A stretch of DNA of 64,000 nucleotides from Ancylobacter sonchi (GTDB taxonomy: Bacteria; Pseudomonadota; Alphaproteobacteria; Rhizobiales; Xanthobacteraceae). This document shows, piece after piece, positions 1-64,000 of the stretch (its first letter is position 1; each line of letters opens with the position of its first letter). The notes under the pieces were generated by a model. It had not been told where the DNA came from, ran no database searches, and worked only from the letters and a program-made list of their open reading frames with translations. The translations under genes and the position numbers were made by a program. The stretch spans positions 434,001 to 498,000 of the forward strand of contig NZ_JAHBGF010000016.1 of the NCBI RefSeq assembly GCF_018390695.1, written 5' to 3'.

Positions 1-170
1 CTGGCGAAGTAGAGATAGAAGGTCGGCTGGGTGACGCCGGCCTCGCGTACGATGTCGGCGACCCGCGTCGCCTCGTAGCCCTCGCGCGCGAACACCCGGG
101 TCGCCGCGCGACGCAGCCGCTCGCGGGTGCGCTCGCCCTTGGTGGTTTCGGCCGGAACCGGCGCCGACAT
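1..170 (-). CDS. TetR-family transcriptional regulator, N-terminal part (cut by window edge)
   Basis: The reverse strand reads from an ATG at 170 into a typical TetR DNA-binding domain: about 56 residues with RERLRRAATRVFAREGYEATRV followed by a turn ending in VTQPTFYLYFA, the usual helix-turn-helix signature. The ligand-binding C-terminus lies outside the window, so the effector cannot be guessed. It is divergent from the ABM-domain gene at 293, and the 122-base gap between them is relatively AT-rich, the usual arrangement for a TetR repressor controlling its neighbour. That regulatory link is inference. Confidence 0.85.
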   Translation of the reverse strand, partial: MSAPVPAETTKGERTRERLRRAATRVFAREGYEATRVADIVREAGVTQPTFYLYFA

Positions 171-292
171 CCTCTTCGCTCCCGGGTGGATATGCGCAAT
201 GTGCATGGCTTCGCGACGGCCTGCCCGCCGATCATACTCGACGATAATATTACTCGCCAGTATGTTTTCGAGGCACGCCACAGGAGAAGTCC

Positions 293-601
293 ATGACCGT
301 CCCCGTCGTCGCCATGTTCCTCGTCAAGCCGGGTTCGGAGAGCCTTGTCGAAGGCCTGTTCCGCGGTGTCATCGCCGCCACCCATGCCGAGGAGGGCTGC
401 ATCGCCTATCAGCTCAACCGTGATCTGGAAGAGCCGCGCCGCTTCGTCTGGACCGAGGAATGGGCGAACCGCGAGCTGCTGGACAAACACCTGGCGGCGC
501 CGCACATCGTCGAGCTGTTCGCCAAGCTGCCCGAGCATATCGAGACGTCGGCGGTCATTGCGCTGCGGCCGCTCGCCGGCGGCGCCGCGACGACGGCCTG
601 A
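293..601 (+). CDS. antibiotic biosynthesis monooxygenase (ABM) domain protein
   Basis: A 102-residue protein with the ferredoxin-like ABM/YgiN fold pattern: an opening strand (VPVVAMFLVKPG), the HAEEGCIAYQLNRD segment and the FVWTEEWANRELLDKHLAAPHI segment with the conserved W/E and H positions. Members oxidise or isomerise small quinone-like compounds, or serve as stress proteins, usually as dimers and without a prosthetic group. An AGGAGAA ribosome-binding site precedes the ATG. It stands alone and divergent from a TetR gene, so it may be induced by the compound that regulator senses. The substrate is unknown. Confidence 0.85.
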   Translation: MTVPVVAMFLVKPGSESLVEGLFRGVIAATHAEEGCIAYQLNRDLEEPRRFVWTEEWANRELLDKHLAAPHIVELFAKLPEHIETSAVIALRPLAGGAATTA

Positions 602-922
602 GGCGGTTTCCCCGAATCGGTCCTGCCCCCGAATTCGGTGTGTCCGCGGATCCGTCGGATACGCAGATGCCATCGTCGGGCGGGCGCTGACGCCGTACCG
701 GCGCCCCGCTTCGTCTGGTGCGGCGTCAATCCCGTCCGGCTTGGGGGGAAGGGCATCACCGGGCGCCGGGACGCGTCTTGTCGCGTCCGGCGCCCGGCAT
801 ATTCTCTGCGACCCCTCGCGTCCCACGGTTGCGGCGACGGGGCCAGGGCCGGACACAGGTTCCGACCGGTCTCCCGGCCGGTCCGGCCGGTCGGGAGGCG
901 TATAGGTCGCGCCGGTCCGCCG
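602..922. other. intergenic region without a recognisable gene
   Basis: This stretch between the ABM gene and the convergent OsmC-like gene has open frames on both strands but none with a recognisable protein or a convincing ribosome-binding site. The one structured element I see is the hairpin at 871-897. Confidence 0.5.
871..897 (-). terminator. hairpin downstream of the OsmC-like gene
   Basis: An 11-base stem (CTCCCGGCCGG at 871-881 against CCGGTCGGGAG at 887-897, one G-T pair) with a 5-base loop lies 25 bases past the stop codon of the reverse-strand OsmC-like gene. There is no T run, so a role in termination or transcript stability is only suggested. Confidence 0.35.
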
Positions 923-1330
923 TCAGGCGGCGGCCAGCTCCAGATGCACGCCGCGGCGGAGCGAATTGCCCACCGCCGAGGTCGTGAAGGCCTTAGCGAT
1001 CAGTTCCTGATTGTCGACGTCGCGCGGTAGCGCGCTCACCTGGGCGGTGAGACGGGCGCCGGTCGCCATGGGTGGCTCGCCATCGAAGTCCACCTCCACG
1101 CTCACCGACACCTCGGTGAGGATCACTCCCATCGCGTGGGCCGTGAGGTGAAGATCGTTGCAGAAACAGCCGCCGATGGCGAGCGCCAGCAGCTGGTTGC
1201 CGTTGAAGCCGAGGCCCGCACCTCCGGCCACCCCCTCCGCCCGGTCTACCGTCACCGTATGGCCGCCGACCCATCCGGTCGCGGCCTGGGTGCCCGGCAC
1301 GCTCCTCAGCTCGACATGCGTCGTCGCCAT
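923..1330 (-). CDS. OsmC/Ohr family protein
   Basis: A 135-residue OsmC-fold protein. OsmC and Ohr proteins are cytoplasmic thiol peroxidases acting on organic hydroperoxides, through a cysteine pair that lipoyl groups reduce. Visible family features are the GFNGNQLLALAIGGCFCNDL helix holding the cysteine that matches the family's second catalytic cysteine, and the GNSLRRGVHLEL tail. The first catalytic cysteine of true OsmC/Ohr is not obvious, so this may be a YhfA-like or redox-modified relative. The ATG at 1330 was chosen because GGGAGG lies just upstream; the reading frame continues further upstream without any conserved sequence. Confidence 0.8.
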   Translation of the reverse strand: MATTHVELRSVPGTQAATGWVGGHTVTVDRAEGVAGGAGLGFNGNQLLALAIGGCFCNDLHLTAHAMGVILTEVSVSVEVDFDGEPPMATGARLTAQVSALPRDVDNQELIAKAFTTSAVGNSLRRGVHLELAAA

Positions 1331-1460
1331 GGTCGCCTCCCGGTTCGCACCTTCCGTCCGCCGGTAATCCCCGGCTAGCCGAAGGCCCGACATGCTCCTC
1401 CGGTCCGGCCGATCCCGCAAGCCCCTTTCCGGCGCGCCGTTGCGGCGGTAGCCGGTGGCC

Positions 1461-2897
1461 TCAATTGCCCCAGCGGCCGGGGGCATAGAAGCTCTCGGCC
1501 CGGTCACGTTCATTCATGGTGAAGTGGTGGTCGGCCGGCGGGTGGGCGCGCTGCTCGCAGTCGAGGCGCGGGCAGATGCGGCAGCCGACGCCGATCGGCA
1601 CCGTCTGGCTGGGATCGGCGAGGTCGATGCCATCGGCATAGACCAGGCTGCCGGCATGGGCGATGTGGCAGCCGAGCCCGATCGACAGGTGCCGGCGCGG
1701 CGCCTGGTAGCCATAGCCGCCGCGCGCATAGGAGCGGGCGATGCAGAAATAGCGCTGGCCCTCCGGCATCTGGCTGATCTGCACGTTGATCCGCTCGGGA
1801 TGCAGGAAGGCGGAATAGACGTTCCAGCGCGGGCAGGCGCCGGAATGGCGAGAGATGCGGATGCCGGAGAGCGAGAAGCGCTTGGATATGTTGCCGGCTA
1901 TATCGGTGCGGATCAGGTGCAGCGGCACCCCCATCTGGCCCGGCCGCTGCAGCGTCGTCATGCGCTGGCACACCTGCTCGAAGCTGGCGCGGAACCGGCG
2001 CTGGATGCGCTCAATGTCGTAGCGCGTCTCGCGGCAGGCCTTGAGGAACGGCTCATAGGGCATGATTAGTGCGCCGGCAAAGTAAGAGGCCAGCGCGTTG
2101 CGTGCCACCACCGGCGCATCGGCCGGCAGGTCGCTCTCGTCGACCAGCCGGTCGATCTCCGCCCCGGCGGCGAACAGGCCGATCTGGTGCGCCACCGCGA
2201 AGGCGGCGGAGGCCGGCTCCAGCACCTCGGCGGTCAGCACCTCGCGCCGCTCCGGGTCGTAGCGCCGGGCGATGCCGGCCGGCAGGTTGGCGGTGCGCCA
2301 GTTCAGCCCGAACACGTTGAACAGGTAGTTGCGCAGCCCGTAGTCGAGCGAATCCGGCTCGGCGTCGACATCGGCGCGCACCCGCTCGGCCGCCGCCTCC
2401 AGCGTCGGGAAGTGGTTGGCATTGGCCTGGATGAAGTCGGAGACCGCGTCGGTCGCCGGATGCCCGCCGGTCATCTGTCCGGGGGGAGGTCCGCCCGGCT
2501 CGGGGGAGCCGGCGCTGCCGGCCCGCGCGCCGCGCAGCGCGCGATACTGGTCGTAGAGCCGCACCACCGCCCGGCCGATCGCCGGGTTGGAATTGGCGAG
2601 GTCGCGCACATCCTGGTTGGTCAGGCTGGAATCGGCGAACACCTCGTCGCCGAACAGCTCCATCAGGTCGCCGATCAGCCGCGTCTCGTCATTCTCCACC
2701 AGCTCGCCGGGCTCGATGCCGAAAAAGCCGGCCAGCTTCAAGAGCAGCGGCACGGTGATGCGCCGGCGGTTGTGCTCGATCAGGTTGAGATAGCTGGCGG
2801 AAATGGCGAGCGCGCTCGCCAGCTCCGCCTGCGAGACGCCGCGCTGGCGCCTCAGCCGCTGGATGCGCCCGCCGACCTGGGGATCGTCCGTCGCCAT
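1461..2897 (-). CDS. XRE/ImmA-type regulator of short-chain fatty acid or acetate metabolism (RamB/ScfR-like)
   Basis: A 478-residue regulator with an N-terminal XRE helix-turn-helix (about residues 10-65; RIQRLRRQRGVSQAELASAL, then SYLNLIEHNRRRIT), a central IrrE/ImmA-like domain carrying HQIGLFAAG but no intact HExxH, and a C-terminal DUF2083 domain rich in cysteines (CPRW, CIARSYARGG, GCHIAHA, GCRICPRLDCEQR). This layout is that of RamB of Corynebacterium and ScfR-type regulators, which control isocitrate lyase and acetate or propionate genes. Here aceA lies divergent just beyond one small gene, matching that role. Repeated CTTTACA motifs upstream (2909-3009) are good candidates for its own binding sites. 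Confidence 0.9.
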   Translation of the reverse strand: MATDDPQVGGRIQRLRRQRGVSQAELASALAISASYLNLIEHNRRRITVPLLLKLAGFFGIEPGELVENDETRLIGDLMELFGDEVFADSSLTNQDVRDLANSNPAIGRAVVRLYDQYRALRGARAGSAGSPEPGGPPPGQMTGGHPATDAVSDFIQANANHFPTLEAAAERVRADVDAEPDSLDYGLRNYLFNVFGLNWRTANLPAGIARRYDPERREVLTAEVLEPASAAFAVAHQIGLFAAGAEIDRLVDESDLPADAPVVARNALASYFAGALIMPYEPFLKACRETRYDIERIQRRFRASFEQVCQRMTTLQRPGQMGVPLHLIRTDIAGNISKRFSLSGIRISRHSGACPRWNVYSAFLHPERINVQISQMPEGQRYFCIARSYARGGYGYQAPRRHLSIGLGCHIAHAGSLVYADGIDLADPSQTVPIGVGCRICPRLDCEQRAHPPADHHFTMNERDRAESFYAPGRWGN

Positions 2898-2908
2898 CGC
2901 TTTGCTCG

Positions 2909-3009
2909 CTTTACAATCCGCGTGGAAGAACTTTACAGCACTTTTCAGCTTAACACCATGATTTTCTTATATATCTTGCTTTGAGGTGTCGAGTGGTCAA
3001 ATCTTTACA
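2909..3009. promoter_or_regulatory. cluster of CTTTACA motifs, candidate RamB-like operator region
   Basis: CTTTACA occurs at 2909-2915, 2931-2937 and 3003-3009 in an AT-rich gap in otherwise GC-rich DNA. The first two are 22 bases apart, about two helical turns. The middle copy sits in GAACTTTACAG, which resembles, from memory, the AACTTTGCAAA-type site of C. glutamicum RamB. A related inverted pair lies before aceA (3415-3429). Use as an operator by the adjacent regulator is inference. Confidence 0.55.
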
Positions 3010-3032
3010 TCAGCCAAACACGGAGCGCGACC

Positions 3033-3281
3033 ATGTCGACCCACACTCACCGCACCCGCAGCCATCGTAACGAGAGCGACGAGTTCATCACCATCATCGG
3101 TCAGGACGCCGAGGAAGTGAGCCGCGTCTACGCCAAGGACGGCCTGGCGGCGAAGGGCTTCTCGATCCTGCATCGCATGGGCCGCCACAGCTTCCGCCTG
3201 CCGGAAGGCTCGCCGCTCGCCGCGCATCTCGGCCCCGAGCCTATGGTGGCCGCCACCTATATGCGCCGGGCCGGCAGCTGA
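3033..3281 (+). CDS. small hypothetical protein next to aceA
   Basis: An 82-residue protein that I do not recognise. It is charged at the start ([16 protein letters not shown]) and then has a compact mixed segment with [21 protein letters not shown] and a basic, aromatic stretch near [13 protein letters not shown]. There is no signal peptide, membrane segment or metal motif. A GGAG precedes the ATG. It sits between the RamB-like regulator and isocitrate lyase, reads towards aceA and has CTTTACA motifs just upstream, so it is probably expressed under the same conditions (growth on acetate or fatty acids). A role as a small modulator of the glyoxylate shunt is conceivable but unproven. Confidence 0.7.
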
Positions 3282-3414
3282 GGCACCGGCGCGGCAGAGC
3301 GCGAAATACCGGGCGGTCCGCTTAAACGGCGCCGCCGAGCTCCAGCGGTACGGCCGATGTCCGTGCCGCCGCGCCGCCCGGTCGATCCGCGTCCTGCCTT
3401 CGCTCATCGACATC

Positions 3415-3429
3415 TGTAAAAGCTTTACC
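3415..3429. promoter_or_regulatory. inverted TGTAAA/CTTTAC motif directly before aceA
   Basis: TGTAAA at 3415-3420 faces CTTTAC at 3423-3428, forming a near-palindrome 10 bases before the aceA start. It repeats the CTTTACA motif found three times upstream of the RamB-like regulator, which suggests one protein binds both places. Confidence 0.5.
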
Positions 3430-3438
3430 GAGGACATC

Positions 3439-4752
3439 ATGCTCGACACTGCCCGCCCCAGTGGCGACCGCCAGTCGCCGAACCCGCCCTTCGCCGCGCC
3501 GCACTGGGCGCCCGATCGCTGGAACGGCATCTCCCGTACCTTCACCCCGGCCGATGTCGAGAAGCTCGCGGGCTCGCTCCGCATCGAGCACACCCTCGCC
3601 CAGCACGGCGCCCGCAAGCTGTGGGAGCTGCTGCACGACCGCGACTTCCTGCCCACCTTCGGCGCCTATACCGGCAACCAGGCGGTGCAGCAGGTGAAGG
3701 GCGGGCTGGAGGCGATCTACCTCTCCGGCTGGCAGGTCGCCGCCGACGGTAATTCGTCGGGCGACATGTATCCCGACCAGAGCCTTTACCCGGTCGACAG
3801 CGTCCCGGCGGTGGTCCGCCGCATCAACAAGGCGCTGCTGCGCGCCGACCAGATCCAGACGCTGGAGCGCTGCGAGGGCAAGTCGGAGGCGAAGACCGAC
3901 TATGTCGTGCCGATCATCGCCGATGCCGAGGCCGGCTTCGGCGGCCAGCTCAACGCCTATGAGCTGACCAAGGCGCTGATCGAGGCCGGCGCGGCGGCGG
4001 TGCACTTCGAGGACCAGCTGGCCTCGGAGAAGAAGTGCGGCCATCTCGGCGGCAAGGTCCTGGTGCCCACCCGCACCTTCATCCGCACGCTGAACGCCGC
4101 CCGTCTCGCCGCCGACGTGCTCGGCGTGCCCACGGTGATCATGGCGCGCACCGATGCCGAGGCTGCCCGGCTCATCACCTCGGACATCGACGAGACCGAC
4201 GCGCCCTTCATCACCGGCGAGCGCACGGCGGAAGGCTTCTACCGGCTGAAGGGCGGCTTCGAGGCCGGCATCGCCCGCGCGGTGGCCTATGCTCCCTATG
4301 CCGACCTGTTGTGGTGCGAGACCTCGACGCCGAGCCTCGACGATGCCCGCCGCTTCGCCGAGGGGGTGCACAAGGTCCATCCCGGCAAGATGCTGGCCTA
4401 TAATTGCTCGCCCTCGTTCAACTGGGCGAAATACATGGACCGGGCGGCGATGAAGCGCTTCCAGGCCGAGCTCGGGGCGATGGGCTACAAGTACCAGTTC
4501 ATCACGCTGGCCGGCTTCCACTCGGTGAGCTTCACCACCTTCGACCTCGCCCGCCGCTACAAGCAGGACGGCATGGCCGCCTATTCCGAGCTGCAGGAGG
4601 CGGAGTTCGCCGCCGAGGCGCAGGGCTTCACCGCCACGCGCCACCAGCGCGAGGTCGGCACCTCCTATTTCGACGCCATCGCCACCGCGCTGACCAACGG
4701 CATGAGCGCCACCACGGCGATGCAGGACTCGACCGAGACGGCGCAGTTCTGA
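3439..4752 (+). CDS. aceA: isocitrate lyase
   Basis: This enzyme splits isocitrate into succinate and glyoxylate, the first step of the glyoxylate shunt that allows growth on acetate, fatty acids or other C2 units. The 437-residue length is typical. The catalytic KKCGH signature is at 198-202, and other family blocks are clear: [20 protein letters not shown] near 75, YPDQSLYP near 111, DAEAGFGG near 162 and YNCSPSFNW near the C-terminal third. The family acts as a cytoplasmic tetramer with Mg2+. Malate synthase is not nearby. A strong terminator follows, so it is probably transcribed alone or with the small gene at 3033, under the RamB-like regulator. Confidence 0.97.
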
Positions 4753-4802
4753 GGCGATCCCTTTGGGGAGGCGGCCGGCTTCCGAGACGACCGTCTCACT
4801 TG

Positions 4803-4834
4803 CCCTCTCCGGCAACCCGCCGGAGAGGGTTTTT
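4803..4834 (+). terminator. rho-independent terminator after aceA
   Basis: A perfect 11-base stem (CCCTCTCCGGC at 4803-4813 against GCCGGAGAGGG at 4819-4829) with a 5-base loop, followed by five T. It lies 50 bases past the aceA stop. Confidence 0.9.
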
Positions 4835-4927
4835 CATGTCCGGGCCGCTCTCCTCGGCCGTCGCGCGGCAAGTACGGCCGGGCGTGGGTGAAGGCGAGGG
4901 CGTGGCGCGGGAGTGCCGCTCCCGCCG

Positions 4928-5878
4928 CTAGACCCGCCGCCCGAACAGCATCTTCGCCGGCCGGCCGTCGATCGCCGCTAGCCCGAGCGCGATCAGCGCG
5001 AAGCCGGCGATCTCGCGCGCCTCCAGCGCTTCGCCCAGCACCAGCGCCCCGAGCAGGATCGCGCTTACCGGCACCAGGAAGGTCACCAGCGAGATATTGG
5101 TGGCGCCGTTGCGGCCGAGGATGCGGAAATAGATGACGAAGGCGATGCCGGTCGATAGCGCACCGAGGCCGATCAGCGCGCCGATCACATGCGGCGAGGG
5201 TACCGGCAGGCGCCAGGGCTGCTCGAACAGCGCCGCCACCGGCACCAGCAGCACGGTGGCGCAGATCAGCTGCATCATGGCGACGCCGAGCGGCGGCAGG
5301 CCGCGAAACCGCCGGCCATAGACGGCGGCGAAACCGTAGGACACCGTCGCGCCGATGGCGGCGAGCTGCGCCGGCAGCTCATGGCCGCCGAGCCGGCCGA
5401 GCAGCGCCGGCCCCATCATCACCGCCACGCCGGCAAAGCCGACCGCCACGCCGATCAGCCGGCCGGCGGTCAGCTTCTCGTCGCGGGTGAACGCCTGCGC
5501 CACCAGCACGGTGAACAAAGGCGTCGCGGCGTTGAGGATGGAGGAGAGCCCGCTGGGCAGGTGCTGCTGCGACCAGGCGATCAGGCTGAACGGGATCACC
5601 GTCGACAGCAGGGCGATGACGACGAACTGGCTGAGCAGCCGGCGGTCGAGCGGCAGCTGGATGCCGTTCAGCCGGGCGATCAGCGCCACCACGATGGCGC
5701 CGATGGCGACGCGGGTCAGCACCATGGTCAGCGGCGGGATCTCGGCGATGGCGATCTTGCCGAAGAAGAACGAGCCGCCCCAGATCACCGAGAGCAGCAC
5801 CAGCAGCCCCCAGTCCACCGGTCCCATCGGCACGACGTCGGAGGAGGACGGGCCGGGGCGGACGGTCGGGCGGGGCAT
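4928..5878 (-). CDS. DMT superfamily (EamA) transporter
   Basis: A 316-residue inner membrane protein with two tandem EamA repeats and about ten hydrophobic helices. The first repeat begins at WGLLVLLSVIWGGSFFFGKIAI, the characteristic opening of this family, and the second at about residue 165 (GATVSYGFAAVYGRR). EamA proteins usually export amino acids or small metabolites, but the substrate cannot be read from sequence. GGAGAG stands before the ATG. Two conserved genes converge on its 3' end (aceA side), and it has no operon partner. Confidence 0.9.
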   Translation of the reverse strand: MPRPTVRPGPSSSDVVPMGPVDWGLLVLLSVIWGGSFFFGKIAIAEIPPLTMVLTRVAIGAIVVALIARLNGIQLPLDRRLLSQFVVIALLSTVIPFSLIAWSQQHLPSGLSSILNAATPLFTVLVAQAFTRDEKLTAGRLIGVAVGFAGVAVMMGPALLGRLGGHELPAQLAAIGATVSYGFAAVYGRRFRGLPPLGVAMMQLICATVLLVPVAALFEQPWRLPVPSPHVIGALIGLGALSTGIAFVIYFRILGRNGATNISLVTFLVPVSAILLGALVLGEALEAREIAGFALIALGLAAIDGRPAKMLFGRRV

Positions 5879-5979
5879 GGAACTCTCCGGGCAGGCGATG
5901 CGGCGGGGTCGTCACGTGCAGAGGTGGACGGTCGCAACCGGGCCGATGGCGGGAGATACCAGCCGGCCGCCGGCGGCGC

Positions 5980-5994
5980 CACCCGTTTCGGGTG
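5980..5994. promoter_or_regulatory. short inverted repeat upstream of the DMT transporter
   Basis: CACCCG (5980-5985) and CGGGTG (5989-5994) flank TTT about 100 bases before the transporter start. It may be an operator or part of a hairpin; nothing links it to a specific regulator. Confidence 0.3.
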
Positions 5995-6056
5995 ACGACC
6001 GTCACGCCGTCCATGGCCTAACCGTCGGTTGGAGAATTCGTCAGGGCGGGAGAGCC

Positions 6057-6087
6057 TCAGAGCGGAAGACGTTTCAGAGCGGAAGAC
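6057..6087. repeat. 14-base direct repeat at the end of the esterase gene
   Basis: TCAGAGCGGAAGAC occurs at 6057-6070 and again at 6074-6087, 17 bases apart. The second copy contains the stop codon of the reverse-strand esterase, so the final codons of the gene appear to have been duplicated just outside it. Confidence 0.6.
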
Positions 6088-6988
6088 TTGCCAGCCAGGC
6101 GGCGAAGCGGTCCGGCCATTGGCCGCTCGGGGTGCCCGGCCGGCCGAGGCCGAAGCCATGGCCGCCGCTCGCCAGCATGTCGAGTTCCACCGGCACGCCG
6201 GCGCGCCGGCAGGCCTCCGCCATCAGCGGCGCCTGGCGCGGGTCGCTCACCGGGTCGTCGGCGGCCTGCACGAGGAAGGTCGGCGGGTAGCGGGCATCGA
6301 CATAGGTCTCGGCCGACCATGCCGCCGCTTTGTCCGGCAGGGGATGCCGGCCGACCAGCTGGCGCTGCGCCGAGGTCGGGTGCAGCGCCTCGGAAAGGCT
6401 GAGCACCGGATAGATCAGCGCCGCGAAATCCACCCGCACGCTTGCCGTGTCGGCGGCATCGACGGCGGGATAGGCGCCCATCGGCGCCGCGCCGGCCGTC
6501 AGCGCCATCAGATGCGCGCCGGAGGAGAAGCCGAGCACACCGATCCGGCGGATCCCCGGCTCCGCGATGCCGGAGGCGAGCAGCTGCAGCGCCCGCCGCG
6601 CATCCTGCAACGGTACTACCGGCCCGGCGCTCCAGCCCTCGCCGGGCAGCCGATAATCGAGCACCGCCGCCGCCAATCCGTGAGCGGCGAGCCAGCGCGC
6701 CGCCGGCAGCGCCTCCTTGCCGTCCTCGATATGCCGGTAGCCGCCGCCGGCGGCGACGAGCACAACGGTTTCGGCGGGGCGCTCGGGCAGGAACAGCGTC
6801 AGGGTCGGCCGGGAGACGTTGCTGAGCGCGGCGCGCCGGTCGATGTCGGGAGCACCTTGCGGCCCGCCGCCGCCGGGCGGCGTATCCGGCCAGAGCGGCA
6901 CTACGCGCGGCGCCGGAGACTCTTCCGCCGCCACCGCCCCACCGCCGGCGAGCAGCGTCAGCAAAGCGAGCAGCTCGCGCCGGTTCAC
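6074..6988 (-). CDS. alpha/beta hydrolase, BD-FAE/acetyl-esterase-like, exported
   Basis: A 304-residue hydrolase beginning with a signal-peptide-like stretch ([22 protein letters not shown]), so it probably works in the periplasm. Features are the oxyanion segment VLVAAGGGY near 78, the nucleophile block [10 protein letters not shown] near 150, an acid in [12 protein letters not shown] and the catalytic histidine in [10 protein letters not shown]. Relatives deacetylate xylo-oligosaccharides or other small esters. The start is the GTG at 6988, only 14 bases after the TlpA-like gene ends, because the frame upstream runs through that gene. The two genes therefore look like one operon. Confidence 0.85.
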
Positions 6989-7002
6989 CGCCGGGCCCGC
7001 CG

Positions 7003-7800
7003 TCAGGGATTGGCGTAGGCGGCGCGGGCGGCGTCGATGAGCGCCAGCGCCTCCGGGCTCGCCCATTCCGCCGGCCCGGCTATATGGCCGATCTCGCAGC
7101 CCTCGGCATCGATGAGCATGGTAGTCGGCAGGCCGAAGCCGCGCCCGACGGCGCGCAGGTCCTGGAAGGCTTTCGCCTTGGGGTCGGTATAGAGCGCGAG
7201 GTTGCGGATCCCCGTCTCCTGATAGAAGCGCTTCGGCTTGTCGCCGTCGCGGGTGTCGATATTGATGGCGACCACCTCGAAGCCGTTGCCGCCGCGCTCG
7301 GCCTGCAGCTTGTCGAGTGCCGGCATCTCGGTGCGGCAGGGCACGCACCAGGTCGCCCAGATGTTGACGAGCCGCAGCCCCTCGCCGCCGATGCTCGCCA
7401 GCCGGGTCGACGCCCCGTCGGGAGCGATCACGGCGAGGTCGGGAATGCGGGTCGGCTTCAGCGTCGGGGCGAAGGCGGCGAGCTCCCCCTTGGCGAGATC
7501 GCCGAGCTTGCGCGCGGCGTCGCCGGCCCGGCTGCACTGACCGGCCTCACCGGCCGCCGCACTGGCCTGATTGGCCTGACTGGCCACCTCACCGGCCTTG
7601 TCGGCGGGCGGATTGGCGGGTCCGGTGGCGACGACCGGCGCGTCGGCGTTGCGCAGCCCCCCTCCGATCCCGTATACGCCAGCAAACCCGGCGGCGCCGC
7701 CCAAGACGAGGGCGAGCGCGGCATAAAGGGCAAGCCGTCCGCCGTGCCCGCGACCTTTGCCCGGAGGGGTCGGATCGATGGGCTCAGGTCGTTCGGTCAT
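7003..7800 (-). CDS. TlpA-like membrane-anchored thioredoxin
   Basis: A 265-residue protein with one N-terminal membrane helix (about residues 22-47), a low-complexity Ala/Gly/Gln linker, and a periplasmic thioredoxin fold. The active site is WCVPC at 151-155, preceded by LVNIWAT. TlpA-type proteins reduce disulfides outside the cytoplasm, for example in cytochrome oxidase copper-site assembly. An extra cysteine lies in the linker (CSRAGD, about residue 89). The gene is divergent from argH, an arrangement I recall as common in alphaproteobacteria, and is followed by the esterase gene. The linker DNA (about 7534-7620) has repeated GGCCTNACTGGCC-like units. Confidence 0.92.
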
Positions 7801-7827
7801 GGCCGTCCTCGCGGAGAAAAAGTCAGC

Positions 7828-9213
7828 ATGAGCAACAAGATGTGGGGTGGCCGGTTCGAGACCGGACCGGACGCGATCATGGAGGAGATCAACGCCTCCA
7901 TCGGGTTCGACCAGCGTCTATACGCGCAGGACATCGCCGGCTCCAAGGCGCATGCCGCCATGCTGGCCGCGCAGGGGATCATCACGGCATCTGATGCCGA
8001 AAAGATCGGCGAGGGTCTAGACACGATCCTGTCAGAGATCGAGGCGGGGCAGTTCACCTTCCAGCGTTCGCTGGAAGACATTCACATGAATGTGGAATCC
8101 CGGTTGGCGACCCTGCTCGGTGCCCCGGCGGGTCGCTTGCACACCGCCCGGTCGCGCAACGACCAGGTGGCGACCGATTTCCGGCTCTATGTCCGCGACA
8201 CCATCGACACGCTGGATACGCAGATTGCCGATCTGCAGCAGGCACTTAGCGAGAAGGCGCTGGCGCATGCCGCCACCGTCATGCCCGGCTTCACCCATTT
8301 GCAGACCGCCCAGCCGGTGACCTTCGGCCACCATCTGCTCGCCTATGTCGAGATGCTCGGCCGCGACCGGGGCCGCCTCAGGGATGCCCGTGCCCGTCTC
8401 AACGAGTGCCCGCTCGGCGCCGCCGCGCTGGCCGGCACTTCGTTTCCGATCGATCGTTTCGTCACCGCAACGAGTCTCGGCTTCGACCGGCCGACCGCCA
8501 ACTCACTCGATTCGGTCTCCGATCGCGACTTCGTGCTGGAGACGCTGGCGGCGTCCTCGATCTGCGCCATGCATCTCACTCGTTTTGCTGAGGAAATCGT
8601 TATCTGGACCTCGCCGCTGGTGGGTCTCCTCAAGCTGTCTGACCGCTTCACCACCGGCTCCTCCATCATGCCGCAGAAGCGCAACCCGGATGCCGCCGAG
8701 CTGGTGCGTGCCAAGATCGGCCGCATCGCCGGGGCGTTCTCGGGCCTGCTGATGGTGATGAAGGGCCTGCCGCTCGCCTATGCCAAGGACATGCAGGAAG
8801 ACAAGGAAGGCGCCTTCGACGCGCTCGGCACCCTGTCGCTGATGGTTGCGGCAACCGCCGGCATGGTGCGCGACATGGTGCCGGACGAGGCGAAGATGAA
8901 GTCCGCCGCCGGTTCGGGCTATTCCACCGCCACCGATCTCGCCGACTGGCTGGTGCGGGTGCTCGGCCTGCCGTTCCGCGAGGCGCACCACGTCACCGGT
9001 CGCATCGTCGCGCTGGCGAGCGGAAAAAATGTGCCACTCCATAAGCTTAGCCTCGAGGACATGCAGTCGGCCGAGCCGCGCATCACCCAGGAAGTGTTCG
9101 GCGTCCTGTCGGTGTCGAAGTCGGTGGCGAGCCGCGTCTCCTATGGCGGCACCGCGCCGAAGAACGTCCGCGCCCAGGCCAAGCGCTGGCTGAAGCTGCT
9201 GGCGAAGGGCTGA
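7828..9213 (+). CDS. argH: argininosuccinate lyase
   Basis: This enzyme releases arginine and fumarate from argininosuccinate, the last step of arginine synthesis. It has 461 residues, the normal length. The fumarase/aspartase superfamily signature [12 protein letters not shown] starts near residue 277, and the N-terminal MWGGRFE and TARSRNDQV blocks are typical of ArgH. The start at 7828 gives the standard N-terminus [10 protein letters not shown]. It is a housekeeping cytoplasmic enzyme, transcribed alone and divergent from the TlpA-like gene. Confidence 0.97.
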
Positions 9214-9221
9214 AGACGCAT

Positions 9222-9244
9222 CCCTCTCCCCGCCGAGGAGAGGG
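9222..9244. terminator. hairpin between argH and the convergent P-type ATPase gene
   Basis: An 8-base perfect stem (CCCTCTCC at 9222-9229, GGAGAGGG at 9237-9244) with a 7-base loop sits between two converging genes. No T run follows on either strand, so it may act as a weak bidirectional terminator. Confidence 0.5.
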
Positions 9245-9251
9245 AGTGATC

Positions 9252-11600
9252 TCACTTCGATTTGCCGAGCAATCGCAGCGCGTTGGCGGTCACCAGCACG
9301 GTGGCGCCGGTATCGGCGAGGATCGCCGGCCACAGGCCGGTGATGCCGGCGATGGTGGTGACCAGGAAAAACGCCTTCAGTCCCAAGGCGATGCCGATAT
9401 TCTGGCGGATATTGGCCATGGTCCGCCGCGACAGCTCGATCATCGCGCCGACATCGCCGACCCGGCCATGCAGCACGGCGGCGTCGGCGGTCTCCAGCGC
9501 CACGTCGGTGCCGCCGCCCATGGCGATGCCGACATCCGCCGCCGCCAGAGCCGGCGCATCATTGATACCGTCGCCGACCTTGGCGACGGTAAACCCTGCG
9601 CTCTTCAGCTCGCCGACGATCCGCTGCTTGTCCGCCGGCATCAGCTGGGCGCGCACCTCGATGCCGAGGTCGCGGCCGACCGCCTCGGCGGTGCGGGCAT
9701 TGTCGCCGGTGAGCATCACCGTACGAATTCCCCGATCTGCCAAGGCCTTGAGCGCCGCTGCTGCGTCGGCGCGCGGCTCGTCGCGCATCGCAATGCCGCC
9801 GAGCGCGATCCCGTCCGCCACCAGCACCGTGACGGTCTTGCCCTGGGCGTTCAGCGCCTCGATCGCGTCGCGGCGTTCCGCGGCCAGCGGCGCCCGCTTG
9901 CCGGCGGCTGCCGGCGAGCCGAGGAACAGCGCCCGGCCGTCCACCGTCCCCGTCACGCCCTCGCCGCCGATGGCGCCGGCCTGCTGCGCCGGGGGGAGCG
10001 TGATGCCTTTCGCCTCGGCGGCGGCGAGGATCGCGGCGGCCAGCGGGTGCGTGGAGCCGGCCTCCAGCGCGCCGGCGAGGCGCAATATCTCGGCCTCGTC
10101 GCCGGAAAAGACAAGAATGTCCGTGACTTGCGGCTTGCCTTCGGTGAGGGTTCCGGTCTTGTCGAAGGCGACGGCGTTCACCTCGCGCAGCTTCTCCAGC
10201 ACGGCGCCGCCCTTGATGAGCAGGCCGCGCCGGGCGCCGGAGGCCAGCGCCGCGGCGATCGCCGCCGGGGTGGAGATGACCAGCGCGCAGGGGCAGCCGA
10301 TCAGCAGGATGGCGAGGCCCTTGTAGATCCACTCGTCCCAAGCGGCGCCGAACAGCAGCGGCGGCACCACCGCGACCAGCGCCGCCAGCAGCACGACGAA
10401 GGGCGTGTACCAGCGCGAGAAACGGTCGATGAAGCGCTCGGTCGGCGCCTTGCTCTCCTGCGCTTCCTCCACCAGGCGGACGACGCGGGCGATGGTGTTG
10501 TCGACGCTGGTGGCGGTGGCGCGCATGGTCAGCGCCGCCTCGCCATTCACCGTGCCGGCATAGAGCGGGTCGCCCGGCGCCTTGACGACCGGCACGCTTT
10601 CGCCGGTCACCGGCGCCTCGTTCACCGAGCTCGCGCCCTCCAGCACCGCGCCATCGGCGGGAATGCGCTCGCCGGGACGCACGAGGATGACATTGCCGAC
10701 GGCGATCGCCTCGGCCGGAATCTCGCGGGTGGTGCCGTTCTCGACGAGGCGGGCGACCTTGGGCACCAGCGCGGTGAGCGCGCGGATGGAATCGCGGGCA
10801 CGGCCGGCGGCGACGCCTTCCAGCAGTTCGCCGACGAGAAACAGGAACACCACCATCGCCGCTTCCTCGGCGGCGCCGATGATCACCGCGCCGATGGCGG
10901 CGATGGTCATCAGCATCTCGATGGAGAATGGCGTGCCGGCCAGCGCCGCCATTACCGCCCGCCGTGCCACCGGCAGCAGCCCGACCAGCATGGCGACGGT
11001 GACGATCTGGCGGTCATAGTCCGGCCAGAGATGCCCGGCGGCATAGGCGAGCACCAGCGCGCCGCCGCAGGCCAGCGTCAGCCGTGCCTTGCCGCTTCGC
11101 CACCAGGAGCCGGCTTCCATCGCATGGACATGGCCGTCGGCGGCACGGGCGGCGGGGATGGCGGGGGTGTTCACGTGGTCGTGCCCGTGCCCGGCGTGCC
11201 CGTGCCCGACGTGATCGTGATGCGCATGATCATGGTCGTCATGGCTGTGATCATGATCTCCATCGGAGCCATGCCGATGGCCGGCGTGATCATGTGCGGC
11301 GTGCGTGTGTCCATGGTCGTGCCCGCAGCCGCAGGGCTGTACATGGCCGTCATCGTGAGGCTGTGTCGCCGGCACCTCGGCCGGGCGAAGCAGAGGCGTG
11401 ATGCCGTAGCCCAGCCCGCTCACGCGCTTCTCGATGAGCAGGAGATCGGCACCCTGATGCTCGACGGTCATGGTGCCGGCGGTCACCGACACCGCCACCT
11501 CGGAGACGCCCGAGACGCGGCGCACCGCAGTGTCGATCTTGGCGGCGCAGGACGCACAGTCCATGCCCTCGATGCGGTAGCGTTGCTTGAGCGCCGACAT
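9252..11600 (-). CDS. heavy-metal exporting P1B-type ATPase (Zn/Cd/Pb type)
   Basis: A 782-residue inner membrane pump that exports divalent heavy metals using ATP. It has an HMA domain with GMDCASC (C15 and C18), a very histidine-rich linker (about residues 80-145), the membrane CPC motif at 436-438 (LLIGCPCALV) and the phosphorylated aspartate D480 in DKTGTLT. CPC with a His-rich linker and a MerR partner fits the ZntA/CadA class rather than copper pumps. The start at 11600 is preferred over an ATG 18 bases upstream because AAGGAGG lies 5 bases before it. A MerR operator faces it at 11637-11657. Confidence 0.95.
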   Translation of the reverse strand: MSALKQRYRIEGMDCASCAAKIDTAVRRVSGVSEVAVSVTAGTMTVEHQGADLLLIEKRVSGLGYGITPLLRPAEVPATQPHDDGHVQPCGCGHDHGHTHAAHDHAGHRHGSDGDHDHSHDDHDHAHHDHVGHGHAGHGHDHVNTPAIPAARAADGHVHAMEAGSWWRSGKARLTLACGGALVLAYAAGHLWPDYDRQIVTVAMLVGLLPVARRAVMAALAGTPFSIEMLMTIAAIGAVIIGAAEEAAMVVFLFLVGELLEGVAAGRARDSIRALTALVPKVARLVENGTTREIPAEAIAVGNVILVRPGERIPADGAVLEGASSVNEAPVTGESVPVVKAPGDPLYAGTVNGEAALTMRATATSVDNTIARVVRLVEEAQESKAPTERFIDRFSRWYTPFVVLLAALVAVVPPLLFGAAWDEWIYKGLAILLIGCPCALVISTPAAIAAALASGARRGLLIKGGAVLEKLREVNAVAFDKTGTLTEGKPQVTDILVFSGDEAEILRLAGALEAGSTHPLAAAILAAAEAKGITLPPAQQAGAIGGEGVTGTVDGRALFLGSPAAAGKRAPLAAERRDAIEALNAQGKTVTVLVADGIALGGIAMRDEPRADAAAALKALADRGIRTVMLTGDNARTAEAVGRDLGIEVRAQLMPADKQRIVGELKSAGFTVAKVGDGINDAPALAAADVGIAMGGGTDVALETADAAVLHGRVGDVGAMIELSRRTMANIRQNIGIALGLKAFFLVTTIAGITGLWPAILADTGATVLVTANALRLLGKSK

Positions 11601-11636
11601 GCGCGCCTCCTTGTCCATCAGTGGAGGCGACGCTAC

Positions 11637-11657
11637 ATCCTCTAGCGACTAGAGGAT
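11637..11657. promoter_or_regulatory. MerR-family operator between the metal ATPase and its regulator
   Basis: Perfect 9-base half sites ATCCTCTAG and CTAGAGGAT flank CGA. The pattern matches known CadR/PbrR/ZntR operators, which lie in an over-long promoter spacer. It is in the gap between the divergent pump and merR-type gene and probably controls both. Confidence 0.8.
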
Positions 11658-11683
11658 CAAGAGGCGATTTCGGGGATTTCGAT

Positions 11684-12142
11684 ATGGCCAATCTCAGCAT
11701 CGGCGCGGCGGCCAAAGCCAGCGGGGTCAAGGTGCCGACCATCCGCTACTATGAAAGCATCGAACTGCTGCCCAGCCCGCCGCGCACCGGCAGCAACCGC
11801 CGAACCTATGACGCCGGCGATGTGCGGCGGCTGGCCTTCATCCGCCACGCCCGCGAGCTCGGCTTCGAGGTGGAGGCGATCCGCACGCTGCTGAAGCTGC
11901 AGGACGAGCCCGAGCAGCCCTGCGCCGCCGCCGATGCCATCGCTCGCGACCGGCTCGCCGAGGTGGAGCACCGCATCGCCAGCCTGCAGGCCCTGCGCGC
12001 GGAGCTGATTCGGATGGTGGAGGGCTGTTCGCACGGCCATGTCGGCGCGTGCCGGGTGATCGAGATCCTCGCCGATCACGGCGAGTGCGCCTATCACCAG
12101 GGCGGCGAGCCGGCGGTCCTGGCTGGCCGGCCCGGCGGCTGA
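11684..12142 (+). CDS. MerR-family metal-responsive regulator (CadR/PbrR/ZntR-like)
   Basis: A 152-residue regulator with the MerR DNA-binding block near its start (IGAAAKASGVKVPTIRYYESIELLPSPPRT), a long dimerisation helix and metal-ligand candidates in expected places: a cysteine in EQPCAAADAI, two in the GCSHGHVGACRVI loop and one in HGECAYH. This pattern fits Zn, Cd or Pb sensing. The ATG at 11684 follows GGGGAT and gives the usual N-terminus; the frame extends upstream through the operator and is not coding there. It should activate the divergent ATPase when metal is bound. Confidence 0.93.
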   Translation: MANLSIGAAAKASGVKVPTIRYYESIELLPSPPRTGSNRRTYDAGDVRRLAFIRHARELGFEVEAIRTLLKLQDEPEQPCAAADAIARDRLAEVEHRIASLQALRAELIRMVEGCSHGHVGACRVIEILADHGECAYHQGGEPAVLAGRPGG

Positions 12143-12180
12143 GCGCTCGGCGTCGCCGCGTGTCAGCTCCAGACTTCGCC

Positions 12181-12747
12181 TCAGCCCTCGGTCTGGGGGA
12201 TATGGCCGATGAAGGGCAGCTGCCGATAGGCGTGGGCGACGTCCATGCCGTAGCCGACCACGAAATAGTCCGGGCATTTGAAGCCGACGAAGTCGGCCTC
12301 GATCTGCACCGCCCGCTTGTGCGACTTCTCCAGCAGCACGCACACCATCACGCGTCGCGCGCCGCGAGCGGCCAGCAGGTCCTTGGCGAAGGCGAGGGTG
12401 CGGCCGGATTCGAGGATGTCGTCGATCAACAGGACGTCGCGCCCCTTCACCTCGCTGTCGATGTCGCGCAGCACGGTGACGTAGCCGGCCGACACCTGCG
12501 AATCGCGGTAGCTCGACAGGGTGATGAACTCCACCTCCGGCGCCAGCCCGGCGTCGTGCATGGCGCGGATCAGGTCGGCGGCGAAGACGAAGCTGCCCTT
12601 CAGCACCGCGATCACCACCAGCTTCTCCGGCTTGGCGGCGACGATCTCGTCGGCGAGCGCGCGGTTGCGGGTGGCGATGGTCTCGGCGTCGAACAGCACC
12701 TCGATCTTCGGCGAGGCCGTCTGGGCTCCGGTATCCGCTTCGCTCAT
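12181..12747 (-). CDS. hpt: hypoxanthine phosphoribosyltransferase
   Basis: This purine salvage enzyme joins hypoxanthine or guanine to PRPP, giving IMP or GMP. The 188-residue protein has the PRPP-binding motif VLLIDDILESGRTL, the flexible loop SSYRDS and the base-specificity region FKCPDYFVVGYGMD. AGGAGACATT precedes the ATG. It is cytoplasmic and apparently monocistronic, divergent from ftsE. Confidence 0.95.
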   Translation of the reverse strand: MSEADTGAQTASPKIEVLFDAETIATRNRALADEIVAAKPEKLVVIAVLKGSFVFAADLIRAMHDAGLAPEVEFITLSSYRDSQVSAGYVTVLRDIDSEVKGRDVLLIDDILESGRTLAFAKDLLAARGARRVMVCVLLEKSHKRAVQIEADFVGFKCPDYFVVGYGMDVAHAYRQLPFIGHIPQTEG

Positions 12748-12919
12748 AATGTCTCCTGGTCGTCGAATGCGCGTACGGAAGGCAGGATGGACCGGGCGAC
12801 CGCCCCGCGTCCAGCCACCGTGTCCGGCAGGCGGATTCCCGACAACGGCGCATACTCTATGTTAGGACAAGGCCGGCATGGTCGCCGGCGGCACGTGCTT
12901 GTGTCCTGAGGATTGCAGA

Positions 12920-13579
12920 TTGGTTCGTTTCGAGAATGTCGGCCTGCGCTATGGCATGGGCCCCGAGGTGCTGAGGGATGTCACCTTCGGCATTCCTCCG
13001 CATTCCTTCCAGTTCCTGACCGGCCCCTCGGGCGCCGGCAAGACCACGCTGCTGCGGCTGATGTTCCTGTCGCTGCGCCCGACGCGCGGCCTCATCAACG
13101 TGTTCGGCCGCGATGTTGCCGCACTCGGCCCGGATGAGGTGGCGGCGCTGCGTCAGCGCATCGGCATCGTGTTCCAGGATTTCCGCTTGCTCGATCACCT
13201 CACCACCTATGAGAACGTCGCGCTGCCGCTGCGGGTGCAGGAGCGCGAGGAGGCGACCTATCGCGCCGAGGTGACCGAGCTGCTCGGCTGGGTCGGGCTC
13301 GGCGAGCGCATGCATGTGCTGCCGCCGGTGTTGTCGGGCGGCGAGAAGCAGCGCGCGGCCATCGCCCGGGCGCTGATCAGCCGGCCGGAGATCCTGCTCG
13401 CCGACGAGCCGACCGGCAATGTCGACCCGCGCCTGGCCCGCCGTTTGCTGCGTCTCTTCGTGGAACTGCACAAGACCGGCACCTCGGTGCTGATCGCCAC
13501 CCATGACATCGCGCTGATGGACCAGTTCGACGCCCGGCGGCTGGTGATCAACCAGGGACGGCTGACCGTCTATGACTGA
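12920..13579 (+). CDS. ftsE: cell division ATP-binding protein FtsE
   Basis: The ABC-type ATPase of the FtsEX complex, which couples divisome assembly to activation of septal cell-wall hydrolases. The sequence starts VRFENVGLRYGMGPEVL, the hallmark FtsE N-terminus, with Walker A GPSGAGKTT, the LSGGEKQR signature and Walker B ILLADEPT. The TTG at 12920 is chosen because it restores the standard N-terminus and has GAGGA upstream; an ATG 42 bases earlier adds residues unlike the family. It overlaps ftsX by 8 bases, so the two are translationally coupled. Confidence 0.95.
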   Translation: MVRFENVGLRYGMGPEVLRDVTFGIPPHSFQFLTGPSGAGKTTLLRLMFLSLRPTRGLINVFGRDVAALGPDEVAALRQRIGIVFQDFRLLDHLTTYENVALPLRVQEREEATYRAEVTELLGWVGLGERMHVLPPVLSGGEKQRAAIARALISRPEILLADEPTGNVDPRLARRLLRLFVELHKTGTSVLIATHDIALMDQFDARRLVINQGRLTVYD

Positions 13580-14582
13580 CGCGCACCACATCTCCGATCC
13601 GCTCGGCGCCTCCCGGCCCGGCCTGTGGGCGCGGATCCGGGCGATGCTGCCCGGCGGCCGCGCCGCCGAGGTCGGTGCCGGCCGGCATCCGCGCGGTTCG
13701 CACGCCATCGTGCCGTCGGCCACCGTCACCGGCGGCGCGCTGGTCGCCGTCGTGGCGATCATGACCTTTCTCGCCGGTATCACCATCGGCTCGGTGGCGG
13801 CGGTCCGGTCGGTGGCCTCCGAATGGACCGCGGACATCGCCCGCGAAACCACCATCCAGATCAAGCCCGGCGGCGGACTGGACGTCGAGGCGGCCCTCGC
13901 CAAGGCGGTCGGTGTCGCCAAGGCGACGCCGGGCATCGCCGAGGCCCGCGCGCTCGACGCGAAGGAAACGGCCCGGCTGCTGGAGCCGTGGCTGGGGTCA
14001 GGGCTGGACTTGTCCAGCCTGCCGGTGCCGCGCCTCGTCGTGGTGACGCTGGCGCCGACGGCCGGCCCCGACACCGCCGAGGCGCTGCGCGCCGCATTGG
14101 CCGAGCAGGTGCCGTCCGCCAGCTTCGACGATCACCGGCAATGGACGCAGCGCCTGTCCTCCACCGCCCGCGCGGTGGTGGCGATCGGGCTCGCCGTGCT
14201 GGCCCTCGTCGCCGCCGCCACCGTGCTGTGCGTGGTGTTCGCCACCCGCGCGGCGGTGGATGCGGCGCGTTCCATCGTCGAGGTGCTGCATTTCGTCGGC
14301 GCCCGCGACGGCTTCATTGCTGCCGAATTCCAGCATCATTTTCTTGCCGTCGGCCTGAAGGGCGGCGTGCTGGGCGGTGGTGCCGCCATGGCGGTGTTCT
14401 TCCTGGCCTCGACCCTCCCGCACTGGATCGGTTCCGGCACGCCGGCCGATACGTTGCTGGGGGCGATGACGCTCGACCTGCGCGGCTATGGAGGCATTCT
14501 CGGCGCGTCGGTGTTGGTGGCGCTGGTTACGGCGGTAACCTCCCGCATCACCGTCTATCGGACGCTGCGCGGCATCAGCTGA
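13572..14582 (+). CDS. ftsX: cell division protein FtsX
   Basis: The membrane partner of FtsE. The 336-residue protein has an N-terminal cytoplasmic stretch, a first membrane helix at about 52-77, a periplasmic domain that in the family binds hydrolase activators such as EnvC or M23 proteins, then three more helices from about residue 205 on. FtsX is a permease-like protein that transmits ATPase-driven changes and does not transport. A periplasmic M23 peptidase is encoded close by (15263-16474), which may or may not be its partner. Confidence 0.92.
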   Translation: MTDAHHISDPLGASRPGLWARIRAMLPGGRAAEVGAGRHPRGSHAIVPSATVTGGALVAVVAIMTFLAGITIGSVAAVRSVASEWTADIARETTIQIKPGGGLDVEAALAKAVGVAKATPGIAEARALDAKETARLLEPWLGSGLDLSSLPVPRLVVVTLAPTAGPDTAEALRAALAEQVPSASFDDHRQWTQRLSSTARAVVAIGLAVLALVAAATVLCVVFATRAAVDAARSIVEVLHFVGARDGFIAAEFQHHFLAVGLKGGVLGGGAAMAVFFLASTLPHWIGSGTPADTLLGAMTLDLRGYGGILGASVLVALVTAVTSRITVYRTLRGIS

Positions 14583-14594
14583 GGTGGCCTATCC

Positions 14595-15287
14595 GTGACG
14601 AAAAGCGAATCAGCCTCGCCGCATCGCGACGCCGCGGCCCGTCCGGGTCGGGTCCGGTGGCTGCTGACATGCGTCGCCGGCCTGCTGGCGGCGACGGTGG
14701 TGCTGTTCCTCGTCGGTTTCGCGGCCTTCCTGTTCTGCATCCTCGGTCCGGACGATCGTACCGGGCGCACCGCCGATGGCATCGTGGTGCTGACCGGCGG
14801 CGCTGACCGGGTGGCGGAGGCGGCCAACCTGCTCGCCGACCAGCGCGGTCGCCGGCTGCTGATCACCGGGGTGCATCCGGAGACCACGCTGGTCGAGATC
14901 GGCCGCACCGTGCCAGTGGCGCAGACGGTGCTCGACTGCTGCGCCGAACTCGGCCGCTCGGCGCTCAACACTCGCGGCAATGCCATCGAGGCGGCGCAAT
15001 GGGCGCATCGGCTCGGCTTCCGCTCGTTGATCGTCGTCACCTCTGGCTGGCACATGCCGCGCGCGCTGGTGGAAATGGAGCGCGCCATGCCGGATGTCGA
15101 GCTGTTGCCATATCCGGTTGCGGGGATGGTCCGCCCCGGCCCCTGGGGCGTACTCGTCTCCGGCCGCATGCTGCTGCTCGAATATGTGAAATATCTCGCT
15201 GCCTATGCCGGCATAAGGCCGTTGCCGGCGACGACCGACGAACTGACGGCGCTGTGGCCGCCTCACTCGCCGAAATCGACCACCTGA
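14595..15287 (+). CDS. YdcF/SanA family (DUF218) membrane protein
   Basis: A 230-residue protein with one N-terminal membrane helix (about 22-50) and a DUF218 domain: GIVVLTGGADRVAEAANLL, LLITGVHPETT, NTRGNAIEAAQWA and SLIVVTSGWHMPRALVEME. These are the family's nucleotide-fold landmarks, including the conserved NT and W/H positions. The biochemical role is unsettled; SanA-like members affect envelope integrity. It starts at GTG 12 bases after ftsX and is likely part of the ftsEX operon, an association I recall in many alphaproteobacteria. Its 3' end overlaps the convergent M23 gene by 25 bases. Confidence 0.9.
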   Translation: MTKSESASPHRDAAARPGRVRWLLTCVAGLLAATVVLFLVGFAAFLFCILGPDDRTGRTADGIVVLTGGADRVAEAANLLADQRGRRLLITGVHPETTLVEIGRTVPVAQTVLDCCAELGRSALNTRGNAIEAAQWAHRLGFRSLIVVTSGWHMPRALVEMERAMPDVELLPYPVAGMVRPGPWGVLVSGRMLLLEYVKYLAAYAGIRPLPATTDELTALWPPHSPKSTT

Positions 15288-16474
15288 TCGTTCAGCGGCA
15301 GCGCATCGACCTGCGGCCCGGTCAGGCGGGCCGTGTCGATCTTCAGCGCCCGGCCGCTCTCGAGCGCATCGTCCTCCTCGGGCGGCAGCACGCCCATGCC
15401 GGTGAAACGGCGAAACACATAGGGCAGGCCGTTGGCGTCGAGCGGCGAGGAGCTGTCCATCACGTGGAAATGCAGGTGCGGCGCGCTTGAATTGCCGGTG
15501 TTGCCCAGCAGGCCGATGACGTCGCCTGCCTTCACCTCGTCGCCGAGCTTCAGCTTGCTGCCATTGCGCTGCAGGCTGCCGCGCTGCAGATGCGCGTAGA
15601 AGGCGAAATTGCCGCCGCCGATGTCGACCACCAGCATGTTGCCGCCGACATTGGCGGTGGTGATGCCCTTGGCGGGCTGTCCGGGCACCTGCTCCTCGGC
15701 CTCGTCATAAAGATTGACCACCGTGCCATCGGCTACCGCATGGATCGGAACGCCGTAGAAAGCGTAGCTTGCCAGCGTGCCTTGCTGGCCGGTGAACAGG
15801 CGGCCGGCATCGTCGAGCTTCACGAAGTCGATGGCGAAGCGCTCGGGCACCCGCAGCAGGCCGTTCACCGCCATCACCGCCCCGCGATGCGAGGTGATGG
15901 CGTCGCAGCAGCCATTCACCGCCACCCAACCCTTCCCCCGCAGCGGCGCCTCGACCGCCACCGCCGACTTGCCGACGGCGGCGGACGCAGTGGTGAAAAC
16001 ATAGTCCGACGGGAATGGCGCATCGGCCGGCATCGGCACCGGCTTGCCGTCCTTGTCGGCCGCCTGACGGGTGGCGGTGACGCGGGTCGCGATCCCCTTC
16101 GGAATCGCGGCGTCGCCCGGTAGCGCGACATCCATGAACAGCGTCGCGACCATGCCGGGTGCCAGCATGGCCCCCTCGCCGCCGAAGCGCTGCAACATCG
16201 CCGCGAGGCGATCGCCTTCCAGCGTGGCCAGCACGGCGCCATCCGGTGCCACTGCCTCGACCCTATGCAGGGTGACGAAGAGTCGGCTCGGATTGGCGAC
16301 GGACAGTTCGTAGGCGAGATGGGTGTGTCCGTCGGCGCCACGCACCGGATGTGGCGGCGCGAGCGGCGTGACGGCGATCGAGCTCAACGTCTCGCCGTCG
16401 CGCAGCGATTGGGCCGTGGCCGGCATAAGAAAGGCGGCGAGAGCGAGGACGACAGCGGCAGCGGCGCGGAACAT
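15263..16474 (-). CDS. M23-family metallopeptidase, exported
   Basis: A 403-residue protein with a signal peptide (MFRAAAAVVLALAAFLMPATAQ) and a C-terminal LytM/M23 domain at about 210-360. Family landmarks are the AIDF segment, FYGVPIHAVADGTV, GGNMLVVDIGGG, FYAHLQ and HLHFHV, which together supply the zinc ligands and catalytic histidine. M23 enzymes cut peptide cross-links in peptidoglycan. The N-terminal part (about 25-200) is a beta-rich domain that I do not recognise. GGAGGTACC fixes the ATG at 16474. Proximity to ftsEX makes a cell-wall role plausible. Confidence 0.9.
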   Translation of the reverse strand: MFRAAAAVVLALAAFLMPATAQSLRDGETLSSIAVTPLAPPHPVRGADGHTHLAYELSVANPSRLFVTLHRVEAVAPDGAVLATLEGDRLAAMLQRFGGEGAMLAPGMVATLFMDVALPGDAAIPKGIATRVTATRQAADKDGKPVPMPADAPFPSDYVFTTASAAVGKSAVAVEAPLRGKGWVAVNGCCDAITSHRGAVMAVNGLLRVPERFAIDFVKLDDAGRLFTGQQGTLASYAFYGVPIHAVADGTVVNLYDEAEEQVPGQPAKGITTANVGGNMLVVDIGGGNFAFYAHLQRGSLQRNGSKLKLGDEVKAGDVIGLLGNTGNSSAPHLHFHVMDSSSPLDANGLPYVFRRFTGMGVLPPEEDDALESGRALKIDTARLTGPQVDALPLNDQVVDFGE

Positions 16475-16544
16475 GACGGTACCTCCGGACAAGGCCGGCA
16501 GGCTCGCCCAGTCTTCGCCAGACGGCAAGCGGCGGCGTGTCGCG

Positions 16545-17414
16545 CTAGGCCGCGGTCAGCTCGGAGAAACGGGCCGGCCGCACGCCGGCGCGGGCGAGAT
16601 CCTCGCCGCACGCGGCGGAGGCGAGATAGGCGAGCTCGCCCTCGCGCGGCGTGGTCAGCGGATCCAGCGCGACCAGTTCGGCATCGACCCGGCCGGGATG
16701 GCAGTGCACCAGCACCCGGCCGCTGCCGGCGGCGTCGACGATGCTGCCACGGAACACCTGCGCGTAGGGCACCCGGTCGGAGAAATCGTAGAAGCCCCGG
16801 AAACTGTCATTGGTCGTGAGGCCGGACCGGGCCGCCCGCGCGCGCAGCCCGGTGTTGAAGGCGTCGATCACCGCCGCCTTGGCGAAGCCGGTGCGACGCG
16901 CGGCGCGCTGCAGCTTTTCGCCGCAGGAACGCAGCCAGGGCGACGTGCCATAGCGGCCGGACAGTTCCTCGATCACCACCCGGCGTATGCCCGGCAGGAT
17001 GTGGCAATGCTGGTGTCCGTCGAGAAAATCCGGTGGCGCGCCCCAGACATCCTCGAAGGCGTCGAGCTGCGCCTTTACTTCGGCGCGTACCGCCTCAAGC
17101 GGCAGGGTGCGGGTGAGCGCGGCACGCGTGAGCGTGCCGATGGAAGGCAATCGTTCATTTGCAGCAAGATCTTGCGCGCGCGAAATCGGCCGCTGGCCGG
17201 TCAGCGTAAGGTGCAGTCCGACGTCGGCGGGCGCATGCCGCACAAGGCGCGCGAGCTCGTCGCCGTGTCGGCGCCAGCCCGGTAGGCCGGTCATCGCGCC
17301 GGTGGCCGACAGACGCCGCAAGGTAATCAATTCGATGATGCCTGCGGAAACGCCACTGCTTAAACCGAAGTCATCGGCACAGATTACTATGGGTGAAGTC
17401 GCGGATCCCGTCAC
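16545..17414 (-). CDS. ChbG/HpnK (YdjC-like) carbohydrate deacetylase
   Basis: A 289-residue deacetylase-type protein. The metal-binding motif CADDFG is at residues 12-17, and DGHQHCH carries further histidine ligands; VLVHCHPGR near the end completes the active site. YdjC-fold enzymes remove acetyl groups from N-acetyl sugars, including chitooligosaccharides and glycolipid head groups, and HpnK works in hopanoid loci. No hopanoid genes are present here. It is divergent from a GT2/GT-C/GtrA operon, so it more likely acts on a lipid-linked sugar. The start is a GTG with a weak ribosome-binding site. Confidence 0.88.
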   Translation of the reverse strand: MTGSATSPIVICADDFGLSSGVSAGIIELITLRRLSATGAMTGLPGWRRHGDELARLVRHAPADVGLHLTLTGQRPISRAQDLAANERLPSIGTLTRAALTRTLPLEAVRAEVKAQLDAFEDVWGAPPDFLDGHQHCHILPGIRRVVIEELSGRYGTSPWLRSCGEKLQRAARRTGFAKAAVIDAFNTGLRARAARSGLTTNDSFRGFYDFSDRVPYAQVFRGSIVDAAGSGRVLVHCHPGRVDAELVALDPLTTPREGELAYLASAACGEDLARAGVRPARFSELTAA

Positions 17415-17520
17415 TTCTTGGAGCCCTAAAAATATCGCAATTGATTTATACTTAACCTTGGAATAAGCAGCAAATAAGACCGCTGCCGACTATTAGACGT
17501 TCGAGCCGGAAAGTTCCGCA

Positions 17521-18558
17521 ATGATTCACAGTACGCCCGAAAGCACGGCGCCGAATCGCGTGCCCCGGCTGATTTCGTTCGTCATCCCCGTCTATAACGA
17601 AGCCGGCAATCTCGACGAGCTGCACCGGCGGCTTTGCCGGGTGCTTGACGCCTATCCGGGGCTCGCCCGCGAATTCGTCTTCGTCGATGATGGCAGCCGC
17701 GACGACAGTTTCGCGCGCGTGGCGGCGATCGGCGTCAACGACGCCGGCGTGCGCGGGCTGCGCTTCGCCCGCAATTTCGGCAAGGAGGCGGCGATGGCCG
17801 CCGGCTTGCGCGCGGCCACCGGCGACATCGTCGTGCTGATGGATTCCGACCTGCAGCATCCGCCGGAGGTGGTGCCGCAGCTCATCGAGGCCTGGAGCCG
17901 CGGCGCGCAGATGGTCACCGCCGTGCGGCGCTCGCGCCGCACCGACCCGCTGGCCCGGCGGCTGTTCAGCCAGGGCTTCTACCATTTCTTCCGGCTGATG
18001 TGCGAAGTGAACATCCCCGAGGGCGCCGGCGACTTCCGGCTGTTCGACCGGCGGGTGGTCAACGCCATCAACGCGCTGCCGGAGCGCAACCGCTTCATGA
18101 AGGGCATCACCAGCTGGGTCGGCTTCCAGCAGGCCGATGTCGATTTCGAGGTCGCCGAGCGCACCAGCGGGGTGAGCTCCTTCAACTTCGTGCGGCTGCT
18201 GCGCTACGCGGTGGACGGCCTGTCGTCCTTCTCGATGGTGCCGCTGCGCGTGTGGTCGCTGATCGGCGTCGGCCTTGCCGCGCTGTCGGCGCTCTACGGC
18301 GTCTATCTGATCCTCGAGGCGCTGATCTTCGGCATCAAGACCCCGGGTTTCGCCACCATCATGGTGTCGACGCTGTTCCTGTCCGGCGTCCAGCTGATCA
18401 GCCTCGGGGTGATCGGCGAATATATCGGCCGCATCTTCACGGAAGTGAAACAGCGGCCGCTGTATATCGTCGCCGACGAGGTCGGCTATGTGCCCGCGAC
18501 CTCGATTTCCTCTCCTTTTGCCGCTCCCCTCTCTCCGCTGGTTGAGACGCAGCCGTGA
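17521..18558 (+). CDS. GT2-family polyprenyl-phosphate glycosyltransferase (GtrB/ArnC-like)
   Basis: A 345-residue membrane glycosyltransferase. The GT-A domain opens with FVIPVYNEAGNLDEL, contains FVDDGSRDDS and the metal/UDP-binding MDSDLQHPP (D108 and D110), and is followed by two membrane helices (about 240-320). GtrB and ArnC proteins charge undecaprenyl phosphate with a sugar on the cytoplasmic face. The next two genes encode a GT-C-like membrane protein and GtrA, giving the standard sequence of charge, flip and transfer. The stop overlaps the next start (GTGA). Confidence 0.93.
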   Translation: MIHSTPESTAPNRVPRLISFVIPVYNEAGNLDELHRRLCRVLDAYPGLAREFVFVDDGSRDDSFARVAAIGVNDAGVRGLRFARNFGKEAAMAAGLRAATGDIVVLMDSDLQHPPEVVPQLIEAWSRGAQMVTAVRRSRRTDPLARRLFSQGFYHFFRLMCEVNIPEGAGDFRLFDRRVVNAINALPERNRFMKGITSWVGFQQADVDFEVAERTSGVSSFNFVRLLRYAVDGLSSFSMVPLRVWSLIGVGLAALSALYGVYLILEALIFGIKTPGFATIMVSTLFLSGVQLISLGVIGEYIGRIFTEVKQRPLYIVADEVGYVPATSISSPFAAPLSPLVETQP

Positions 18559-20282
18559 CATTCGCCGCTTCCCGGCCGACGCCGGCCACCCTCGCCGGTC
18601 GCCTCGGCGTGCTCTGCTCGCGCGCCTGGCAGTCGCAGGCGCTGACGCGCGTCGTCAGCCTCGCGCTTTTCGCCGGGCTCACCGCCTGGGTGCTGATGGT
18701 CTTCCGCGATTACGGCATCAGCAATGACGAGCCGGTGCAGCACACCTACGGCCAGCTGCTCTGGCAGTGGTACGGCAGCGGCTTCAAGGACGACCGCGCC
18801 TTCCACTACATCAACCTCTATCTCTATGGCGGGCTGTTCGACCTGATCGCCGCCGGGCTGGAGCCCTATGTCAGCCTGCCGGTCTACGACCTGCGGCACC
18901 TGATCTCGGCGGGCTTCGGCCTCGCCGGGCTGGTGGCGGTGTGGCGCTGGACCAAGCTCCTCGCCGGCGAGAAGACGGCGATCCTCGCTGTGGCGATCCT
19001 CGCCGTCACCGGCATGTATGGCGGGGCGATGTTCACCCACACCAAGGACGTGCCCTTCGCGGCGACCATGGCGTGGAGCGTCTATCTCGTCACCTGTGTG
19101 GCGGCGGCGTTGCCCGGCCTGCCGAGCTGGCGGACGGTGGCCGGCCTCGGCTTCGCGGTCGGCTGTGCGCTCGGGCTGCGGGTGGGCGGCGTGTTCGCGA
19201 TCTTCTATCTCGGCCTGACGATCGTCGCGGCAGGGGTGATCCATCGCGACGTCCGGCTCGTCGCCCGCCTGGTGCTGCGCCTCGTTCCGGCCGGGCTGAT
19301 CACGCTGACGGTGATGGCGCTCGCCTGGCCGTGGTCGGTGCTGCCGCCGACCAACCTCTTCGAGGCGATGGGCGCCTTCAGCCATTTCAGCTTCGACCTG
19401 AGCACGCTGATCAATGGCAAGGATGTGCCGATCGGCGAGGTGCCGGGCTTCTATATGAGCGAATATCTGCTCATCAAGCTGCCGGACGTGGCGCTGCTCG
19501 GGCTGATCGCCGCGATCCCGTTCGGCGTGCTGGCGCTGTTGCGCGCCAATGCCGAGGATCGGCGGCGGGCGCTGGTCTTCCTGCCGCTGGTGCTGGCGCT
19601 GGCGGTGCCGGTTGTGTTCACGCTGGCCGAGCATCCCCCGCTCTACAATGGCATCCGCCACTTCCTGTTTGTGATCCCGCCGGCAACGATTGCCGCTGCC
19701 CTCGGCATTGCGGCACTGTGGCGGGCGGCGCTGCGGGTGTCGCCGGGGCTCGGCTTCGCCACCGCGGCGGTCGCCGGCTCGCTGTTCGCCTTCAACGCCG
19801 CGAGCTTCGTGGCGCTGCATCCCTATGAGTATGTCGGCTACAACCAGCTCGTCGGCGGGCTGGCGGGGGCCGACGGGCGCTTCGAGGGCGACTACTGGTC
19901 GGCGACGATCCGCGAGGCGGCGACCGAGCTGCGCGAGGGCGTCGAAGCCCATCCGCCGGCCAAGCCCTACAAGGTGGCGATCTGCGCCGAGGACGGCCAG
20001 GTGCAGCCTTTCCTCGGACCGGATCTCGAGCTGACCGAAAGCTGGGACGACGCCGACTTCCTGCTCACTGCCCGCAATGTCGGCTGCGACAACCTCGTGC
20101 CCGGCCTGACCTATCGCACCATCAGCCGGCTCGGCGTGCCGCTCGCCATGGTGGTCGACCTCAGGGCGCGCCATTCGCCCATCGTCGAGCCGCTGCCCTG
20201 GGACGACGATGCCGATCCGGACACGCCGGCGGTTTCCTTCCATGGTCCCGGCTCGGCGACCGTGGCCCGCAAGGTGCCGTGA
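18555..20282 (+). CDS. GT-C-like (GT39-type) membrane glycosyltransferase, putative
   Basis: A 575-residue protein with about ten to twelve membrane helices and a soluble C-terminal tail (about 440-575). Near the N-terminus, DYGISNDEPVQH resembles the acidic first-loop motif of GT-C enzymes, which use polyprenyl-phosphate sugars outside the membrane. FTHTKDVPFAA and IRHFLFVIPP also fit that fold. It is coupled to the GT2 gene by a 4-base overlap and followed directly by gtrA. The acceptor (a lipid, lipopolysaccharide or protein) is unknown. Confidence 0.75.
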   Translation: MTFAASRPTPATLAGRLGVLCSRAWQSQALTRVVSLALFAGLTAWVLMVFRDYGISNDEPVQHTYGQLLWQWYGSGFKDDRAFHYINLYLYGGLFDLIAAGLEPYVSLPVYDLRHLISAGFGLAGLVAVWRWTKLLAGEKTAILAVAILAVTGMYGGAMFTHTKDVPFAATMAWSVYLVTCVAAALPGLPSWRTVAGLGFAVGCALGLRVGGVFAIFYLGLTIVAAGVIHRDVRLVARLVLRLVPAGLITLTVMALAWPWSVLPPTNLFEAMGAFSHFSFDLSTLINGKDVPIGEVPGFYMSEYLLIKLPDVALLGLIAAIPFGVLALLRANAEDRRRALVFLPLVLALAVPVVFTLAEHPPLYNGIRHFLFVIPPATIAAALGIAALWRAALRVSPGLGFATAAVAGSLFAFNAASFVALHPYEYVGYNQLVGGLAGADGRFEGDYWSATIREAATELREGVEAHPPAKPYKVAICAEDGQVQPFLGPDLELTESWDDADFLLTARNVGCDNLVPGLTYRTISRLGVPLAMVVDLRARHSPIVEPLPWDDDADPDTPAVSFHGPGSATVARKVP

Positions 20283-20283
20283 C

Positions 20284-20694
20284 ATGGACCTCGCCGCCAC
20301 CCCGCTCATCGCCCGGCTGCGCCATTTCCTGCTGTTCGCGGCGCTCGGCGCGCTCGGCACGCTGGCGCAGTACGCCGTGCTGGTGGCGTTGGCCAGCGGG
20401 GCGGAGATCGATCCGGTCGCGGCCTCCACCGCCGGGTTTCTGACCGGCGGGGTGTTGAACTACCTGCTCAGCCGCCGCATCGCCTTTCGCAGCGACCGCC
20501 CGCACAGCGAGGCGGCGCCGCGCTTCTTCCTGGTGGCGGGATGCGGGCTGGTGTTCAACGCGCTGATGATGGCCGGCTTCACCCGCGGGCTCGGCCTGCC
20601 CTATCTGCCGTCACAGCTGATGGCCACCGGCCTGCTGGTGGTCTGGCACTATGCCGGCAATCTGCTCTGGACTTTCCGGCCGGCGCGTCCCTGA
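20284..20694 (+). CDS. GtrA-family membrane protein
   Basis: A 136-residue protein with four membrane helices and the GtrA pattern: RHFLLFAALGALGTLAQYAVLV at the start, GGVLNYLLSRRIAF in the middle and NLLWTFRP at the end. GtrA is thought to flip a polyprenyl-linked sugar across the inner membrane. The ATG at 20284 follows the preceding stop by one base. It completes the three-gene operon beginning at 17521. Confidence 0.92.
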   Translation: MDLAATPLIARLRHFLLFAALGALGTLAQYAVLVALASGAEIDPVAASTAGFLTGGVLNYLLSRRIAFRSDRPHSEAAPRFFLVAGCGLVFNALMMAGFTRGLGLPYLPSQLMATGLLVVWHYAGNLLWTFRPARP

Positions 20695-20702
20695 CGGGGT
20701 GA

Positions 20703-20722
20703 GCGGACGGCGAACCGTCCGC
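20703..20722. terminator. hairpin between convergent gtrA and amine oxidase genes
   Basis: A perfect 8-base stem (GCGGACGG at 20703-20710, CCGTCCGC at 20715-20722) with a CGAA loop lies in the 36-base gap between two converging genes. A T-rich, not pure T, stretch follows on the plus strand. Confidence 0.6.
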
Positions 20723-20730
20723 CTCCGTTC

Positions 20731-22722
20731 TCAGCCGCAACAGGACGTGCCCGGGGAGGGGGGCGCCGGATCGTCGCGATTGTCCTTCGAATGGGCGTTC
20801 TTCTCCGCCGGCAGGTTCATGGCGATGTTGCCGGCGAAGAAGCCGTTGGGCTTCAGCATGAAGCCGGCATATTCCACCGGCATGATCGGGAAGTCCTCCG
20901 GCTTGCACACATGCGTGTGGCCGAAGGAGTGCCACAGCACGAGGTCGGCATTCTCGATGGCGCGGTTCTGCTGCACATAGGCCGGCAGGCCCTGCCCGCC
21001 GGCATTCACCTTCGGATAGTCGCCGGACGCGTATTTCTCCGCCGGATGGAACGGCGTCACCCAGACGTGCTTCTTGGCGAAGCCGCCGCGCCGGGCGACG
21101 AAGGCATCGTCCTGCGCCAGCATCACCGGGGTGGGTGTCACCACCAGCTTGTAGCCTGGCGGCTTGCCGACGCTGTTCGTCGTGTTGGGGTTGGAGACCT
21201 TCCAGTAGCGGCCGGTCGCGCCATTGGCGAGCGACGCGGCGTCGAGCTCGCGCTTCAGCACCCTGGTCGTGGTGTCGAAGACGTTGCCATAGGGATTGTC
21301 GTCGCCCCACGGGCGCGGCACGAAATCGTGCTCGGTGACAGTATTGCCGCCGCCATCGACATCCATGTGCAGCCGGGCGTTGAAGAAGTGCTGATGGGTC
21401 GGCCCGCCCAGCCCCTCGTCGACCATGCCGCCCCAGGGATAGGCCTCGCCCGGCGTCACCGCGGCGGTCTGGATGATGCCGGTGAGCTTGGCCTCCAGCT
21501 GGATGGTGCCGTCCTGGTAGAGATACCAGTAGAAGCCGTAGTCGTAATTGCCGACGGTAGCGAAGAAGGAGATCACCAGCCGGCGCGAGCGCCGCACCTC
21601 ATAGATACCGTTGCGGAATTCATAGTGCTTCCAGAGGATGCCGTAATCCTCCTCATGCATGCAGATGGCGTTCTTCATCAGCACGGGTCGGCCTAGATCG
21701 TCGGCGGCCGGCACGTCGAAATAATGGATGTGACCGAGGCAGTCGCAGCCGAGTTCCAGGCAGTTGGCGAGGCGGCCGAGGCCATATTCGCCGGCATCGA
21801 AGGCGCTCTTCCAGTAGTGGTTGCTTGTGGGATCGGCATAGGGCACCACCATTTCGGTGATGCTGGCGCGGAAGATCACCGGCCGCAGCCGCTCCCCCTC
21901 GTTAATGCCGAGCTCGTGCAGCACCAGTCCCTCGCGCGGGGTGAAGCCGACGCGGAAGCTCCAGTTCTGCCACTCGACCTTCCAGCCGTCGACGGTGAAG
22001 CTCGGCCCCTCCGGCTGCACGACATGCAGCGGCTTCAGTCCCTCGCGCGTCTTGGGGAAGGCCTCGCGGCCGTAATTGTGTGGCTTCTTCGGGACCGGGA
22101 CGATCTTTTCCTCGTCGATGAGGTGGATGATGCGGTTGGCGATGAGGTCGAACACCGCCACTACGCCCTCGATGGGGTGGGCATAGCCATTGTCGCGGAT
22201 GTCGCCCCGCCAATAGGCGACGCAGCGCACGATGCGCTTGCCGCGTTCGCCGTCGCGGTCGAAATAGCCGGCGGAGAACGGGTCGATCTGGACGAGCGGC
22301 AGGTCCTCTTCGGTGATGCCGCGCTTGGCGACGGCGGCCCGCCAGGCGGGATCGGCCTTTACGGTCTCCTCCGCCCGCAGGAACTCCTCGATCATGATCG
22401 GCGGCTGGCCATAGGGGAATTCGTCGGTCGGCAGCCGCTCGAACGAGGCGACCCTTCCCGCCGACAGGTCGACGATGGCCTCGAAGCTGGCGCCCGAGGC
22501 GATGTCGAGCGTCAGCACGAAGGCGAGGCGGGGCGGCACCTCGCCGGCGCGGAAGCCGGCGAGGTCGGCTTTCGCCGGCTCTTCCAGCCGGACCATAGGG
22601 AAGCGGACGGTTTCGCCGAGCGCCTTCTCGGCCCGGAGGAGGGAAACCGCCGCGGCGATCTCGTCGAGGCTCAGCGGGTCGAGCGGATAGGCGGGGCGGC
22701 TGGCGGTGATCCGGGTGTCCAT
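20731..22722 (-). CDS. copper-containing primary-amine oxidase
   Basis: This enzyme oxidises primary amines to aldehydes with release of ammonia and hydrogen peroxide. The 663-residue length is usual. The cofactor-forming tyrosine is Y393 in GNYDYG, which becomes topaquinone, and copper-ligand histidines appear in GPTHQHFFNARLHMD and near the C-terminus (WHSFGHTHVCKPEDFP). No signal peptide is visible at the ATG at 22722, so it is probably cytoplasmic, as in Arthrobacter. The divergent AraC regulator at 23095 is its likely controller. The substrate (tyramine, phenylethylamine, histamine or similar) cannot be told from sequence. Confidence 0.95.
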   Translation of the reverse strand: MDTRITASRPAYPLDPLSLDEIAAAVSLLRAEKALGETVRFPMVRLEEPAKADLAGFRAGEVPPRLAFVLTLDIASGASFEAIVDLSAGRVASFERLPTDEFPYGQPPIMIEEFLRAEETVKADPAWRAAVAKRGITEEDLPLVQIDPFSAGYFDRDGERGKRIVRCVAYWRGDIRDNGYAHPIEGVVAVFDLIANRIIHLIDEEKIVPVPKKPHNYGREAFPKTREGLKPLHVVQPEGPSFTVDGWKVEWQNWSFRVGFTPREGLVLHELGINEGERLRPVIFRASITEMVVPYADPTSNHYWKSAFDAGEYGLGRLANCLELGCDCLGHIHYFDVPAADDLGRPVLMKNAICMHEEDYGILWKHYEFRNGIYEVRRSRRLVISFFATVGNYDYGFYWYLYQDGTIQLEAKLTGIIQTAAVTPGEAYPWGGMVDEGLGGPTHQHFFNARLHMDVDGGGNTVTEHDFVPRPWGDDNPYGNVFDTTTRVLKRELDAASLANGATGRYWKVSNPNTTNSVGKPPGYKLVVTPTPVMLAQDDAFVARRGGFAKKHVWVTPFHPAEKYASGDYPKVNAGGQGLPAYVQQNRAIENADLVLWHSFGHTHVCKPEDFPIMPVEYAGFMLKPNGFFAGNIAMNLPAEKNAHSKDNRDDPAPPSPGTSCCG

Positions 22723-22757
22723 GGCGACTCTCGATGACGGAAAGGGTGGCGCGTCGC

Positions 22758-22958
22758 TCAGGGCGCGGGAGCCTGCCCGCAGATCGGGCCGGGCATGAAG
22801 GACGACACCGTCGCGTGCGTGCCGTGGAGGCACAGGAGCGGGCACAGGAGATGCGTCCCGATCGCCATCGCCGAAAAGGTCGCCAGCAAGGCGAGACCGA
22901 TGGCCGTCCGGGCCCGGTGGTGGGAGGCGGCAAGCGGCAGCGCGTCGTCGAACGACAT
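22758..22958 (-). CDS. small putative membrane protein beside the amine oxidase
   Basis: A possible 66-residue protein with one hydrophobic helix (about 20-42; RTAIGLALLATFSAMAIGTH) followed by CPLLCLHG, with two cysteines and histidines, and a short C-terminal tail ending near ICGQAPAP. I do not recognise it. GAGGG precedes the ATG weakly. It is transcribed in the same direction as, and 36 bases before, the copper amine oxidase. The Cys/His segment is compatible with metal handling, but this is speculation. Confidence 0.45.
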   Translation of the reverse strand: MSFDDALPLAASHHRARTAIGLALLATFSAMAIGTHLLCPLLCLHGTHATVSSFMPGPICGQAPAP

Positions 22959-23094
22959 GGAAGGCCCTCGGCTGGGTCGGCATTTCTCTCCGGCAGGATA
23001 GCGACGTGCCGGAGCTTCCCTATTGCCGAAGGCGCCGAAGATTCGATAATTTGCGCCAATCGCGGGGCCCGCGCCCGGGAAGGGAGCAGATGCG

Positions 23095-24099
23095 TTGATC
23101 TCGAAGCGCCGCCTGCCCGAAATCGCCGCGATCCGCGCCTCGGTCCTGCGCGGTCTGGTGGAGGAACTCGACCGGCGCACCGGCAAGACCGACATGCTGC
23201 TCGCAGGGCACGGCCTGCTGCGTTCGCAGCTGGAGGATCCCTATGCACGGGTGCCGATGACGCGCTACGTCGCCCTGTTCGAGGAAGCGGCGGTGCATGT
23301 CGGCGATCCGCTGTTCGGCGCGCGGCTGGGTGCGGCCTTCCGCCCGGCCGATCTCGGGCCGATCGGCATGCTGTTCTCGCTGTCATCGACCATCCGCGCG
23401 GCGCTGGCGCGCATGGCGCGGCACATGGCGGTGGTGCAGGGGGCGACCGGCATCGGCCTCGTCGCCGAGGCGGACCGGTTGATCTGGAGCTATCACCTCG
23501 AGGATCCCGGCCTGTGGCCGCGCCGACAGGAGAGCGAATATTCGGTGGTGGCCACCTGCCAGCTGATGCGCACCTGCTTCAGTGTCGGCTGGACTCCCGT
23601 CGAGGTGCATTTCGAGCACACGCCGCCGTCGGAGCCGGGCGCCCTGCAGCGGCTGCTGCGCTGCCCGCTGCTGTTCGACCAGCCGGCCAACCGGATCGTC
23701 ATCGCCAATGAAGACGCCGACCGGGTGCATCGCCGCGAGGATCGCGACCTGATCGCCATCCTCGAACGCCACGTGGCGGATATCAGCGCCCGGGAGCAGC
23801 TGGCGCCGGGCATCGTCGAGCAGGTGGGGGCGCTGATCGGCATCTATCTCGGCCACAAGCCGGTCACTCTCGTCGAGATCGCCCGCGAGATGAGGATGCC
23901 GCCGCGCAGCCTGCAGCGCCGGCTGGCGGAGGAGGGGACCTCGCTGCGCCACCTGTTGCGCGCGCACCGACAGGAGATTGCCGGCCGCCAGCTCAGCGAA
24001 GCCGCGACATCGAAGGCGCGGATCGCCGAGGCGCTCGGCTATGCCGATGCGACGGTGTTCTGGCGCGCCCGCAAGTCGTGGAGCGGCGATCTTCATTGA
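23095..24099 (+). CDS. AraC-family transcriptional regulator
   Basis: A 334-residue regulator with an N-terminal arabinose-binding-domain-like sensor of the OruR type (VPMTRYVALFEEA, DPLFGARLG, WSYHLEDP) and a C-terminal AraC helix-turn-helix (VTLVEIAREMRMPPRSLQRRLAEEGTSL, then IAEALGYADATVFWRARKSW). The start is a TTG at 23095, as no in-frame ATG fits; AGGGAG lies upstream. It diverges from the small membrane protein and amine oxidase genes and probably activates them in response to the amine or its aldehyde. Confidence 0.9.
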   Translation: MISKRRLPEIAAIRASVLRGLVEELDRRTGKTDMLLAGHGLLRSQLEDPYARVPMTRYVALFEEAAVHVGDPLFGARLGAAFRPADLGPIGMLFSLSSTIRAALARMARHMAVVQGATGIGLVAEADRLIWSYHLEDPGLWPRRQESEYSVVATCQLMRTCFSVGWTPVEVHFEHTPPSEPGALQRLLRCPLLFDQPANRIVIANEDADRVHRREDRDLIAILERHVADISAREQLAPGIVEQVGALIGIYLGHKPVTLVEIAREMRMPPRSLQRRLAEEGTSLRHLLRAHRQEIAGRQLSEAATSKARIAEALGYADATVFWRARKSWSGDLH

Positions 24100-24208
24100 G
24101 TCTCATTCAATGAAGCATTGAGCTGGATGAGGGCTCGGTTCGATTGCCTCGCCGCCCGGGCGGCCTATGGTTCGGCCCCGACTGATCCGAGCCGAAGGAC
24201 GCGCCATC

Positions 24209-25240
<1,032 letters not shown>

Positions 25241-25254
25241 GGGCGCCGCCGGCT

Positions 25255-26688
25255 TCAGGAGGCCGCCGTCTCGACGGCGGCCAGCAGCGGCGGCTGGTGC
25301 TCCGGCCAGCGCGTCGCCTGATGATAGTGGTGGCCGACGGCCAGCACCCGGGCGTCATCCCCGCTGCGGCCGATGATCTGCATGCCCATGGGCAGCCCCT
25401 GCGGACCGAAGCCGCAGGGGACGGCGAGGGACGGCAGCCCGATCAGGCTGACCGGCACCACGATCTCCATCCAGCGGTGATAGGTGTCCATGGCGTGGCC
25501 GTTGATCGCCTGCGGCCAGCGCCACTCCGCCGGGAACGGCCAGACCTGCGCCGAGGGCATGACCAGCACGTCATATTGCGCGAACAGCGCGGCGGCGCGC
25601 GTGTACCAGCGCGAGCGGGTGAGGCTGGCGGCATAGACCTGCGCGGCGGTGATGGCCTGCCCGGATTCGATCTCCCAGATGGTTTCCGGCTTCAGCTGGG
25701 CGCGCTTGGCGGGGTCGGCCCACAACGCACCCTTCGAGCCGTTGTTGAGGAAGCCGCGCAGATGCGTCCAGGCGGTCCACAGCTCCTCGGCCGGGAAGGG
25801 CGGGGCGAGGACATCGACGCGGGCGCCGAGATCCTCCAGCACGCCGAGCCCCTGCCGGCACAGGTCGAGGATGCCCGGCTCGCAGCGATAGGCGCCGCCC
25901 CAGTCGCCGAGCCAGCCGACCCGCAGGCCGGACATGTCGATGTCGAGCCGGGCGGCATAGGGCGCGGTGGGGCGGCCGAAGGGCACTTCGGGATTCTCGC
26001 CGGCCAGCGTTTCCAAAAGGCGGGCGAGATCCTCGACGGTGCGCGCCATCGGCCCGTCGGTCGCCAGCGTCGCCATGAAGGTGTCGCCATCGGCATCGCT
26101 GGGGACGAGGCCCCAGCTCGGCCGGAAGCCATAGACGTTGCAGAAGGCGGCGGGGTTGCGCAGGCTGCCCATCATGTCCGAGCCGTCGGCCACCGGCACC
26201 AGCCGGGCGGCGAGCGCCGCCGCCGCGCCGCCGGAGGAGCCGCCGGCGGCGCGCTGGGTATCGTAGGGATTGCGCGTCACCCCGTGGACCGGGTTGAAGC
26301 TGTGGCTGCCATGCCCCCATTCCGGGGTATTGGTCTTGCCGGTGAGGATGGCGCCGGCGGAGCGCAGCCGGGCGGCGAGCAGGTCGTCCTGCGCCGGCAC
26401 GTTGTCGCGATGCAGCGGCGAGCCGAAGGTGGTGCGGATGCCGCGCACGCTCACCAGATCCTTCACCGCCAACGGCAGGCCATGCAGCCAGCCGGCCGGC
26501 GGCACATCGTCCAGCGCGGTCGCTTCCGCCATCAGCGCGTCCGGGTCGCGCGGGGCGACGATGGCGTTGATCGCCGCATTGACGGCGGGAAGGCGCGCGA
26601 GATAGGCCGCCATCACCTCCGACGGCTTCACCTGCCGGGAAGCGATCAGGTGCGACAGCTCCGTTGCCGTCCGGTCCATCAGCGACAT
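25255..26688 (-). CDS. amidase signature family amidase
   Basis: A 477-residue serine amidase. The Ser-cisSer-Lys triad is visible: K76 in LPLAVKDL, S151/S152 in GGSSGG and the nucleophile S175 in GSDMMGSLRNPA. Members hydrolyse small amides, aryl amides or acyl-amino compounds. The substrate cannot be deduced. AGGGGAT precedes the ATG. It lies downstream of the AKR and MFS genes on the same strand with a 110-base gap, so it could be co-transcribed. Confidence 0.92.
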   Translation of the reverse strand: MSLMDRTATELSHLIASRQVKPSEVMAAYLARLPAVNAAINAIVAPRDPDALMAEATALDDVPPAGWLHGLPLAVKDLVSVRGIRTTFGSPLHRDNVPAQDDLLAARLRSAGAILTGKTNTPEWGHGSHSFNPVHGVTRNPYDTQRAAGGSSGGAAAALAARLVPVADGSDMMGSLRNPAAFCNVYGFRPSWGLVPSDADGDTFMATLATDGPMARTVEDLARLLETLAGENPEVPFGRPTAPYAARLDIDMSGLRVGWLGDWGGAYRCEPGILDLCRQGLGVLEDLGARVDVLAPPFPAEELWTAWTHLRGFLNNGSKGALWADPAKRAQLKPETIWEIESGQAITAAQVYAASLTRSRWYTRAAALFAQYDVLVMPSAQVWPFPAEWRWPQAINGHAMDTYHRWMEIVVPVSLIGLPSLAVPCGFGPQGLPMGMQIIGRSGDDARVLAVGHHYHQATRWPEHQPPLLAAVETAAS

Positions 26689-26798
26689 CGATATCCCCTG
26701 CCTGCTCGACGCGCCGGCGCCTGCCGGTCGCTTGCGCCCTACAAGCGACGGGCAGGCCGGGAAATCAACCCCGATATCGGCGGGATGCTGGCCCGCCC

Positions 26799-28004
26799 TC
26801 AGGCGTCGCAGGTGCGGGCGACCGGGCGGGCGCGGCCGAGCCACACCAGCGCCAGCCCGCCGGCCGCCAGCAGGCCGCCGGCGACCGGCACCGCCGCGTA
26901 GCCGAGGCCGAGGCTGATCACGCTGCCGCCGAGCGCCGCGCCGAGCGCGTTGCCGAGGTTGAAGGCGCCGATATTGATGGCGGAGGCGAGGCCAGGCGCC
27001 TCGGCGGCGGCCTGCATCACCCGCATCTGCACCGGCGGGACGATGGCGAACGCGGCGGCGCCCCAGACCAGCAGGCCGATCGCCGCGCCGAGATGGCTGG
27101 TGAGCAGCAGCGGCAGCACCGCCATGATCACCGCTAGCGCGGCGAGGAAGATCTTGGTGGCGCCGTCGAGCGACCAGTCGGCCAGCCGGCCGCCGAGGCC
27201 GTTGCCGAGGGTGAAGCCGACGCCGATCAGCACCAGAGCGAGGGTGACGAAGCTGCCCGACGCGCCGGTCAACTCCGCCAGCGCCGGGGCGACATAGGTG
27301 TAGAGGGTGAACATGGCGCCGGCGCCCAGCACCGTCGTCGACATGGCGAGCAGCACGGTGGGGTGGGTGAGGACGCCGAGCTCGCGCCGCACATTCGGCA
27401 CCTTGCCGGGCTCGCCGCGCGGCAGGGCCACCCACAGCGCGGCGATGGCGACGAGGCCCAGCACGGCGGTGCCGGCGAAGGCCATGCGCCAGCCGATCTG
27501 CTGGCCGATCCAGGTGGCGGCCGGCACGCCGCCGATATTGGCGATGGTCAGGCCCATGAACATGGTGGCCACCGCGCTCGCCTGCTTCTCCCTCGGCACC
27601 ACGCTCGCCGCGACGATGGCGCCGAGGCCGAAGAAGGCGCCGTGGTTCAGGCTGGTGACGAGGCGGGAAGCCAGCAGCGTGTAGTAGTCCGGCGACAGCG
27701 CCGACAGCAGGTTGCCGAGGGTGAAGATGCCCATGAGCAGCATCAGCGCGGTGCGCTTGCCGAACCGGCTGAAGGCCAGCGTCATCACCGGGGCGCCGAT
27801 CATCACGCCGATGGCATAGGCGCTGACCAGCAGCCCGGCGGTGGGGATCGAGACGTCGACCCCCTCGGCGATGACCGGCAGCAGCCCCATCGGGGCGAAT
27901 TCGGTGGTGCCGATGCCGAAGGCGCCGATGGCGAGGGCGAGCAGCGGCCAGTTGAAGCCGTCGGTGCGCGTTCCGGGCCGGGCCTTCGAAGTTGTCGCGT
28001 CCAT
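26799..28004 (-). CDS. MFS transporter, DHA1 family (AraJ/YdhP-like)
   Basis: A 401-residue protein with twelve predicted membrane helices. TEFAPMGLLPVIA in helix 1 and LVSAYAIGVMIGAP, SRFGKRTALMLLM (motif A) and NHGAFFGLGAIVA match the YdhP/AraJ branch of drug:H+ antiporters. It probably exports a hydrophobic or sugar-like compound. The gene follows an aldo/keto reductase after 30 bases on the same strand, so reduction and export may be linked. Confidence 0.92.
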   Translation of the reverse strand: MDATTSKARPGTRTDGFNWPLLALAIGAFGIGTTEFAPMGLLPVIAEGVDVSIPTAGLLVSAYAIGVMIGAPVMTLAFSRFGKRTALMLLMGIFTLGNLLSALSPDYYTLLASRLVTSLNHGAFFGLGAIVAASVVPREKQASAVATMFMGLTIANIGGVPAATWIGQQIGWRMAFAGTAVLGLVAIAALWVALPRGEPGKVPNVRRELGVLTHPTVLLAMSTTVLGAGAMFTLYTYVAPALAELTGASGSFVTLALVLIGVGFTLGNGLGGRLADWSLDGATKIFLAALAVIMAVLPLLLTSHLGAAIGLLVWGAAAFAIVPPVQMRVMQAAAEAPGLASAINIGAFNLGNALGAALGGSVISLGLGYAAVPVAGGLLAAGGLALVWLGRARPVARTCDA

Positions 28005-28034
28005 TTCCTGCTTCCTGCTTGTCGGTTCGTTGGC

Positions 28035-28859
28035 TCAGTCGTCCCAGGCGGGGGCGAGACCGGGCGGGCTGACCAACCGTCCGCCCGGCCGGGCGAGCGA
28101 GCCGATCGCCGCCATCTCCTCGTCGCTGAGGACGAAGTCGAACACGGCGATGTTCTCGGCGACCCGCTCCGGCTTCGCCGTCTTGGACAGCGCGACGAAG
28201 CCCCGCTGGATCAGCCAGCGCAGCCCGACCTGCGCGGCGGTCTTGCCGTGCCGGGCGCCGATGGCGGCCAGCTTCGGATCGCGCGGCACCTCGCCGTCGG
28301 CCATGCCGAAATAGGCGGTCAGGCTAACATTCGCCTCGGCGGCAGCTTTCATCATCGCCCGCTGGTCGAGATAGGGATGCATCTCGATCTGGTTGGTGAC
28401 GATGGGGGCGGCGCTCAGCGCCACCGATTCGCGCAGCTGGGCGATGTTCTGATTGCTGACGCCGATGAAGCGGGTGAGACCGGCGGCCTGTACCTCGTTC
28501 AGCATGGCGATCTGCTCGGCGATGGCGACCTTGTCGCCCGGCCAGTGCAGCAGCAGGAGATCCACCTGGTCGACCTTCAGCTTGTCGAGGCTCTCGGCCA
28601 CCGAGGCGGCGAAGCGGTCCGGGCTGTACTTGTCGACCCAGACCTTGGTGGTCAGGAACAGCTGATCGCGCCGCGCGCCGGCCGCTTGCAGGGCACGGCC
28701 AAGCGCCGCCTCGTTGCCGTAGATCTGCGCGGTGTCGAAATGGGTGAAGCCGGCCTCGAGCGCGGCGGGGACCACCTGCTCCACCTCGGCTTCCGACATG
28801 CGGAAGACGCCGAAGCCGAGCGCGGGAATCGCGGCACCCCTGACGGTGACGGTCTGCAT
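28035..28859 (-). CDS. aldo/keto reductase (DkgA/DkgB-like)
   Basis: A 274-residue AKR5-type reductase. The catalytic tetrad context is clear: FTHFDTAQIYGNEAALGRAL with Asp and Tyr, LFLTTKVW with Lys and LLLLHWP with His, plus the GVSNQNIAQL and LSKTAKPERVAENIAVFDF NADPH site. Such enzymes reduce 2,5-diketogluconate or reactive aldehydes. AGGAG precedes the ATG at 28859. It is the first gene of a likely operon with the MFS transporter. Confidence 0.92.
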   Translation of the reverse strand: MQTVTVRGAAIPALGFGVFRMSEAEVEQVVPAALEAGFTHFDTAQIYGNEAALGRALQAAGARRDQLFLTTKVWVDKYSPDRFAASVAESLDKLKVDQVDLLLLHWPGDKVAIAEQIAMLNEVQAAGLTRFIGVSNQNIAQLRESVALSAAPIVTNQIEMHPYLDQRAMMKAAAEANVSLTAYFGMADGEVPRDPKLAAIGARHGKTAAQVGLRWLIQRGFVALSKTAKPERVAENIAVFDFVLSDEEMAAIGSLARPGGRLVSPPGLAPAWDD

Positions 28860-29036
28860 GGATAGTCTCCTGATAACTAGACGACCTCGGCCGCCCCTCG
28901 CGCTTCCGGCGCCGGAAGCCGCTTCCACGCCAGGGCGTGGGCTGTGCGGTCGGCGGAATCGGGGACGGTACGGTCTTGCATGATCCCCACATAGTGCCGT
29001 CTTGCCGCCGTGAGAACTCGTTCGGCCTCACAGCAT

Positions 29037-29055
29037 CTGTGAAATCGTTTCACAG
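29037..29055. promoter_or_regulatory. 19-base palindrome, candidate operator
   Basis: CTGTGAAA and TTTCACAG flank TCG in a perfect inverted repeat. It is not a standard CRP site, because the TGTGA/TCACA spacing is 7 rather than 6. It lies 178 bases before the AKR start and 169 before the CoA-transferase start, so either side could be its target. Confidence 0.5.
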
Positions 29056-29138
29056 GCGGCTTTTCCGGCGCCTGCCGGCCTCGGCGATGCCCCGGCCATG
29101 CCTCACTCGGCGACGGCGGATGCTCAACATTTAGCCCC

Positions 29139-29153
29139 AGGCAAATATTGCCT
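29139..29153. promoter_or_regulatory. 15-base palindrome upstream of the CoA-transferase
   Basis: AGGCAA and TTGCCT flank ATA. It lies 22 bases before the TGTATATACA palindrome and may be a second operator or overlap promoter elements. Confidence 0.4.
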
Positions 29154-29174
29154 TGCCGGTACCCATCGGTCATG

Positions 29175-29188
29175 CCTGTATATACAGG
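29175..29188. promoter_or_regulatory. HutC-type operator upstream of catabolic module A
   Basis: CCTGTATATACAGG is a perfect 14-base palindrome whose TGTATATACA core matches the binding site known for HutC-family GntR repressors. A HutC-family regulator is encoded within the downstream operon (32440-33201), so autogenous control is likely. The palindrome ends 36 bases before the first gene. Confidence 0.7.
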
Positions 29189-29223
29189 TCGTGGCCGCCA
29201 AGCAGGGCAGCAGGAAGCAGGGC

Positions 29224-30774
29224 ATGCAGATCGTCTCCGCCGCGGACGCGGCGCGTCTTCTGAAGGACGGCATGACCGTCGCGGCGGCCGGCTTCGGCGG
29301 CTGCTGCCATCCCGAGGCGATCTCCGCCGCCGTCGAGGCGCGCTATCTGTCCGAGGCGGCGCCACGCGGCCTGACCCTGCTGTTCGCCGCCAGCACCGGC
29401 GACCGCAAGACGCGCGGCATGGGGCATTTCGGCCATGAGGGCTTGGTGCGGCGGGTGATCGCCGGCGGCTGGCGCGGCACCCCCCGGCTGGGCGAGCTCG
29501 CCGTCGCCGACAAGATCGAGGCCTATTGCTGGCCGCAGGGCGTCATCGCCCAGCTCTACCGGGCGATCGCCGCCGGCCAGCCCGGCGTCGTCACCCATAT
29601 CGGGCTCGGTTCCTTCATGGATCCGCGCCATGGCGGCGGACGGCTGAATGCCGCGACCACCGCCGAACTCGTCGAGCGGGTGACGCTGCGCGGCCGCGAC
29701 TGGCTGCTCTATCCCGCCCTGCCCATCGACTGCGTGCTGCTGCGCGGCACCACCGCCGACGAGGACGGCAACGTCACGCTGGAGGACGAGGCGTTCTCGC
29801 TCGACGTGCTGGCGATGGCGCAGGCGGCGCGCAATTCCGGCGGCATCGTGCTGGTGCAGGTCAAGCGCATCGCCGAGCGCCATTCGCTGCCCGCCACCGA
29901 TGTCCGCATTCCCGGGGCGCTGGTCGACTATGTCGTGGTCTGCGAGGACCCGGCCCAGCACGGCGTGAGCTTCGGCGAGACCGACAACCTTGCCTATACC
30001 GGGCGCTTCCGGGCGGCGGTCAGCCGGCTCGATCCGTTGCCGCTCTCCCTCGACAAGGTCATCCAGCGCCGTGGCTTCCTGGAGCTCACCGGGCGCCGCC
30101 ATCCGACCATCAATCTGGGCATCGGCATTGCCGCCGGCATCGGCCGGATCGCCCGCGAGGAGGGCTTCGACGACTACACCGTCACCATCGAGTCCGGGGT
30201 GATCGGCGGCATTCCGGCGGAGGAGCTTTCCTTCGGCGCCGCGGTCAATCCGAGCGCGGTGATTCCGCAGGCCTCGCAGTTCGATTTCTACGACGGCGGC
30301 GGGCTCGACGTCGCCTTCCTGGGGATGGCGGAGGTCGATGTGCGCGGCGCGGTGAATGTCAGCCGCTTCGGCCGCACCATCGTCGGCGTCGGCGGCTTCA
30401 CCAATATCGCGCAGAGCGCCGGCAGCGTCGCCTATCTCGGCTCCTTCTCGCGCGGCGGCGCCGATATCCGCATCGTCGAGGGCGGGCTGTCGATCGTGAA
30501 GGACGGCGATGCCTGCAAGATCGTCGAGAAGGTGGCGCAGGTCAGCTCCGATCCGGCCGCCGCGCCGGCGGGGCAGCGCCAGCTGGTCATTACCGAGCGG
30601 GCGGTGTTCGAAGTCGTCGAGAGCCGGCTGACAATGACCGAGGTGGCGCCGGGGATCGACCCGCGCGCCCATGTCATCGACCGGTTGCCGCCCGGCGTCG
30701 CCGTCGCGGAGCGGCTGGCGACGATGGATGCCCGCCTGTTCTCCTCCTCCGCCATGAAGGATGCCCGCCCGTGA
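29224..30774 (+). CDS. family I CoA-transferase (YdiF/propionate CoA-transferase-like)
   Basis: A 516-residue fused alpha-beta CoA-transferase that moves CoA between short carboxylic acids through a glutamyl-CoA intermediate. The two halves are seen as the N-terminal GMTVAAAGFGGCCHPEAI fold and the C-terminal INLGIGIAAGIGRIAR segment, with the catalytic glutamate E323 in IESGVIGGIP. The start at 29224 has AGGAAG upstream; a GTG 33 bases earlier is an alternative. It begins an operon with an SDR, an enoyl-CoA hydratase and an unusual lyase, so it probably activates the lyase product to a CoA ester. Confidence 0.9.
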   Translation: MQIVSAADAARLLKDGMTVAAAGFGGCCHPEAISAAVEARYLSEAAPRGLTLLFAASTGDRKTRGMGHFGHEGLVRRVIAGGWRGTPRLGELAVADKIEAYCWPQGVIAQLYRAIAAGQPGVVTHIGLGSFMDPRHGGGRLNAATTAELVERVTLRGRDWLLYPALPIDCVLLRGTTADEDGNVTLEDEAFSLDVLAMAQAARNSGGIVLVQVKRIAERHSLPATDVRIPGALVDYVVVCEDPAQHGVSFGETDNLAYTGRFRAAVSRLDPLPLSLDKVIQRRGFLELTGRRHPTINLGIGIAAGIGRIAREEGFDDYTVTIESGVIGGIPAEELSFGAAVNPSAVIPQASQFDFYDGGGLDVAFLGMAEVDVRGAVNVSRFGRTIVGVGGFTNIAQSAGSVAYLGSFSRGGADIRIVEGGLSIVKDGDACKIVEKVAQVSSDPAAAPAGQRQLVITERAVFEVVESRLTMTEVAPGIDPRAHVIDRLPPGVAVAERLATMDARLFSSSAMKDARP

Positions 30775-31571
30775 AGCTCGATGAAGCCGTCGTCATCGTC
30801 ACCGGCTCGGCCACCGGGGTCGGCGCCTCCTGCGCGCGGATGCTCGCGGACAAAGGCGCGCGGGTGGTGGTGAACTACACGCGCAGCCAGGCCGAGGCGG
30901 AGGAGACGGCGGCGGCCTGCGCCGCGCTCGGCGCCGAGGTGGAGCTGGTGCGGGCCGACGTCTCGGACGATGCCGACTGCCGGATGATGGTCGAGCGGGC
31001 CGTCGCGCGCTGGGGCCGCCTCGACGCGCTCATCAACAATGCGGCGGTGACGGTGAAGTCCGATCCGTTCGATCTGGAGACCCTGTCGGGCGAGGACTTC
31101 CAGAAGGTGTTCGGTGTCAACGTGGTCGGCACCTACCAGATGTGCCGGGCGGCGATCCCCGCCATGCGCGCCGCCGGCGGCGGTGCCATCGTCAACGTCT
31201 CCTCCAATGTCGCCTTCACCGGCGGCGGCACCTCGCTGGCCTACACCGCCTCCAAGGGCGCGCTCAACGCGCTGACCCTTGCGCTGGCGCGGACCTGCGG
31301 CCCGGAGATCCGCGTCAACGCGGTGTGCCCCGGCGTGATCGACACGCGCTGGATGCGCCAGACGCTGGGCGAGGACGCCTATCAGGCGCTGGCCACCCGG
31401 TTTTCCGGCACCGCGCCGCTTGGCCGCGTCGCCACCCCGGAGGACGTCGCCGAGGCGGTGGTCTGGCTGGTGGAGGGCGCCCGCTTCGTCACCGGCGAGC
31501 TCCTGTCGGTCGATGGCGGCATCCGGCTCGCCGGCGGGGTCCGCAAGCCGGCCGCCGGCAAGGGAGCCTGA
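30771..31571 (+). CDS. short-chain dehydrogenase/reductase
   Basis: A 266-residue SDR with the NAD(P)-binding glycine motif TGSATGVG, NNAAV, the catalytic serine in VNVSSN, and Y158 and K162 in YTASK. NPGV-type PGVIDT follows. The sequence resembles FabG-like 3-hydroxyacyl dehydrogenases. The GTG start overlaps the CoA-transferase stop by 4 bases. Next to a type 2 hydratase, which makes (3R)-hydroxyacyl-CoA, an (R)-specific 3-hydroxyacyl-CoA dehydrogenase activity is the natural guess. Confidence 0.9.
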   Translation: MKLDEAVVIVTGSATGVGASCARMLADKGARVVVNYTRSQAEAEETAAACAALGAEVELVRADVSDDADCRMMVERAVARWGRLDALINNAAVTVKSDPFDLETLSGEDFQKVFGVNVVGTYQMCRAAIPAMRAAGGGAIVNVSSNVAFTGGGTSLAYTASKGALNALTLALARTCGPEIRVNAVCPGVIDTRWMRQTLGEDAYQALATRFSGTAPLGRVATPEDVAEAVVWLVEGARFVTGELLSVDGGIRLAGGVRKPAAGKGA

Positions 31572-31573
31572 GC

Positions 31574-32443
31574 ATGCCGGTCTCCGCCCGCGATCTGATG
31601 GATTTCCCCATTCCTGAAGGCCGGGGAGTGGCGAGCACCCGCGACGCCATGCTCTACGCGCTCTCGGTCGGCTATGGCCGCGAGCCGCTCGATGCCGAGC
31701 ATCTGCGGCGGACGCAGGAAAACGGCCTGGTGCCGACGCCGACCCTCGCCAACATCCTGGCGCATCCCGGCCCGTGGATGAAGGATGCCGGCGTCGACTG
31801 GCAGCGGCTGGTGCATTCCGAGCACCGGCTGACGCTGCACCGGCCGGTGCCGTTCGACACGCCGCTGGTCTCCCGTTCCCGCATGGTGTCGGTGGTTGAT
31901 CGCGGTGCCGGCAAGGGCATGTTCGCCACCTTCGAGCGGACCTTAGCGGTGCTCGACGAGGATGACCGGCCGGACGCGGCGCCGGTCGCCACCATCCTAC
32001 AGACCAATGCCTGCCGCGGTGATGGCGGCTGCGGCTCGGCGGGCACGCCGCTGGCGCCGCAGCCGCCGGTGCCGGAGCGGGCGCCCGATGCCGTGCTGTC
32101 GCTGGCAGTGCCGGAGGATGCCGCGCTGCTCTATCGCCTGAACGGCGATCGCAACCCGCTGCATTCCGATCCCGCCTATGCGCTTCAGGCCGGTTTTCCG
32201 CGCCCGATCCTGCACGGCCTGTGCAGCTTCGGCCTCGCCGGCTATGCGATCGGCCGGCTCATGGGAGCGCCCGGCTTCGCCGATGTGAGCGCCATCGCCG
32301 CCCGTTTCACCGGCGTGGTGTATCCCGGCGACACGCTGGAGGTGGCGGTCTGGCGGGCGGGGGACGATCTGCATTTCCGGGTGCGGGTGCCGGCGCGGGA
32401 TGTCACCGTGCTCGACCATGGCACGGCGAGGCTTGCGGGATGA
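31574..32443 (+). CDS. MaoC-family 2-enoyl-CoA hydratase 2
   Basis: A 289-residue double hot-dog protein closely patterned on the hydratase-2 domain of peroxisomal multifunctional enzyme 2. The N-terminal half has DAMLYALSVGYG and LVPTPTLANILAHPGPW; the C-terminal half has the signature YRLNGDRNPLHSDPAYA followed by AGFPRPILHGLCSFG, where Asp and His are catalytic. It would add water to a trans-2-enoyl-CoA to give a (3R)-hydroxyacyl-CoA. It lies 2 bases after the SDR gene and overlaps the HutC-type regulator by 4. Confidence 0.88.
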   Translation: MPVSARDLMDFPIPEGRGVASTRDAMLYALSVGYGREPLDAEHLRRTQENGLVPTPTLANILAHPGPWMKDAGVDWQRLVHSEHRLTLHRPVPFDTPLVSRSRMVSVVDRGAGKGMFATFERTLAVLDEDDRPDAAPVATILQTNACRGDGGCGSAGTPLAPQPPVPERAPDAVLSLAVPEDAALLYRLNGDRNPLHSDPAYALQAGFPRPILHGLCSFGLAGYAIGRLMGAPGFADVSAIAARFTGVVYPGDTLEVAVWRAGDDLHFRVRVPARDVTVLDHGTARLAG

Positions 32444-33201
32444 AGACCCGGCCGGTCGGCGAGGCGCCGCATTATCTGCGCATCAAGGAGAACATCATCG
32501 CGCTGATCGCCGAGGGCAAGCTCAGGCCCGGCGACCGCGTCTATTCCGAGAGCGAACTGGTCTCCGCCTTCGGGGTCAGCCGGATGACCGCCAACCGCGC
32601 CTTGCGCGAGCTGATGTTCGAGGGCGTGCTGACGCGCTCCGCCGGGCTCGGCACCTTCGTGTCGTCGCAGCGGCAGGATGTCGATCTCCTGCAGATCCGC
32701 AACATCGCCGAGGAGATTTCCGGCCGCGGCCACACGCACACCGCCCGGTTGGTGGTGGCCGAGCGCATCGCGGCGGATGCGGGCGTCGCCCAGTCGCTGG
32801 ATATCGCGGCCGGCATCGAGGTGATGCGCACGCTGATCGTCCATCTGGAGGACGACCAGCCGATCCAGATGGAGGAGCGCTACGTCAATCCCGTCGTCGC
32901 GCCGGACTATCTCGCCAATGACTTCACCCGGATCACGCCGAACGAGTACCTCTCGCAGGTCGCGCCGATCACCGCCTTCGAGCATTTCGTCGAGGCGATC
33001 CGGCCGGATGCGACGATCCGCCGGCTGCTCGGCGTCAAGCCAGACCAGCCCTGCCTGCGAGTGTTCCGCCGCACCTGGTCGGGCGAGGCGGTGGTGACCT
33101 GCGCGCTGCTCTCCTATCCCGGCGACAAGTACCGGCTGGAGGCGCGCTCGCGCGACATTCCGGCCAAACCCGCCCGCCTGCCGCAGGAGTCCATGCCATG
33201 A
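32440..33201 (+). CDS. GntR-family regulator, HutC subfamily
   Basis: A 253-residue regulator with a winged helix-turn-helix (YLRIKENIIALIAEGKLRPGDRVYSESELVSAFGVSRMTANRALREL, about 12-60) and a UTRA ligand-binding domain (about 95-240). This is the architecture of HutC, the urocanate-responsive repressor of histidine use. It is located directly before a histidine-ammonia-lyase homologue and has a HutC-type operator upstream of the operon, so it may sense an unsaturated acid product made by that lyase. It is coupled to both neighbours by ATGA overlaps. Confidence 0.93.
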   Translation: MKTRPVGEAPHYLRIKENIIALIAEGKLRPGDRVYSESELVSAFGVSRMTANRALRELMFEGVLTRSAGLGTFVSSQRQDVDLLQIRNIAEEISGRGHTHTARLVVAERIAADAGVAQSLDIAAGIEVMRTLIVHLEDDQPIQMEERYVNPVVAPDYLANDFTRITPNEYLSQVAPITAFEHFVEAIRPDATIRRLLGVKPDQPCLRVFRRTWSGEAVVTCALLSYPGDKYRLEARSRDIPAKPARLPQESMP

Positions 33202-34700
33202 CCGCCGCCGGGAACGCCGTCTCGTTTTCGGGCTCCGCCCCCTCGACCGGGGACATCGCCGCCATCGCCCGGCGCGATACCCGCCTCGTCGTCTCGCCGC
33301 AGGTCGAGGCGCGGATCGCCGCCGCCCGGGCGGTGGTGGACCGTTATGTCGCCGCCGACCTGCCGGTCTACGGCCTGACGACCGGCCTCGGCGCCGGCGT
33401 CGACACCAAGCTGGCGGTGGACGACCTCGTCGCCTTCCAGCTGCGGGTGCCGCAGGCCCGCGCCGTGGGCGTCGGCGCCGCCCTGCCGCGCGAGGCGGTG
33501 CGGGCGATGATGGCGGTGCGCGTCGCCGGCATGGCCGCCGGCGGTTCCGGGGTGTCGCCGCCGGTCTTCTCTGGCCTCGTCGCGGCGCTGAATGCCGGCG
33601 TGCATCCGGTGGTGCCCTCGCTCGGCTCGATCGGCGCCGCCGATCTCGCACCGCTCGCCCATATGGGGCGGGCACTATTGGGCGACGGCGAGGCGGAATA
33701 TCGCGGCACCGTCATGCCGGCCGGCGAGGCGCTGGCCGCCGCCGGCCTCAGCCCGCTGCCGCTGGCGCCCAAGGACGGCCACGCCCTCGTCGTCGCCAAC
33801 AGCCTGTCGGTCGGCCTGGCGTGCCTCGCTTTGGAGGATCTCGACCGGCTGCTCGCCTGGTCGCTGGCGGCGGTGGCGCTCAATTTCGAGGCGTTCCGCG
33901 CCAATGTGACGGCCTTCGACGACCGCGCCCTTGCGGCCCGCCCCGCCTTCGGCCAGCGCGAGGCGGCCGGCCGGCTGCGCGGCCTGCTGGCGGGTGGCTC
34001 GCTGCTCGCGGAGGGCGCGGCGCGGCGGCTGCAGGATCCCCTGAGCTATCGCTGCGCGCCGCAGGTATGGGGCGCGCTGATCCATGCGCTCGCCGAGGCG
34101 CGCGAGGCGACGCGGATCGAGATCGCCAGCTCGGGCGACAATCCCGTGGTGCTCGCCGAGGAAGGCCTGATCCTGTCGCATGGCAATTTCGACATGACCG
34201 CCTTCGTGCTGGCCTGGGAGCGGCTCGGCCAGGCGCTGGCCCACTGCGCCGCCGCCATCGCCTGGCGCACGATGAAGATCACCTCGGCCGGCTTTTCCGA
34301 CCTGCCGCGCTTCCTCACCCCGCTCGGGCAGAGCCGCACCGGCTTCGCGACGGTGCAGAAGACGGTCTCGCTGCTGGAGGTGGAGATCCGCAGCCTCGCC
34401 GCGCCGGTGTCGCTCTCCCCGATTCCGGTCGCCGACGGGGTGGAGGACCAGGCGTCGCTGGCCCCCAGCGTCCTCGCCAAGATCGAGGCGATGATCGAGC
34501 GGATGCGCTACCTCGTCGCCATCGAGCTCGCCGCCTCCGCCCAGGCGGTGGAGCTGCGCGGCGTGGCCGGCGAATTGGGAGCCGGCACCGGCGCGGTCTA
34601 TCGCGCGATCCGTGCGCGCGTCGCGCCGCTGCACGAGGACCGCTCGCAGGCCGCCGATTTCACCGCCATCGCCGCCTTGATCGAAACGTCCGAACCCTAG
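33198..34700 (+). CDS. aromatic amino acid lyase-family protein lacking the MIO triad
   Basis: A 500-residue homologue of histidine and phenylalanine ammonia-lyases. Most family blocks are intact: Y58 in VYGLTTGLG, QDPLSYRCAPQVWG, SSGDNPVVL, LSHGNFDMTAF and VEDQASLAP. But where the family has GSVGASGDLAPLAH, this protein has GSIGAADLAPLAH (residues 143 on). The Ala-Ser-Gly that cyclises into MIO is replaced by A147-A148, one residue shorter, so no MIO can form. The DNA reads cleanly through, with no frameshift. MIO-free elimination of a better leaving group such as trimethylamine, as I recall for ergothionase, is the best hypothesis. The betaine-type importer downstream supports it. Confidence 0.88.
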   Translation: MTAAGNAVSFSGSAPSTGDIAAIARRDTRLVVSPQVEARIAAARAVVDRYVAADLPVYGLTTGLGAGVDTKLAVDDLVAFQLRVPQARAVGVGAALPREAVRAMMAVRVAGMAAGGSGVSPPVFSGLVAALNAGVHPVVPSLGSIGAADLAPLAHMGRALLGDGEAEYRGTVMPAGEALAAAGLSPLPLAPKDGHALVVANSLSVGLACLALEDLDRLLAWSLAAVALNFEAFRANVTAFDDRALAARPAFGQREAAGRLRGLLAGGSLLAEGAARRLQDPLSYRCAPQVWGALIHALAEAREATRIEIASSGDNPVVLAEEGLILSHGNFDMTAFVLAWERLGQALAHCAAAIAWRTMKITSAGFSDLPRFLTPLGQSRTGFATVQKTVSLLEVEIRSLAAPVSLSPIPVADGVEDQASLAPSVLAKIEAMIERMRYLVAIELAASAQAVELRGVAGELGAGTGAVYRAIRARVAPLHEDRSQAADFTAIAALIETSEP

Positions 34701-34744
34701 CCGCCGCCATACCCATCCTCTCCACGACATCAGGGAGAACGCGC

Positions 34745-35641
34745 ATGAAAAGACTGTCGATCCTGTCCGCTGCCGCCGCGGTGATCGCCGCCGTCGTCGC
34801 CGTCACTACCCAGCCTGCCGCCGCCGCCGAGCCGATCAAGGTCGGCAGCAAGAACTTCACCGAGCAGTACATCCTCGCCGAGATGTACGCGGCGCTCTTG
34901 GAGAACGCCGGCTTCCAGGTGGAGCGCAAGATCAATCTGGGCGGCACGCTGATCGCCCATCAGGCGCTGACCACCGGGGCGATCGACCTCTACCCCGAAT
35001 ATACCGGCACCGCGCTGTCGGCGGTGGTGAAGGGCACGATGTCGACCGATGCCGATGCGGTCTACAAGCAGGTGAAGGACTTCTATGCCGAGAAGTTCAA
35101 CCTCGCCTGGCTGAAGCCGACCGGCATCAACAACGGCTATGTGATCGTCGTCCGCCAGGAAACCGCCGACGCCGACAAGCTGAAGACGCTGTCCGACCTC
35201 GCCAAGGTCTCCAACAAGCTGGTGTTCGGCGGCGGCGCCGAGTTCCCGGACCGCGCCGACGGGCTGCCCGGCCTGAAGCGCGTCTATGACGCCGAGTTCA
35301 AGGAATTCAAGCAGTTCGCCAAGCTGGGCCTGCGCTATGACGCGCTGGCGCAGAAGGACATCGACGTCGCCAACGGCGCCGCCACCGACTGGCAGATCAA
35401 CACCCAGAACCTCGTCGCGCTCAAGGACGACAAGGGGCTGTTCCCGCCCTACTACGTCGCGCCGGTGGTGCGCCAGCAGGTGATCGACGCCAATCCGAAG
35501 CTGGTCGAGGTGCTGGAAGTGCTCGGTCCGCATCTCGACAACGAGAAGATGCGGGTGCTGAACGCCAAGGTCGAGGTCGACCACGAAGAGGCGAAGGACG
35601 TGGCGAAGGAATTCCTGAAGCAGGAAGGCCTTCTTCCCTGA
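34745..35641 (+). CDS. OpuC/YehZ-type substrate-binding protein of a betaine-like ABC importer
   Basis: A 298-residue periplasmic binding protein with a signal peptide (about residues 1-28, ending in QPAAAAEP) and an OpuAC domain: KVGSKNFTEQYILAEMYAALLE, DLYPEYTGTAL, and NGYVIVVRQE. The family binds quaternary ammonium compounds such as glycine betaine, choline or carnitine; related EgtU binds ergothioneine. AGGGAGAAC precedes the ATG. It begins 44 bases after the lyase gene and works with the permeases at 37608 and 38237 and the ATPase at 38892. Confidence 0.93.
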   Translation: MKRLSILSAAAAVIAAVVAVTTQPAAAAEPIKVGSKNFTEQYILAEMYAALLENAGFQVERKINLGGTLIAHQALTTGAIDLYPEYTGTALSAVVKGTMSTDADAVYKQVKDFYAEKFNLAWLKPTGINNGYVIVVRQETADADKLKTLSDLAKVSNKLVFGGGAEFPDRADGLPGLKRVYDAEFKEFKQFAKLGLRYDALAQKDIDVANGAATDWQINTQNLVALKDDKGLFPPYYVAPVVRQQVIDANPKLVEVLEVLGPHLDNEKMRVLNAKVEVDHEEAKDVAKEFLKQEGLLP

Positions 35642-35735
35642 TGCCGGCGGCGGCGGCCGGAAGGGTTCACGTCCGGCCGCCGCCCCACTGCCCTCGATCG
35701 ACCGGCGCCGGCCGTCGATCCCTTGGAGAACGGGA

Positions 35736-36740
35736 ATGCAGGAAATCTGGATCGACTATCTGAACGCGCTGGACGCCAAGGCGCTGGCGCTGACCAATGA
35801 CGAGATCCTCGGTGCGGTCGAGAAGGCGCTGGCGGCCCAGGGCCACGGCGAGACCGTCATCGAGCCGCGCGTCCATCTGGTTCCCGAAAGCTCCGACAAG
35901 GGCCATTTCAACGTGCTGCGCGGCTATGTGAAGCCGCTCGACACGGCCGGCGTCAAAGTGGTCGGCGACTTCGTCGACAACTACAAGATCGGCCTGCCCT
36001 CCGAGATGGCGATCCTCAACCTGTTCGACCCGCACACCGGCATGCCGAAGGCGGTCGTCGACGCCACCGCCATCACCGACATGCGCACCGGCGCGGTGAC
36101 GGCGATTGGCGCCAAATATCTCGCCCGCAAGGACAGCAAGGTGCTCGGCCATATCGGCGCGCGCGGAACCTCCTACTGGAATGTGCGGCTGCTCGACCAC
36201 CTGTTCGACTTCGAGGAAATCCGCGTCCATTCCCGCCGCCCGGAAAGCCGCGACGCCTTCGCCGCGCGGCTGGAGCAGGATCTCGGCAAGAAGATCGTCG
36301 TCACCGACAATTGGGAAGACTGCCTGAAGGGCGCCGACATCATGGTCGAGGCCAGCCGGCTGCCCGAGCCGACGCCGCTGTTCAAGACCGAATGGGTGAA
36401 GAAGGGGGCGTTCGTGGTGCCCTACGGCACGATGAGCGCGCTGGAATTCGACCTCACCGACATCATCGACAAGGTGGTGGTGGACGATTGGGGCCAGTGC
36501 GGCCCCGGCCGTCCCTATGGCGCGCTGCGCCGCCACGTCGACGCCGGCAAGGTGACCGCCGAGACGCTGCATGCCGAGATCGGCCAGATCGTCTGCGGCC
36601 TGAAGCCGGGCCGGGAGAATGACGGCGAGACCATCCTGTTCTGGCATCGCGGCCTCAGCACCACCGACGTCGCCCTCGGCGCGGCGATGGTCGACAAGGC
36701 GCATGCCATGGGCATCGGCCAGCGGCTGCGGTTCGCGTGA
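35736..36740 (+). CDS. ornithine cyclodeaminase/mu-crystallin family protein
   Basis: A 334-residue NAD(P)-dependent protein. The nucleotide-binding segment is unusual: LGHIGARGTSYWNVRLL where the family normally has GxGxQA. The N-terminal dimer platform is present (KVVGDFVDNY, TDMRTGAVTAIGAKYLAR). Members deaminate ornithine, reduce cyclic imines or make diamino acids. Its place between the binding protein and permease genes suggests a role in processing the imported compound, perhaps its amino- or imino-acid part. The stop overlaps the next start (GTGA). Confidence 0.85.
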   Translation: MQEIWIDYLNALDAKALALTNDEILGAVEKALAAQGHGETVIEPRVHLVPESSDKGHFNVLRGYVKPLDTAGVKVVGDFVDNYKIGLPSEMAILNLFDPHTGMPKAVVDATAITDMRTGAVTAIGAKYLARKDSKVLGHIGARGTSYWNVRLLDHLFDFEEIRVHSRRPESRDAFAARLEQDLGKKIVVTDNWEDCLKGADIMVEASRLPEPTPLFKTEWVKKGAFVVPYGTMSALEFDLTDIIDKVVVDDWGQCGPGRPYGALRRHVDAGKVTAETLHAEIGQIVCGLKPGRENDGETILFWHRGLSTTDVALGAAMVDKAHAMGIGQRLRFA

Positions 36741-37564
36741 ACGCCATGCCGGATACCGCCCCGCCCGTCGCCTGCTCGCGCATGTACAATCTCAGCCCCG
36801 CCATCCGCGCGGCATGGGACGAACTGTTCGCGTGGCTGGCCCGGCGGTCGGGTGTCCGGCTTGAGGTGATCGCCCATGCGGCGCCCGCTCCGCTGTCCGC
36901 GCTGTGGAGCCGGCCGGACATGGGCGCGGTGTTCATGTGCGGCTATCCCTTCGCGCGGCTGGCGCCATCGCTGCGGCCCGTCCCGCTCGCCGCGCCGGTG
37001 TCGCGCGCGGCATGGGCGGCCGGGCGGCCGCTCTATGCCAGCCACATCGTGACGCGGCAGGATGGCCCGCTCTCGGTCGCCGAGCTCGCCACGGTGCGCT
37101 GGGGCTGGACGGTGCGGGATTCGCAGTCCGGTTATCATGCGCCGCGGCAGTTCCTTCTCCAGCATTTCGGCGCTGCGGCCGCCGGCATCGCGGCGGACGG
37201 CCCGCTCCTCAATCCCGCGGGCGTGCTGGCGGCGCTGGATGAGGGGCGGATCGAGGCCGGGCCGGTCGACGCCTATGCGTGGCAATTGCTCGAACTCCAC
37301 GAGCCGGCACTGGTGCAACCCTTCCGCGTCGTGGCGACCACGGCGTCGACGCCCTGTCCGCTGCTGGTAGCGTCCACCGGCCAGCCGGACACGGTGGTGG
37401 AAGCGCTCCGCCACGCGCTGCTCGGCGCGCAGGACGATCCGGCCGGGCGGGCGATCCTCGGTGCTCTGGGGCTGGAAGCCTTCGTCGCGCCCGACCTCGC
37501 TTCCTATGCGGCGCTGCCGCTGCGGGCCGATGCCACCGACCGGGAACTGGGAGCGACGTGGTGA
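36737..37564 (+). CDS. PhnD-like periplasmic-binding-fold protein without signal peptide
   Basis: A 275-residue protein matching the phosphonate-binding PhnD type: FMCGYPFARL near 70, YASHIVTR, SQSGYHAPRQFLL, and AGPVDAYAWQLLELHEP. No signal peptide is evident from either the GTG at 36737 or the ATG at 36746, so the protein is likely cytoplasmic, which is odd for a binding protein. It could be an enzyme or sensor that recognises the imported compound. It is coupled to the OCD-type gene and ends 43 bases before the first permease gene. Confidence 0.75.
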   Translation: MNAMPDTAPPVACSRMYNLSPAIRAAWDELFAWLARRSGVRLEVIAHAAPAPLSALWSRPDMGAVFMCGYPFARLAPSLRPVPLAAPVSRAAWAAGRPLYASHIVTRQDGPLSVAELATVRWGWTVRDSQSGYHAPRQFLLQHFGAAAAGIAADGPLLNPAGVLAALDEGRIEAGPVDAYAWQLLELHEPALVQPFRVVATTASTPCPLLVASTGQPDTVVEALRHALLGAQDDPAGRAILGALGLEAFVAPDLASYAALPLRADATDRELGATW

Positions 37565-37607
37565 GAGGAAGGCGACCGGGCCAGCGGCCGGCGAGGGGAG
37601 CCCGGCC

Positions 37608-38240
37608 ATGAAATGGGTCCCCAAGAACATCGACCGGCTGGTCGAGGCCCTGCTGCAGCACCTTTACCTCGTCATGAGTTCGGTCGGCATCGCGCTGGCG
37701 ATCTCACTGGTGGTCGGCATCTGGGCGGCGCGCCGGCCGGCGACCTTCAACGTCATCGTCATCGTCACCGGCGTGCTGTTCGCCATTCCGAGTCTGGCGC
37801 TGTTCGCGCTGTTCATTCCGGTGATGGGGATCGGCGCCGCGCCGGCGATCGTCGGCCTCGCCGCCTATTCGCTGATGATCCTCATCCGCAATATCGGCCT
37901 CGGCTTCCAGTCGATCCCGCGCGACGTGCTCGAGGCGGCGCACGGCATGGGCTATGGCAGCCTGCGCCGCATCTGGGAGGTGGAGCTGCCGCTGGCGCTG
38001 CCCTTCATCGTCAGCGGCGTGCGCATTGCGATGGTGACGGTGATCGGCATCGCCACCGTCGCGGCCTATATCAATGCCGGCGGGCTCGGGGTGATCATCT
38101 TCGAGGGCATCGACCAGCGCTTCCCTGAGAAGATCATCGCCGGCGGCCTGTTGACCTCGGCTCTGGCGCTGTTCACCGACTATCTGTTCGCGGGCCTGGA
38201 ACGGGTGCTGCGGCGCCGCAGCGGGAGGGTCGGCGGATGA
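37608..38240 (+). CDS. betaine-type ABC importer permease 1 (OpuCB-like)
   Basis: A 210-residue inner membrane permease with about five to six helices. The ATPase-contact loop is EAAHGMGYGSLRRIWEVELPLALPFI, and the family's FAIPSLALFALFIPVMGIG segment is present. GAGGGGAG lies before the ATG at 37608. It pairs with the next permease (4-base overlap), the OpuC-type binding protein and the ATPase at 38892. Confidence 0.93.
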   Translation: MKWVPKNIDRLVEALLQHLYLVMSSVGIALAISLVVGIWAARRPATFNVIVIVTGVLFAIPSLALFALFIPVMGIGAAPAIVGLAAYSLMILIRNIGLGFQSIPRDVLEAAHGMGYGSLRRIWEVELPLALPFIVSGVRIAMVTVIGIATVAAYINAGGLGVIIFEGIDQRFPEKIIAGGLLTSALALFTDYLFAGLERVLRRRSGRVGG

Positions 38241-38872
38241 TCCTCGTCGAGGCGTTCAACTGGATCCTCGCCAATCCCGGCACGTTCTTCTCGGCCTTCA
38301 ATCGCCACGTGCTGATGTGCGTCATCTCGCTCGGCATCGCGCTGGTGATCGCGATGCCGCTCGGGCTGGTGGTGGCTCGCTCACCGCGCGCGGCTTTCGT
38401 CGCGATCAACGTCGCGGGCTCGCTGCGCTCGATCCCGAGCCTCGCCATCCTGTCGGCCGCGATGCCGTTTCTCGGCATCGGCCTCCTGCCCTCGGTGGTG
38501 GCGCTGGTCGTGCTGGCGGTGCCGCCGCTGCTGCTCAACACTGTGGTCGGCATCCGCGAGATCGATCCCTCGGTCCTCGACGCGGCGAACGGCATGGGCA
38601 TGGCCCGGCGCGACATTCGCTGGCAGATCGAGATCCCGCTCGCGGTGCCCTCGATCCTTGCCGGGGTGCGCACCAGCGCCATCCAGGTGATCGGCGGCGC
38701 GGCGCTCGCCTCCTTCATCGGCGGCGGCGGGCTCGGCGACTTCATCAATGCTGGCATCGCGATCATGAACATGCCCCGCCTCCTGGTGGGGGCGGTGCCG
38801 ATCGCCCTGCTCGCCATCCTGACGGAAGTGCTGTTCGGCTGGATCGAACGCTCCGTCACCACCAGACGATGA
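38237..38872 (+). CDS. betaine-type ABC importer permease 2 (OpuCD-like)
   Basis: A 211-residue inner membrane permease, paralogous to the previous one. Its coupling loop is DAANGMGMARRDIRWQIEIPLAVPSIL, preceded by SIPSLAILSAAMPFLGIG and followed by SFIGGGGLGDFINAGI. Two different permeases with one ATPase is the usual OpuC/YehWXYZ design. Start overlaps the previous stop (ATGA). Confidence 0.93.
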   Translation: MILVEAFNWILANPGTFFSAFNRHVLMCVISLGIALVIAMPLGLVVARSPRAAFVAINVAGSLRSIPSLAILSAAMPFLGIGLLPSVVALVVLAVPPLLLNTVVGIREIDPSVLDAANGMGMARRDIRWQIEIPLAVPSILAGVRTSAIQVIGGAALASFIGGGGLGDFINAGIAIMNMPRLLVGAVPIALLAILTEVLFGWIERSVTTRR

Positions 38873-38891
38873 TGCTTGGGAAGCGGATGCC

Positions 38892-39830
38892 ATGATACGG
38901 CTCGATCATGTGACCAAGAACTACGAGGGCAGCGGTCGCCACGCGGTCGACAATCTCGATCTCGTCATCGAGACCGGCACGACGGTGGCGATGATCGGCC
39001 CGTCCGGCTGCGGCAAGACCACGACGATGCGGATGATCAATCGTCTGGAGACGCCGACCAGCGGCCGAGTGCTGGTGAACGGGCGCGACGTCGCCGAGAC
39101 CGACCCGCAGGAGCTGCGCCGCCACATCGGCTATGTGATCCAGCAGGTGGGCCTGTTCCCGCACATGACCATCGAGCGGAACATCGCCACCGTGCCCCGG
39201 CTCCTCGGCTGGGACAAGGCGCGGACCAACCGCCGCATCGACGAATTGCTGGATCTGGTCGGCCTCGACCCGGCGGTGATGCGCCGGCGCTTCCCGCATG
39301 AATTGTCGGGCGGCCAGCGCCAGCGGGTCGGCTTCGCCCGCGCCCTGGCGGCGGACCCGGAGATCATGCTGATGGACGAGCCGTTCGGCGCCATCGACCC
39401 GATCACCCGCGTCCGCGTGCAGGACGAGTTCCGGCAGATCCTGAAAAAGGTGCGCAAGACGGTGGTGATCGTCACCCACGATCTCGACGAGGCGATCAAG
39501 ATGGGCGACCGGATCGCCATCATGCGCGACGGCCGGCTGCTGCAATACGATACGCCGGCGGCGCTGCTCGCCCGGCCCGCCGACGATTTCGTCGCCAGCT
39601 TCCTCGGCCTCGACCGCGCCATCAAGCGGCTCAACCTGATCACGGTCGAGGAGATCATGGATCGGGGGCATGTGCCGGGACCGGTTCCCTCGATCGCGGC
39701 GGAGGCCAGCCTGCAGCACGCTTTGGCGCGGCTGCTGGCGGACGACCTGCCCGGCCTCGCGGTGACCGGCACGGACGGGTCCTTCGTCGGCTATGTTTCC
39801 CGCGAGGCGATCTTCTCGGCGCAGCGCTGA
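38892..39830 (+). CDS. betaine-type ABC importer ATPase (OpuCA/ProV-like)
   Basis: A 312-residue ATPase. Walker A is GPSGCGKT at 36-43, followed by YVIQQVGLFPHMT (Q loop), the signature LSGGQRQRVGFARAL, Walker B IMLMDEPFGAID and the switch THDLDEAI. The C-terminal region (about 245-312) contains only one recognisable CBS-like repeat (LAVTGTDGSFVGYVSREAIF), whereas OpuCA and OpuAA often have two that sense ionic strength. It ends the module A operon and energises uptake through the permeases before it. Confidence 0.95.
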   Translation: MIRLDHVTKNYEGSGRHAVDNLDLVIETGTTVAMIGPSGCGKTTTMRMINRLETPTSGRVLVNGRDVAETDPQELRRHIGYVIQQVGLFPHMTIERNIATVPRLLGWDKARTNRRIDELLDLVGLDPAVMRRRFPHELSGGQRQRVGFARALAADPEIMLMDEPFGAIDPITRVRVQDEFRQILKKVRKTVVIVTHDLDEAIKMGDRIAIMRDGRLLQYDTPAALLARPADDFVASFLGLDRAIKRLNLITVEEIMDRGHVPGPVPSIAAEASLQHALARLLADDLPGLAVTGTDGSFVGYVSREAIFSAQR

Positions 39831-40018
39831 GCGGGACGGCGCCGAAACGGGTGTCGTCCTGCGCCATGCGGAAGATGCCGAACAGCGTTCGCATGGCGAT
39901 GATCCCGCTGCGATGGCGCCGGGGATCGACCGGCCGGATGGCTTCTCCGTCGGCGCGGCGCGATGGTGGATAGTCGCTTACATCCACGCCGGGGGTCAGC
40001 TCCGGGTTCCGGTATAAT

Positions 40019-40044
40019 CGATATCTTCCTCGTCATTGATATCG
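40019..40044. promoter_or_regulatory. inverted repeat CGATATC / GATATCG
   Basis: Seven-base arms at 40019-40025 and 40038-40044 are separated by 12 bases in an AT-rich segment, 266 bases before the TetR gene. It could be an operator; no protein can be named. Confidence 0.35.
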
Positions 40045-40200
40045 GGTCGACGCGCCCCGCTGCGGGAGCGCAATGGCTGGCCAGCCGGCAAGGCGACGAT
40101 GACTGACCGTGCGCCTTGACCCGTCATCGCTCCGGGCTGCCGACGGCAGGCCGTGGGGAAGGCGCGTGGTGCCGGGCGGGAAGGATACGACTTGACCGGA

Positions 40201-40229
40201 TCGATAATGATGAAATCATCGATTATCGA
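40201..40229. promoter_or_regulatory. near-perfect inverted repeat upstream of the TetR gene
   Basis: TCGATAATGATG (40201-40212) faces CATCGATTATCGA (40217-40229), matching except for one extra base. It is about 80 bases before the TetR start, a good position for an autoregulatory site. Confidence 0.5.
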
Positions 40230-40309
40230 TTTCTATTTGCGTGTCGGCGTCGGAGTGGCCTCGCCAGTGGCGGTATTTCGCCTGTCGCCCGGCGAGGAAT
40301 GGAGTGCGG

Positions 40310-41002
40310 ATGAACGAGAGTCCCGAAGCAGAAGTGAGCGCCGAGGCGGGGGGCGAGGCTGAGCAGGTGGCGCCGGCGACCGGCCGGGTGCGCCGGCGGC
40401 GCGGCCAGATCCGCCTCAAGGCCTTGATCGAGGCGACCGAGGCGCTGCTGGAGGATCACGATGTCGGCGATGTCGGGCTCTACCAGATCGCCGAGCGGGC
40501 CGGTGTGCCTCCCGCGTCGATCTATCATTTCTTTCCGAACAAGGAGGCGGCCCTGGTCGCCCTCGCCGAGGACTACCTGCAACGCATGGTGAGTCGCTCG
40601 ATCGAAATCCTCGATCCCCGGCCGGCGAGCTGGCAGGACCTTGTGGCGCTGCGGGTGCGCGCCGCCGCGCGCTTCTACAATGACCACCGGCCGTTGATGC
40701 GGCTGTTCCTCGGCGCGAGCATCAGCACCGAGGTGCGCCAGCGCGACATGGCCGGCACGCTGGCGGTCGCGCATACGCGCGCTGAGATCCTCGAGCGCCA
40801 TTTCCTCATGCCGCCGGTGCGGGACTGGACCTACAAGCTCGCCAATTCGCTCGCCATCGCCGACGGCATCTGGGCGCTCTCCTACAGCCAGCATCAGCGC
40901 ATTTCCGGCGAATCCGTCGAAGAGGCGGTGCGCGCGGTGGTGGCGTATCTCCGCTGCTACCTGCCGGACTGGATCGAGCCGCGACCGTCCGATACGCTAT
41001 AA
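40310..41002 (+). CDS. TetR-family transcriptional regulator
   Basis: A 230-residue regulator. After a disordered acidic lead (about 1-20) come the TetR helices: GQIRLKALIEATEALLEDHDVGDV, then IAERAGVPPASIYHFFPNKEAALVAL. The ligand domain fills the rest. The ATG at 40310 has GGAG nearby and avoids an unlikely upstream extension. It lies between importer modules A and B, on the same strand as both, so its target is uncertain. The closer, coherent candidate is the monooxygenase module starting at 41346. Confidence 0.9.
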   Translation: MNESPEAEVSAEAGGEAEQVAPATGRVRRRRGQIRLKALIEATEALLEDHDVGDVGLYQIAERAGVPPASIYHFFPNKEAALVALAEDYLQRMVSRSIEILDPRPASWQDLVALRVRAAARFYNDHRPLMRLFLGASISTEVRQRDMAGTLAVAHTRAEILERHFLMPPVRDWTYKLANSLAIADGIWALSYSQHQRISGESVEEAVRAVVAYLRCYLPDWIEPRPSDTL

Positions 41003-41345
41003 CGGGGAATTATCGGTTTTCTTGGTGGGAAATCGATGGGTCGCCGGAGGATATTCCGGTCGGTATCGATGCCTCTCGGACCCGATCGGCGTGGAACGAT
41101 TGGTCCATGAGCCGGTTTTTGCGCAAATTTTCGAGTTCGTACCTAGGCATATGCCTATATTGAATGCATCGACCAGAAAATGCGCATGTCCGATAGGGCT
41201 GCGGACATTTTCATATTGATATTCGATTTTTCCATCATTACCGTCCCTGTCATCGAGAGTGAGCCGACAGGACATCGATGCGGACCGGCCCGTGAGGGGC
41301 CGTCCGTCAGCGAACCGTCATGTCGCTATCGCAGGGGTGACGGGC
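41003..41345. other. AT-rich control region before the monooxygenase module
   Basis: These 343 bases hold no recognisable gene and are AT-richer than their surroundings. They contain a 14-base palindrome (41144-41157) and ATTGATATTCGATTTTT-like sequence that may include the promoter of the genes starting at 41346. Confidence 0.6.
41144..41157. promoter_or_regulatory. 14-base palindrome TAGGCATATGCCTA
   Basis: A perfect palindrome located 189 bases before the monooxygenase start. It could be an operator for the TetR protein encoded just upstream, but its sequence does not match the repeats found before that gene. Confidence 0.45.
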
Positions 41346-42659
41346 GTGCCGCGGCAAATGCATTTCATCGGTTTCTGCATCGCAGGACCCAACTGGCATC
41401 ACAATGGCAGCTGGCGGCACGACGAGAGCGACGCGGTCGATGCGCTCGATCCGAAGCGCTACGAGAATATCGCCCGCATCCTCGAGGAGGGTAAGTTCGA
41501 CGGCCTGTTCTTCGTCGACGTGCTCACTTTGTTCGATACCTTCGGCAAGAGCTTCGCCGCCAATTTGCGCCAGCCTGGCCAGATCTTCCTCTTGGAGCCG
41601 CTGCAGCTGCTCGCCCGCATGGCGGCGGTGACCCAGAATCTCGGCCTCGCCGCCACCATGTCGACGGCGTTCTACCATCCGTTCCACATCGCCCGCGCCT
41701 TCGCCTCGCTCGACCACATCAGCGGCGGGCGCGCGGCGTGGAACGTCGTGACCTCGGCGAATGACCGCGAGGCGCAGAATTTCGGCATGGACAAGCTGAT
41801 GGAGCGCGGCCTGCGCTACGACCATGCCGAGGAGGTCATCGAGGCCTGTCAGGCGCTGTGGAACTCGTGGGACGAGGACGCCCTCATCCTCGACCGCAAG
41901 AACGGCGTCTATGCCGATCCGGACAAGGTCCACTACGTCAATTTCGAGGGCAAGTGGGTGAAGACCCGCGGCCCGCTGCAGACGCCGCGCTCGCCGCAGA
42001 CCAGCCCGGTGCTGATGCAGGCCGGCTCCTCCGAGCGCGGGCGCGAATTCGCCGGCCGCTGGGCCGAGGTGCTGTTCACCCTGCAGCACGACAAGGCGGA
42101 GATGCAGGCCTTCTACGCCGACATCAAGTCGCGGCTGGAGAAGAACGGCCGCCCCGCCAACCACTGCGCGGTGCTGCCGGCCATCGACATCGTGGTCGGC
42201 GAGACCGAGTCGATCGCCAAGGAAAAGGCAGCCTATCTCAATTCGCTGGTCAGCCCCGAGCTCGGCGTCGCCGAGATCTCCAACGCCATGGGCGTCGACC
42301 TGTCCGGCTATCCGCTCGACAAGCCGCTGGTCGACATGGAGATCAACCAGGGCTCGCGCGGCGTGTTCGACAACATCCTGAAGGGCAGCGAGAAGAAGAA
42401 CCTCACCCTGCGCGAGGCTGGCCAGCATTTCGGCATCAGCGAACTCACCCCGCAGCTGATCGGCACGCCGGAGATGATCGCCGACCACATGCAGGACCTG
42501 TTCGAATCCGAGGCCTGCGACGGCTTCGTCATCGTGCCCTCGCTCACCCCCGGCGGCTACCAGCAATTCGTCAAGTCGGTGGTGCCGGAGCTGCAGCGGC
42601 GCGGCATCTACCGCAAGGATTACACCGGGCGCACCTTCCGCGAGAACCTGCGCAGCTGA
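41346..42659 (+). CDS. FMNH2-dependent monooxygenase, NtaA/SnaA/DszA family (LLM class)
   Basis: A 437-residue flavin monooxygenase that uses free reduced FMN and oxygen, usually to cleave C-N or C-S bonds (nitrilotriacetate, EDTA, dibenzothiophene sulfone and others). Family landmarks are QMHFIGFCIAGPNWHHNGSWRHD, EEGKFDGLFFVDVL, AFYHPFHIARAFASLDHISGGRAAWNVVTS and PVLMQAGSSERG. The GTG at 41346 gives the standard N-terminus (PRQMHF) and follows AGGGGTG; an ATG 12 bases later is possible. The partner flavin reductase is at 46760. Confidence 0.93.
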   Translation: MPRQMHFIGFCIAGPNWHHNGSWRHDESDAVDALDPKRYENIARILEEGKFDGLFFVDVLTLFDTFGKSFAANLRQPGQIFLLEPLQLLARMAAVTQNLGLAATMSTAFYHPFHIARAFASLDHISGGRAAWNVVTSANDREAQNFGMDKLMERGLRYDHAEEVIEACQALWNSWDEDALILDRKNGVYADPDKVHYVNFEGKWVKTRGPLQTPRSPQTSPVLMQAGSSERGREFAGRWAEVLFTLQHDKAEMQAFYADIKSRLEKNGRPANHCAVLPAIDIVVGETESIAKEKAAYLNSLVSPELGVAEISNAMGVDLSGYPLDKPLVDMEINQGSRGVFDNILKGSEKKNLTLREAGQHFGISELTPQLIGTPEMIADHMQDLFESEACDGFVIVPSLTPGGYQQFVKSVVPELQRRGIYRKDYTGRTFRENLRS

Positions 42660-42769
42660 ATGCGTACGCCGCCCGCGCCGGTGCGCGCGGCGGCGATGGA
42701 CGTGCCTTGAGTTCGCCGGGCAACCGGCCGCGTGCCAATGGCCCTCATTTCGAGATCAGGATGTCCGTC

Positions 42770-43849
42770 ATGTCCGACCGTGCCGACCGCAATTCCGCTT
42801 CGCGTGGCCTTTCCCGCCGTGCCTTCCTCGCCTCCGCCGCCGCGACCACGGCGGCGGTCGGCCTCGGCGCCCCGTCCATCGTGCGCGCGGCCAGCGACAC
42901 CATGACGGTGCCCAATTCCGGCGGCGCGCTCGAAGAGGCCTACAAGGTGGCCTATTTCGACACCTTCACCGCCAAGAGCGGCGTGAAGATTCTCGGCGCG
43001 CCCTACATGGACACCGCCCGCATCAAGGCGATGGTCGAGGCCAATGCGGTCGACGTCGACGTCGCCAATATCGACTTTGCCGAGGCGGCGGTGCTGGCGA
43101 AGATGGGCCTGCTGGAACCGATCGACTACGACATCGTGCCGCGCAAGGTGCTGGAACCCTGGGCCGCCAACGAGCACTACATCGTCTCCGACGTCGCGGC
43201 TCTGGTGATGGGCTGGAACACCCAGGCCTTCACGCCGGAAAGCCGGCCAAAGGGTTGGGTCGAGTTCTTCGATGCAGCCGCCAAGTCCGGACAGCGCAGC
43301 CTGTGGAAGCTCGCGCCCCAGACGCTGGAGGTCGCCGCGCTCGGTGCCGGCATTCCCGCCGACAAGCTCTACCCGCTCAATCTCGACGCCGCCTTCTCGG
43401 CGCTCGACAAGATCAAGCCCAATCTCACCTGGTGGACGTCGGGCGCACAGAGCGCCCAGTTGCTGACGTCCGGCGAGGTGGATGTCGGCACGGCGTGGAA
43501 CGGCCGACTGTTCAAGCCGAAGAACGACGGCGCGCCGGTCGACTACACGTTCGACCAGAGCATCTTCACCTGCGACGCCTTCATCGTGCCCAAGGGCGTG
43601 AAGGACAAGAAGCGGGCGATGCAGTTCCTCGCCAATCTCGTCGAGGCCAAGAACCAGGCGACCTTCGCCCAGCACATCCCCTACGGCCCGACCGTTCCCG
43701 CCGCCTTCGAGCTGCTGGACGCCAAAACCAAGGCGCTGCTGCCCAACTCGCCGGAGAACGGCAAGACCGCCGTGCTGCAGGACGTCGCCTATTGGGCCGA
43801 GCACGGCGACGAGCTGTTCGCCCGCTTCAACAAGTGGCTGGTCGGTTGA
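42770..43849 (+). CDS. Tat-exported substrate-binding protein of a PotD-like ABC importer
   Basis: A 359-residue binding protein with a twin-arginine signal (SRRAFLASAAATTAAVGLGAP), so it is exported folded. The mature part has a PotD-type fold: MTVPNSGGALEEAYKVAYFDTFTAKSG, DVDVANIDFAEAAVLAKMGLLEPIDY and DVGTAWNGRLF. PotD relatives bind polyamines and other small nitrogen compounds. The ATG at 42770 is preferred over 42761 because AGGATG lies at a proper distance before it. It is the first transport gene of module B. Confidence 0.92.
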   Translation: MSDRADRNSASRGLSRRAFLASAAATTAAVGLGAPSIVRAASDTMTVPNSGGALEEAYKVAYFDTFTAKSGVKILGAPYMDTARIKAMVEANAVDVDVANIDFAEAAVLAKMGLLEPIDYDIVPRKVLEPWAANEHYIVSDVAALVMGWNTQAFTPESRPKGWVEFFDAAAKSGQRSLWKLAPQTLEVAALGAGIPADKLYPLNLDAAFSALDKIKPNLTWWTSGAQSAQLLTSGEVDVGTAWNGRLFKPKNDGAPVDYTFDQSIFTCDAFIVPKGVKDKKRAMQFLANLVEAKNQATFAQHIPYGPTVPAAFELLDAKTKALLPNSPENGKTAVLQDVAYWAEHGDELFARFNKWLVG

Positions 43850-43860
43850 GCGACGCGGCC

Positions 43861-44751
43861 ATGACCGGGACGGCGCCGCGTACCGCTCCTCGTGCCGCCC
43901 AGCGGCAGAGGGCGCGGGCGTGGTCGCCGTCGAAGGGCGGCCTGCTGTTGCTGGCGGCGCCGCTGGCGCTGCTGGCGCTGTTCTTCGTGGCACCGCTGCT
44001 CTGGGTGCTCGGACAGAGCTTCGCCGCCCCGGCCGGGCCGCTCGACACCTATGTGCGCATCGCCGGCGACGGCGCGCTGCGCTACTCGCTCATCTACACC
44101 TTCCAGACCGCGGCGATCGTCACCGTCGCCGCCCTGGTGCTCAGCTATCCCGTTGCCTTCCTCATCAGCCGGGCGCAGGGGCGCTGGCTGATGATCGGCA
44201 TGGTGTTCGTGCTGGTGCCGTTCTGGACCAGCGCGGTCATCCGTTCCTATGCCTGGCTGGTGCTGCTGCAGCGGCGTGGGGTGGTGAACGAGATGCTGCT
44301 CGCCCTCGGCCTCATCGACCGGCCGCTGCGCCTCGCCAATACCGATCTCGGCACCCATGTGGCGATGGTGCAGATCATGCTGCCCTTCATGATCCTGCCG
44401 CTGCTCAGCGCCATGCGCGGCATCGATCTGAGCGTGCTGCGCGCCGCTGCCATCCTCGGCGCCAATCCCTGGCGGCAATTCGTCAATGTCTACCTGCCGC
44501 TGTCGATGCCGGGCGTCGGGGCGGGCTGCGTGCTGGTGTTCATCTCGACGCTGGGCTTCTACATCACCCCGGCCCTGCTTGGCGGGTCGAGCCCGATGAT
44601 CGCGGTCGCCATCGAGCAGCAGGTCTCGCGGCTGCTGGACTGGCCGCTCGCCTCGGCGCTGGCCGCGGTGCTGCTGGTGCTCACCTGCGCGCTGTTCATG
44701 CTTTATGAGCGGCTGAACCGCCGCCTCGCCGGCGCGGGAGAGGCGCGATGA
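43861..44751 (+). CDS. ABC importer permease, PotB-like
   Basis: A 296-residue inner membrane permease with six helices. LLLAAPLALLALFFVAPLLWVL begins the membrane part, and the coupling loop is RAAAILGANPWRQFVNVYLPLSMPGV. WTSAVIRSYAWLVLLQRRGVVNEML is the family's conserved central block. It pairs with the PotC-like permease (4-base overlap) and the ATPase at 45584. Confidence 0.93.
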   Translation: MTGTAPRTAPRAAQRQRARAWSPSKGGLLLLAAPLALLALFFVAPLLWVLGQSFAAPAGPLDTYVRIAGDGALRYSLIYTFQTAAIVTVAALVLSYPVAFLISRAQGRWLMIGMVFVLVPFWTSAVIRSYAWLVLLQRRGVVNEMLLALGLIDRPLRLANTDLGTHVAMVQIMLPFMILPLLSAMRGIDLSVLRAAAILGANPWRQFVNVYLPLSMPGVGAGCVLVFISTLGFYITPALLGGSSPMIAVAIEQQVSRLLDWPLASALAAVLLVLTCALFMLYERLNRRLAGAGEAR

Positions 44752-45583
44752 ACCGCACCGCCGCCACGCCGTTCTGGCGCATCGCCAGCGCCGGCCTCGT
44801 CCTGTTCGCCGTGCTGGTGCTGGTCTATCTGGTGTTGCCGACGCTGGTGATCGTGCCGCTGTCCTTCTCCAGCGACACTTTCCTCAAGTTCCCGCCCTCG
44901 GGATTCTCCACCCGCTGGTATGAGAGCTTCGCCGCCAGCGCCGACTACCATTTCGCCATCCTCAACAGCCTGAAGATCGGCGTGCCGGCGGCGCTGGTGG
45001 CGACGGCGTTCGGGGTGATGGCGGCGCTCGCCGTGGTGCGTGGGGCGATCCCGTTCCGCCGCACGCTGGCGGCGCTGGTGATCGCACCGCTGATCCTGCC
45101 GCAGATCGTGCTGGCCATCGGCCTGTTTCCGCTGATGGCCAAGGTCGGCCTGGTCGGCACCTATCCCGGCATCGTGCTCGCCCATGCGGTGGTGACGATG
45201 CCGCTCGTCTTCATCACCGTCTCGGCGGCGCTGCGCAACTACGCGCCGACCTTCGAGCTGGCGGCGATGACGCTCGGCGCCGGGCCGTGGCGGACCTTCC
45301 TCTATGTGACGTTTCCGATGATCCGGCCGGGGGTGATCGTCGGCTTTATCTTCGCGCTGACCTTCTCCTTCGACGAGCTCATCCTCGCCATGTTCCTCAC
45401 CAGCCCGACGACGCGCACTGTGCCGCGCCTGCTGTGGGAGCAGTTGAACTTCCAGATGACGCCGGTGATCGCCGCCGCCACCGTGGTGCTGCTCGGGGCG
45501 ACCATCGCCCTGCTGTGCCTGGCGGCGCTGACCGGCGCCCGTGCCCGCCGCCGCCTGGCGGGCGAGGCCAAAGGAGCCGGCGC

Positions 45584-45587
<4 letters not shown>
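44748..45587 (+). CDS. ABC importer permease, PotC-like
   Basis: A 279-residue six-helix permease with the PotC pattern VLPTLVIVPLSFSSDTFLKFPPSGFSTRWYESF and the coupling loop LAAMTLGAGPWRTFLYVTFPMIRPGV. It is translationally coupled at both ends (ATGA overlaps) to the PotB-like and ATPase genes and completes the membrane channel. Confidence 0.94.
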
Positions 45588-46729
<1,142 letters not shown>

Positions 46730-46759
46730 CATGAGCCGGCAGATCGAAGGACATTCCCG

Positions 46760-47302
46760 ATGACGAGTCGCCTCGACCCGAAAGCCGTCGACGCCGCCGC
46801 GCCGGTGTCGTCCGTGCCGACCCCGCCCGACACCCGCAGCTTTCGCGGCGGCATGTCGAAGCTGGCGGCGGCGGTGAACGTCATCACCACCGTGCAGCAT
46901 GGTGAGGCCTATGGCTTCACCGCCTCGGCGGTGTGCAGCGTCACCGACACGCCGCCGACGCTGCTGGTCTGCGTCAACCGCACCAACCGCTCGCACCCGA
47001 TCATCGCCGCGACGCGGATCCTGTGCGTCAACACGCTGTGCGGCCCGCACGAACCGCTTTCCATGGCCTTCGCCGGCGGCAGCGGCGCGATGGCCGAACG
47101 TTTCGCGCAGGGCGAGTGGACGACGCTCGCCACCGGCGCGCCGGTGCTGGTCGGCGCCGCCGTGGCCTTCGACTGCCGCGTCGCGACCGTGCAGGAAATG
47201 GGCACGCATGACGTGCTGTTCTGCGAGGTGCTGGCGATGCGCGAGGGCGGTGGTGGCGACGGCCTCGTCTATTTCGACCGGCGCTTCCATCGGCTCGGCT
47301 GA
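46760..47302 (+). CDS. flavin reductase (NtaB/HpaC-like)
   Basis: A 180-residue flavin reductase-like protein that would supply reduced FMN to the monooxygenase at 41346. The domain starts at [22 protein letters not shown], with [25 protein letters not shown] for flavin binding and LFCEVLAM and YFDRRFHRL at the end. Two-component monooxygenases of the Nta/Emo/Dsz type always need such a partner, and its placement after the importer genes matches that. Confidence 0.93.
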
Positions 47303-47340
47303 TCGCCCGGCCGGCATCGATCATTCAGCAGGAGCCTATC

Positions 47341-48303
47341 TTGAGCAGCATGGAAGCCGTGTTCGCCGGCTATGAGCAGCGCCTCGCGACGCTGAAGTCC
47401 AGCACCAATCCCTTCGCGGGCGGCATCGCCTGGGTCGAGGGCGAGCTCGTGCCGCTCGCCGAGGCGCGCATTCCGCTGATGGACCAGGGTTTCCTGCGCT
47501 CCGACCTGACCTATGACGTGCCGGCGATCTGGGACGGGCGGTTCTTCCGGCTCGACGACCATCTCGACCGGCTGGAGAAGAGCTGCGCGAAGCTGCGCCT
47601 GCGCAGCCCGCTGGACGGCGAGGCCGTGCGCGCCTCGCTCTGCGAGATGGCGGCGCGCAGCGGCATTCGCGACGCCTTCGTCTGCCTCATCGTCACCCGC
47701 GGGCTGAAGGCGGTGCGCGGCAACCGGCCGGCGGACCTCGTCAACAATCTCTACATGTTCCTCTCACCCTATGTGTGGGTGGTGCCGCCGGAGATGCAGC
47801 GGAGCGGCGCGCCGGCCATCGTGACCCGCACCGTGCGGCGCACGCCGCCGGGCGCCTTCGACCCGACGGTGAAGAACCTGCAATGGGGCGACTTCACCCG
47901 CGGTCTTCTGGAGGCACAGGACCGCGACGCCATCTACCCGATCCTGCCCGACGGCGACGGCAACATCACCGAGGGCGCCGGCTACAACATCGTGCTGGTG
48001 AAGGACGGCGTGCTGCACACGCCCGAACGCGGCGTGCTGGAAGGAGTGACCCGCAAGACGGTGATGGAGATCGCCGCCGCCCGGGGCATCGAGGTGCGCC
48101 TGGAGCATGTGCCGGTCGATCTCGCCTATCATTGCGACGAGCTGTTCTTCTGCACCACGGCGGCGGGCGTCATGCCGGTGACCACGCTCGACGGCCGGCC
48201 GGTTGGCGGCGGCCAGGTCGGTCCGGTCACAAGGCAGATCTGGGAGGCCTATTGGGACCTCCACTACGATCCGACGCTCAGCTTCCCGATCGACTACCAC
48301 TGA
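47341..48303 (+). CDS. class IV aminotransferase (branched-chain/D-amino acid type)
   Basis: A 320-residue PLP enzyme. The PLP lysine is K178 in [12 protein letters not shown], and E211 in ITEGAGYNI holds the pyridine nitrogen; the [15 protein letters not shown] phosphate-binding block follows. Family members transaminate branched-chain amino acids, D-alanine or (R)-amines, or act as 4-amino-4-deoxychorismate lyases. The TTG at 47341 is favoured because AGGAG lies 6 bases upstream. In module B it probably handles an amine or keto-acid released by the monooxygenase. Confidence 0.9.
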
Positions 48304-48362
48304 AGGAACGGCGGACCGGGAAGGGCGGCGGCGTTCCCGAAAGAAACCGGCGCGGCAGCGGC

Positions 48363-48387
48363 GCAGTGAAGAGACTGGATTCACTGC
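48363..48387. promoter_or_regulatory. hairpin just before the RND adaptor ribosome-binding site
   Basis: GCAGTGAA (48363-48370) and TTCACTGC (48380-48387) form a perfect 8-base stem with a 9-base loop, ending 3 bases before AAGGAGG of the RND adaptor gene. It could end module B transcription, bind a regulator, or affect translation. Confidence 0.4.
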
Positions 48388-48405
48388 CGCAAGGAGGGCC
48401 CGGCC

Positions 48406-49545
48406 ATGCCGGTCTCCCGTCTCCGCCGGGGATTTCTCTCCTCGTCGCTGCTGCTGGTGGCGCTGGCCGCCGGCTACGCACTCTGGAAAAGTGAGGAACA
48501 CTCGTCCGCACCGCCGCCCGCGCCCGCCCCGGTGCCGGTCGAGGTGAGCGCGGCGGCGCGGCGCGACGTGCCGGTGGTGCTGACCGGGATCGGTACGGTC
48601 GAACCGTTCAACACCGTCACCGTGCAATCGCGTGTCGACGGCGAGTTGCAGCAGGTGCTGTTCAAGGAGGGGCAGGACATCCGGCAGGGCGACCTGCTGG
48701 CGGTGATCGACCCGCGCACCTTCGAGGCGGCGCTGCAGAACGCGCAGGCGAAGCTGCAGCAGGACGAGGCCTCGCTCGCCAATGCGCAGCTGATCCTCGG
48801 CCGCGACGTCGCGCTCGGCAAGGACGAGTTCGCCAGCACGCAGGTGGTGGACACCCAGCGCAGCACCGTGCAGCAGCTGGAGGCGCAGATTGCGCAGGAC
48901 AAGGCGGCGATCTCCAACGCGCAGACCGAGCTGTCCTATACCCGCATCACCGCGCCGATCGACGGGCGGGCGGGGCTGCGGCTGGTCGACCAGGGCAATA
49001 TCGTGCATGCCAGCGACGCCGGCGGGCTGGTGGTGCTGAACCAGCTGCACCCGATCTCGGTGATCTCGACGCTGCCGCAGACCGACGTGGCGGCTGTCCG
49101 CGCCGCGCTCGCCGACGGCAGCGCGCAGGCGCAGGCGATGTCGCGCGACGACGGCCGGGTGCTGGCGACCGGCACCGTCGAGCTGATCGACAACAAGATC
49201 GACCCGCAAAGCGGCACGCTGCAGGTGAAATCGGTGTTCGCCAATGCCGACGACGCGCTATGGCCCGGCCAGTTCGTCGAAATCGGCGTGCGGGTGAGGA
49301 CGCTGCCCGGCGTGGTCTCCGTGCCCGCCGACGCGGTGCAGCGCGGGCCGTCCGGCGAGTTCGTCTTCGTCGTCGGGGCGGACAAGCGGGCGACGGTGGT
49401 GCCGGTGACGGTCGGACCGATCGACCGCGGGATCGCGGTGATCGAGACCGGGCTCGAGGCCGGACAGACGGTGGTGGTGCGCGGCCAGTACCGCCTCGCG
49501 CCGGGTACCGTGGTGGCGGCGACGCCGGCCGGCAGCGGGAGCTAA
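48406..49545 (+). CDS. RND efflux periplasmic adaptor (MdtA-like)
   Basis: A 379-residue membrane fusion protein with an N-terminal anchor or signal (about 10-25; FLSSSLLLVALAAGYAL), a lipoyl domain split by a coiled-coil hairpin (about 95-165; EAALQNAQAKLQQDEASLANAQ) and beta-barrel and membrane-proximal domains. SYTRITAPIDGRAGLRLVDQGN is typical. It links the inner membrane RND pump to an outer membrane channel. It has a strong AAGGAGG site and is followed after 3 bases by the pump gene. Confidence 0.94.
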   Translation: MPVSRLRRGFLSSSLLLVALAAGYALWKSEEHSSAPPPAPAPVPVEVSAAARRDVPVVLTGIGTVEPFNTVTVQSRVDGELQQVLFKEGQDIRQGDLLAVIDPRTFEAALQNAQAKLQQDEASLANAQLILGRDVALGKDEFASTQVVDTQRSTVQQLEAQIAQDKAAISNAQTELSYTRITAPIDGRAGLRLVDQGNIVHASDAGGLVVLNQLHPISVISTLPQTDVAAVRAALADGSAQAQAMSRDDGRVLATGTVELIDNKIDPQSGTLQVKSVFANADDALWPGQFVEIGVRVRTLPGVVSVPADAVQRGPSGEFVFVVGADKRATVVPVTVGPIDRGIAVIETGLEAGQTVVVRGQYRLAPGTVVAATPAGSGS

Positions 49546-49548
49546 GAC

Positions 49549-52500
49549 ATGTCGCTCTCATCCTGGTTCATCCGCCACCCCATCGGCACCTCGCTATTGA
49601 TGGCGGGCCTCCTGATGGTCGGAGTCGTCGCGTTTCCACGCCTGCCGGTGGCGCCGCTGCCGGAGGTGGACTTCCCCACCCTCTCGGTCTCGACGCAGCT
49701 GCCCGGCGCCAGCCCTGAGATCATCGCCTCCTCGGTGACGCAGCCGCTGGAGCGGCAGTTCGGCGAGATACCCGGCCTGGCGCAGATGACCTCGATCTCG
49801 ACGCTGGGCAATTCGTCGATCACGCTGCAGTTCAATCTCGACGTCGACATCAACGCGGCGGCGCAGGACGTGCAGACGGCGATCAACGCCGCCGGCGGGC
49901 AATTGCCGACCGACCTGCCGGCGCCGCCGACCTATCGCAAGGTGAATCCCGCCGATCCGCCGATCCTGGTGCTGGCGCTGACCTCGAAGACGCTGCCGAT
50001 CACTGAGGTCGACGACTTCGCCGAGAACGTGCTGGAGCAGCACATCAGCCAGATCGGCGGCGTCGGGCAGGTGACGATCTACGGCCAGCAGAAGCCCTCG
50101 GTGCGCATTCAGGTCGATCCGGCCAAGGTGGCCAATCTCGGCCTGTCGCTGGAGGATCTGCGGCAGGCCATCGTCTCGCTGACCGTCAACGACCCCAAGG
50201 GGACGGTGCAGGGCAAGACACGCACCTTCACGCTGTTCGACAACGACCAGATCACCTCGGCGGCGCCGTGGCGCGACGCCATCCTCGCCTGGCGCGACGG
50301 GGCGCCGGTGCGGGTGCGCGACATCGGCAACGCCGTCGACGCGCCGGAAAACGACCAGCTGGCGGCATGGGCCAATGGCGAGCCGGCCATCCTGCTGCCG
50401 GTGTTCAAGCTGCCGGGCGCCAACGTCATCGACACGGTGGACGAGATCAAGGCGCAGCTGCCGATGCTGATGGCGACCGCGCCGGCGGGGATCAGCCTGC
50501 AACTGGTCAGCGACCGCACCGAGACCATCCGCGCCTCGGTGGCCGATGTCGAGAAGACGCTGGTGATCACCATCGTGCTGGTGGTGGCGGTGATCTTCGT
50601 GTTCCTGCGCAACCTGTGGGCGACGGTGATCCCCTCCATCGCCGTGCCGCTGGCGATCATCGGCACCTTCGCGGCGATGTATGCGCTCGGCTACAGCCTC
50701 GACAACCTGTCGCTGATGGGCCTGTCCATCGCGGTCGGCTTCGTGGTCGACGACGCCATCGTCATGCTGGAGAACATCGAGCGGCATCTGGAGATGGGTA
50801 AGGGGCCCTTGCAGGCGGCGCTCGACGGCTCGGCGGAGATCGGCTTCACCATCCTGTCGATCAGCCTGTCGCTGATCGCGGTGTTCATCCCGCTGCTGCT
50901 GATGGGCGGGCTGGTCGGGCGGCTGTTCCGCGAATTCGCGGTGACGGTGACCATCACCATCGCCATCTCCGCCTTCGTGTCGCTGACGCTGACGCCGATG
51001 CTGTGCGCGCTGTTCCTGAAGCCGAAAGGCAAGGAGGAGGCGCACGGGCGACTCTATCTGTGGTCCGAGCGCGGCTTCGAGGCGCTGCTCGCGGGCTATC
51101 GCATCACGCTCGACCTGGCGCTCGACCATCGCCGCACCACGCTCGGCGTGTTCTTCGCGGCGCTGGCGGCGACCGGGGTGCTATTCTACGAGGTGCCCAA
51201 GGGCTTCTTCCCGCTGCAGGACACCGGCCTGATCATCGGCGTGTCGGAGGCGGCGCAGGACGTGTCCTTCGCCGACATGGTGACGCACCAATTGGAGCTC
51301 GGCCGCATCGTCGCCGCCGACCCGGACGTGCTCAATGTCGGCATGGGCGTCGGTGCCGGCGCCGGGCAGACGGTGAACAACGGCCGGATGTTCATCGTGC
51401 TCAAGCCGCGCGACCAGCGTAGCGCCTCCGCCTTCCAGATCATCGACCGGCTCAACGCCAGGCTCGCCAAGGTGCAGGGCGCGGCGCTGTTCCTGCAGGC
51501 GGCGCAGGACCTCAATGTCGGCGGCCGGGTGTCGCGCACGCAGTTCCAGTACACGCTGCAGGACGGCGACATAGCCGAGTTGAACGACTGGGCGCCGAAG
51601 ATGCTCGCCAAGCTGCGGACGCTGCCGCAGCTGACCAGCCTCGCCTCCGACCAGCAGACCGGCGGGGCGACGCTGACGCTGGCCATCGACCGCGACCAGG
51701 CCTCACGGCTCGGCATCAGCCCGGCCGACATCGACAACACGCTCTACGACGCGTTCGGCCAGCGGCAGGTGACGCAGTACTTCACCCAGCTGAACTCCTA
51801 TCACGTCATCCTCGAGCTGGAGCCGCAGCTGCAGAACTCGCCGCATGCGCTGGACGACATCTACCTCACCGCGCCGGCGACCGGGGCGAAGGTACCGCTC
51901 TCGGTGCTGGCCAAATGGACCAGCGAGCCGACGAGCTTCCTGTCGATCAACCATCAGTCGCAATTTCCCTCGGTGACGCTGTCCTTCAACCTCGCACCCG
52001 GCGTGGCGCTGGGCGACGCGGTGGCGGCGATCCACAAGGCGGAGGTGGAGATCGGCAAGCCGCCGACGCTGACCGGTACCTTCCAGGGCAATGCCCAGGC
52101 CTTCCAGTCGTCGCTGGCGAGCGAGCCGGCGCTGGTGCTGGCGGCTCTGGTGGTGATCTATCTGATCCTCGGCGTGCTCTATGAGAGCTATGTCCACCCG
52201 ATCACCATCCTCTCCACCCTGCCCTCGGCGGGGCTGGGGGCGCTGATCATGCTGTGGCTGTTCGGCTTCGACTTCACGGTCATCGCGCTGATCGGCATCA
52301 TCCTCCTGATCGGCATCGTGAAGAAGAACGGCATCATGATCGTCGACTTCGCCATCGCCCGCGAGCGCGGGGAAGGCGAGGGAGGCGTGCGGATGTCGGC
52401 GCATGACGCGATCCGCGAAGCGTGTCTGTTGCGCTTCCGGCCGATCCTGATGACCACCTTCGCCGCGCTGCTGGCCGGCGTGCCGCTGATGATAGGCCAC

Positions 52501-52680
52501 GGCACCGGATCGGAACTGCGCCAGCCGCTCGGCTACGCCATCGTCGGCGGCCTCGCGGTCAGCCAATTGCTGACGCTGTACACCACTCCGGTGATCTATC
52601 TCGCCCTGGACGGGCTGGCGGCGCGCTTCGCCCGTCGCCGGGCCGCGCGGCACGCCTCCGACACGCCGGTGGCGGGATGA
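49549..52680 (+). CDS. RND efflux pump, inner membrane transporter (MdtB/MdtC-like)
   Basis: A 1043-residue proton-driven multidrug pump with two repeats of six helices and large periplasmic loops. The MdtB-like N-terminus [23 protein letters not shown], the helix-4 charged motif [23 protein letters not shown] and the second-half [20 protein letters not shown] are conserved. MdtBC pumps export bile salts, novobiocin and similar compounds. Only one pump gene is present (MdtBC uses two), and no outer membrane factor is encoded here, so it must use a channel encoded elsewhere. Confidence 0.95.
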
Positions 52681-52749
52681 GGCACCGTCTTGCGCGACCG
52701 CGCAGGCGGAGCGGGGACCTCGCCACATCCGGAGAGGCGGTGGCGGCGT

Positions 52750-53931
52750 TCAGCTGGTGGCACCGGTCTCGTCGATGATCCGGCCCGCTTCGGCGAAGGC
52801 GGTGTTGGCGGCGGGCACGCCGGCATAGATCGCGGTCTGCATGAGCGCCTCCTTCAGCTCGTCGCATGTGAAGCCGTCGCGCGCGAGCCCGGCGCGGACA
52901 TGCAGGCGGAACTCCTCCCAACGGCCGAGGCTGGCAGTGATCGCCACCACCAGCAGCCGCCGGGTGCGTTCGTCGAGCCCCGGCCGGCCCCAGATCTCCT
53001 GCCAGGCGATGCGGGTGATCATCGCCTGGAACTCGGCGTTGAACGGGGTGCGTGCCGCCAGCGAGCGGTCGACCCAGTCGTCGCCGAGCACCCGGCGCCG
53101 ATTGGCGAGCCCCGCCTCGTACAGCGTCTGCGCCGCCTGTTCGACCTCCTGCGCCGGTGCGAGGAAACGCCGGAGCGCGCTTGCCAGCGCGGCCGGCGCC
53201 TCGACGGGAGCGAGGTGGGCGCAGTCGAGGGCGAGGTGAGCGGCGCCGGGAATGCCGGCGACCAGGCGCTCGCCATGGCCGGCATGGGGGGTCGAGACAT
53301 CGCGCGTGCCGGTGACGACCAGCGTCGGCACGGCGATTTCCGGCAGGCGACCGATAAGTTCCATGTCGCGGATCGCCGCGCCCGCACCGGCATAGCCCTG
53401 CGCCGGCGTCGACAGCAGGCCGCGACGCAGGCTCTCGGCGACGAAGGGGCGCTGCGCGGCGAAGGCCGGTGACAGGAACCGGCCCATGGCGAGATCGGCG
53501 ATCCCCGCCATGCCCTCCGCCGCCACGCGGGCGATGCGGTCCTCCCACGCACCCCTGTCCATGGCCGGCGAGGTGCAGATCAGCGCCAGCGCCGTCACAA
53601 TCTGCGGCCGGTCGAGGGCGAGCTGCATCGCCATCATGCCGCCGAGCGAGACGCCGGCCACCGCCGCCGAACCGATGCCGGCGGCGTCCATCGCTGCCGC
53701 GACGTCGTCGGCCAGCATCGCCAAGGTGTAGGGGCCGGCCGGGGCATCGGAGGCGCCGTGGCCGCGCGTGTCGATCCGCAGCAGCCGGAAGGCCGGCAGC
53801 AGATGCGGCATCGCCGCGTCCCAGAGCGTCAGGTCGGTGCCGATCGAATTGAGCAGGACAAGTGGCGGGTTGGCCTCGGCCCCGTCCAGTCTCCAGAAGA
53901 TGCGCGCCCCGGCGCTGGTGACGAACGGCAT
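52750..53931 (-). CDS. pcaL: fused 3-oxoadipate enol-lactonase / 4-carboxymuconolactone decarboxylase (PcaL)
   Basis: A 393-residue fusion that carries out two consecutive steps of protocatechuate breakdown. Residues 1 to about 255 are the alpha/beta hydrolase PcaD (nucleophile S95 in GVSLGGM, PTLVVTGTRD, and a histidine in DCAHLAPVEAP), which opens the enol-lactone. Residues of about 265-393 are the PcaC decarboxylase (GLANRRRVLGDDWVDRSL, WGRPGLDERTRRLLVVAI, HVRAGLARDGFTCDELKEALMQTAIYAG). It is the last gene of the quinate/protocatechuate operon, 4 bases after pcaB. Confidence 0.95.
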   Translation of the reverse strand: MPFVTSAGARIFWRLDGAEANPPLVLLNSIGTDLTLWDAAMPHLLPAFRLLRIDTRGHGASDAPAGPYTLAMLADDVAAAMDAAGIGSAAVAGVSLGGMMAMQLALDRPQIVTALALICTSPAMDRGAWEDRIARVAAEGMAGIADLAMGRFLSPAFAAQRPFVAESLRRGLLSTPAQGYAGAGAAIRDMELIGRLPEIAVPTLVVTGTRDVSTPHAGHGERLVAGIPGAAHLALDCAHLAPVEAPAALASALRRFLAPAQEVEQAAQTLYEAGLANRRRVLGDDWVDRSLAARTPFNAEFQAMITRIAWQEIWGRPGLDERTRRLLVVAITASLGRWEEFRLHVRAGLARDGFTCDELKEALMQTAIYAGVPAANTAFAEAGRIIDETGATS

Positions 53932-53935
53932 GGCC

Positions 53936-55081
53936 CTATCCTTCGTGCGGGTCGGAAAGCAGCTGCGCGACCAGCGCCGCGCTCTCGCCGATGTCCTCGC
54001 CTAGTTCGGCCGCCGCGAGGTTGCGGGTGATGGCCGCCGTGTCGATCTCCAGCCCCTGCGCCACCTCGGCCATCGCCGCCGCACTGCCGGCCGCGAGCAG
54101 GAACAGCTCGGCCAGTACCGGCCCTTCCGCCTGCCAGCCGCCGAGGCCGCGCTCGCCCTCCGCCGGCAGGCCGAACAGCACGCCGGCGGCGAGGCCGGGG
54201 GCGCGGTGCGCGGCGGCCAGAGCGACCTGGCATCCGGTCGGATTGCGCTTATGCGCCATGGCCGAGGAGCCGCCACGGCCGGGAACCGCCGGCTCGCGCG
54301 CCTCGCCGATGGCGTTCTGCGCCAGCAGCGAGAGGTCGCGCGCCATCTTGCCGAGCGCGCCGATGAGGATGGCGAGCGCCGCCGCGATGCCGGCGAGGCC
54401 GCCGCGATTGGCGTGCCAGGGCGGCGCGGCGGGCAGGCCGAGCGCCGGCCCCAGCCGGGCGGCGACTGCCTCGCCCCTGCCGCCCAGTCCCTCCCGCGTG
54501 CCCGCCGCGCCGCCGAACTGCAGCACGGCGTGATCGGCGACTTCGGCCTCCAGCCGGCGGGCGGCCTCGCGGATGCCGGCGCGCCACTGCGCGAGGCGCA
54601 GGCCGAAGCTGATCGGCCGCGCATCCTGCAGCAGCGTGCGGCCCAGCGCCGGCCGCGTCGCGTGCCGCTGCGCCTGCATGGCGAGCGCCGCCGTGAGCGG
54701 ACCAATGTCCTGCGCCAGCAGCGCCGTGGCCTCGCGGATCTGGCGGGCCAGCACCGTATCGGCGAGATCCTGGCTGGTACTGCCCTTGTGCAGGGCCGGG
54801 GCGATGGCCGGCGGCAGCGCGGCGCGCAGCCGGATGACCAGCGGGATCGCCAGCGTGCCGGCATGGGCGGCCTCGGCGGCGAGCTCCGCCGGGTCGAGGA
54901 CGAGAGTACGGCAAAGCTCGGCGATGGCGAGCGCCGCCTCCGGCGCGAGCAGCCCCTCGGCCGCCTCGGCATTGGCGAGCGCCGCCTCGAAGGCGAGGGC
55001 ATGGCGCAGCGTCGCGGCGTCGTCGAAGATCGCCAGCATGGCGTCGGTGGTCGAGGGCCGGGTGCGCAGCAACTGGCTCAT
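53936..55081 (-). CDS. pcaB: 3-carboxy-cis,cis-muconate cycloisomerase
   Basis: A 381-residue member of the fumarase/aspartase superfamily that cyclises 3-carboxymuconate to 4-carboxymuconolactone. The superfamily signature GSSAMAHKRNP is clear, as are HKGSTSQDLADTVLARQIR and GRTLLQDARPISFG, typical of PcaB. It is a little short for the family (usually about 350-450). The ATG overlaps the pcaG stop (ATGA), and the next gene encodes the enzymes for the following two steps. Confidence 0.94.
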   Translation of the reverse strand: MSQLLRTRPSTTDAMLAIFDDAATLRHALAFEAALANAEAAEGLLAPEAALAIAELCRTLVLDPAELAAEAAHAGTLAIPLVIRLRAALPPAIAPALHKGSTSQDLADTVLARQIREATALLAQDIGPLTAALAMQAQRHATRPALGRTLLQDARPISFGLRLAQWRAGIREAARRLEAEVADHAVLQFGGAAGTREGLGGRGEAVAARLGPALGLPAAPPWHANRGGLAGIAAALAILIGALGKMARDLSLLAQNAIGEAREPAVPGRGGSSAMAHKRNPTGCQVALAAAHRAPGLAAGVLFGLPAEGERGLGGWQAEGPVLAELFLLAAGSAAAMAEVAQGLEIDTAAITRNLAAAELGEDIGESAALVAQLLSDPHEG

Positions 55082-55773
55082 AGGTCGAAGAACACCGTTT
55101 CGTTCTCGCCCTGCAGCACGATGTCGAGCCACCAGACGCCATCGGGCCGGCGCCGGGCGATCAGCGTATCCCGCCGCTCCGGCGGCACCAGCGCCAGGAT
55201 CGGGTCGTCGCCATTGCCCTCGCCATCGGCGAAATAGAGCCGGGTAGCCAGCCGCTTGAGCAGGCCGCGCCCGAGCACGGACAGCGCGATGTGCGGCGCC
55301 TGCAGGGTATTGCCGGGTCCCGGCACCCGGCCGGGGCGAATGGTGCGGAAGCGCCATATGCCGTTCGCGTCGGTCGCCCCACGGCCGAAGCCGACGAAAT
55401 GCGGATCGAGCGGCACCTCCTCGCGCCCGTCCTCGTCGCTGGCATAGCGGCCGGCGGCATTGGCGTGCCAGATCTCGACCATGACATCGTTCAACGGCGT
55501 ACCCTGGCCGTCATAGATCCCGCCGGCGATCTCGATCACCTCGCCCTGCGGCGCCCCGGAGACGCCGGATGTGGCGAGCAGGAAATGCTCCGGCGGCATC
55601 AGGTCGGGCCGCGCGCCGAGATCGGAGCGGCCGACGAGGTCGGCGCCGCCCTTCCACGGCAAGCCGTAGTGAAAGAACGGCCCCACCGTCTGCGACGGCG
55701 TCTGCCCGAACAGCGTGGGATCCTGGTTGTCGAGGCGCGGCGCGGCATTCAGGGCTTCGAGGTCAGTGGTCAT
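55078..55773 (-). CDS. pcaG: protocatechuate 3,4-dioxygenase, alpha subunit
   Basis: The 231-residue alpha subunit of the iron-dependent enzyme that opens the protocatechuate ring to 3-carboxymuconate. TPSQTVGPFFHYGLPW is the standard N-terminal motif, and VEIWHANAAGRYAS and LQAPHIALSVLGRG mark the domain. The alpha subunit has no iron ligands of its own but shapes the active site. Two adjacent ATG codons (55776 and 55773) follow AGGAGG; the second is better spaced. The gene overlaps pcaH by 11 bases. Confidence 0.95.
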   Translation of the reverse strand: MTTDLEALNAAPRLDNQDPTLFGQTPSQTVGPFFHYGLPWKGGADLVGRSDLGARPDLMPPEHFLLATSGVSGAPQGEVIEIAGGIYDGQGTPLNDVMVEIWHANAAGRYASDEDGREEVPLDPHFVGFGRGATDANGIWRFRTIRPGRVPGPGNTLQAPHIALSVLGRGLLKRLATRLYFADGEGNGDDPILALVPPERRDTLIARRRPDGVWWLDIVLQGENETVFFDL

Positions 55774-56506
55774 CATGCTCCTCCTCGAACGGGGTCTGGT
55801 CGCGGCCCTTGAGCACGATGTCGAAGCGATAGCCGAGCGCCCAGTTCGGCACGGTGGTGCCGATGTCGAAGCGGGCGACGAGGCGCTGGCGATAGGGCAT
55901 CGGCACGGCATTGGCGATCGGGTCGATCTCGATCAGCGGATCGTCCGGGAAATACATCTGCGTGACCAGCCGCGTGGCGAAGGCCGGCCCCAGCAGCGAG
56001 AGATGGATATGCGCCGGGCGCCAGGCATTCTTGTGGTTGCCCCACGGATAGGCGCCGGGCCGGATGCTCACGAAGCGGTAGCGCCCCTCGGCATCGGTGA
56101 TGACCCGCCCCACGCCGGTGAAGTTGGGGTCGAGCGGCGCCGGCCAGTCGTCGCGGGAATGGATGTAGCGCCCGGCGGCGTTGGCTTGCCATATCTCGAT
56201 CACCGTGTCCGGCACCGGGCGCGCCTGCTCGTCGAGCACCAGGCCGGCGACGACGATGCGTTGGCCCTGCGGCTCGCCGCGATGCTGCACGGTGAGGTCC
56301 GCCATGGCGGGGCCCATCAGCCGCGCCCAGGCATGGTCGGGGCCGGTGACTTCCGTCAGCGTCGCCGGAATGGCAAGCGGCGCGAGGCGGGGCGCGCGCA
56401 GCATGGTGGAGCGGTAGTCGGCATGCAGCGAGGGCGGCGCGCCCGCATCCTCGCGGCGATAGGGAAGGATCACTCGGCTGATCAGTCGGCTGGTCACTTG
56501 GCTCAT
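55763..56506 (-). CDS. pcaH: protocatechuate 3,4-dioxygenase, beta subunit
   Basis: The 247-residue catalytic subunit. The Fe(III) ligands are recognisable: Y114 in AGRYIHSRDDW, Y153 in PGAYPWGNH, and H166 and H168 in PAHIHLS. It cuts the ring of protocatechuate between the hydroxyl groups. The gene lies downstream of the dehydroshikimate dehydratase, which makes protocatechuate, and overlaps pcaG. Confidence 0.96.
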   Translation of the reverse strand: MSQVTSRLISRVILPYRREDAGAPPSLHADYRSTMLRAPRLAPLAIPATLTEVTGPDHAWARLMGPAMADLTVQHRGEPQGQRIVVAGLVLDEQARPVPDTVIEIWQANAAGRYIHSRDDWPAPLDPNFTGVGRVITDAEGRYRFVSIRPGAYPWGNHKNAWRPAHIHLSLLGPAFATRLVTQMYFPDDPLIEIDPIANAVPMPYRQRLVARFDIGTTVPNWALGYRFDIVLKGRDQTPFEEEHDDH

Positions 56507-56554
56507 GGCACCACCTCCATCAAGCGGCCACGGGAAGGGACAGGCATTGCGCGC

Positions 56555-58459
56555 TCACTGGCCGGCAAAGGCCGACGCGGCAGGCATCTGCAGATTGGCC
56601 TGCGCGGTCAGGCGGATGGCGGCGTTGGCGGCGCCATAGCCGGCATAGTTGTCGCGCTGCACGATCTCGAAGAAGAAGCCGCCATTCAGCGTCGCGGTGT
56701 AGGCGTGGCGGAACTCGCCGCCGGCGTCGCGGTCGTAGAGGATGTTCAGCGCCTTGAGCGCGTCGATGTCGGCGGCGGAGAGGTCGGACCGGGCCTCGAG
56801 GTCGTCATAGTAGTTCTCCGGGATCGGCAGCATGGCGACGCCGCTCGCCACCAGCCGGCCGATGGTGGCGGCGATGTCGTGGGTGACGAAGGCGATGTGC
56901 TGCACGCCGGAGCCGAACAGCTCGTTGACGAAGCGGGCGGACAGGGTGCGGTGGCTCTGCGAGCCGTTGAGGATCAACCGCAGCCCGTGGCCGGCGCCGT
57001 CGACCGGCCCGCTCTCGACGACCTGGCTCTGTACCACGCCGCCGGGATCGATCACCGCCTGGGTCGGCGACTTCCGGGTCTCGAACAGCGAGGAATAGAA
57101 TAACAGCCAGGTCAGCATCTCCTCGTACTGCATGCTCTGCGAGACATGGTCGACGCCGAGCAGCCCCGCGCCCGGAACCACCTCCCCGGTCGGCTCGAAA
57201 TCCACCTCGGCCCAGCGGCCGAGCGCCGAGGCGCGGTCGAGGAAATAGACGAGGCTGCCGCCGACGCCGCGCACGGCGGGAATGTCGAGCTCGCCGGGAC
57301 CGACGGCGCCGGCATGCGGCAAGTCGAGCAGCGCCCGCGCCCGTTCGATCGCCTCCCTTGCGTCCGGCACGCGCAGCGCCAGCGCGCAGACCGAGGTGCC
57401 GTGGGTGATCTGGTAGCTGTGCGCGAAGCCTTCCGCGTCGCTGTTCAGAACGAGGCGGATATCGCCCTGGCTCCACAGGTCGACATCCTTCGAGCGGTGC
57501 CGGCCGGCGCGGCCGAAGCCGAAGGCACGCAGCAGCTTTTCGAGGCCCGGCCGCTCCGCCTCGGCGATGGCGAACTCGATGAACTCCACCGCCTCGACCG
57601 GACGCGGCACCGGCATCGGCACCGCGCCGGGCACCGGCCGTCCCAGCCGGCGGGCGGTCTCGTCCAGTACCCAGATCAGCGAGCGATGGCCGTCCAGCGC
57701 CACCGAGCGCGCCGAGCCGGCGCGGAACCGGTCGTTGAAGATCTCCAGCGACAGCACGCCGTCATAGCCGGTCGCGACCAGCGCATCCATGAAACCGGCA
57801 AGGTCGAGGTCGCCCTGTCCCGGCAGGCAGCGCCAGTGGCGGCTCCAGGACAGCGGGTCGAGTTGCAGCAGCGGCGCATCGGCCATCTGCACCATGGCGA
57901 TCTTGTCGCGCGGGATGGTGGCGATGGTAGCGAGGTCGAGCTTGCGGGCGAGGATGTGGAAGCTGTCGAGCACGACCCCGACTTCCGGCCGCCCGGCCCG
58001 CCGCACGATCTCCCAGGCATCGCGGTAGTCGTAGATGTGGCGTCCCCAGGCCAGCGCCTCATAGCCGACGCGCAGGCCGCGCCGGCCGGCCCGCTCGCCG
58101 AGCTCGACGAAGTCGGCCGCCAGCCGGTCGATGCCGCTCTGCGCCTCCGGCGAGACGTTGGAGCAGACGAAAAGCAACTCGCTGCCGAGTTCCTGCAACA
58201 GATCGAACTTGCGCTCGGCCCGGTCGAAGGTGCGCTGCCGGCGTCCCTCCGGCATGCCCTCGAAGTCGCGGAAGGGCTGGCAGGTGACGATGGACAGGCC
58301 GAGATCGCCGCAGATCCGGCGCACCTCGGCCGGCGAGCCGGGAAAGGCGATCAGGTCGTTCTCGAAGATCTCGACCGCCGGGAAGCCCGCCGTCGCGATG
58401 GCCTCCAGCTTCTCCACCAGGGTTCCCGAAACACAGACAGTGGCAATGGACGGGATCAT
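56555..58459 (-). CDS. 3-dehydroshikimate dehydratase, two-domain QuiC type
   Basis: A 634-residue protein. The N-terminal half (about 1-280) is an AP-endonuclease-type TIM barrel (FPAVEIFENDL, GYEALAWGRHIYDY, VVLDSFHILARK, SLEIFNDRFR) that dehydrates 3-dehydroshikimate to protocatechuate with a divalent metal. The C-terminal half (about 285-620) is a 4-hydroxyphenylpyruvate dioxygenase-like VOC domain. Its metal triad seems intact: H438 in VDHV, H521 in VQHIAF and E598 in FFEIVQ. This fusion resembles Pseudomonas QuiC1. AAAGGAGC precedes the ATG. Confidence 0.93.
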   Translation of the reverse strand: MIPSIATVCVSGTLVEKLEAIATAGFPAVEIFENDLIAFPGSPAEVRRICGDLGLSIVTCQPFRDFEGMPEGRRQRTFDRAERKFDLLQELGSELLFVCSNVSPEAQSGIDRLAADFVELGERAGRRGLRVGYEALAWGRHIYDYRDAWEIVRRAGRPEVGVVLDSFHILARKLDLATIATIPRDKIAMVQMADAPLLQLDPLSWSRHWRCLPGQGDLDLAGFMDALVATGYDGVLSLEIFNDRFRAGSARSVALDGHRSLIWVLDETARRLGRPVPGAVPMPVPRPVEAVEFIEFAIAEAERPGLEKLLRAFGFGRAGRHRSKDVDLWSQGDIRLVLNSDAEGFAHSYQITHGTSVCALALRVPDAREAIERARALLDLPHAGAVGPGELDIPAVRGVGGSLVYFLDRASALGRWAEVDFEPTGEVVPGAGLLGVDHVSQSMQYEEMLTWLLFYSSLFETRKSPTQAVIDPGGVVQSQVVESGPVDGAGHGLRLILNGSQSHRTLSARFVNELFGSGVQHIAFVTHDIAATIGRLVASGVAMLPIPENYYDDLEARSDLSAADIDALKALNILYDRDAGGEFRHAYTATLNGGFFFEIVQRDNYAGYGAANAAIRLTAQANLQMPAASAFAGQ

Positions 58460-58471
58460 GGCGTGCTCCTT

Positions 58472-59302
58472 TCAGCGAAGCCGCGCAATGGCGCGCAAAT
58501 CGTCCGGCGTGGTGGAGGGCAGTCCAAAGAATTCGAGATAGGCGGGGATCTGCTCGAACAGCATGTCGGTGCCGATCTGGAACGCGCAGCCGCGTTCGCG
58601 CGCCGCCGCGAGGAACGGCGTGATCTCGTGCGTCAGCACCACCTCGCCGACGAAGGCGGAAGGCGAGAGCCTGGTGACGTCGACCGGCAGCGGATCACCG
58701 GGCCGCATGCCGAGCGGGGTGGCATTGACCACGATGTCGAAGCCGGCCGGGTCGTTGGAGCCGGTCGTGACCGTGAGCGCGGGATAGTGGCGTATCAGCC
58801 GCCGGCCGAGCTCGTCGGCCGCCGCCGCGTGGCGGTCGAACAAGGCGAGCTCGGCGATGCCGGCGCGGGCGAGCGAGGCGGCGATGGCCGAGCCGACGCC
58901 GCCGGCGCCGACCACCAGCCCGCGCCGGCCGGCCACCTCGCGCCCCTTGCGCAGGAGGCCGCGCACGAAGCCTTCCCCGTCGAACATCTCGCCGACCAGC
59001 CGTCCGTCCGCCTCGCGCCGCACGGCGTTGCAGGCGCCGGCGATGGCGGCGGTCGGGCGCACCTCGTCGACGATGGCGAGGGTCACGACCTTGTGCGGCA
59101 TGGTGATCAGCGTGCCGAGCGCGTTGGAGAGCCGGAAGAACAGCTTGAGAAAGGCCGGGTAGTCGTCGCTGCGGCACCCCATCGGCACGACGAGCGCATC
59201 GATGCCCTCGCGCTCGAAATAGGGGTTGTAGATCATCGGCGACTTGAAGCTCTCGGTGGGAAAGCCGAGATGGCCGATCAGCTGTGTGGTTCCGGTGATC
59301 AT
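58472..59302 (-). CDS. shikimate (quinate) dehydrogenase, AroE-like catabolic form
   Basis: A 276-residue dehydrogenase interconverting shikimate and 3-dehydroshikimate (or quinate and dehydroquinate). It has the N-terminal substrate domain (TTQLIGHLGFPTESFKSPMIYNPYFE, LITMPHK with the catalytic lysine), and the NAD(P) fold VVGAGGVGSAIAASLA. NATPLGM completes the family motif. It lies 12 bases before the dehydroshikimate dehydratase gene, so its role is catabolic and not in aromatic amino acid synthesis. Confidence 0.93.
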   Translation of the reverse strand: MITGTTQLIGHLGFPTESFKSPMIYNPYFEREGIDALVVPMGCRSDDYPAFLKLFFRLSNALGTLITMPHKVVTLAIVDEVRPTAAIAGACNAVRREADGRLVGEMFDGEGFVRGLLRKGREVAGRRGLVVGAGGVGSAIAASLARAGIAELALFDRHAAAADELGRRLIRHYPALTVTTGSNDPAGFDIVVNATPLGMRPGDPLPVDVTRLSPSAFVGEVVLTHEITPFLAAARERGCAFQIGTDMLFEQIPAYLEFFGLPSTTPDDLRAIARLR

Positions 59303-59320
59303 CTCTCGTCCCGATTGCTG

Positions 59321-60358
59321 TCAGGCGGCGAGCGCGATCGCGCCGCCCTGCCGTGCCGCCCGCCCGATGGCGTCGACCACCCTGAGCGTCGCCAGCCCCT
59401 CGCGGCCGGAAACCAATGGCGCCTCGCTGCCGCGTATGACGGCGGCGAAATGCCGGATCTGCCGCCGCAGCGGGTCCTCGGGCGCGACGGCGAGGCGCTC
59501 GCGCTCGAGCGGCTCCCACCAGCTGCGCGGCCCCGGATAGCGCCAGACATCCAGCTGCGGCACGCTGAGAGCCCCCTGCGTGCCGGCGATCTGGCAGCAG
59601 GCCTCGTCCTCGCGCGGATAGGCCGGGTTCTCGCCGCTGGTGGTCTCCCAGCTCCACGGCGCCACCGTCGTGTCGGAGACGCTCAGCGTGCCGAGCGCGC
59701 CGCCGGCGAAGCGCAGCAGCACCGTCGCGGTGTCCTCCACCGCATGGCCGCGCACCGCGCTGGAGGTCTGCGCCTGCACGTCGACGATCTCGCCGCCGAG
59801 ATGGCGGAACAGGTCGACATCGTGGATGAGGTTGATCAGCACCGGGCCGGCGCCGAGCTGGCGCCGCCACGCCACGTCGAAATAGTCGTCCGGCTTCATC
59901 ATCCAGGCATGGCCGGACAGCAGCACCAGCCGGCCGAGACGTCCGGCGTCGATCACCTCCCGCGCCTTGCGGATCAGCGGGTTGTGGCGCCGGTGATGCC
60001 CGACCAGCAGCGGCACGCGCGCGGCCTCCGCCGCCTCGACCAAAAGCTGCGCCCCGGCGAGGCTGTCGGCGATCGGCTTCTCGACCAGCACCGGAATGCC
60101 GGCGGCGACCAGTTCCAGCACGTGCTCGACATGCAGCTGGTTCGGCGTGGCGACCACCACCCCATCCGGCCGCTCCGCCGCCGGCACCGCCGCGAAGCGC
60201 GGATAGCAGGGCACGCCGGCCCGTGCCGCGACCTCGCGGGCCGCCGGCGCCGGATCGATGACCGCCGACAGCTGCGTCTCCGGTTCGGCAAGGACATGCG
60301 CGATATGGCGCTGCCCGATCAGTCCGGCCCCCATCACGGCGATGCGCAACGGCTGCAT
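59321..60358 (-). CDS. Gfo/Idh/MocA family oxidoreductase
   Basis: A 345-residue NAD(P)-dependent sugar or polyol dehydrogenase. The nucleotide motif VMGAGLIGQRHIAH is at residues 8-21, VLVEKPIADS gives the catalytic lysine of the EKP motif, and NLIHDVDLFRHLGG carries the catalytic histidine. In a quinate/shikimate operon it may oxidise quinate, a stereoisomer, or another cyclitol into the pathway. GGGAGAG precedes the ATG. The exact substrate is open. Confidence 0.9.
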   Translation of the reverse strand: MQPLRIAVMGAGLIGQRHIAHVLAEPETQLSAVIDPAPAAREVAARAGVPCYPRFAAVPAAERPDGVVVATPNQLHVEHVLELVAAGIPVLVEKPIADSLAGAQLLVEAAEAARVPLLVGHHRRHNPLIRKAREVIDAGRLGRLVLLSGHAWMMKPDDYFDVAWRRQLGAGPVLINLIHDVDLFRHLGGEIVDVQAQTSSAVRGHAVEDTATVLLRFAGGALGTLSVSDTTVAPWSWETTSGENPAYPREDEACCQIAGTQGALSVPQLDVWRYPGPRSWWEPLERERLAVAPEDPLRRQIRHFAAVIRGSEAPLVSGREGLATLRVVDAIGRAARQGGAIALAA

Positions 60359-60379
60359 GGCTCTCTCCCTTCCGCCGCT

Positions 60380-61156
60380 TCAGTGCGGGCGCAGGATCTC
60401 ACCGAGGAATTTGCGGGTGCGCTCGTGGCGCGGCTGGGTGAAGAAGGTGTCGGGCGGGGCCTCCTCGACGATGCTGCCGTCGGCCATGAAGATCACCCGG
60501 TCGGCGACCTGCCGCGCGAAGCCCATCTCGTGGGTGACGCAGATCATCGTCATCCCCTCCTCGGCGAGGCCGATCATGGTGTCGAGCACCTCCTTGACCA
60601 TTTCCGGGTCGAGAGCAGAGGTCGGCTCGTCGAACAGCATGACGCTCGGCCGCATGCACAGCGCGCGGGCGATGGCGACGCGCTGCTGCTGGCCGCCGGA
60701 GAGCTGCGCCGGATATTTGTCGGCCTGCTCCAATATGCGGACGCGGTCGAGCAGCCGCTGCGCGGTCTCCTCCGCCTCGCGGCGGCTCAGCTTCAGCGCC
60801 CGCATCGGCGCCAGCATGCAGTTCTGCAGCACGGTCATGTGCGGGAACAGGTTGAAGTGCTGGAACACCATGCCGACCTCGCGGCGCACGGCATCGATGC
60901 TGTGGCCGTCGTCGTCGAGCCGGGTGCCGCCGACGCGGATCTCGCCCTTCTGGTAGACCTCCAGGCGGTTGATGCAGCGGATCAGCGTCGACTTGCCGGA
61001 GCCCGACGGCCCGCACAGGACGATCCGCTCGCCCCGGCGGACCGACAGGTTGATGGCGGACAGCGCCTTGAAGCCGCCATACCACTTCTCGACATCGGCC
61101 ATGACGATCATGGGATCCGCCGTAGCCGTGTCACGGATGGGAACATGTCTCGTCAT
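60380..61156 (-). CDS. polar amino acid-type ABC importer ATPase
   Basis: A 258-residue GlnQ-like ATPase with Walker A (GPSGSGKST), [14 protein letters not shown], signature [17 protein letters not shown], Walker [13 protein letters not shown] and switch [10 protein letters not shown] second possible start ([13 protein letters not shown]) lies 45 bases downstream. It belongs with the binding protein at 61182 and the permeases at 62117 and 62766. In this operon the transported compound is more likely shikimate, quinate or a relative than an amino acid. Confidence 0.93.
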
Positions 61157-61181
61157 GGCCGTGTCTCCCGCTATGCCGCGC

Positions 61182-62015
61182 TCAGCTGGCCGAGAAGGGG
61201 ATGCCTTCGAGGCTGTCGGGGAACTGGTGCACCGGCACCTTCATCCACTTGTCGTAGATCTTCTTCAGCTCGCCATTGGCCTTGATCTTGTCGATGAAGG
61301 CGTTGAGCGAGGCGTTGATCTCCTTCTCGCCGAGGCGGGTGCAGGCGCCGTTGTAGAGCTTCTGGAATTCGAGCTTGTTCTCGAACTCTCCGGGGCGGGC
61401 CTGCTCGACGCGCTGCAGGTAGAAGATGTTGCCGCCGATCGCCTGCACCTGGCCGGAGGCCAGCGCCTGAATGCTCGGCGCGTCGCCGTCATAGCGGCGG
61501 ATGGTGGTGCCGGCCGGAGCGTTCTTGGTCACCTGGGTGTCCTGCGCGGCTCCCTTGGCGACGCCGATCGAGACCTTGGCCATGTCGGCATTGGTCTTGA
61601 TCTCCACCGATTTGGGGGCGATCAGCACGATGGCGTTGGCGACATAGGGCTTGCTGAACTGCACCGCCTTAGCGCGCTCGGGCAGCATCGCCATGGTGGC
61701 GAACAGCACGTCGACGCGGCCGGACGTCAGCGCCGGGATGCGGTTGCTGACCTCGAGCGGCACGAACTCCACCTCGACGCCGAGCTCCTTGGCGTAGAGC
61801 CGGGCCATGTCGGCATCGAGGCCGTCCTGCTTGCCGTCGCTGGTGACGAAGCCCCAGGGCGGGTTGTCGCCCTGGATGCCGACGATGATCTTGCCGCGCG
61901 CCTTGATCTCCTCGGGGGTGACGGCGGAGGCGGGACGGGTGGCGAGCGCCGGCAGGGCCAGCGCCGCGACGGCGGCGGCCAGCACCAGGCGGCGGGTCGG
62001 CGTGAAGCGGATCAT
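61182..62015 (-). CDS. periplasmic solute-binding protein of the quinate-operon importer
   Basis: A 277-residue family 3 binding protein with a signal peptide (about 1-31; [18 protein letters not shown]) and the SBP_bac_3 pattern [77 protein letters not shown] precedes the ATG at 62015. An upstream in-frame ATG lies only 18 bases away and is less well placed. It delivers the substrate to the two permeases encoded upstream. Confidence 0.93.
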
Positions 62016-62050
62016 GTTTCTCTCCCTTTGCATTGGCGTTTTTCGGTTTC

Positions 62051-62097
62051 TTGAGTGTTTGGCGTTGCTTGAGTGTGTTGTTTGAGTGCTTGGCGTT
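62051..62097. repeat. imperfect direct repeats between permease and binding-protein genes
   Basis: TTGAGTGTTTGGCGTT (62051-62066) and TTGAGTGCTTGGCGTT (62082-62097) are 31 bases apart with a third TTGAGTG at 62069. The stretch is T- and G-rich and unlike the flanking sequence. It lies just before the binding-protein gene on the reverse strand and may affect mRNA processing or expression level. Confidence 0.6.
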
Positions 62098-62116
62098 TTT
62101 TGCTTGGACGGCGCCG

Positions 62117-62758
62117 TCACCGCGAGGCGACGGCGAAGCGGCGTTCGAGATGCGAGCCGTAGAGCGACAGCGGCCAGCACATCAGGAAGTAGAGGATGCC
62201 GACGATCCCGAAGACGAGGAGCGGCTGGAAGATCTGGTTCGAGACGATGTTCCCGGCCCGCGCCAGCTCGGTGAAGCCGACGATGGAGGCGAGCGAGGTG
62301 CCCTTGATCAGCTGCACGAGGAAGCCGATGGTCGCCGGCAGCGAGATGCGGATCGCCTGCGGCAGCACCACGTCCTTCATCCGCGAGACGTATTTCAGGT
62401 TCAGCGCGCTGGCGGCCTCGCTCTGGCCGCGCGGTACCGCCTCGATGGAGCCGCGCCAGATCTCGCCGAGATAGGCGCTGGCGTGCAGGGTGAAGCCGAT
62501 CGACACCGCCACCCACGCGCTGAGCCGCAGGCCGACCAGCGCCAGCCCGTAATAGACGACGAACAGCTGCATCAGCAGCGGCGTGCCCTGGAACAGCGCG
62601 ATGTAGCCCGCCGCCAGCCGCTCCAGCGGCCGCATGCCGGAGGTGCGCATCAGCGCGATGGCGAGCCCGCCGATCGCACCGCATACGAAGCCGATCGCCG
62701 ACAGCGCGACCGTCCATTTCAGGCCGGTGAGGAGGAACAGGAACTCGCCGAGACCCAT
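62117..62758 (-). CDS. ABC importer permease (HisM/GlnP-like), second
   Basis: A 213-residue permease with five helices typical of the polar amino acid family. The coupling loop is EAASALNLKYVSRMKDVVLPQAIRISLP, and ALFQGTPLLMQLFVVYYGLALVGLRL and HASAYLGEIWRGSIEAVPRGQ are family blocks. It forms the channel with the paralogue at 62766, separated by 7 bases. Confidence 0.94.
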   Translation of the reverse strand: MGLGEFLFLLTGLKWTVALSAIGFVCGAIGGLAIALMRTSGMRPLERLAAGYIALFQGTPLLMQLFVVYYGLALVGLRLSAWVAVSIGFTLHASAYLGEIWRGSIEAVPRGQSEAASALNLKYVSRMKDVVLPQAIRISLPATIGFLVQLIKGTSLASIVGFTELARAGNIVSNQIFQPLLVFGIVGILYFLMCWPLSLYGSHLERRFAVASR

Positions 62759-62765
62759 GGTGCCC

Positions 62766-63434
62766 TCACTTCACCGGATAGCTGAAATAGCGGGTCGAGA
62801 TGGTCGAGAAGAACGTCATCATCAGCCAGGACAGGCCGAGATAGAGCAGCGTGATGACGCCGAAGACCTCGAAGCTGCGGAAGCTCTCGGATTCGATGCG
62901 CTGCGCCACCGAGGTCAGCTCATAGGCGGAGATCGCCGAGGCCACGCTGGTGGTCAGGGTGAGCAGGATGAACTGGCTGGTCAGCGAGGGGAAAACCGCC
63001 CGCAGCGCCGGCTTCAGCACGATGAGCCGGAACACCAGCCCCTTGTGCAGCCCCAGCGCCAGCCCGGCCTCGACCTGGCCGCGACTGATCGACTGCACGC
63101 CGCCGCGGATGATCTCGATGGCATAGGCGCCGCCATTGATGCCGAGGGCGAGGATGGCGGTCGGCGTCGGGTCGAGGCGTAGGCCGGCCAGCGGCAGCGC
63201 GAAATAGATGAAGTAGATCTGCACCAGGAAGGGCGTGTTGCGGATCAGCTCGACGAAGCCCCGCACCGTCCAGCGTATCGCCTTGTGGCGGGAATCGCGC
63301 AGCACCACGCCGCCAATGCCGATGACGATGGCGATCGCCATCCCGCCCAGCGCGAGCAGCAGGGTGCCGAGGCAGCCGGCAAGCAGGTCCGGCAACCCGT
63401 CGAGGACGGGCGTGAAATCCAGCGCGTAGTTCAT
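62766..63434 (-). CDS. ABC importer permease (HisQ/GlnP-like), first gene of the quinate operon
   Basis: A 222-residue permease with the family pattern FVELIRNTPFLVQIYFIYFALPLAGLRL, NGGAYAIEIIRGGVQSISRGQ and coupling loop EAGLALGLHKGLVFRLIVLKPALRAVFP. The ATG at 63434 follows GAGGAAACGCC; the frame continues 45 bases upstream without support. It is the promoter-proximal gene of the operon, facing the TetR gene across the operator region at 63555-63609. Confidence 0.93.
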   Translation of the reverse strand: MNYALDFTPVLDGLPDLLAGCLGTLLLALGGMAIAIVIGIGGVVLRDSRHKAIRWTVRGFVELIRNTPFLVQIYFIYFALPLAGLRLDPTPTAILALGINGGAYAIEIIRGGVQSISRGQVEAGLALGLHKGLVFRLIVLKPALRAVFPSLTSQFILLTLTTSVASAISAYELTSVAQRIESESFRSFEVFGVITLLYLGLSWLMMTFFSTISTRYFSYPVK

Positions 63435-63554
63435 GGCGTTTCCTCGACAGCCGACCTTCTGCGGGTCGGTCCGCTTCATCGTCCCGGCGCCTCTGCGGGC
63501 GGCTCGGCAGGCACGGACGCGCAGCTTGCGCGATGCTTTTGGCGGATGATAAAT

Positions 63555-63570
63555 TGTACCAACTGGTTCA
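63555..63570. promoter_or_regulatory. operator site 1 for the TetR regulator (quinate operon)
   Basis: TGTACCAACTGGTTCA is a near-palindrome that repeats the pattern of the site at 63586-63601 (TGTACC, four bases, GGTNCA). The two are 31 bases apart, about three helical turns, in the divergent promoter region. Confidence 0.6.
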
Positions 63571-63577
63571 TTTGGTC

Positions 63578-63609
63578 AAGCGGAATGTACCAGACGGTAC
63601 ATTCCGCTT
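63578..63609. promoter_or_regulatory. operator site 2: perfect 14-base inverted repeat
   Basis: AAGCGGAATGTACC and GGTACATTCCGCTT flank AGAC. The core TGTACC-N4-GGTACA matches site 1. It is 42 bases before the TetR start, and is probably the main binding site for that repressor and the control point for the quinate operon. Confidence 0.7.
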
Positions 63610-63650
63610 CGTGCCGCCCCCGCGCTCGCGCGCGCCCTCTCGGTGCCTCG

Positions 63651-64000
63651 ATGGAAAAGACAGTCACGCCGGCCAAGACCGGCACGCCGCCCCGCGCCGA
63701 CAGGAAGGCTCAGTCCTGGACCCAGGACCCCGAAGGCGTCCGGCGCAGCATTCTCGATGCCGCGCGCCTCGAATTCGTCGAGCACGGGCTGAGCGGCGCC
63801 CGCGTCGACGAGATCGCCGCCAAGACGGCAACCAGCAAGCGGATGATCTACTATTATTTCGGTGACAAGGAGGGGCTCTACCGCGCCGTCATCGAGGAGA
63901 TGTACGACCGCATCCGCCGCTTCGAGCGCGGCCTCGATCTCGGCGCCCTGCCGCCGGACGAGGCGATGGCGAAGCTGGCCGGCTTCACCTTCGACTACCA
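63651..64000 (+). CDS. TetR-family regulator of the quinate operon (3' end outside window)
   Basis: The first 116 codons of a TetR protein. After a basic lead (about 1-27) come the DNA-binding helices VRRSILDAARLEFVEHGLSGARVDEIAAKTATSKRMIYYYFGDKEGLYRAVI, followed by the start of the ligand domain (EMYDRIRRFERGLDLG, GFTFDY). It is divergent from the ABC permease gene of the quinate/shikimate operon, with two matching palindromes in between, so it is probably the repressor of that operon and senses quinate, shikimate or protocatechuate. The effector is inference. Confidence 0.92.
   Translation, partial: MEKTVTPAKTGTPPRADRKAQSWTQDPEGVRRSILDAARLEFVEHGLSGARVDEIAAKTATSKRMIYYYFGDKEGLYRAVIEEMYDRIRRFERGLDLGALPPDEAMAKLAGFTFDY

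Follow-up and report, generated by a model that had tools for sequence, protein, structure and literature searches.

The window, by which we mean the whole 64,000-nucleotide stretch of Ancylobacter sonchi DNA analysed here, encodes a 500-aa homolog of the histidine, phenylalanine, and tyrosine ammonia-lyases (HAL, PAL, and TAL) that has no MIO triad (Ala-Ser-Gly), and the question raised by this locus is what such a lyase acts on. The open reading frame starts with ATG and has no internal stops, and its product matches the Pfam Lyase_aromatic model with 442 bits, which places it in the fold shared by HAL, PAL, and TAL; its score against the hutH equivalog model TIGR01225 is 372.1, below the cut-off of 539.15. 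An AlphaFold2 model computed from an input of 30 window and locus sequences has a mean pLDDT of 91.7, and in Foldseek it matches HutH from P. putida (1gkj) with a TM score of 0.93. In an alignment with P. putida HAL, Ala142 corresponds to Ala147 of the window lyase, Ser143 to a gap, and Gly144 to Ala148; that is, one residue of the triad, the serine, is missing and the loop reads GA-AD. We take the functional positions of HAL to be Tyr53, the selectivity positions Ser82 and His83, the MIO contacts N195 and Y280, and E414. N195 and Y280 are replaced by V199 and L282 in the window lyase, and Tyr58 (which aligns with Tyr53 of HAL), Gln279, Arg285, and Glu416 are retained.

A previous reading made from the letters alone (hereafter the sequence-only reading) had described the triad as gone from a loop one residue shorter than that of HAL and had argued that this was not a frameshift, and both statements are confirmed. 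GA-AD is present in an Ancylobacter copy that is 97% identical to the window lyase (L001) and in all 56 readable close homologs from the loci L001–L057, a count from which L057 was excluded because it is broken at the MIO loop; a frameshift or sequencing error as the cause of the loss was rejected on these grounds. (In the record of L057, from Inquilinus limosus MP06, the lyase is split over two reading frames.) We likewise rejected an intact triad at another position, because the four X-S-G strings in the protein are at residues 10 (FSG), 116 (GSG), 124 (FSG), and 311 (SSG), and none of them lies at the MIO loop. Since the same deletion is found in 56 of 56 close homologs, the loss of the triad is old and inherited; it is common to a large, old family, and a loss by this protein itself, as the sequence-only reading had it, is not supported.

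The best solved relative of the lyase in phmmer is ergothionase from Treponema denticola (6s7j, 260 bits; HAL scores 240), an enzyme that removes trimethylamine from ergothioneine, an antioxidant of mushrooms. 6s7j also ranks first in Foldseek and VIA-align, with a Z of 46.9 that other lyases approach at 45.1 and below. The likeness to ergothionase, to which the sequence-only reading had pointed, is thus supported by sequence and structure, and it extends to the deletion and to a lysine. This residue (K388; K383 in ergothionase) is shared by 89 of 90 MIO-less rows that have a letter at the position, counting the window sequence three times; the five MIO rows of that alignment have V or Y instead. 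Other letters were found in five of the MIO-less rows added later (H in L159 and L194, L in L160 and L164, M in L143), and none of the later-found MIO rows has K there.

Features of the gene run in the window, with coordinates on the 64,000-nucleotide stretch
Feature	Coordinates	Strand	Basis
CoA-transferase, first gene of same-strand run	29224..30774	+	PF01144; in 24/57 close loci
Short-chain dehydrogenase (SDR)	30771..31571	+	PF13561; at least 50% identity in 23/57 close loci
MaoC-type hydratase	31574..32443	+	PF01575; in 28/57 close loci
HutC-type GntR/UTRA regulator, last 4 bases overlap lyase start	32440..33201	+	TIGR02018, 279.7 bits, cut-off 220
MIO-less Lyase_aromatic protein, proposed trimethylamine lyase for a C2-substituted imidazole betaine	33198..34700	+	Pfam, 442 bits; closest structure 6s7j; AlphaFold2 model
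Arg88, at ring-recognition position of HAL His83	33459..33461	+	Alignment
Former MIO loop GSIGAADLAPLAH, residues 143–155, one residue shorter than HAL	33624..33662	+	Alignment
OpuAC-type periplasmic binding protein of importer	34745..35641	+	PF04069, 228 bits
OCD/mu-crystallin family NAD(P)H dehydrogenase, proposed desulfonase	35736..36740	+	PF02423, 193 bits; in 49/57 close loci
AioX/PtxB-like oxyanion-binder homolog, overlaps OCD gene by 4 bases	36737..37564	+	PF12974, 104 bits
Importer permease 1	37608..38240	+	PF00528
Importer permease 2	38237..38872	+	PF00528
Importer ATPase, ProV-like	38892..39830	+	PF00005; TIGR01186, 315.7 bits, just under cut-off 326.6

The genes surrounding the lyase form a same-strand run. 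Both neighbors named by the sequence-only reading, a HutC-type regulator before the lyase and a betaine-type importer after it, are confirmed, the former above the cut-off of TIGR02018 and the latter with its PF04069 and ABC components. The regulator does not reach the cut-off of a second HutC model, NF011575 (230 versus 424), and the OpuAC-type protein, although it matches PF04069, does not reach that of the OsmF model NF049931 (178.7 versus 400); ProX and EgtUC, which binds ergothioneine, are among the solved relatives of the OpuAC-type protein. EgtD is a member of PF10017. The PF12974 protein has 8ed5 as its best solved relative (75.9 bits), and inspection of its sequence by eye revealed no signal peptide. 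Neither the importer binding protein (27 of 57 close loci) nor the HutC-type regulator (28 of 57) is a fixed partner of the lyase. The steady core across the 57 close loci consists of the lyase, the OCD gene, and the PF12974 gene, which is present in 47 of the 49 loci with OCD and in 47 of 57 overall. The OCD gene is the most informative neighbor and had been missed by the sequence-only reading, as had the replacement of the ring-pocket His by Arg, described next. The whole window-type cluster is also found in a record assigned to Mycobacterium sp. KBS0706 (L024), with a lyase 78% and an OCD protein 91% identical to those of the window; the organism name of this record may be wrong.

The alignment places Ala87-Arg88 of the window lyase at the pair of residues that recognizes the ring, which is Ser82-His83 in HAL and Ser-His in 6s7j; the position of Arg88 in the pocket is taken from this alignment. 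Among L001–L057 this residue is Arg in 48, His in eight, and unreadable in one. OCD is encoded within the fetched flanks of 49 of these 57 loci, namely the 48 Arg loci and the unreadable one, and the eight loci without OCD are exactly the eight His loci. In a tree of 43 rows the His group (eight rows, 99, starred) is nested in a larger starred group, which has 19 rows and includes the window. With only two changes of the switch and three of adjacency on the tree, this topology is no more than suggestive of an apparent regain of His where OCD is absent. A test of Arg against OCD adjacency on this tree, which was built by a quick method, has long branches for 6s7j and L061, and kept the trait's own columns, counted these same changes and gave two independent pairs on starred branches, with a median p of 0.5 in the sign test.

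The window OCD protein matches 13 NCBIfam families and fails to reach the cut-off in any of them, the best being TIGR02371 (191 versus 409). Arg45, Lys74, and Arg117, which we take to be carboxylate-binding residues, are invariant in 22 OCD rows. At an E value of 1e-100, OCD was identified in 25 of 397 genomes of the window's order, including that of the window, and in 20 of these 25 a MIO-less lyase is encoded at most 8 kb away, with Arg in all 20; no such lyase lies within 8 kb of OCD in the remaining five (G036, G037, G039, G050, and G274). Several of the OCD-linked lyases in the order sample are just 37–49% identical to the window lyase, and six genomes (G247, G069, G105, G136, G229, and G309) encode an Arg copy beside OCD and a His copy elsewhere. 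Four genomes with an Arg lyase (L077 and L079–L081) have no OCD match at E 1e-100. Outside the order, we identified 28 further OCD genomes, three of them with an adjacent Arg lyase (L134, L147, and L151) and one with an adjacent His lyase (L138). In the others no such MIO-less lyase was found in the fetched stretches, some of which are on short contigs, the odd lyase-like genes of L130 and L143 aside, and many OCD genes outside the order have no conserved partner.

When 28 OCD genomes that lack an adjacent lyase (24 from outside the order and four from within it) were searched in full, 10 proved to encode an Arg-type MIO-less lyase elsewhere, and G050 additionally encodes one away from its OCD gene. 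Altogether, an Arg-type lyase is encoded in 34 of the 53 OCD genomes, next to OCD in 23 and elsewhere in 11. In one further genome the adjacent lyase carries His, and the remaining 18 either yielded no Arg-type lyase or are unclear. These 18 include a genome with a lyase fragment that lacks the pocket region (G036, L192), one whose distant MIO-less lyase aligns poorly in that region and may have Arg (G968, L195), and one with Arg in one of two odd lyase-like genes (G823, L130); the latter are in tandem (L130:13532-16473, GMD-GE loop, pocket His and Arg, respectively), approximately 3 kb from the OCD gene. The same search (profile A3, E 1e-60) of 40 control genomes of the class without OCD, many of which are small or incomplete and 13 of which are at least 3.5 Mb, found no Arg-type MIO-less lyase; its 17 matches in 11 genomes include two MIO-less proteins with His (L209 and L212, loop GSIGC-AD) and two with a GSVGY--- loop (L208 and L211). 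Compared like for like in Fisher tests that ignore kinship, 10 of 28 differs from 0 of 40 with p 4.5e-5 and from 0 of 13 with p 0.017; for all OCD genomes, which combines mixed searches and again ignores kinship, 34 of 53 gives p 4e-12 against 0 of 40 and 2e-5 against 0 of 13. A strict rule by which OCD implies an Arg lyase was nevertheless rejected: it holds for the 20 adjacent pairs of the order sample, but L138 breaks it and 18 of 53 genomes are without a clear Arg-type lyase. The link between Arg and OCD comes from few events and is loose outside the order.

In some relatives, sulfur or hut genes lie beside the cluster. A YeiH-family gene together with a LysR regulator is encoded upstream of the cluster in 16 of the 57 close loci, all of which have OCD (L025, L026, L028–L038, L050, L052, and L055). 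The YeiH copies fall into three sequence groups relative to the L025 copy (14 loci at 83–100%, L038 at 50%, and L036 at 32%). In the copies tested, YeiH passes PF03601, but neither it nor the LysR regulator reaches the cut-off of the respective NCBIfam model, YeiH or YeiE. In Salmonella, yeiH is described as being under the control of YeiE and YeiH as conferring sulfite resistance (PMC12880088). The OCD gene overlaps cysNC in L092 and L094, with an ORF that reads as cysD next to it in L092; in addition, the lyase of L092 has HutG as a neighbor, and in L133 a truncated HutF lies beside OCD. In L150, OCD and the PF12974 gene are part of a hut run with HutC, an ordinary, triad-bearing HutH, HutU, HutD, HutI, and HutF, of which HutH and HutC were also identified by match and the other four were named from reading their translations. 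The whole-genome search found no MIO-less lyase in this genome, suggesting that OCD may act on a substrate that is not made by this lyase. The gene run in the window has the HutC-type regulator but no YeiH, cys, or hut-enzyme gene; the sole YeiH match of the host is on the same contig, approximately 420 kb from the lyase, and a normal MIO-bearing HutH (614.9 bits, triad present) is encoded on contig 13 (C13) of the host genome, beside a urocanase gene.

Taken together, we propose that the window protein is probably a trimethylamine lyase that works without MIO, as ergothionase does, with ergothioneine sulfonate as its most likely substrate, and that the OCD-family enzyme then desulfonates the product to urocanate for the hut pathway. 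The OpuAC-type ABC importer would bring in ergothioneine sulfonate, Tyr58 would take the beta proton, and trimethylamine would leave to give an imidazole acrylate, which from this substrate would be urocanate-2-sulfonate, while Arg88 in place of the pocket His would hold the acidic group on the ring. Because a quaternary trimethylammonium leaves easily, such a reaction has no need for MIO, which activates the poor amino leaving group in HAL, PAL, and TAL; a retained catalytic base together with the loss of the ammonia-activating group is what is expected for a betaine whose amine already leaves well. The OCD-family enzyme would transfer a hydride from NAD(P)H to C2 of the imidazole, expelling sulfite and yielding urocanate. 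Release of sulfite would account for the presence of YeiH with its LysR regulator, of cys genes, and of a relative of oxyanion binders (8ed5 group). Urocanate is the inducer of HutC; it would likewise induce the HutC-type regulator here and be used through the hut pathway of the host. The CoA-transferase, SDR, and MaoC genes have no place in this pathway. The sequence-only reading had suggested a betaine of histidine or of another aromatic amino acid. The histidine type fits the HutC-type regulator, the hut neighbors of relatives, and the OpuAC importer; the OCD neighbor and the change from His to Arg in the pocket, however, point to C2-oxidized (sulfonated) ergothioneine and not to hercynine or another aromatic betaine.

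An unlikely alternative to this route through the sulfonate is that the protein is a plain ergothionase, converting ergothioneine to trimethylamine and thiourocanate, with Arg88 touching the thione sulfur and OCD acting later on a sulfur-bearing product. Its closest solved relative by phmmer, Foldseek, and VIA-align is indeed an ergothionase, sulfur-linked neighbors suit any sulfur-releasing route, and ergothionase activity is reported for A. radiobacter (PMC13405746; PMC7653990), but that relative, from T. denticola, is just 31% identical and has His in the pocket where the window group has Arg, and the sulfite-linked neighbors suggest sulfite over sulfide. It is less probable still that the substrate is hercynine or another aromatic betaine such as hypaphorine, with the product entering the hut pathway or being processed by the upstream CoA-transferase, MaoC, and SDR proteins. 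This trio would suit an arylacrylate, and the HutC-type regulator, the hut neighbors of relatives, and the betaine importer are compatible with such a substrate; it is hard to see, however, what the pocket Arg would pair with on an imidazole or indole ring that bears no substituent, and the His-type sister group, which lacks OCD and is found outside such a gene run, is a better candidate for hercynine. Among these sister lyases, L045–L047 are encoded near gyrA and LysE genes and L039 and L056 close to a gene for an FGGY kinase or an aldehyde dehydrogenase, and we regard them as candidate hercynine lyases. That the protein is a non-catalytic or regulatory relative whose activity was lost along with MIO, a reading that the missing triad would suit, is very improbable, given that Tyr58, Gln279, Arg285, and Glu416 are kept, that the gene is conserved with its partners across several genera, and that an ergothionase without MIO is described as an active enzyme (PMC13405746).

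Beyond the window, we tentatively suggest that the ergothioneine sulfonate route could be one case of a widespread sulfite-stripping route for oxidized thiohistidines, composed of an Arg-pocket MIO-less lyase, OCD as an NAD(P)H-dependent reductive desulfonase acting on an imidazole C2-sulfonate, and a cytosolic AioX/PtxB-like sulfite binder; genomes of the L150 type, with an ordinary HutH and OCD in the hut run, would use the same desulfonase on substrates that do not come from this lyase. The OCD partner is thus a candidate enzyme for the removal of sulfite from an aromatic ring, and the Arg/His difference at a single pocket residue makes it simple to test what determines the choice of substrate. 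A 2026 BLAST survey describes ergothionase as confined to a few genera (PMC13405746). The MIO-less group identified here, for which the activity is putative, is present in rhizobia, other Alphaproteobacteria, and at least one genome of another class. Some of its members are annotated hutH, including plasmid copies 74–75% identical to the window lyase that are labeled histidine ammonia-lyase (NZ_CP071679.1 and NZ_CP071455.1), and in the absence of the triad that name should not apply.

Further MIO-less lyases were observed in these searches. HutH-like proteins with a GSVGY--- loop (L187–L189, L208, L211, and L151:14568-15911) have lost the triad, kept N195 and E414, and lack the ergothionase-type lysine; judged by these residues, they look like another MIO-less class. 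Two lyase relatives from Bosea (L061 and L063) read GSMGQ-SDMAP, and L061, in which Glu414 is replaced by Leu, is on a long branch of its own.

Compared with known systems, the window lyase shares its fold, most sequence blocks, and approximately 34% identity with HutH (P. putida 1gkj and the contig 13 copy of the host), but HutH has the MIO triad and the pocket His, whereas the window lyase has no triad, carries Arg, and is below the hutH cut-off. The window OCD protein has its family and cofactor domain in common with alanine dehydrogenase (1omo) and pyrroline-2-carboxylate reductase (6t3e) and is a member of a subfamily separate from the characterized OCD enzymes, with 21 relatives that are 64–91% identical to it. 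Rhizobium rhizogenes strain K84 has been called A. radiobacter, and the lyase copies in three R. rhizogenes records (L002, L049, and L054) are 79–81% identical to that of the window. These identities suggest that the window system may be an orthologue of the ergothioneine sulfonate pathway published for Agrobacterium radiobacter (Yan, Huang, Zhang 2022, doi 10.1021/acscatal.2c00169). A literature search found no paper on the lyase/OCD pair, the text of Yan et al. 2022 being outside that search, and none on hypaphorine catabolism in rhizobia. T. denticola ergothionase (6s7j and 6s7q), like the window lyase, has the HAL fold with one triad residue missing, has lost the N195 and Y280 side chains, and has kept the catalytic Tyr and Glu. 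Because this enzyme already has that deletion, HAL-fold lyases that lack MIO and release trimethylamine are a known kind, and a wholly new class of lyase is not supported, where the sequence-only reading had considered a possibly new lyase activity; the window branch is distinguished by Arg88 at the ring-pocket position of His83, within an Ala-Arg pair where ergothionase has Ser-His, together with a conserved OCD partner.
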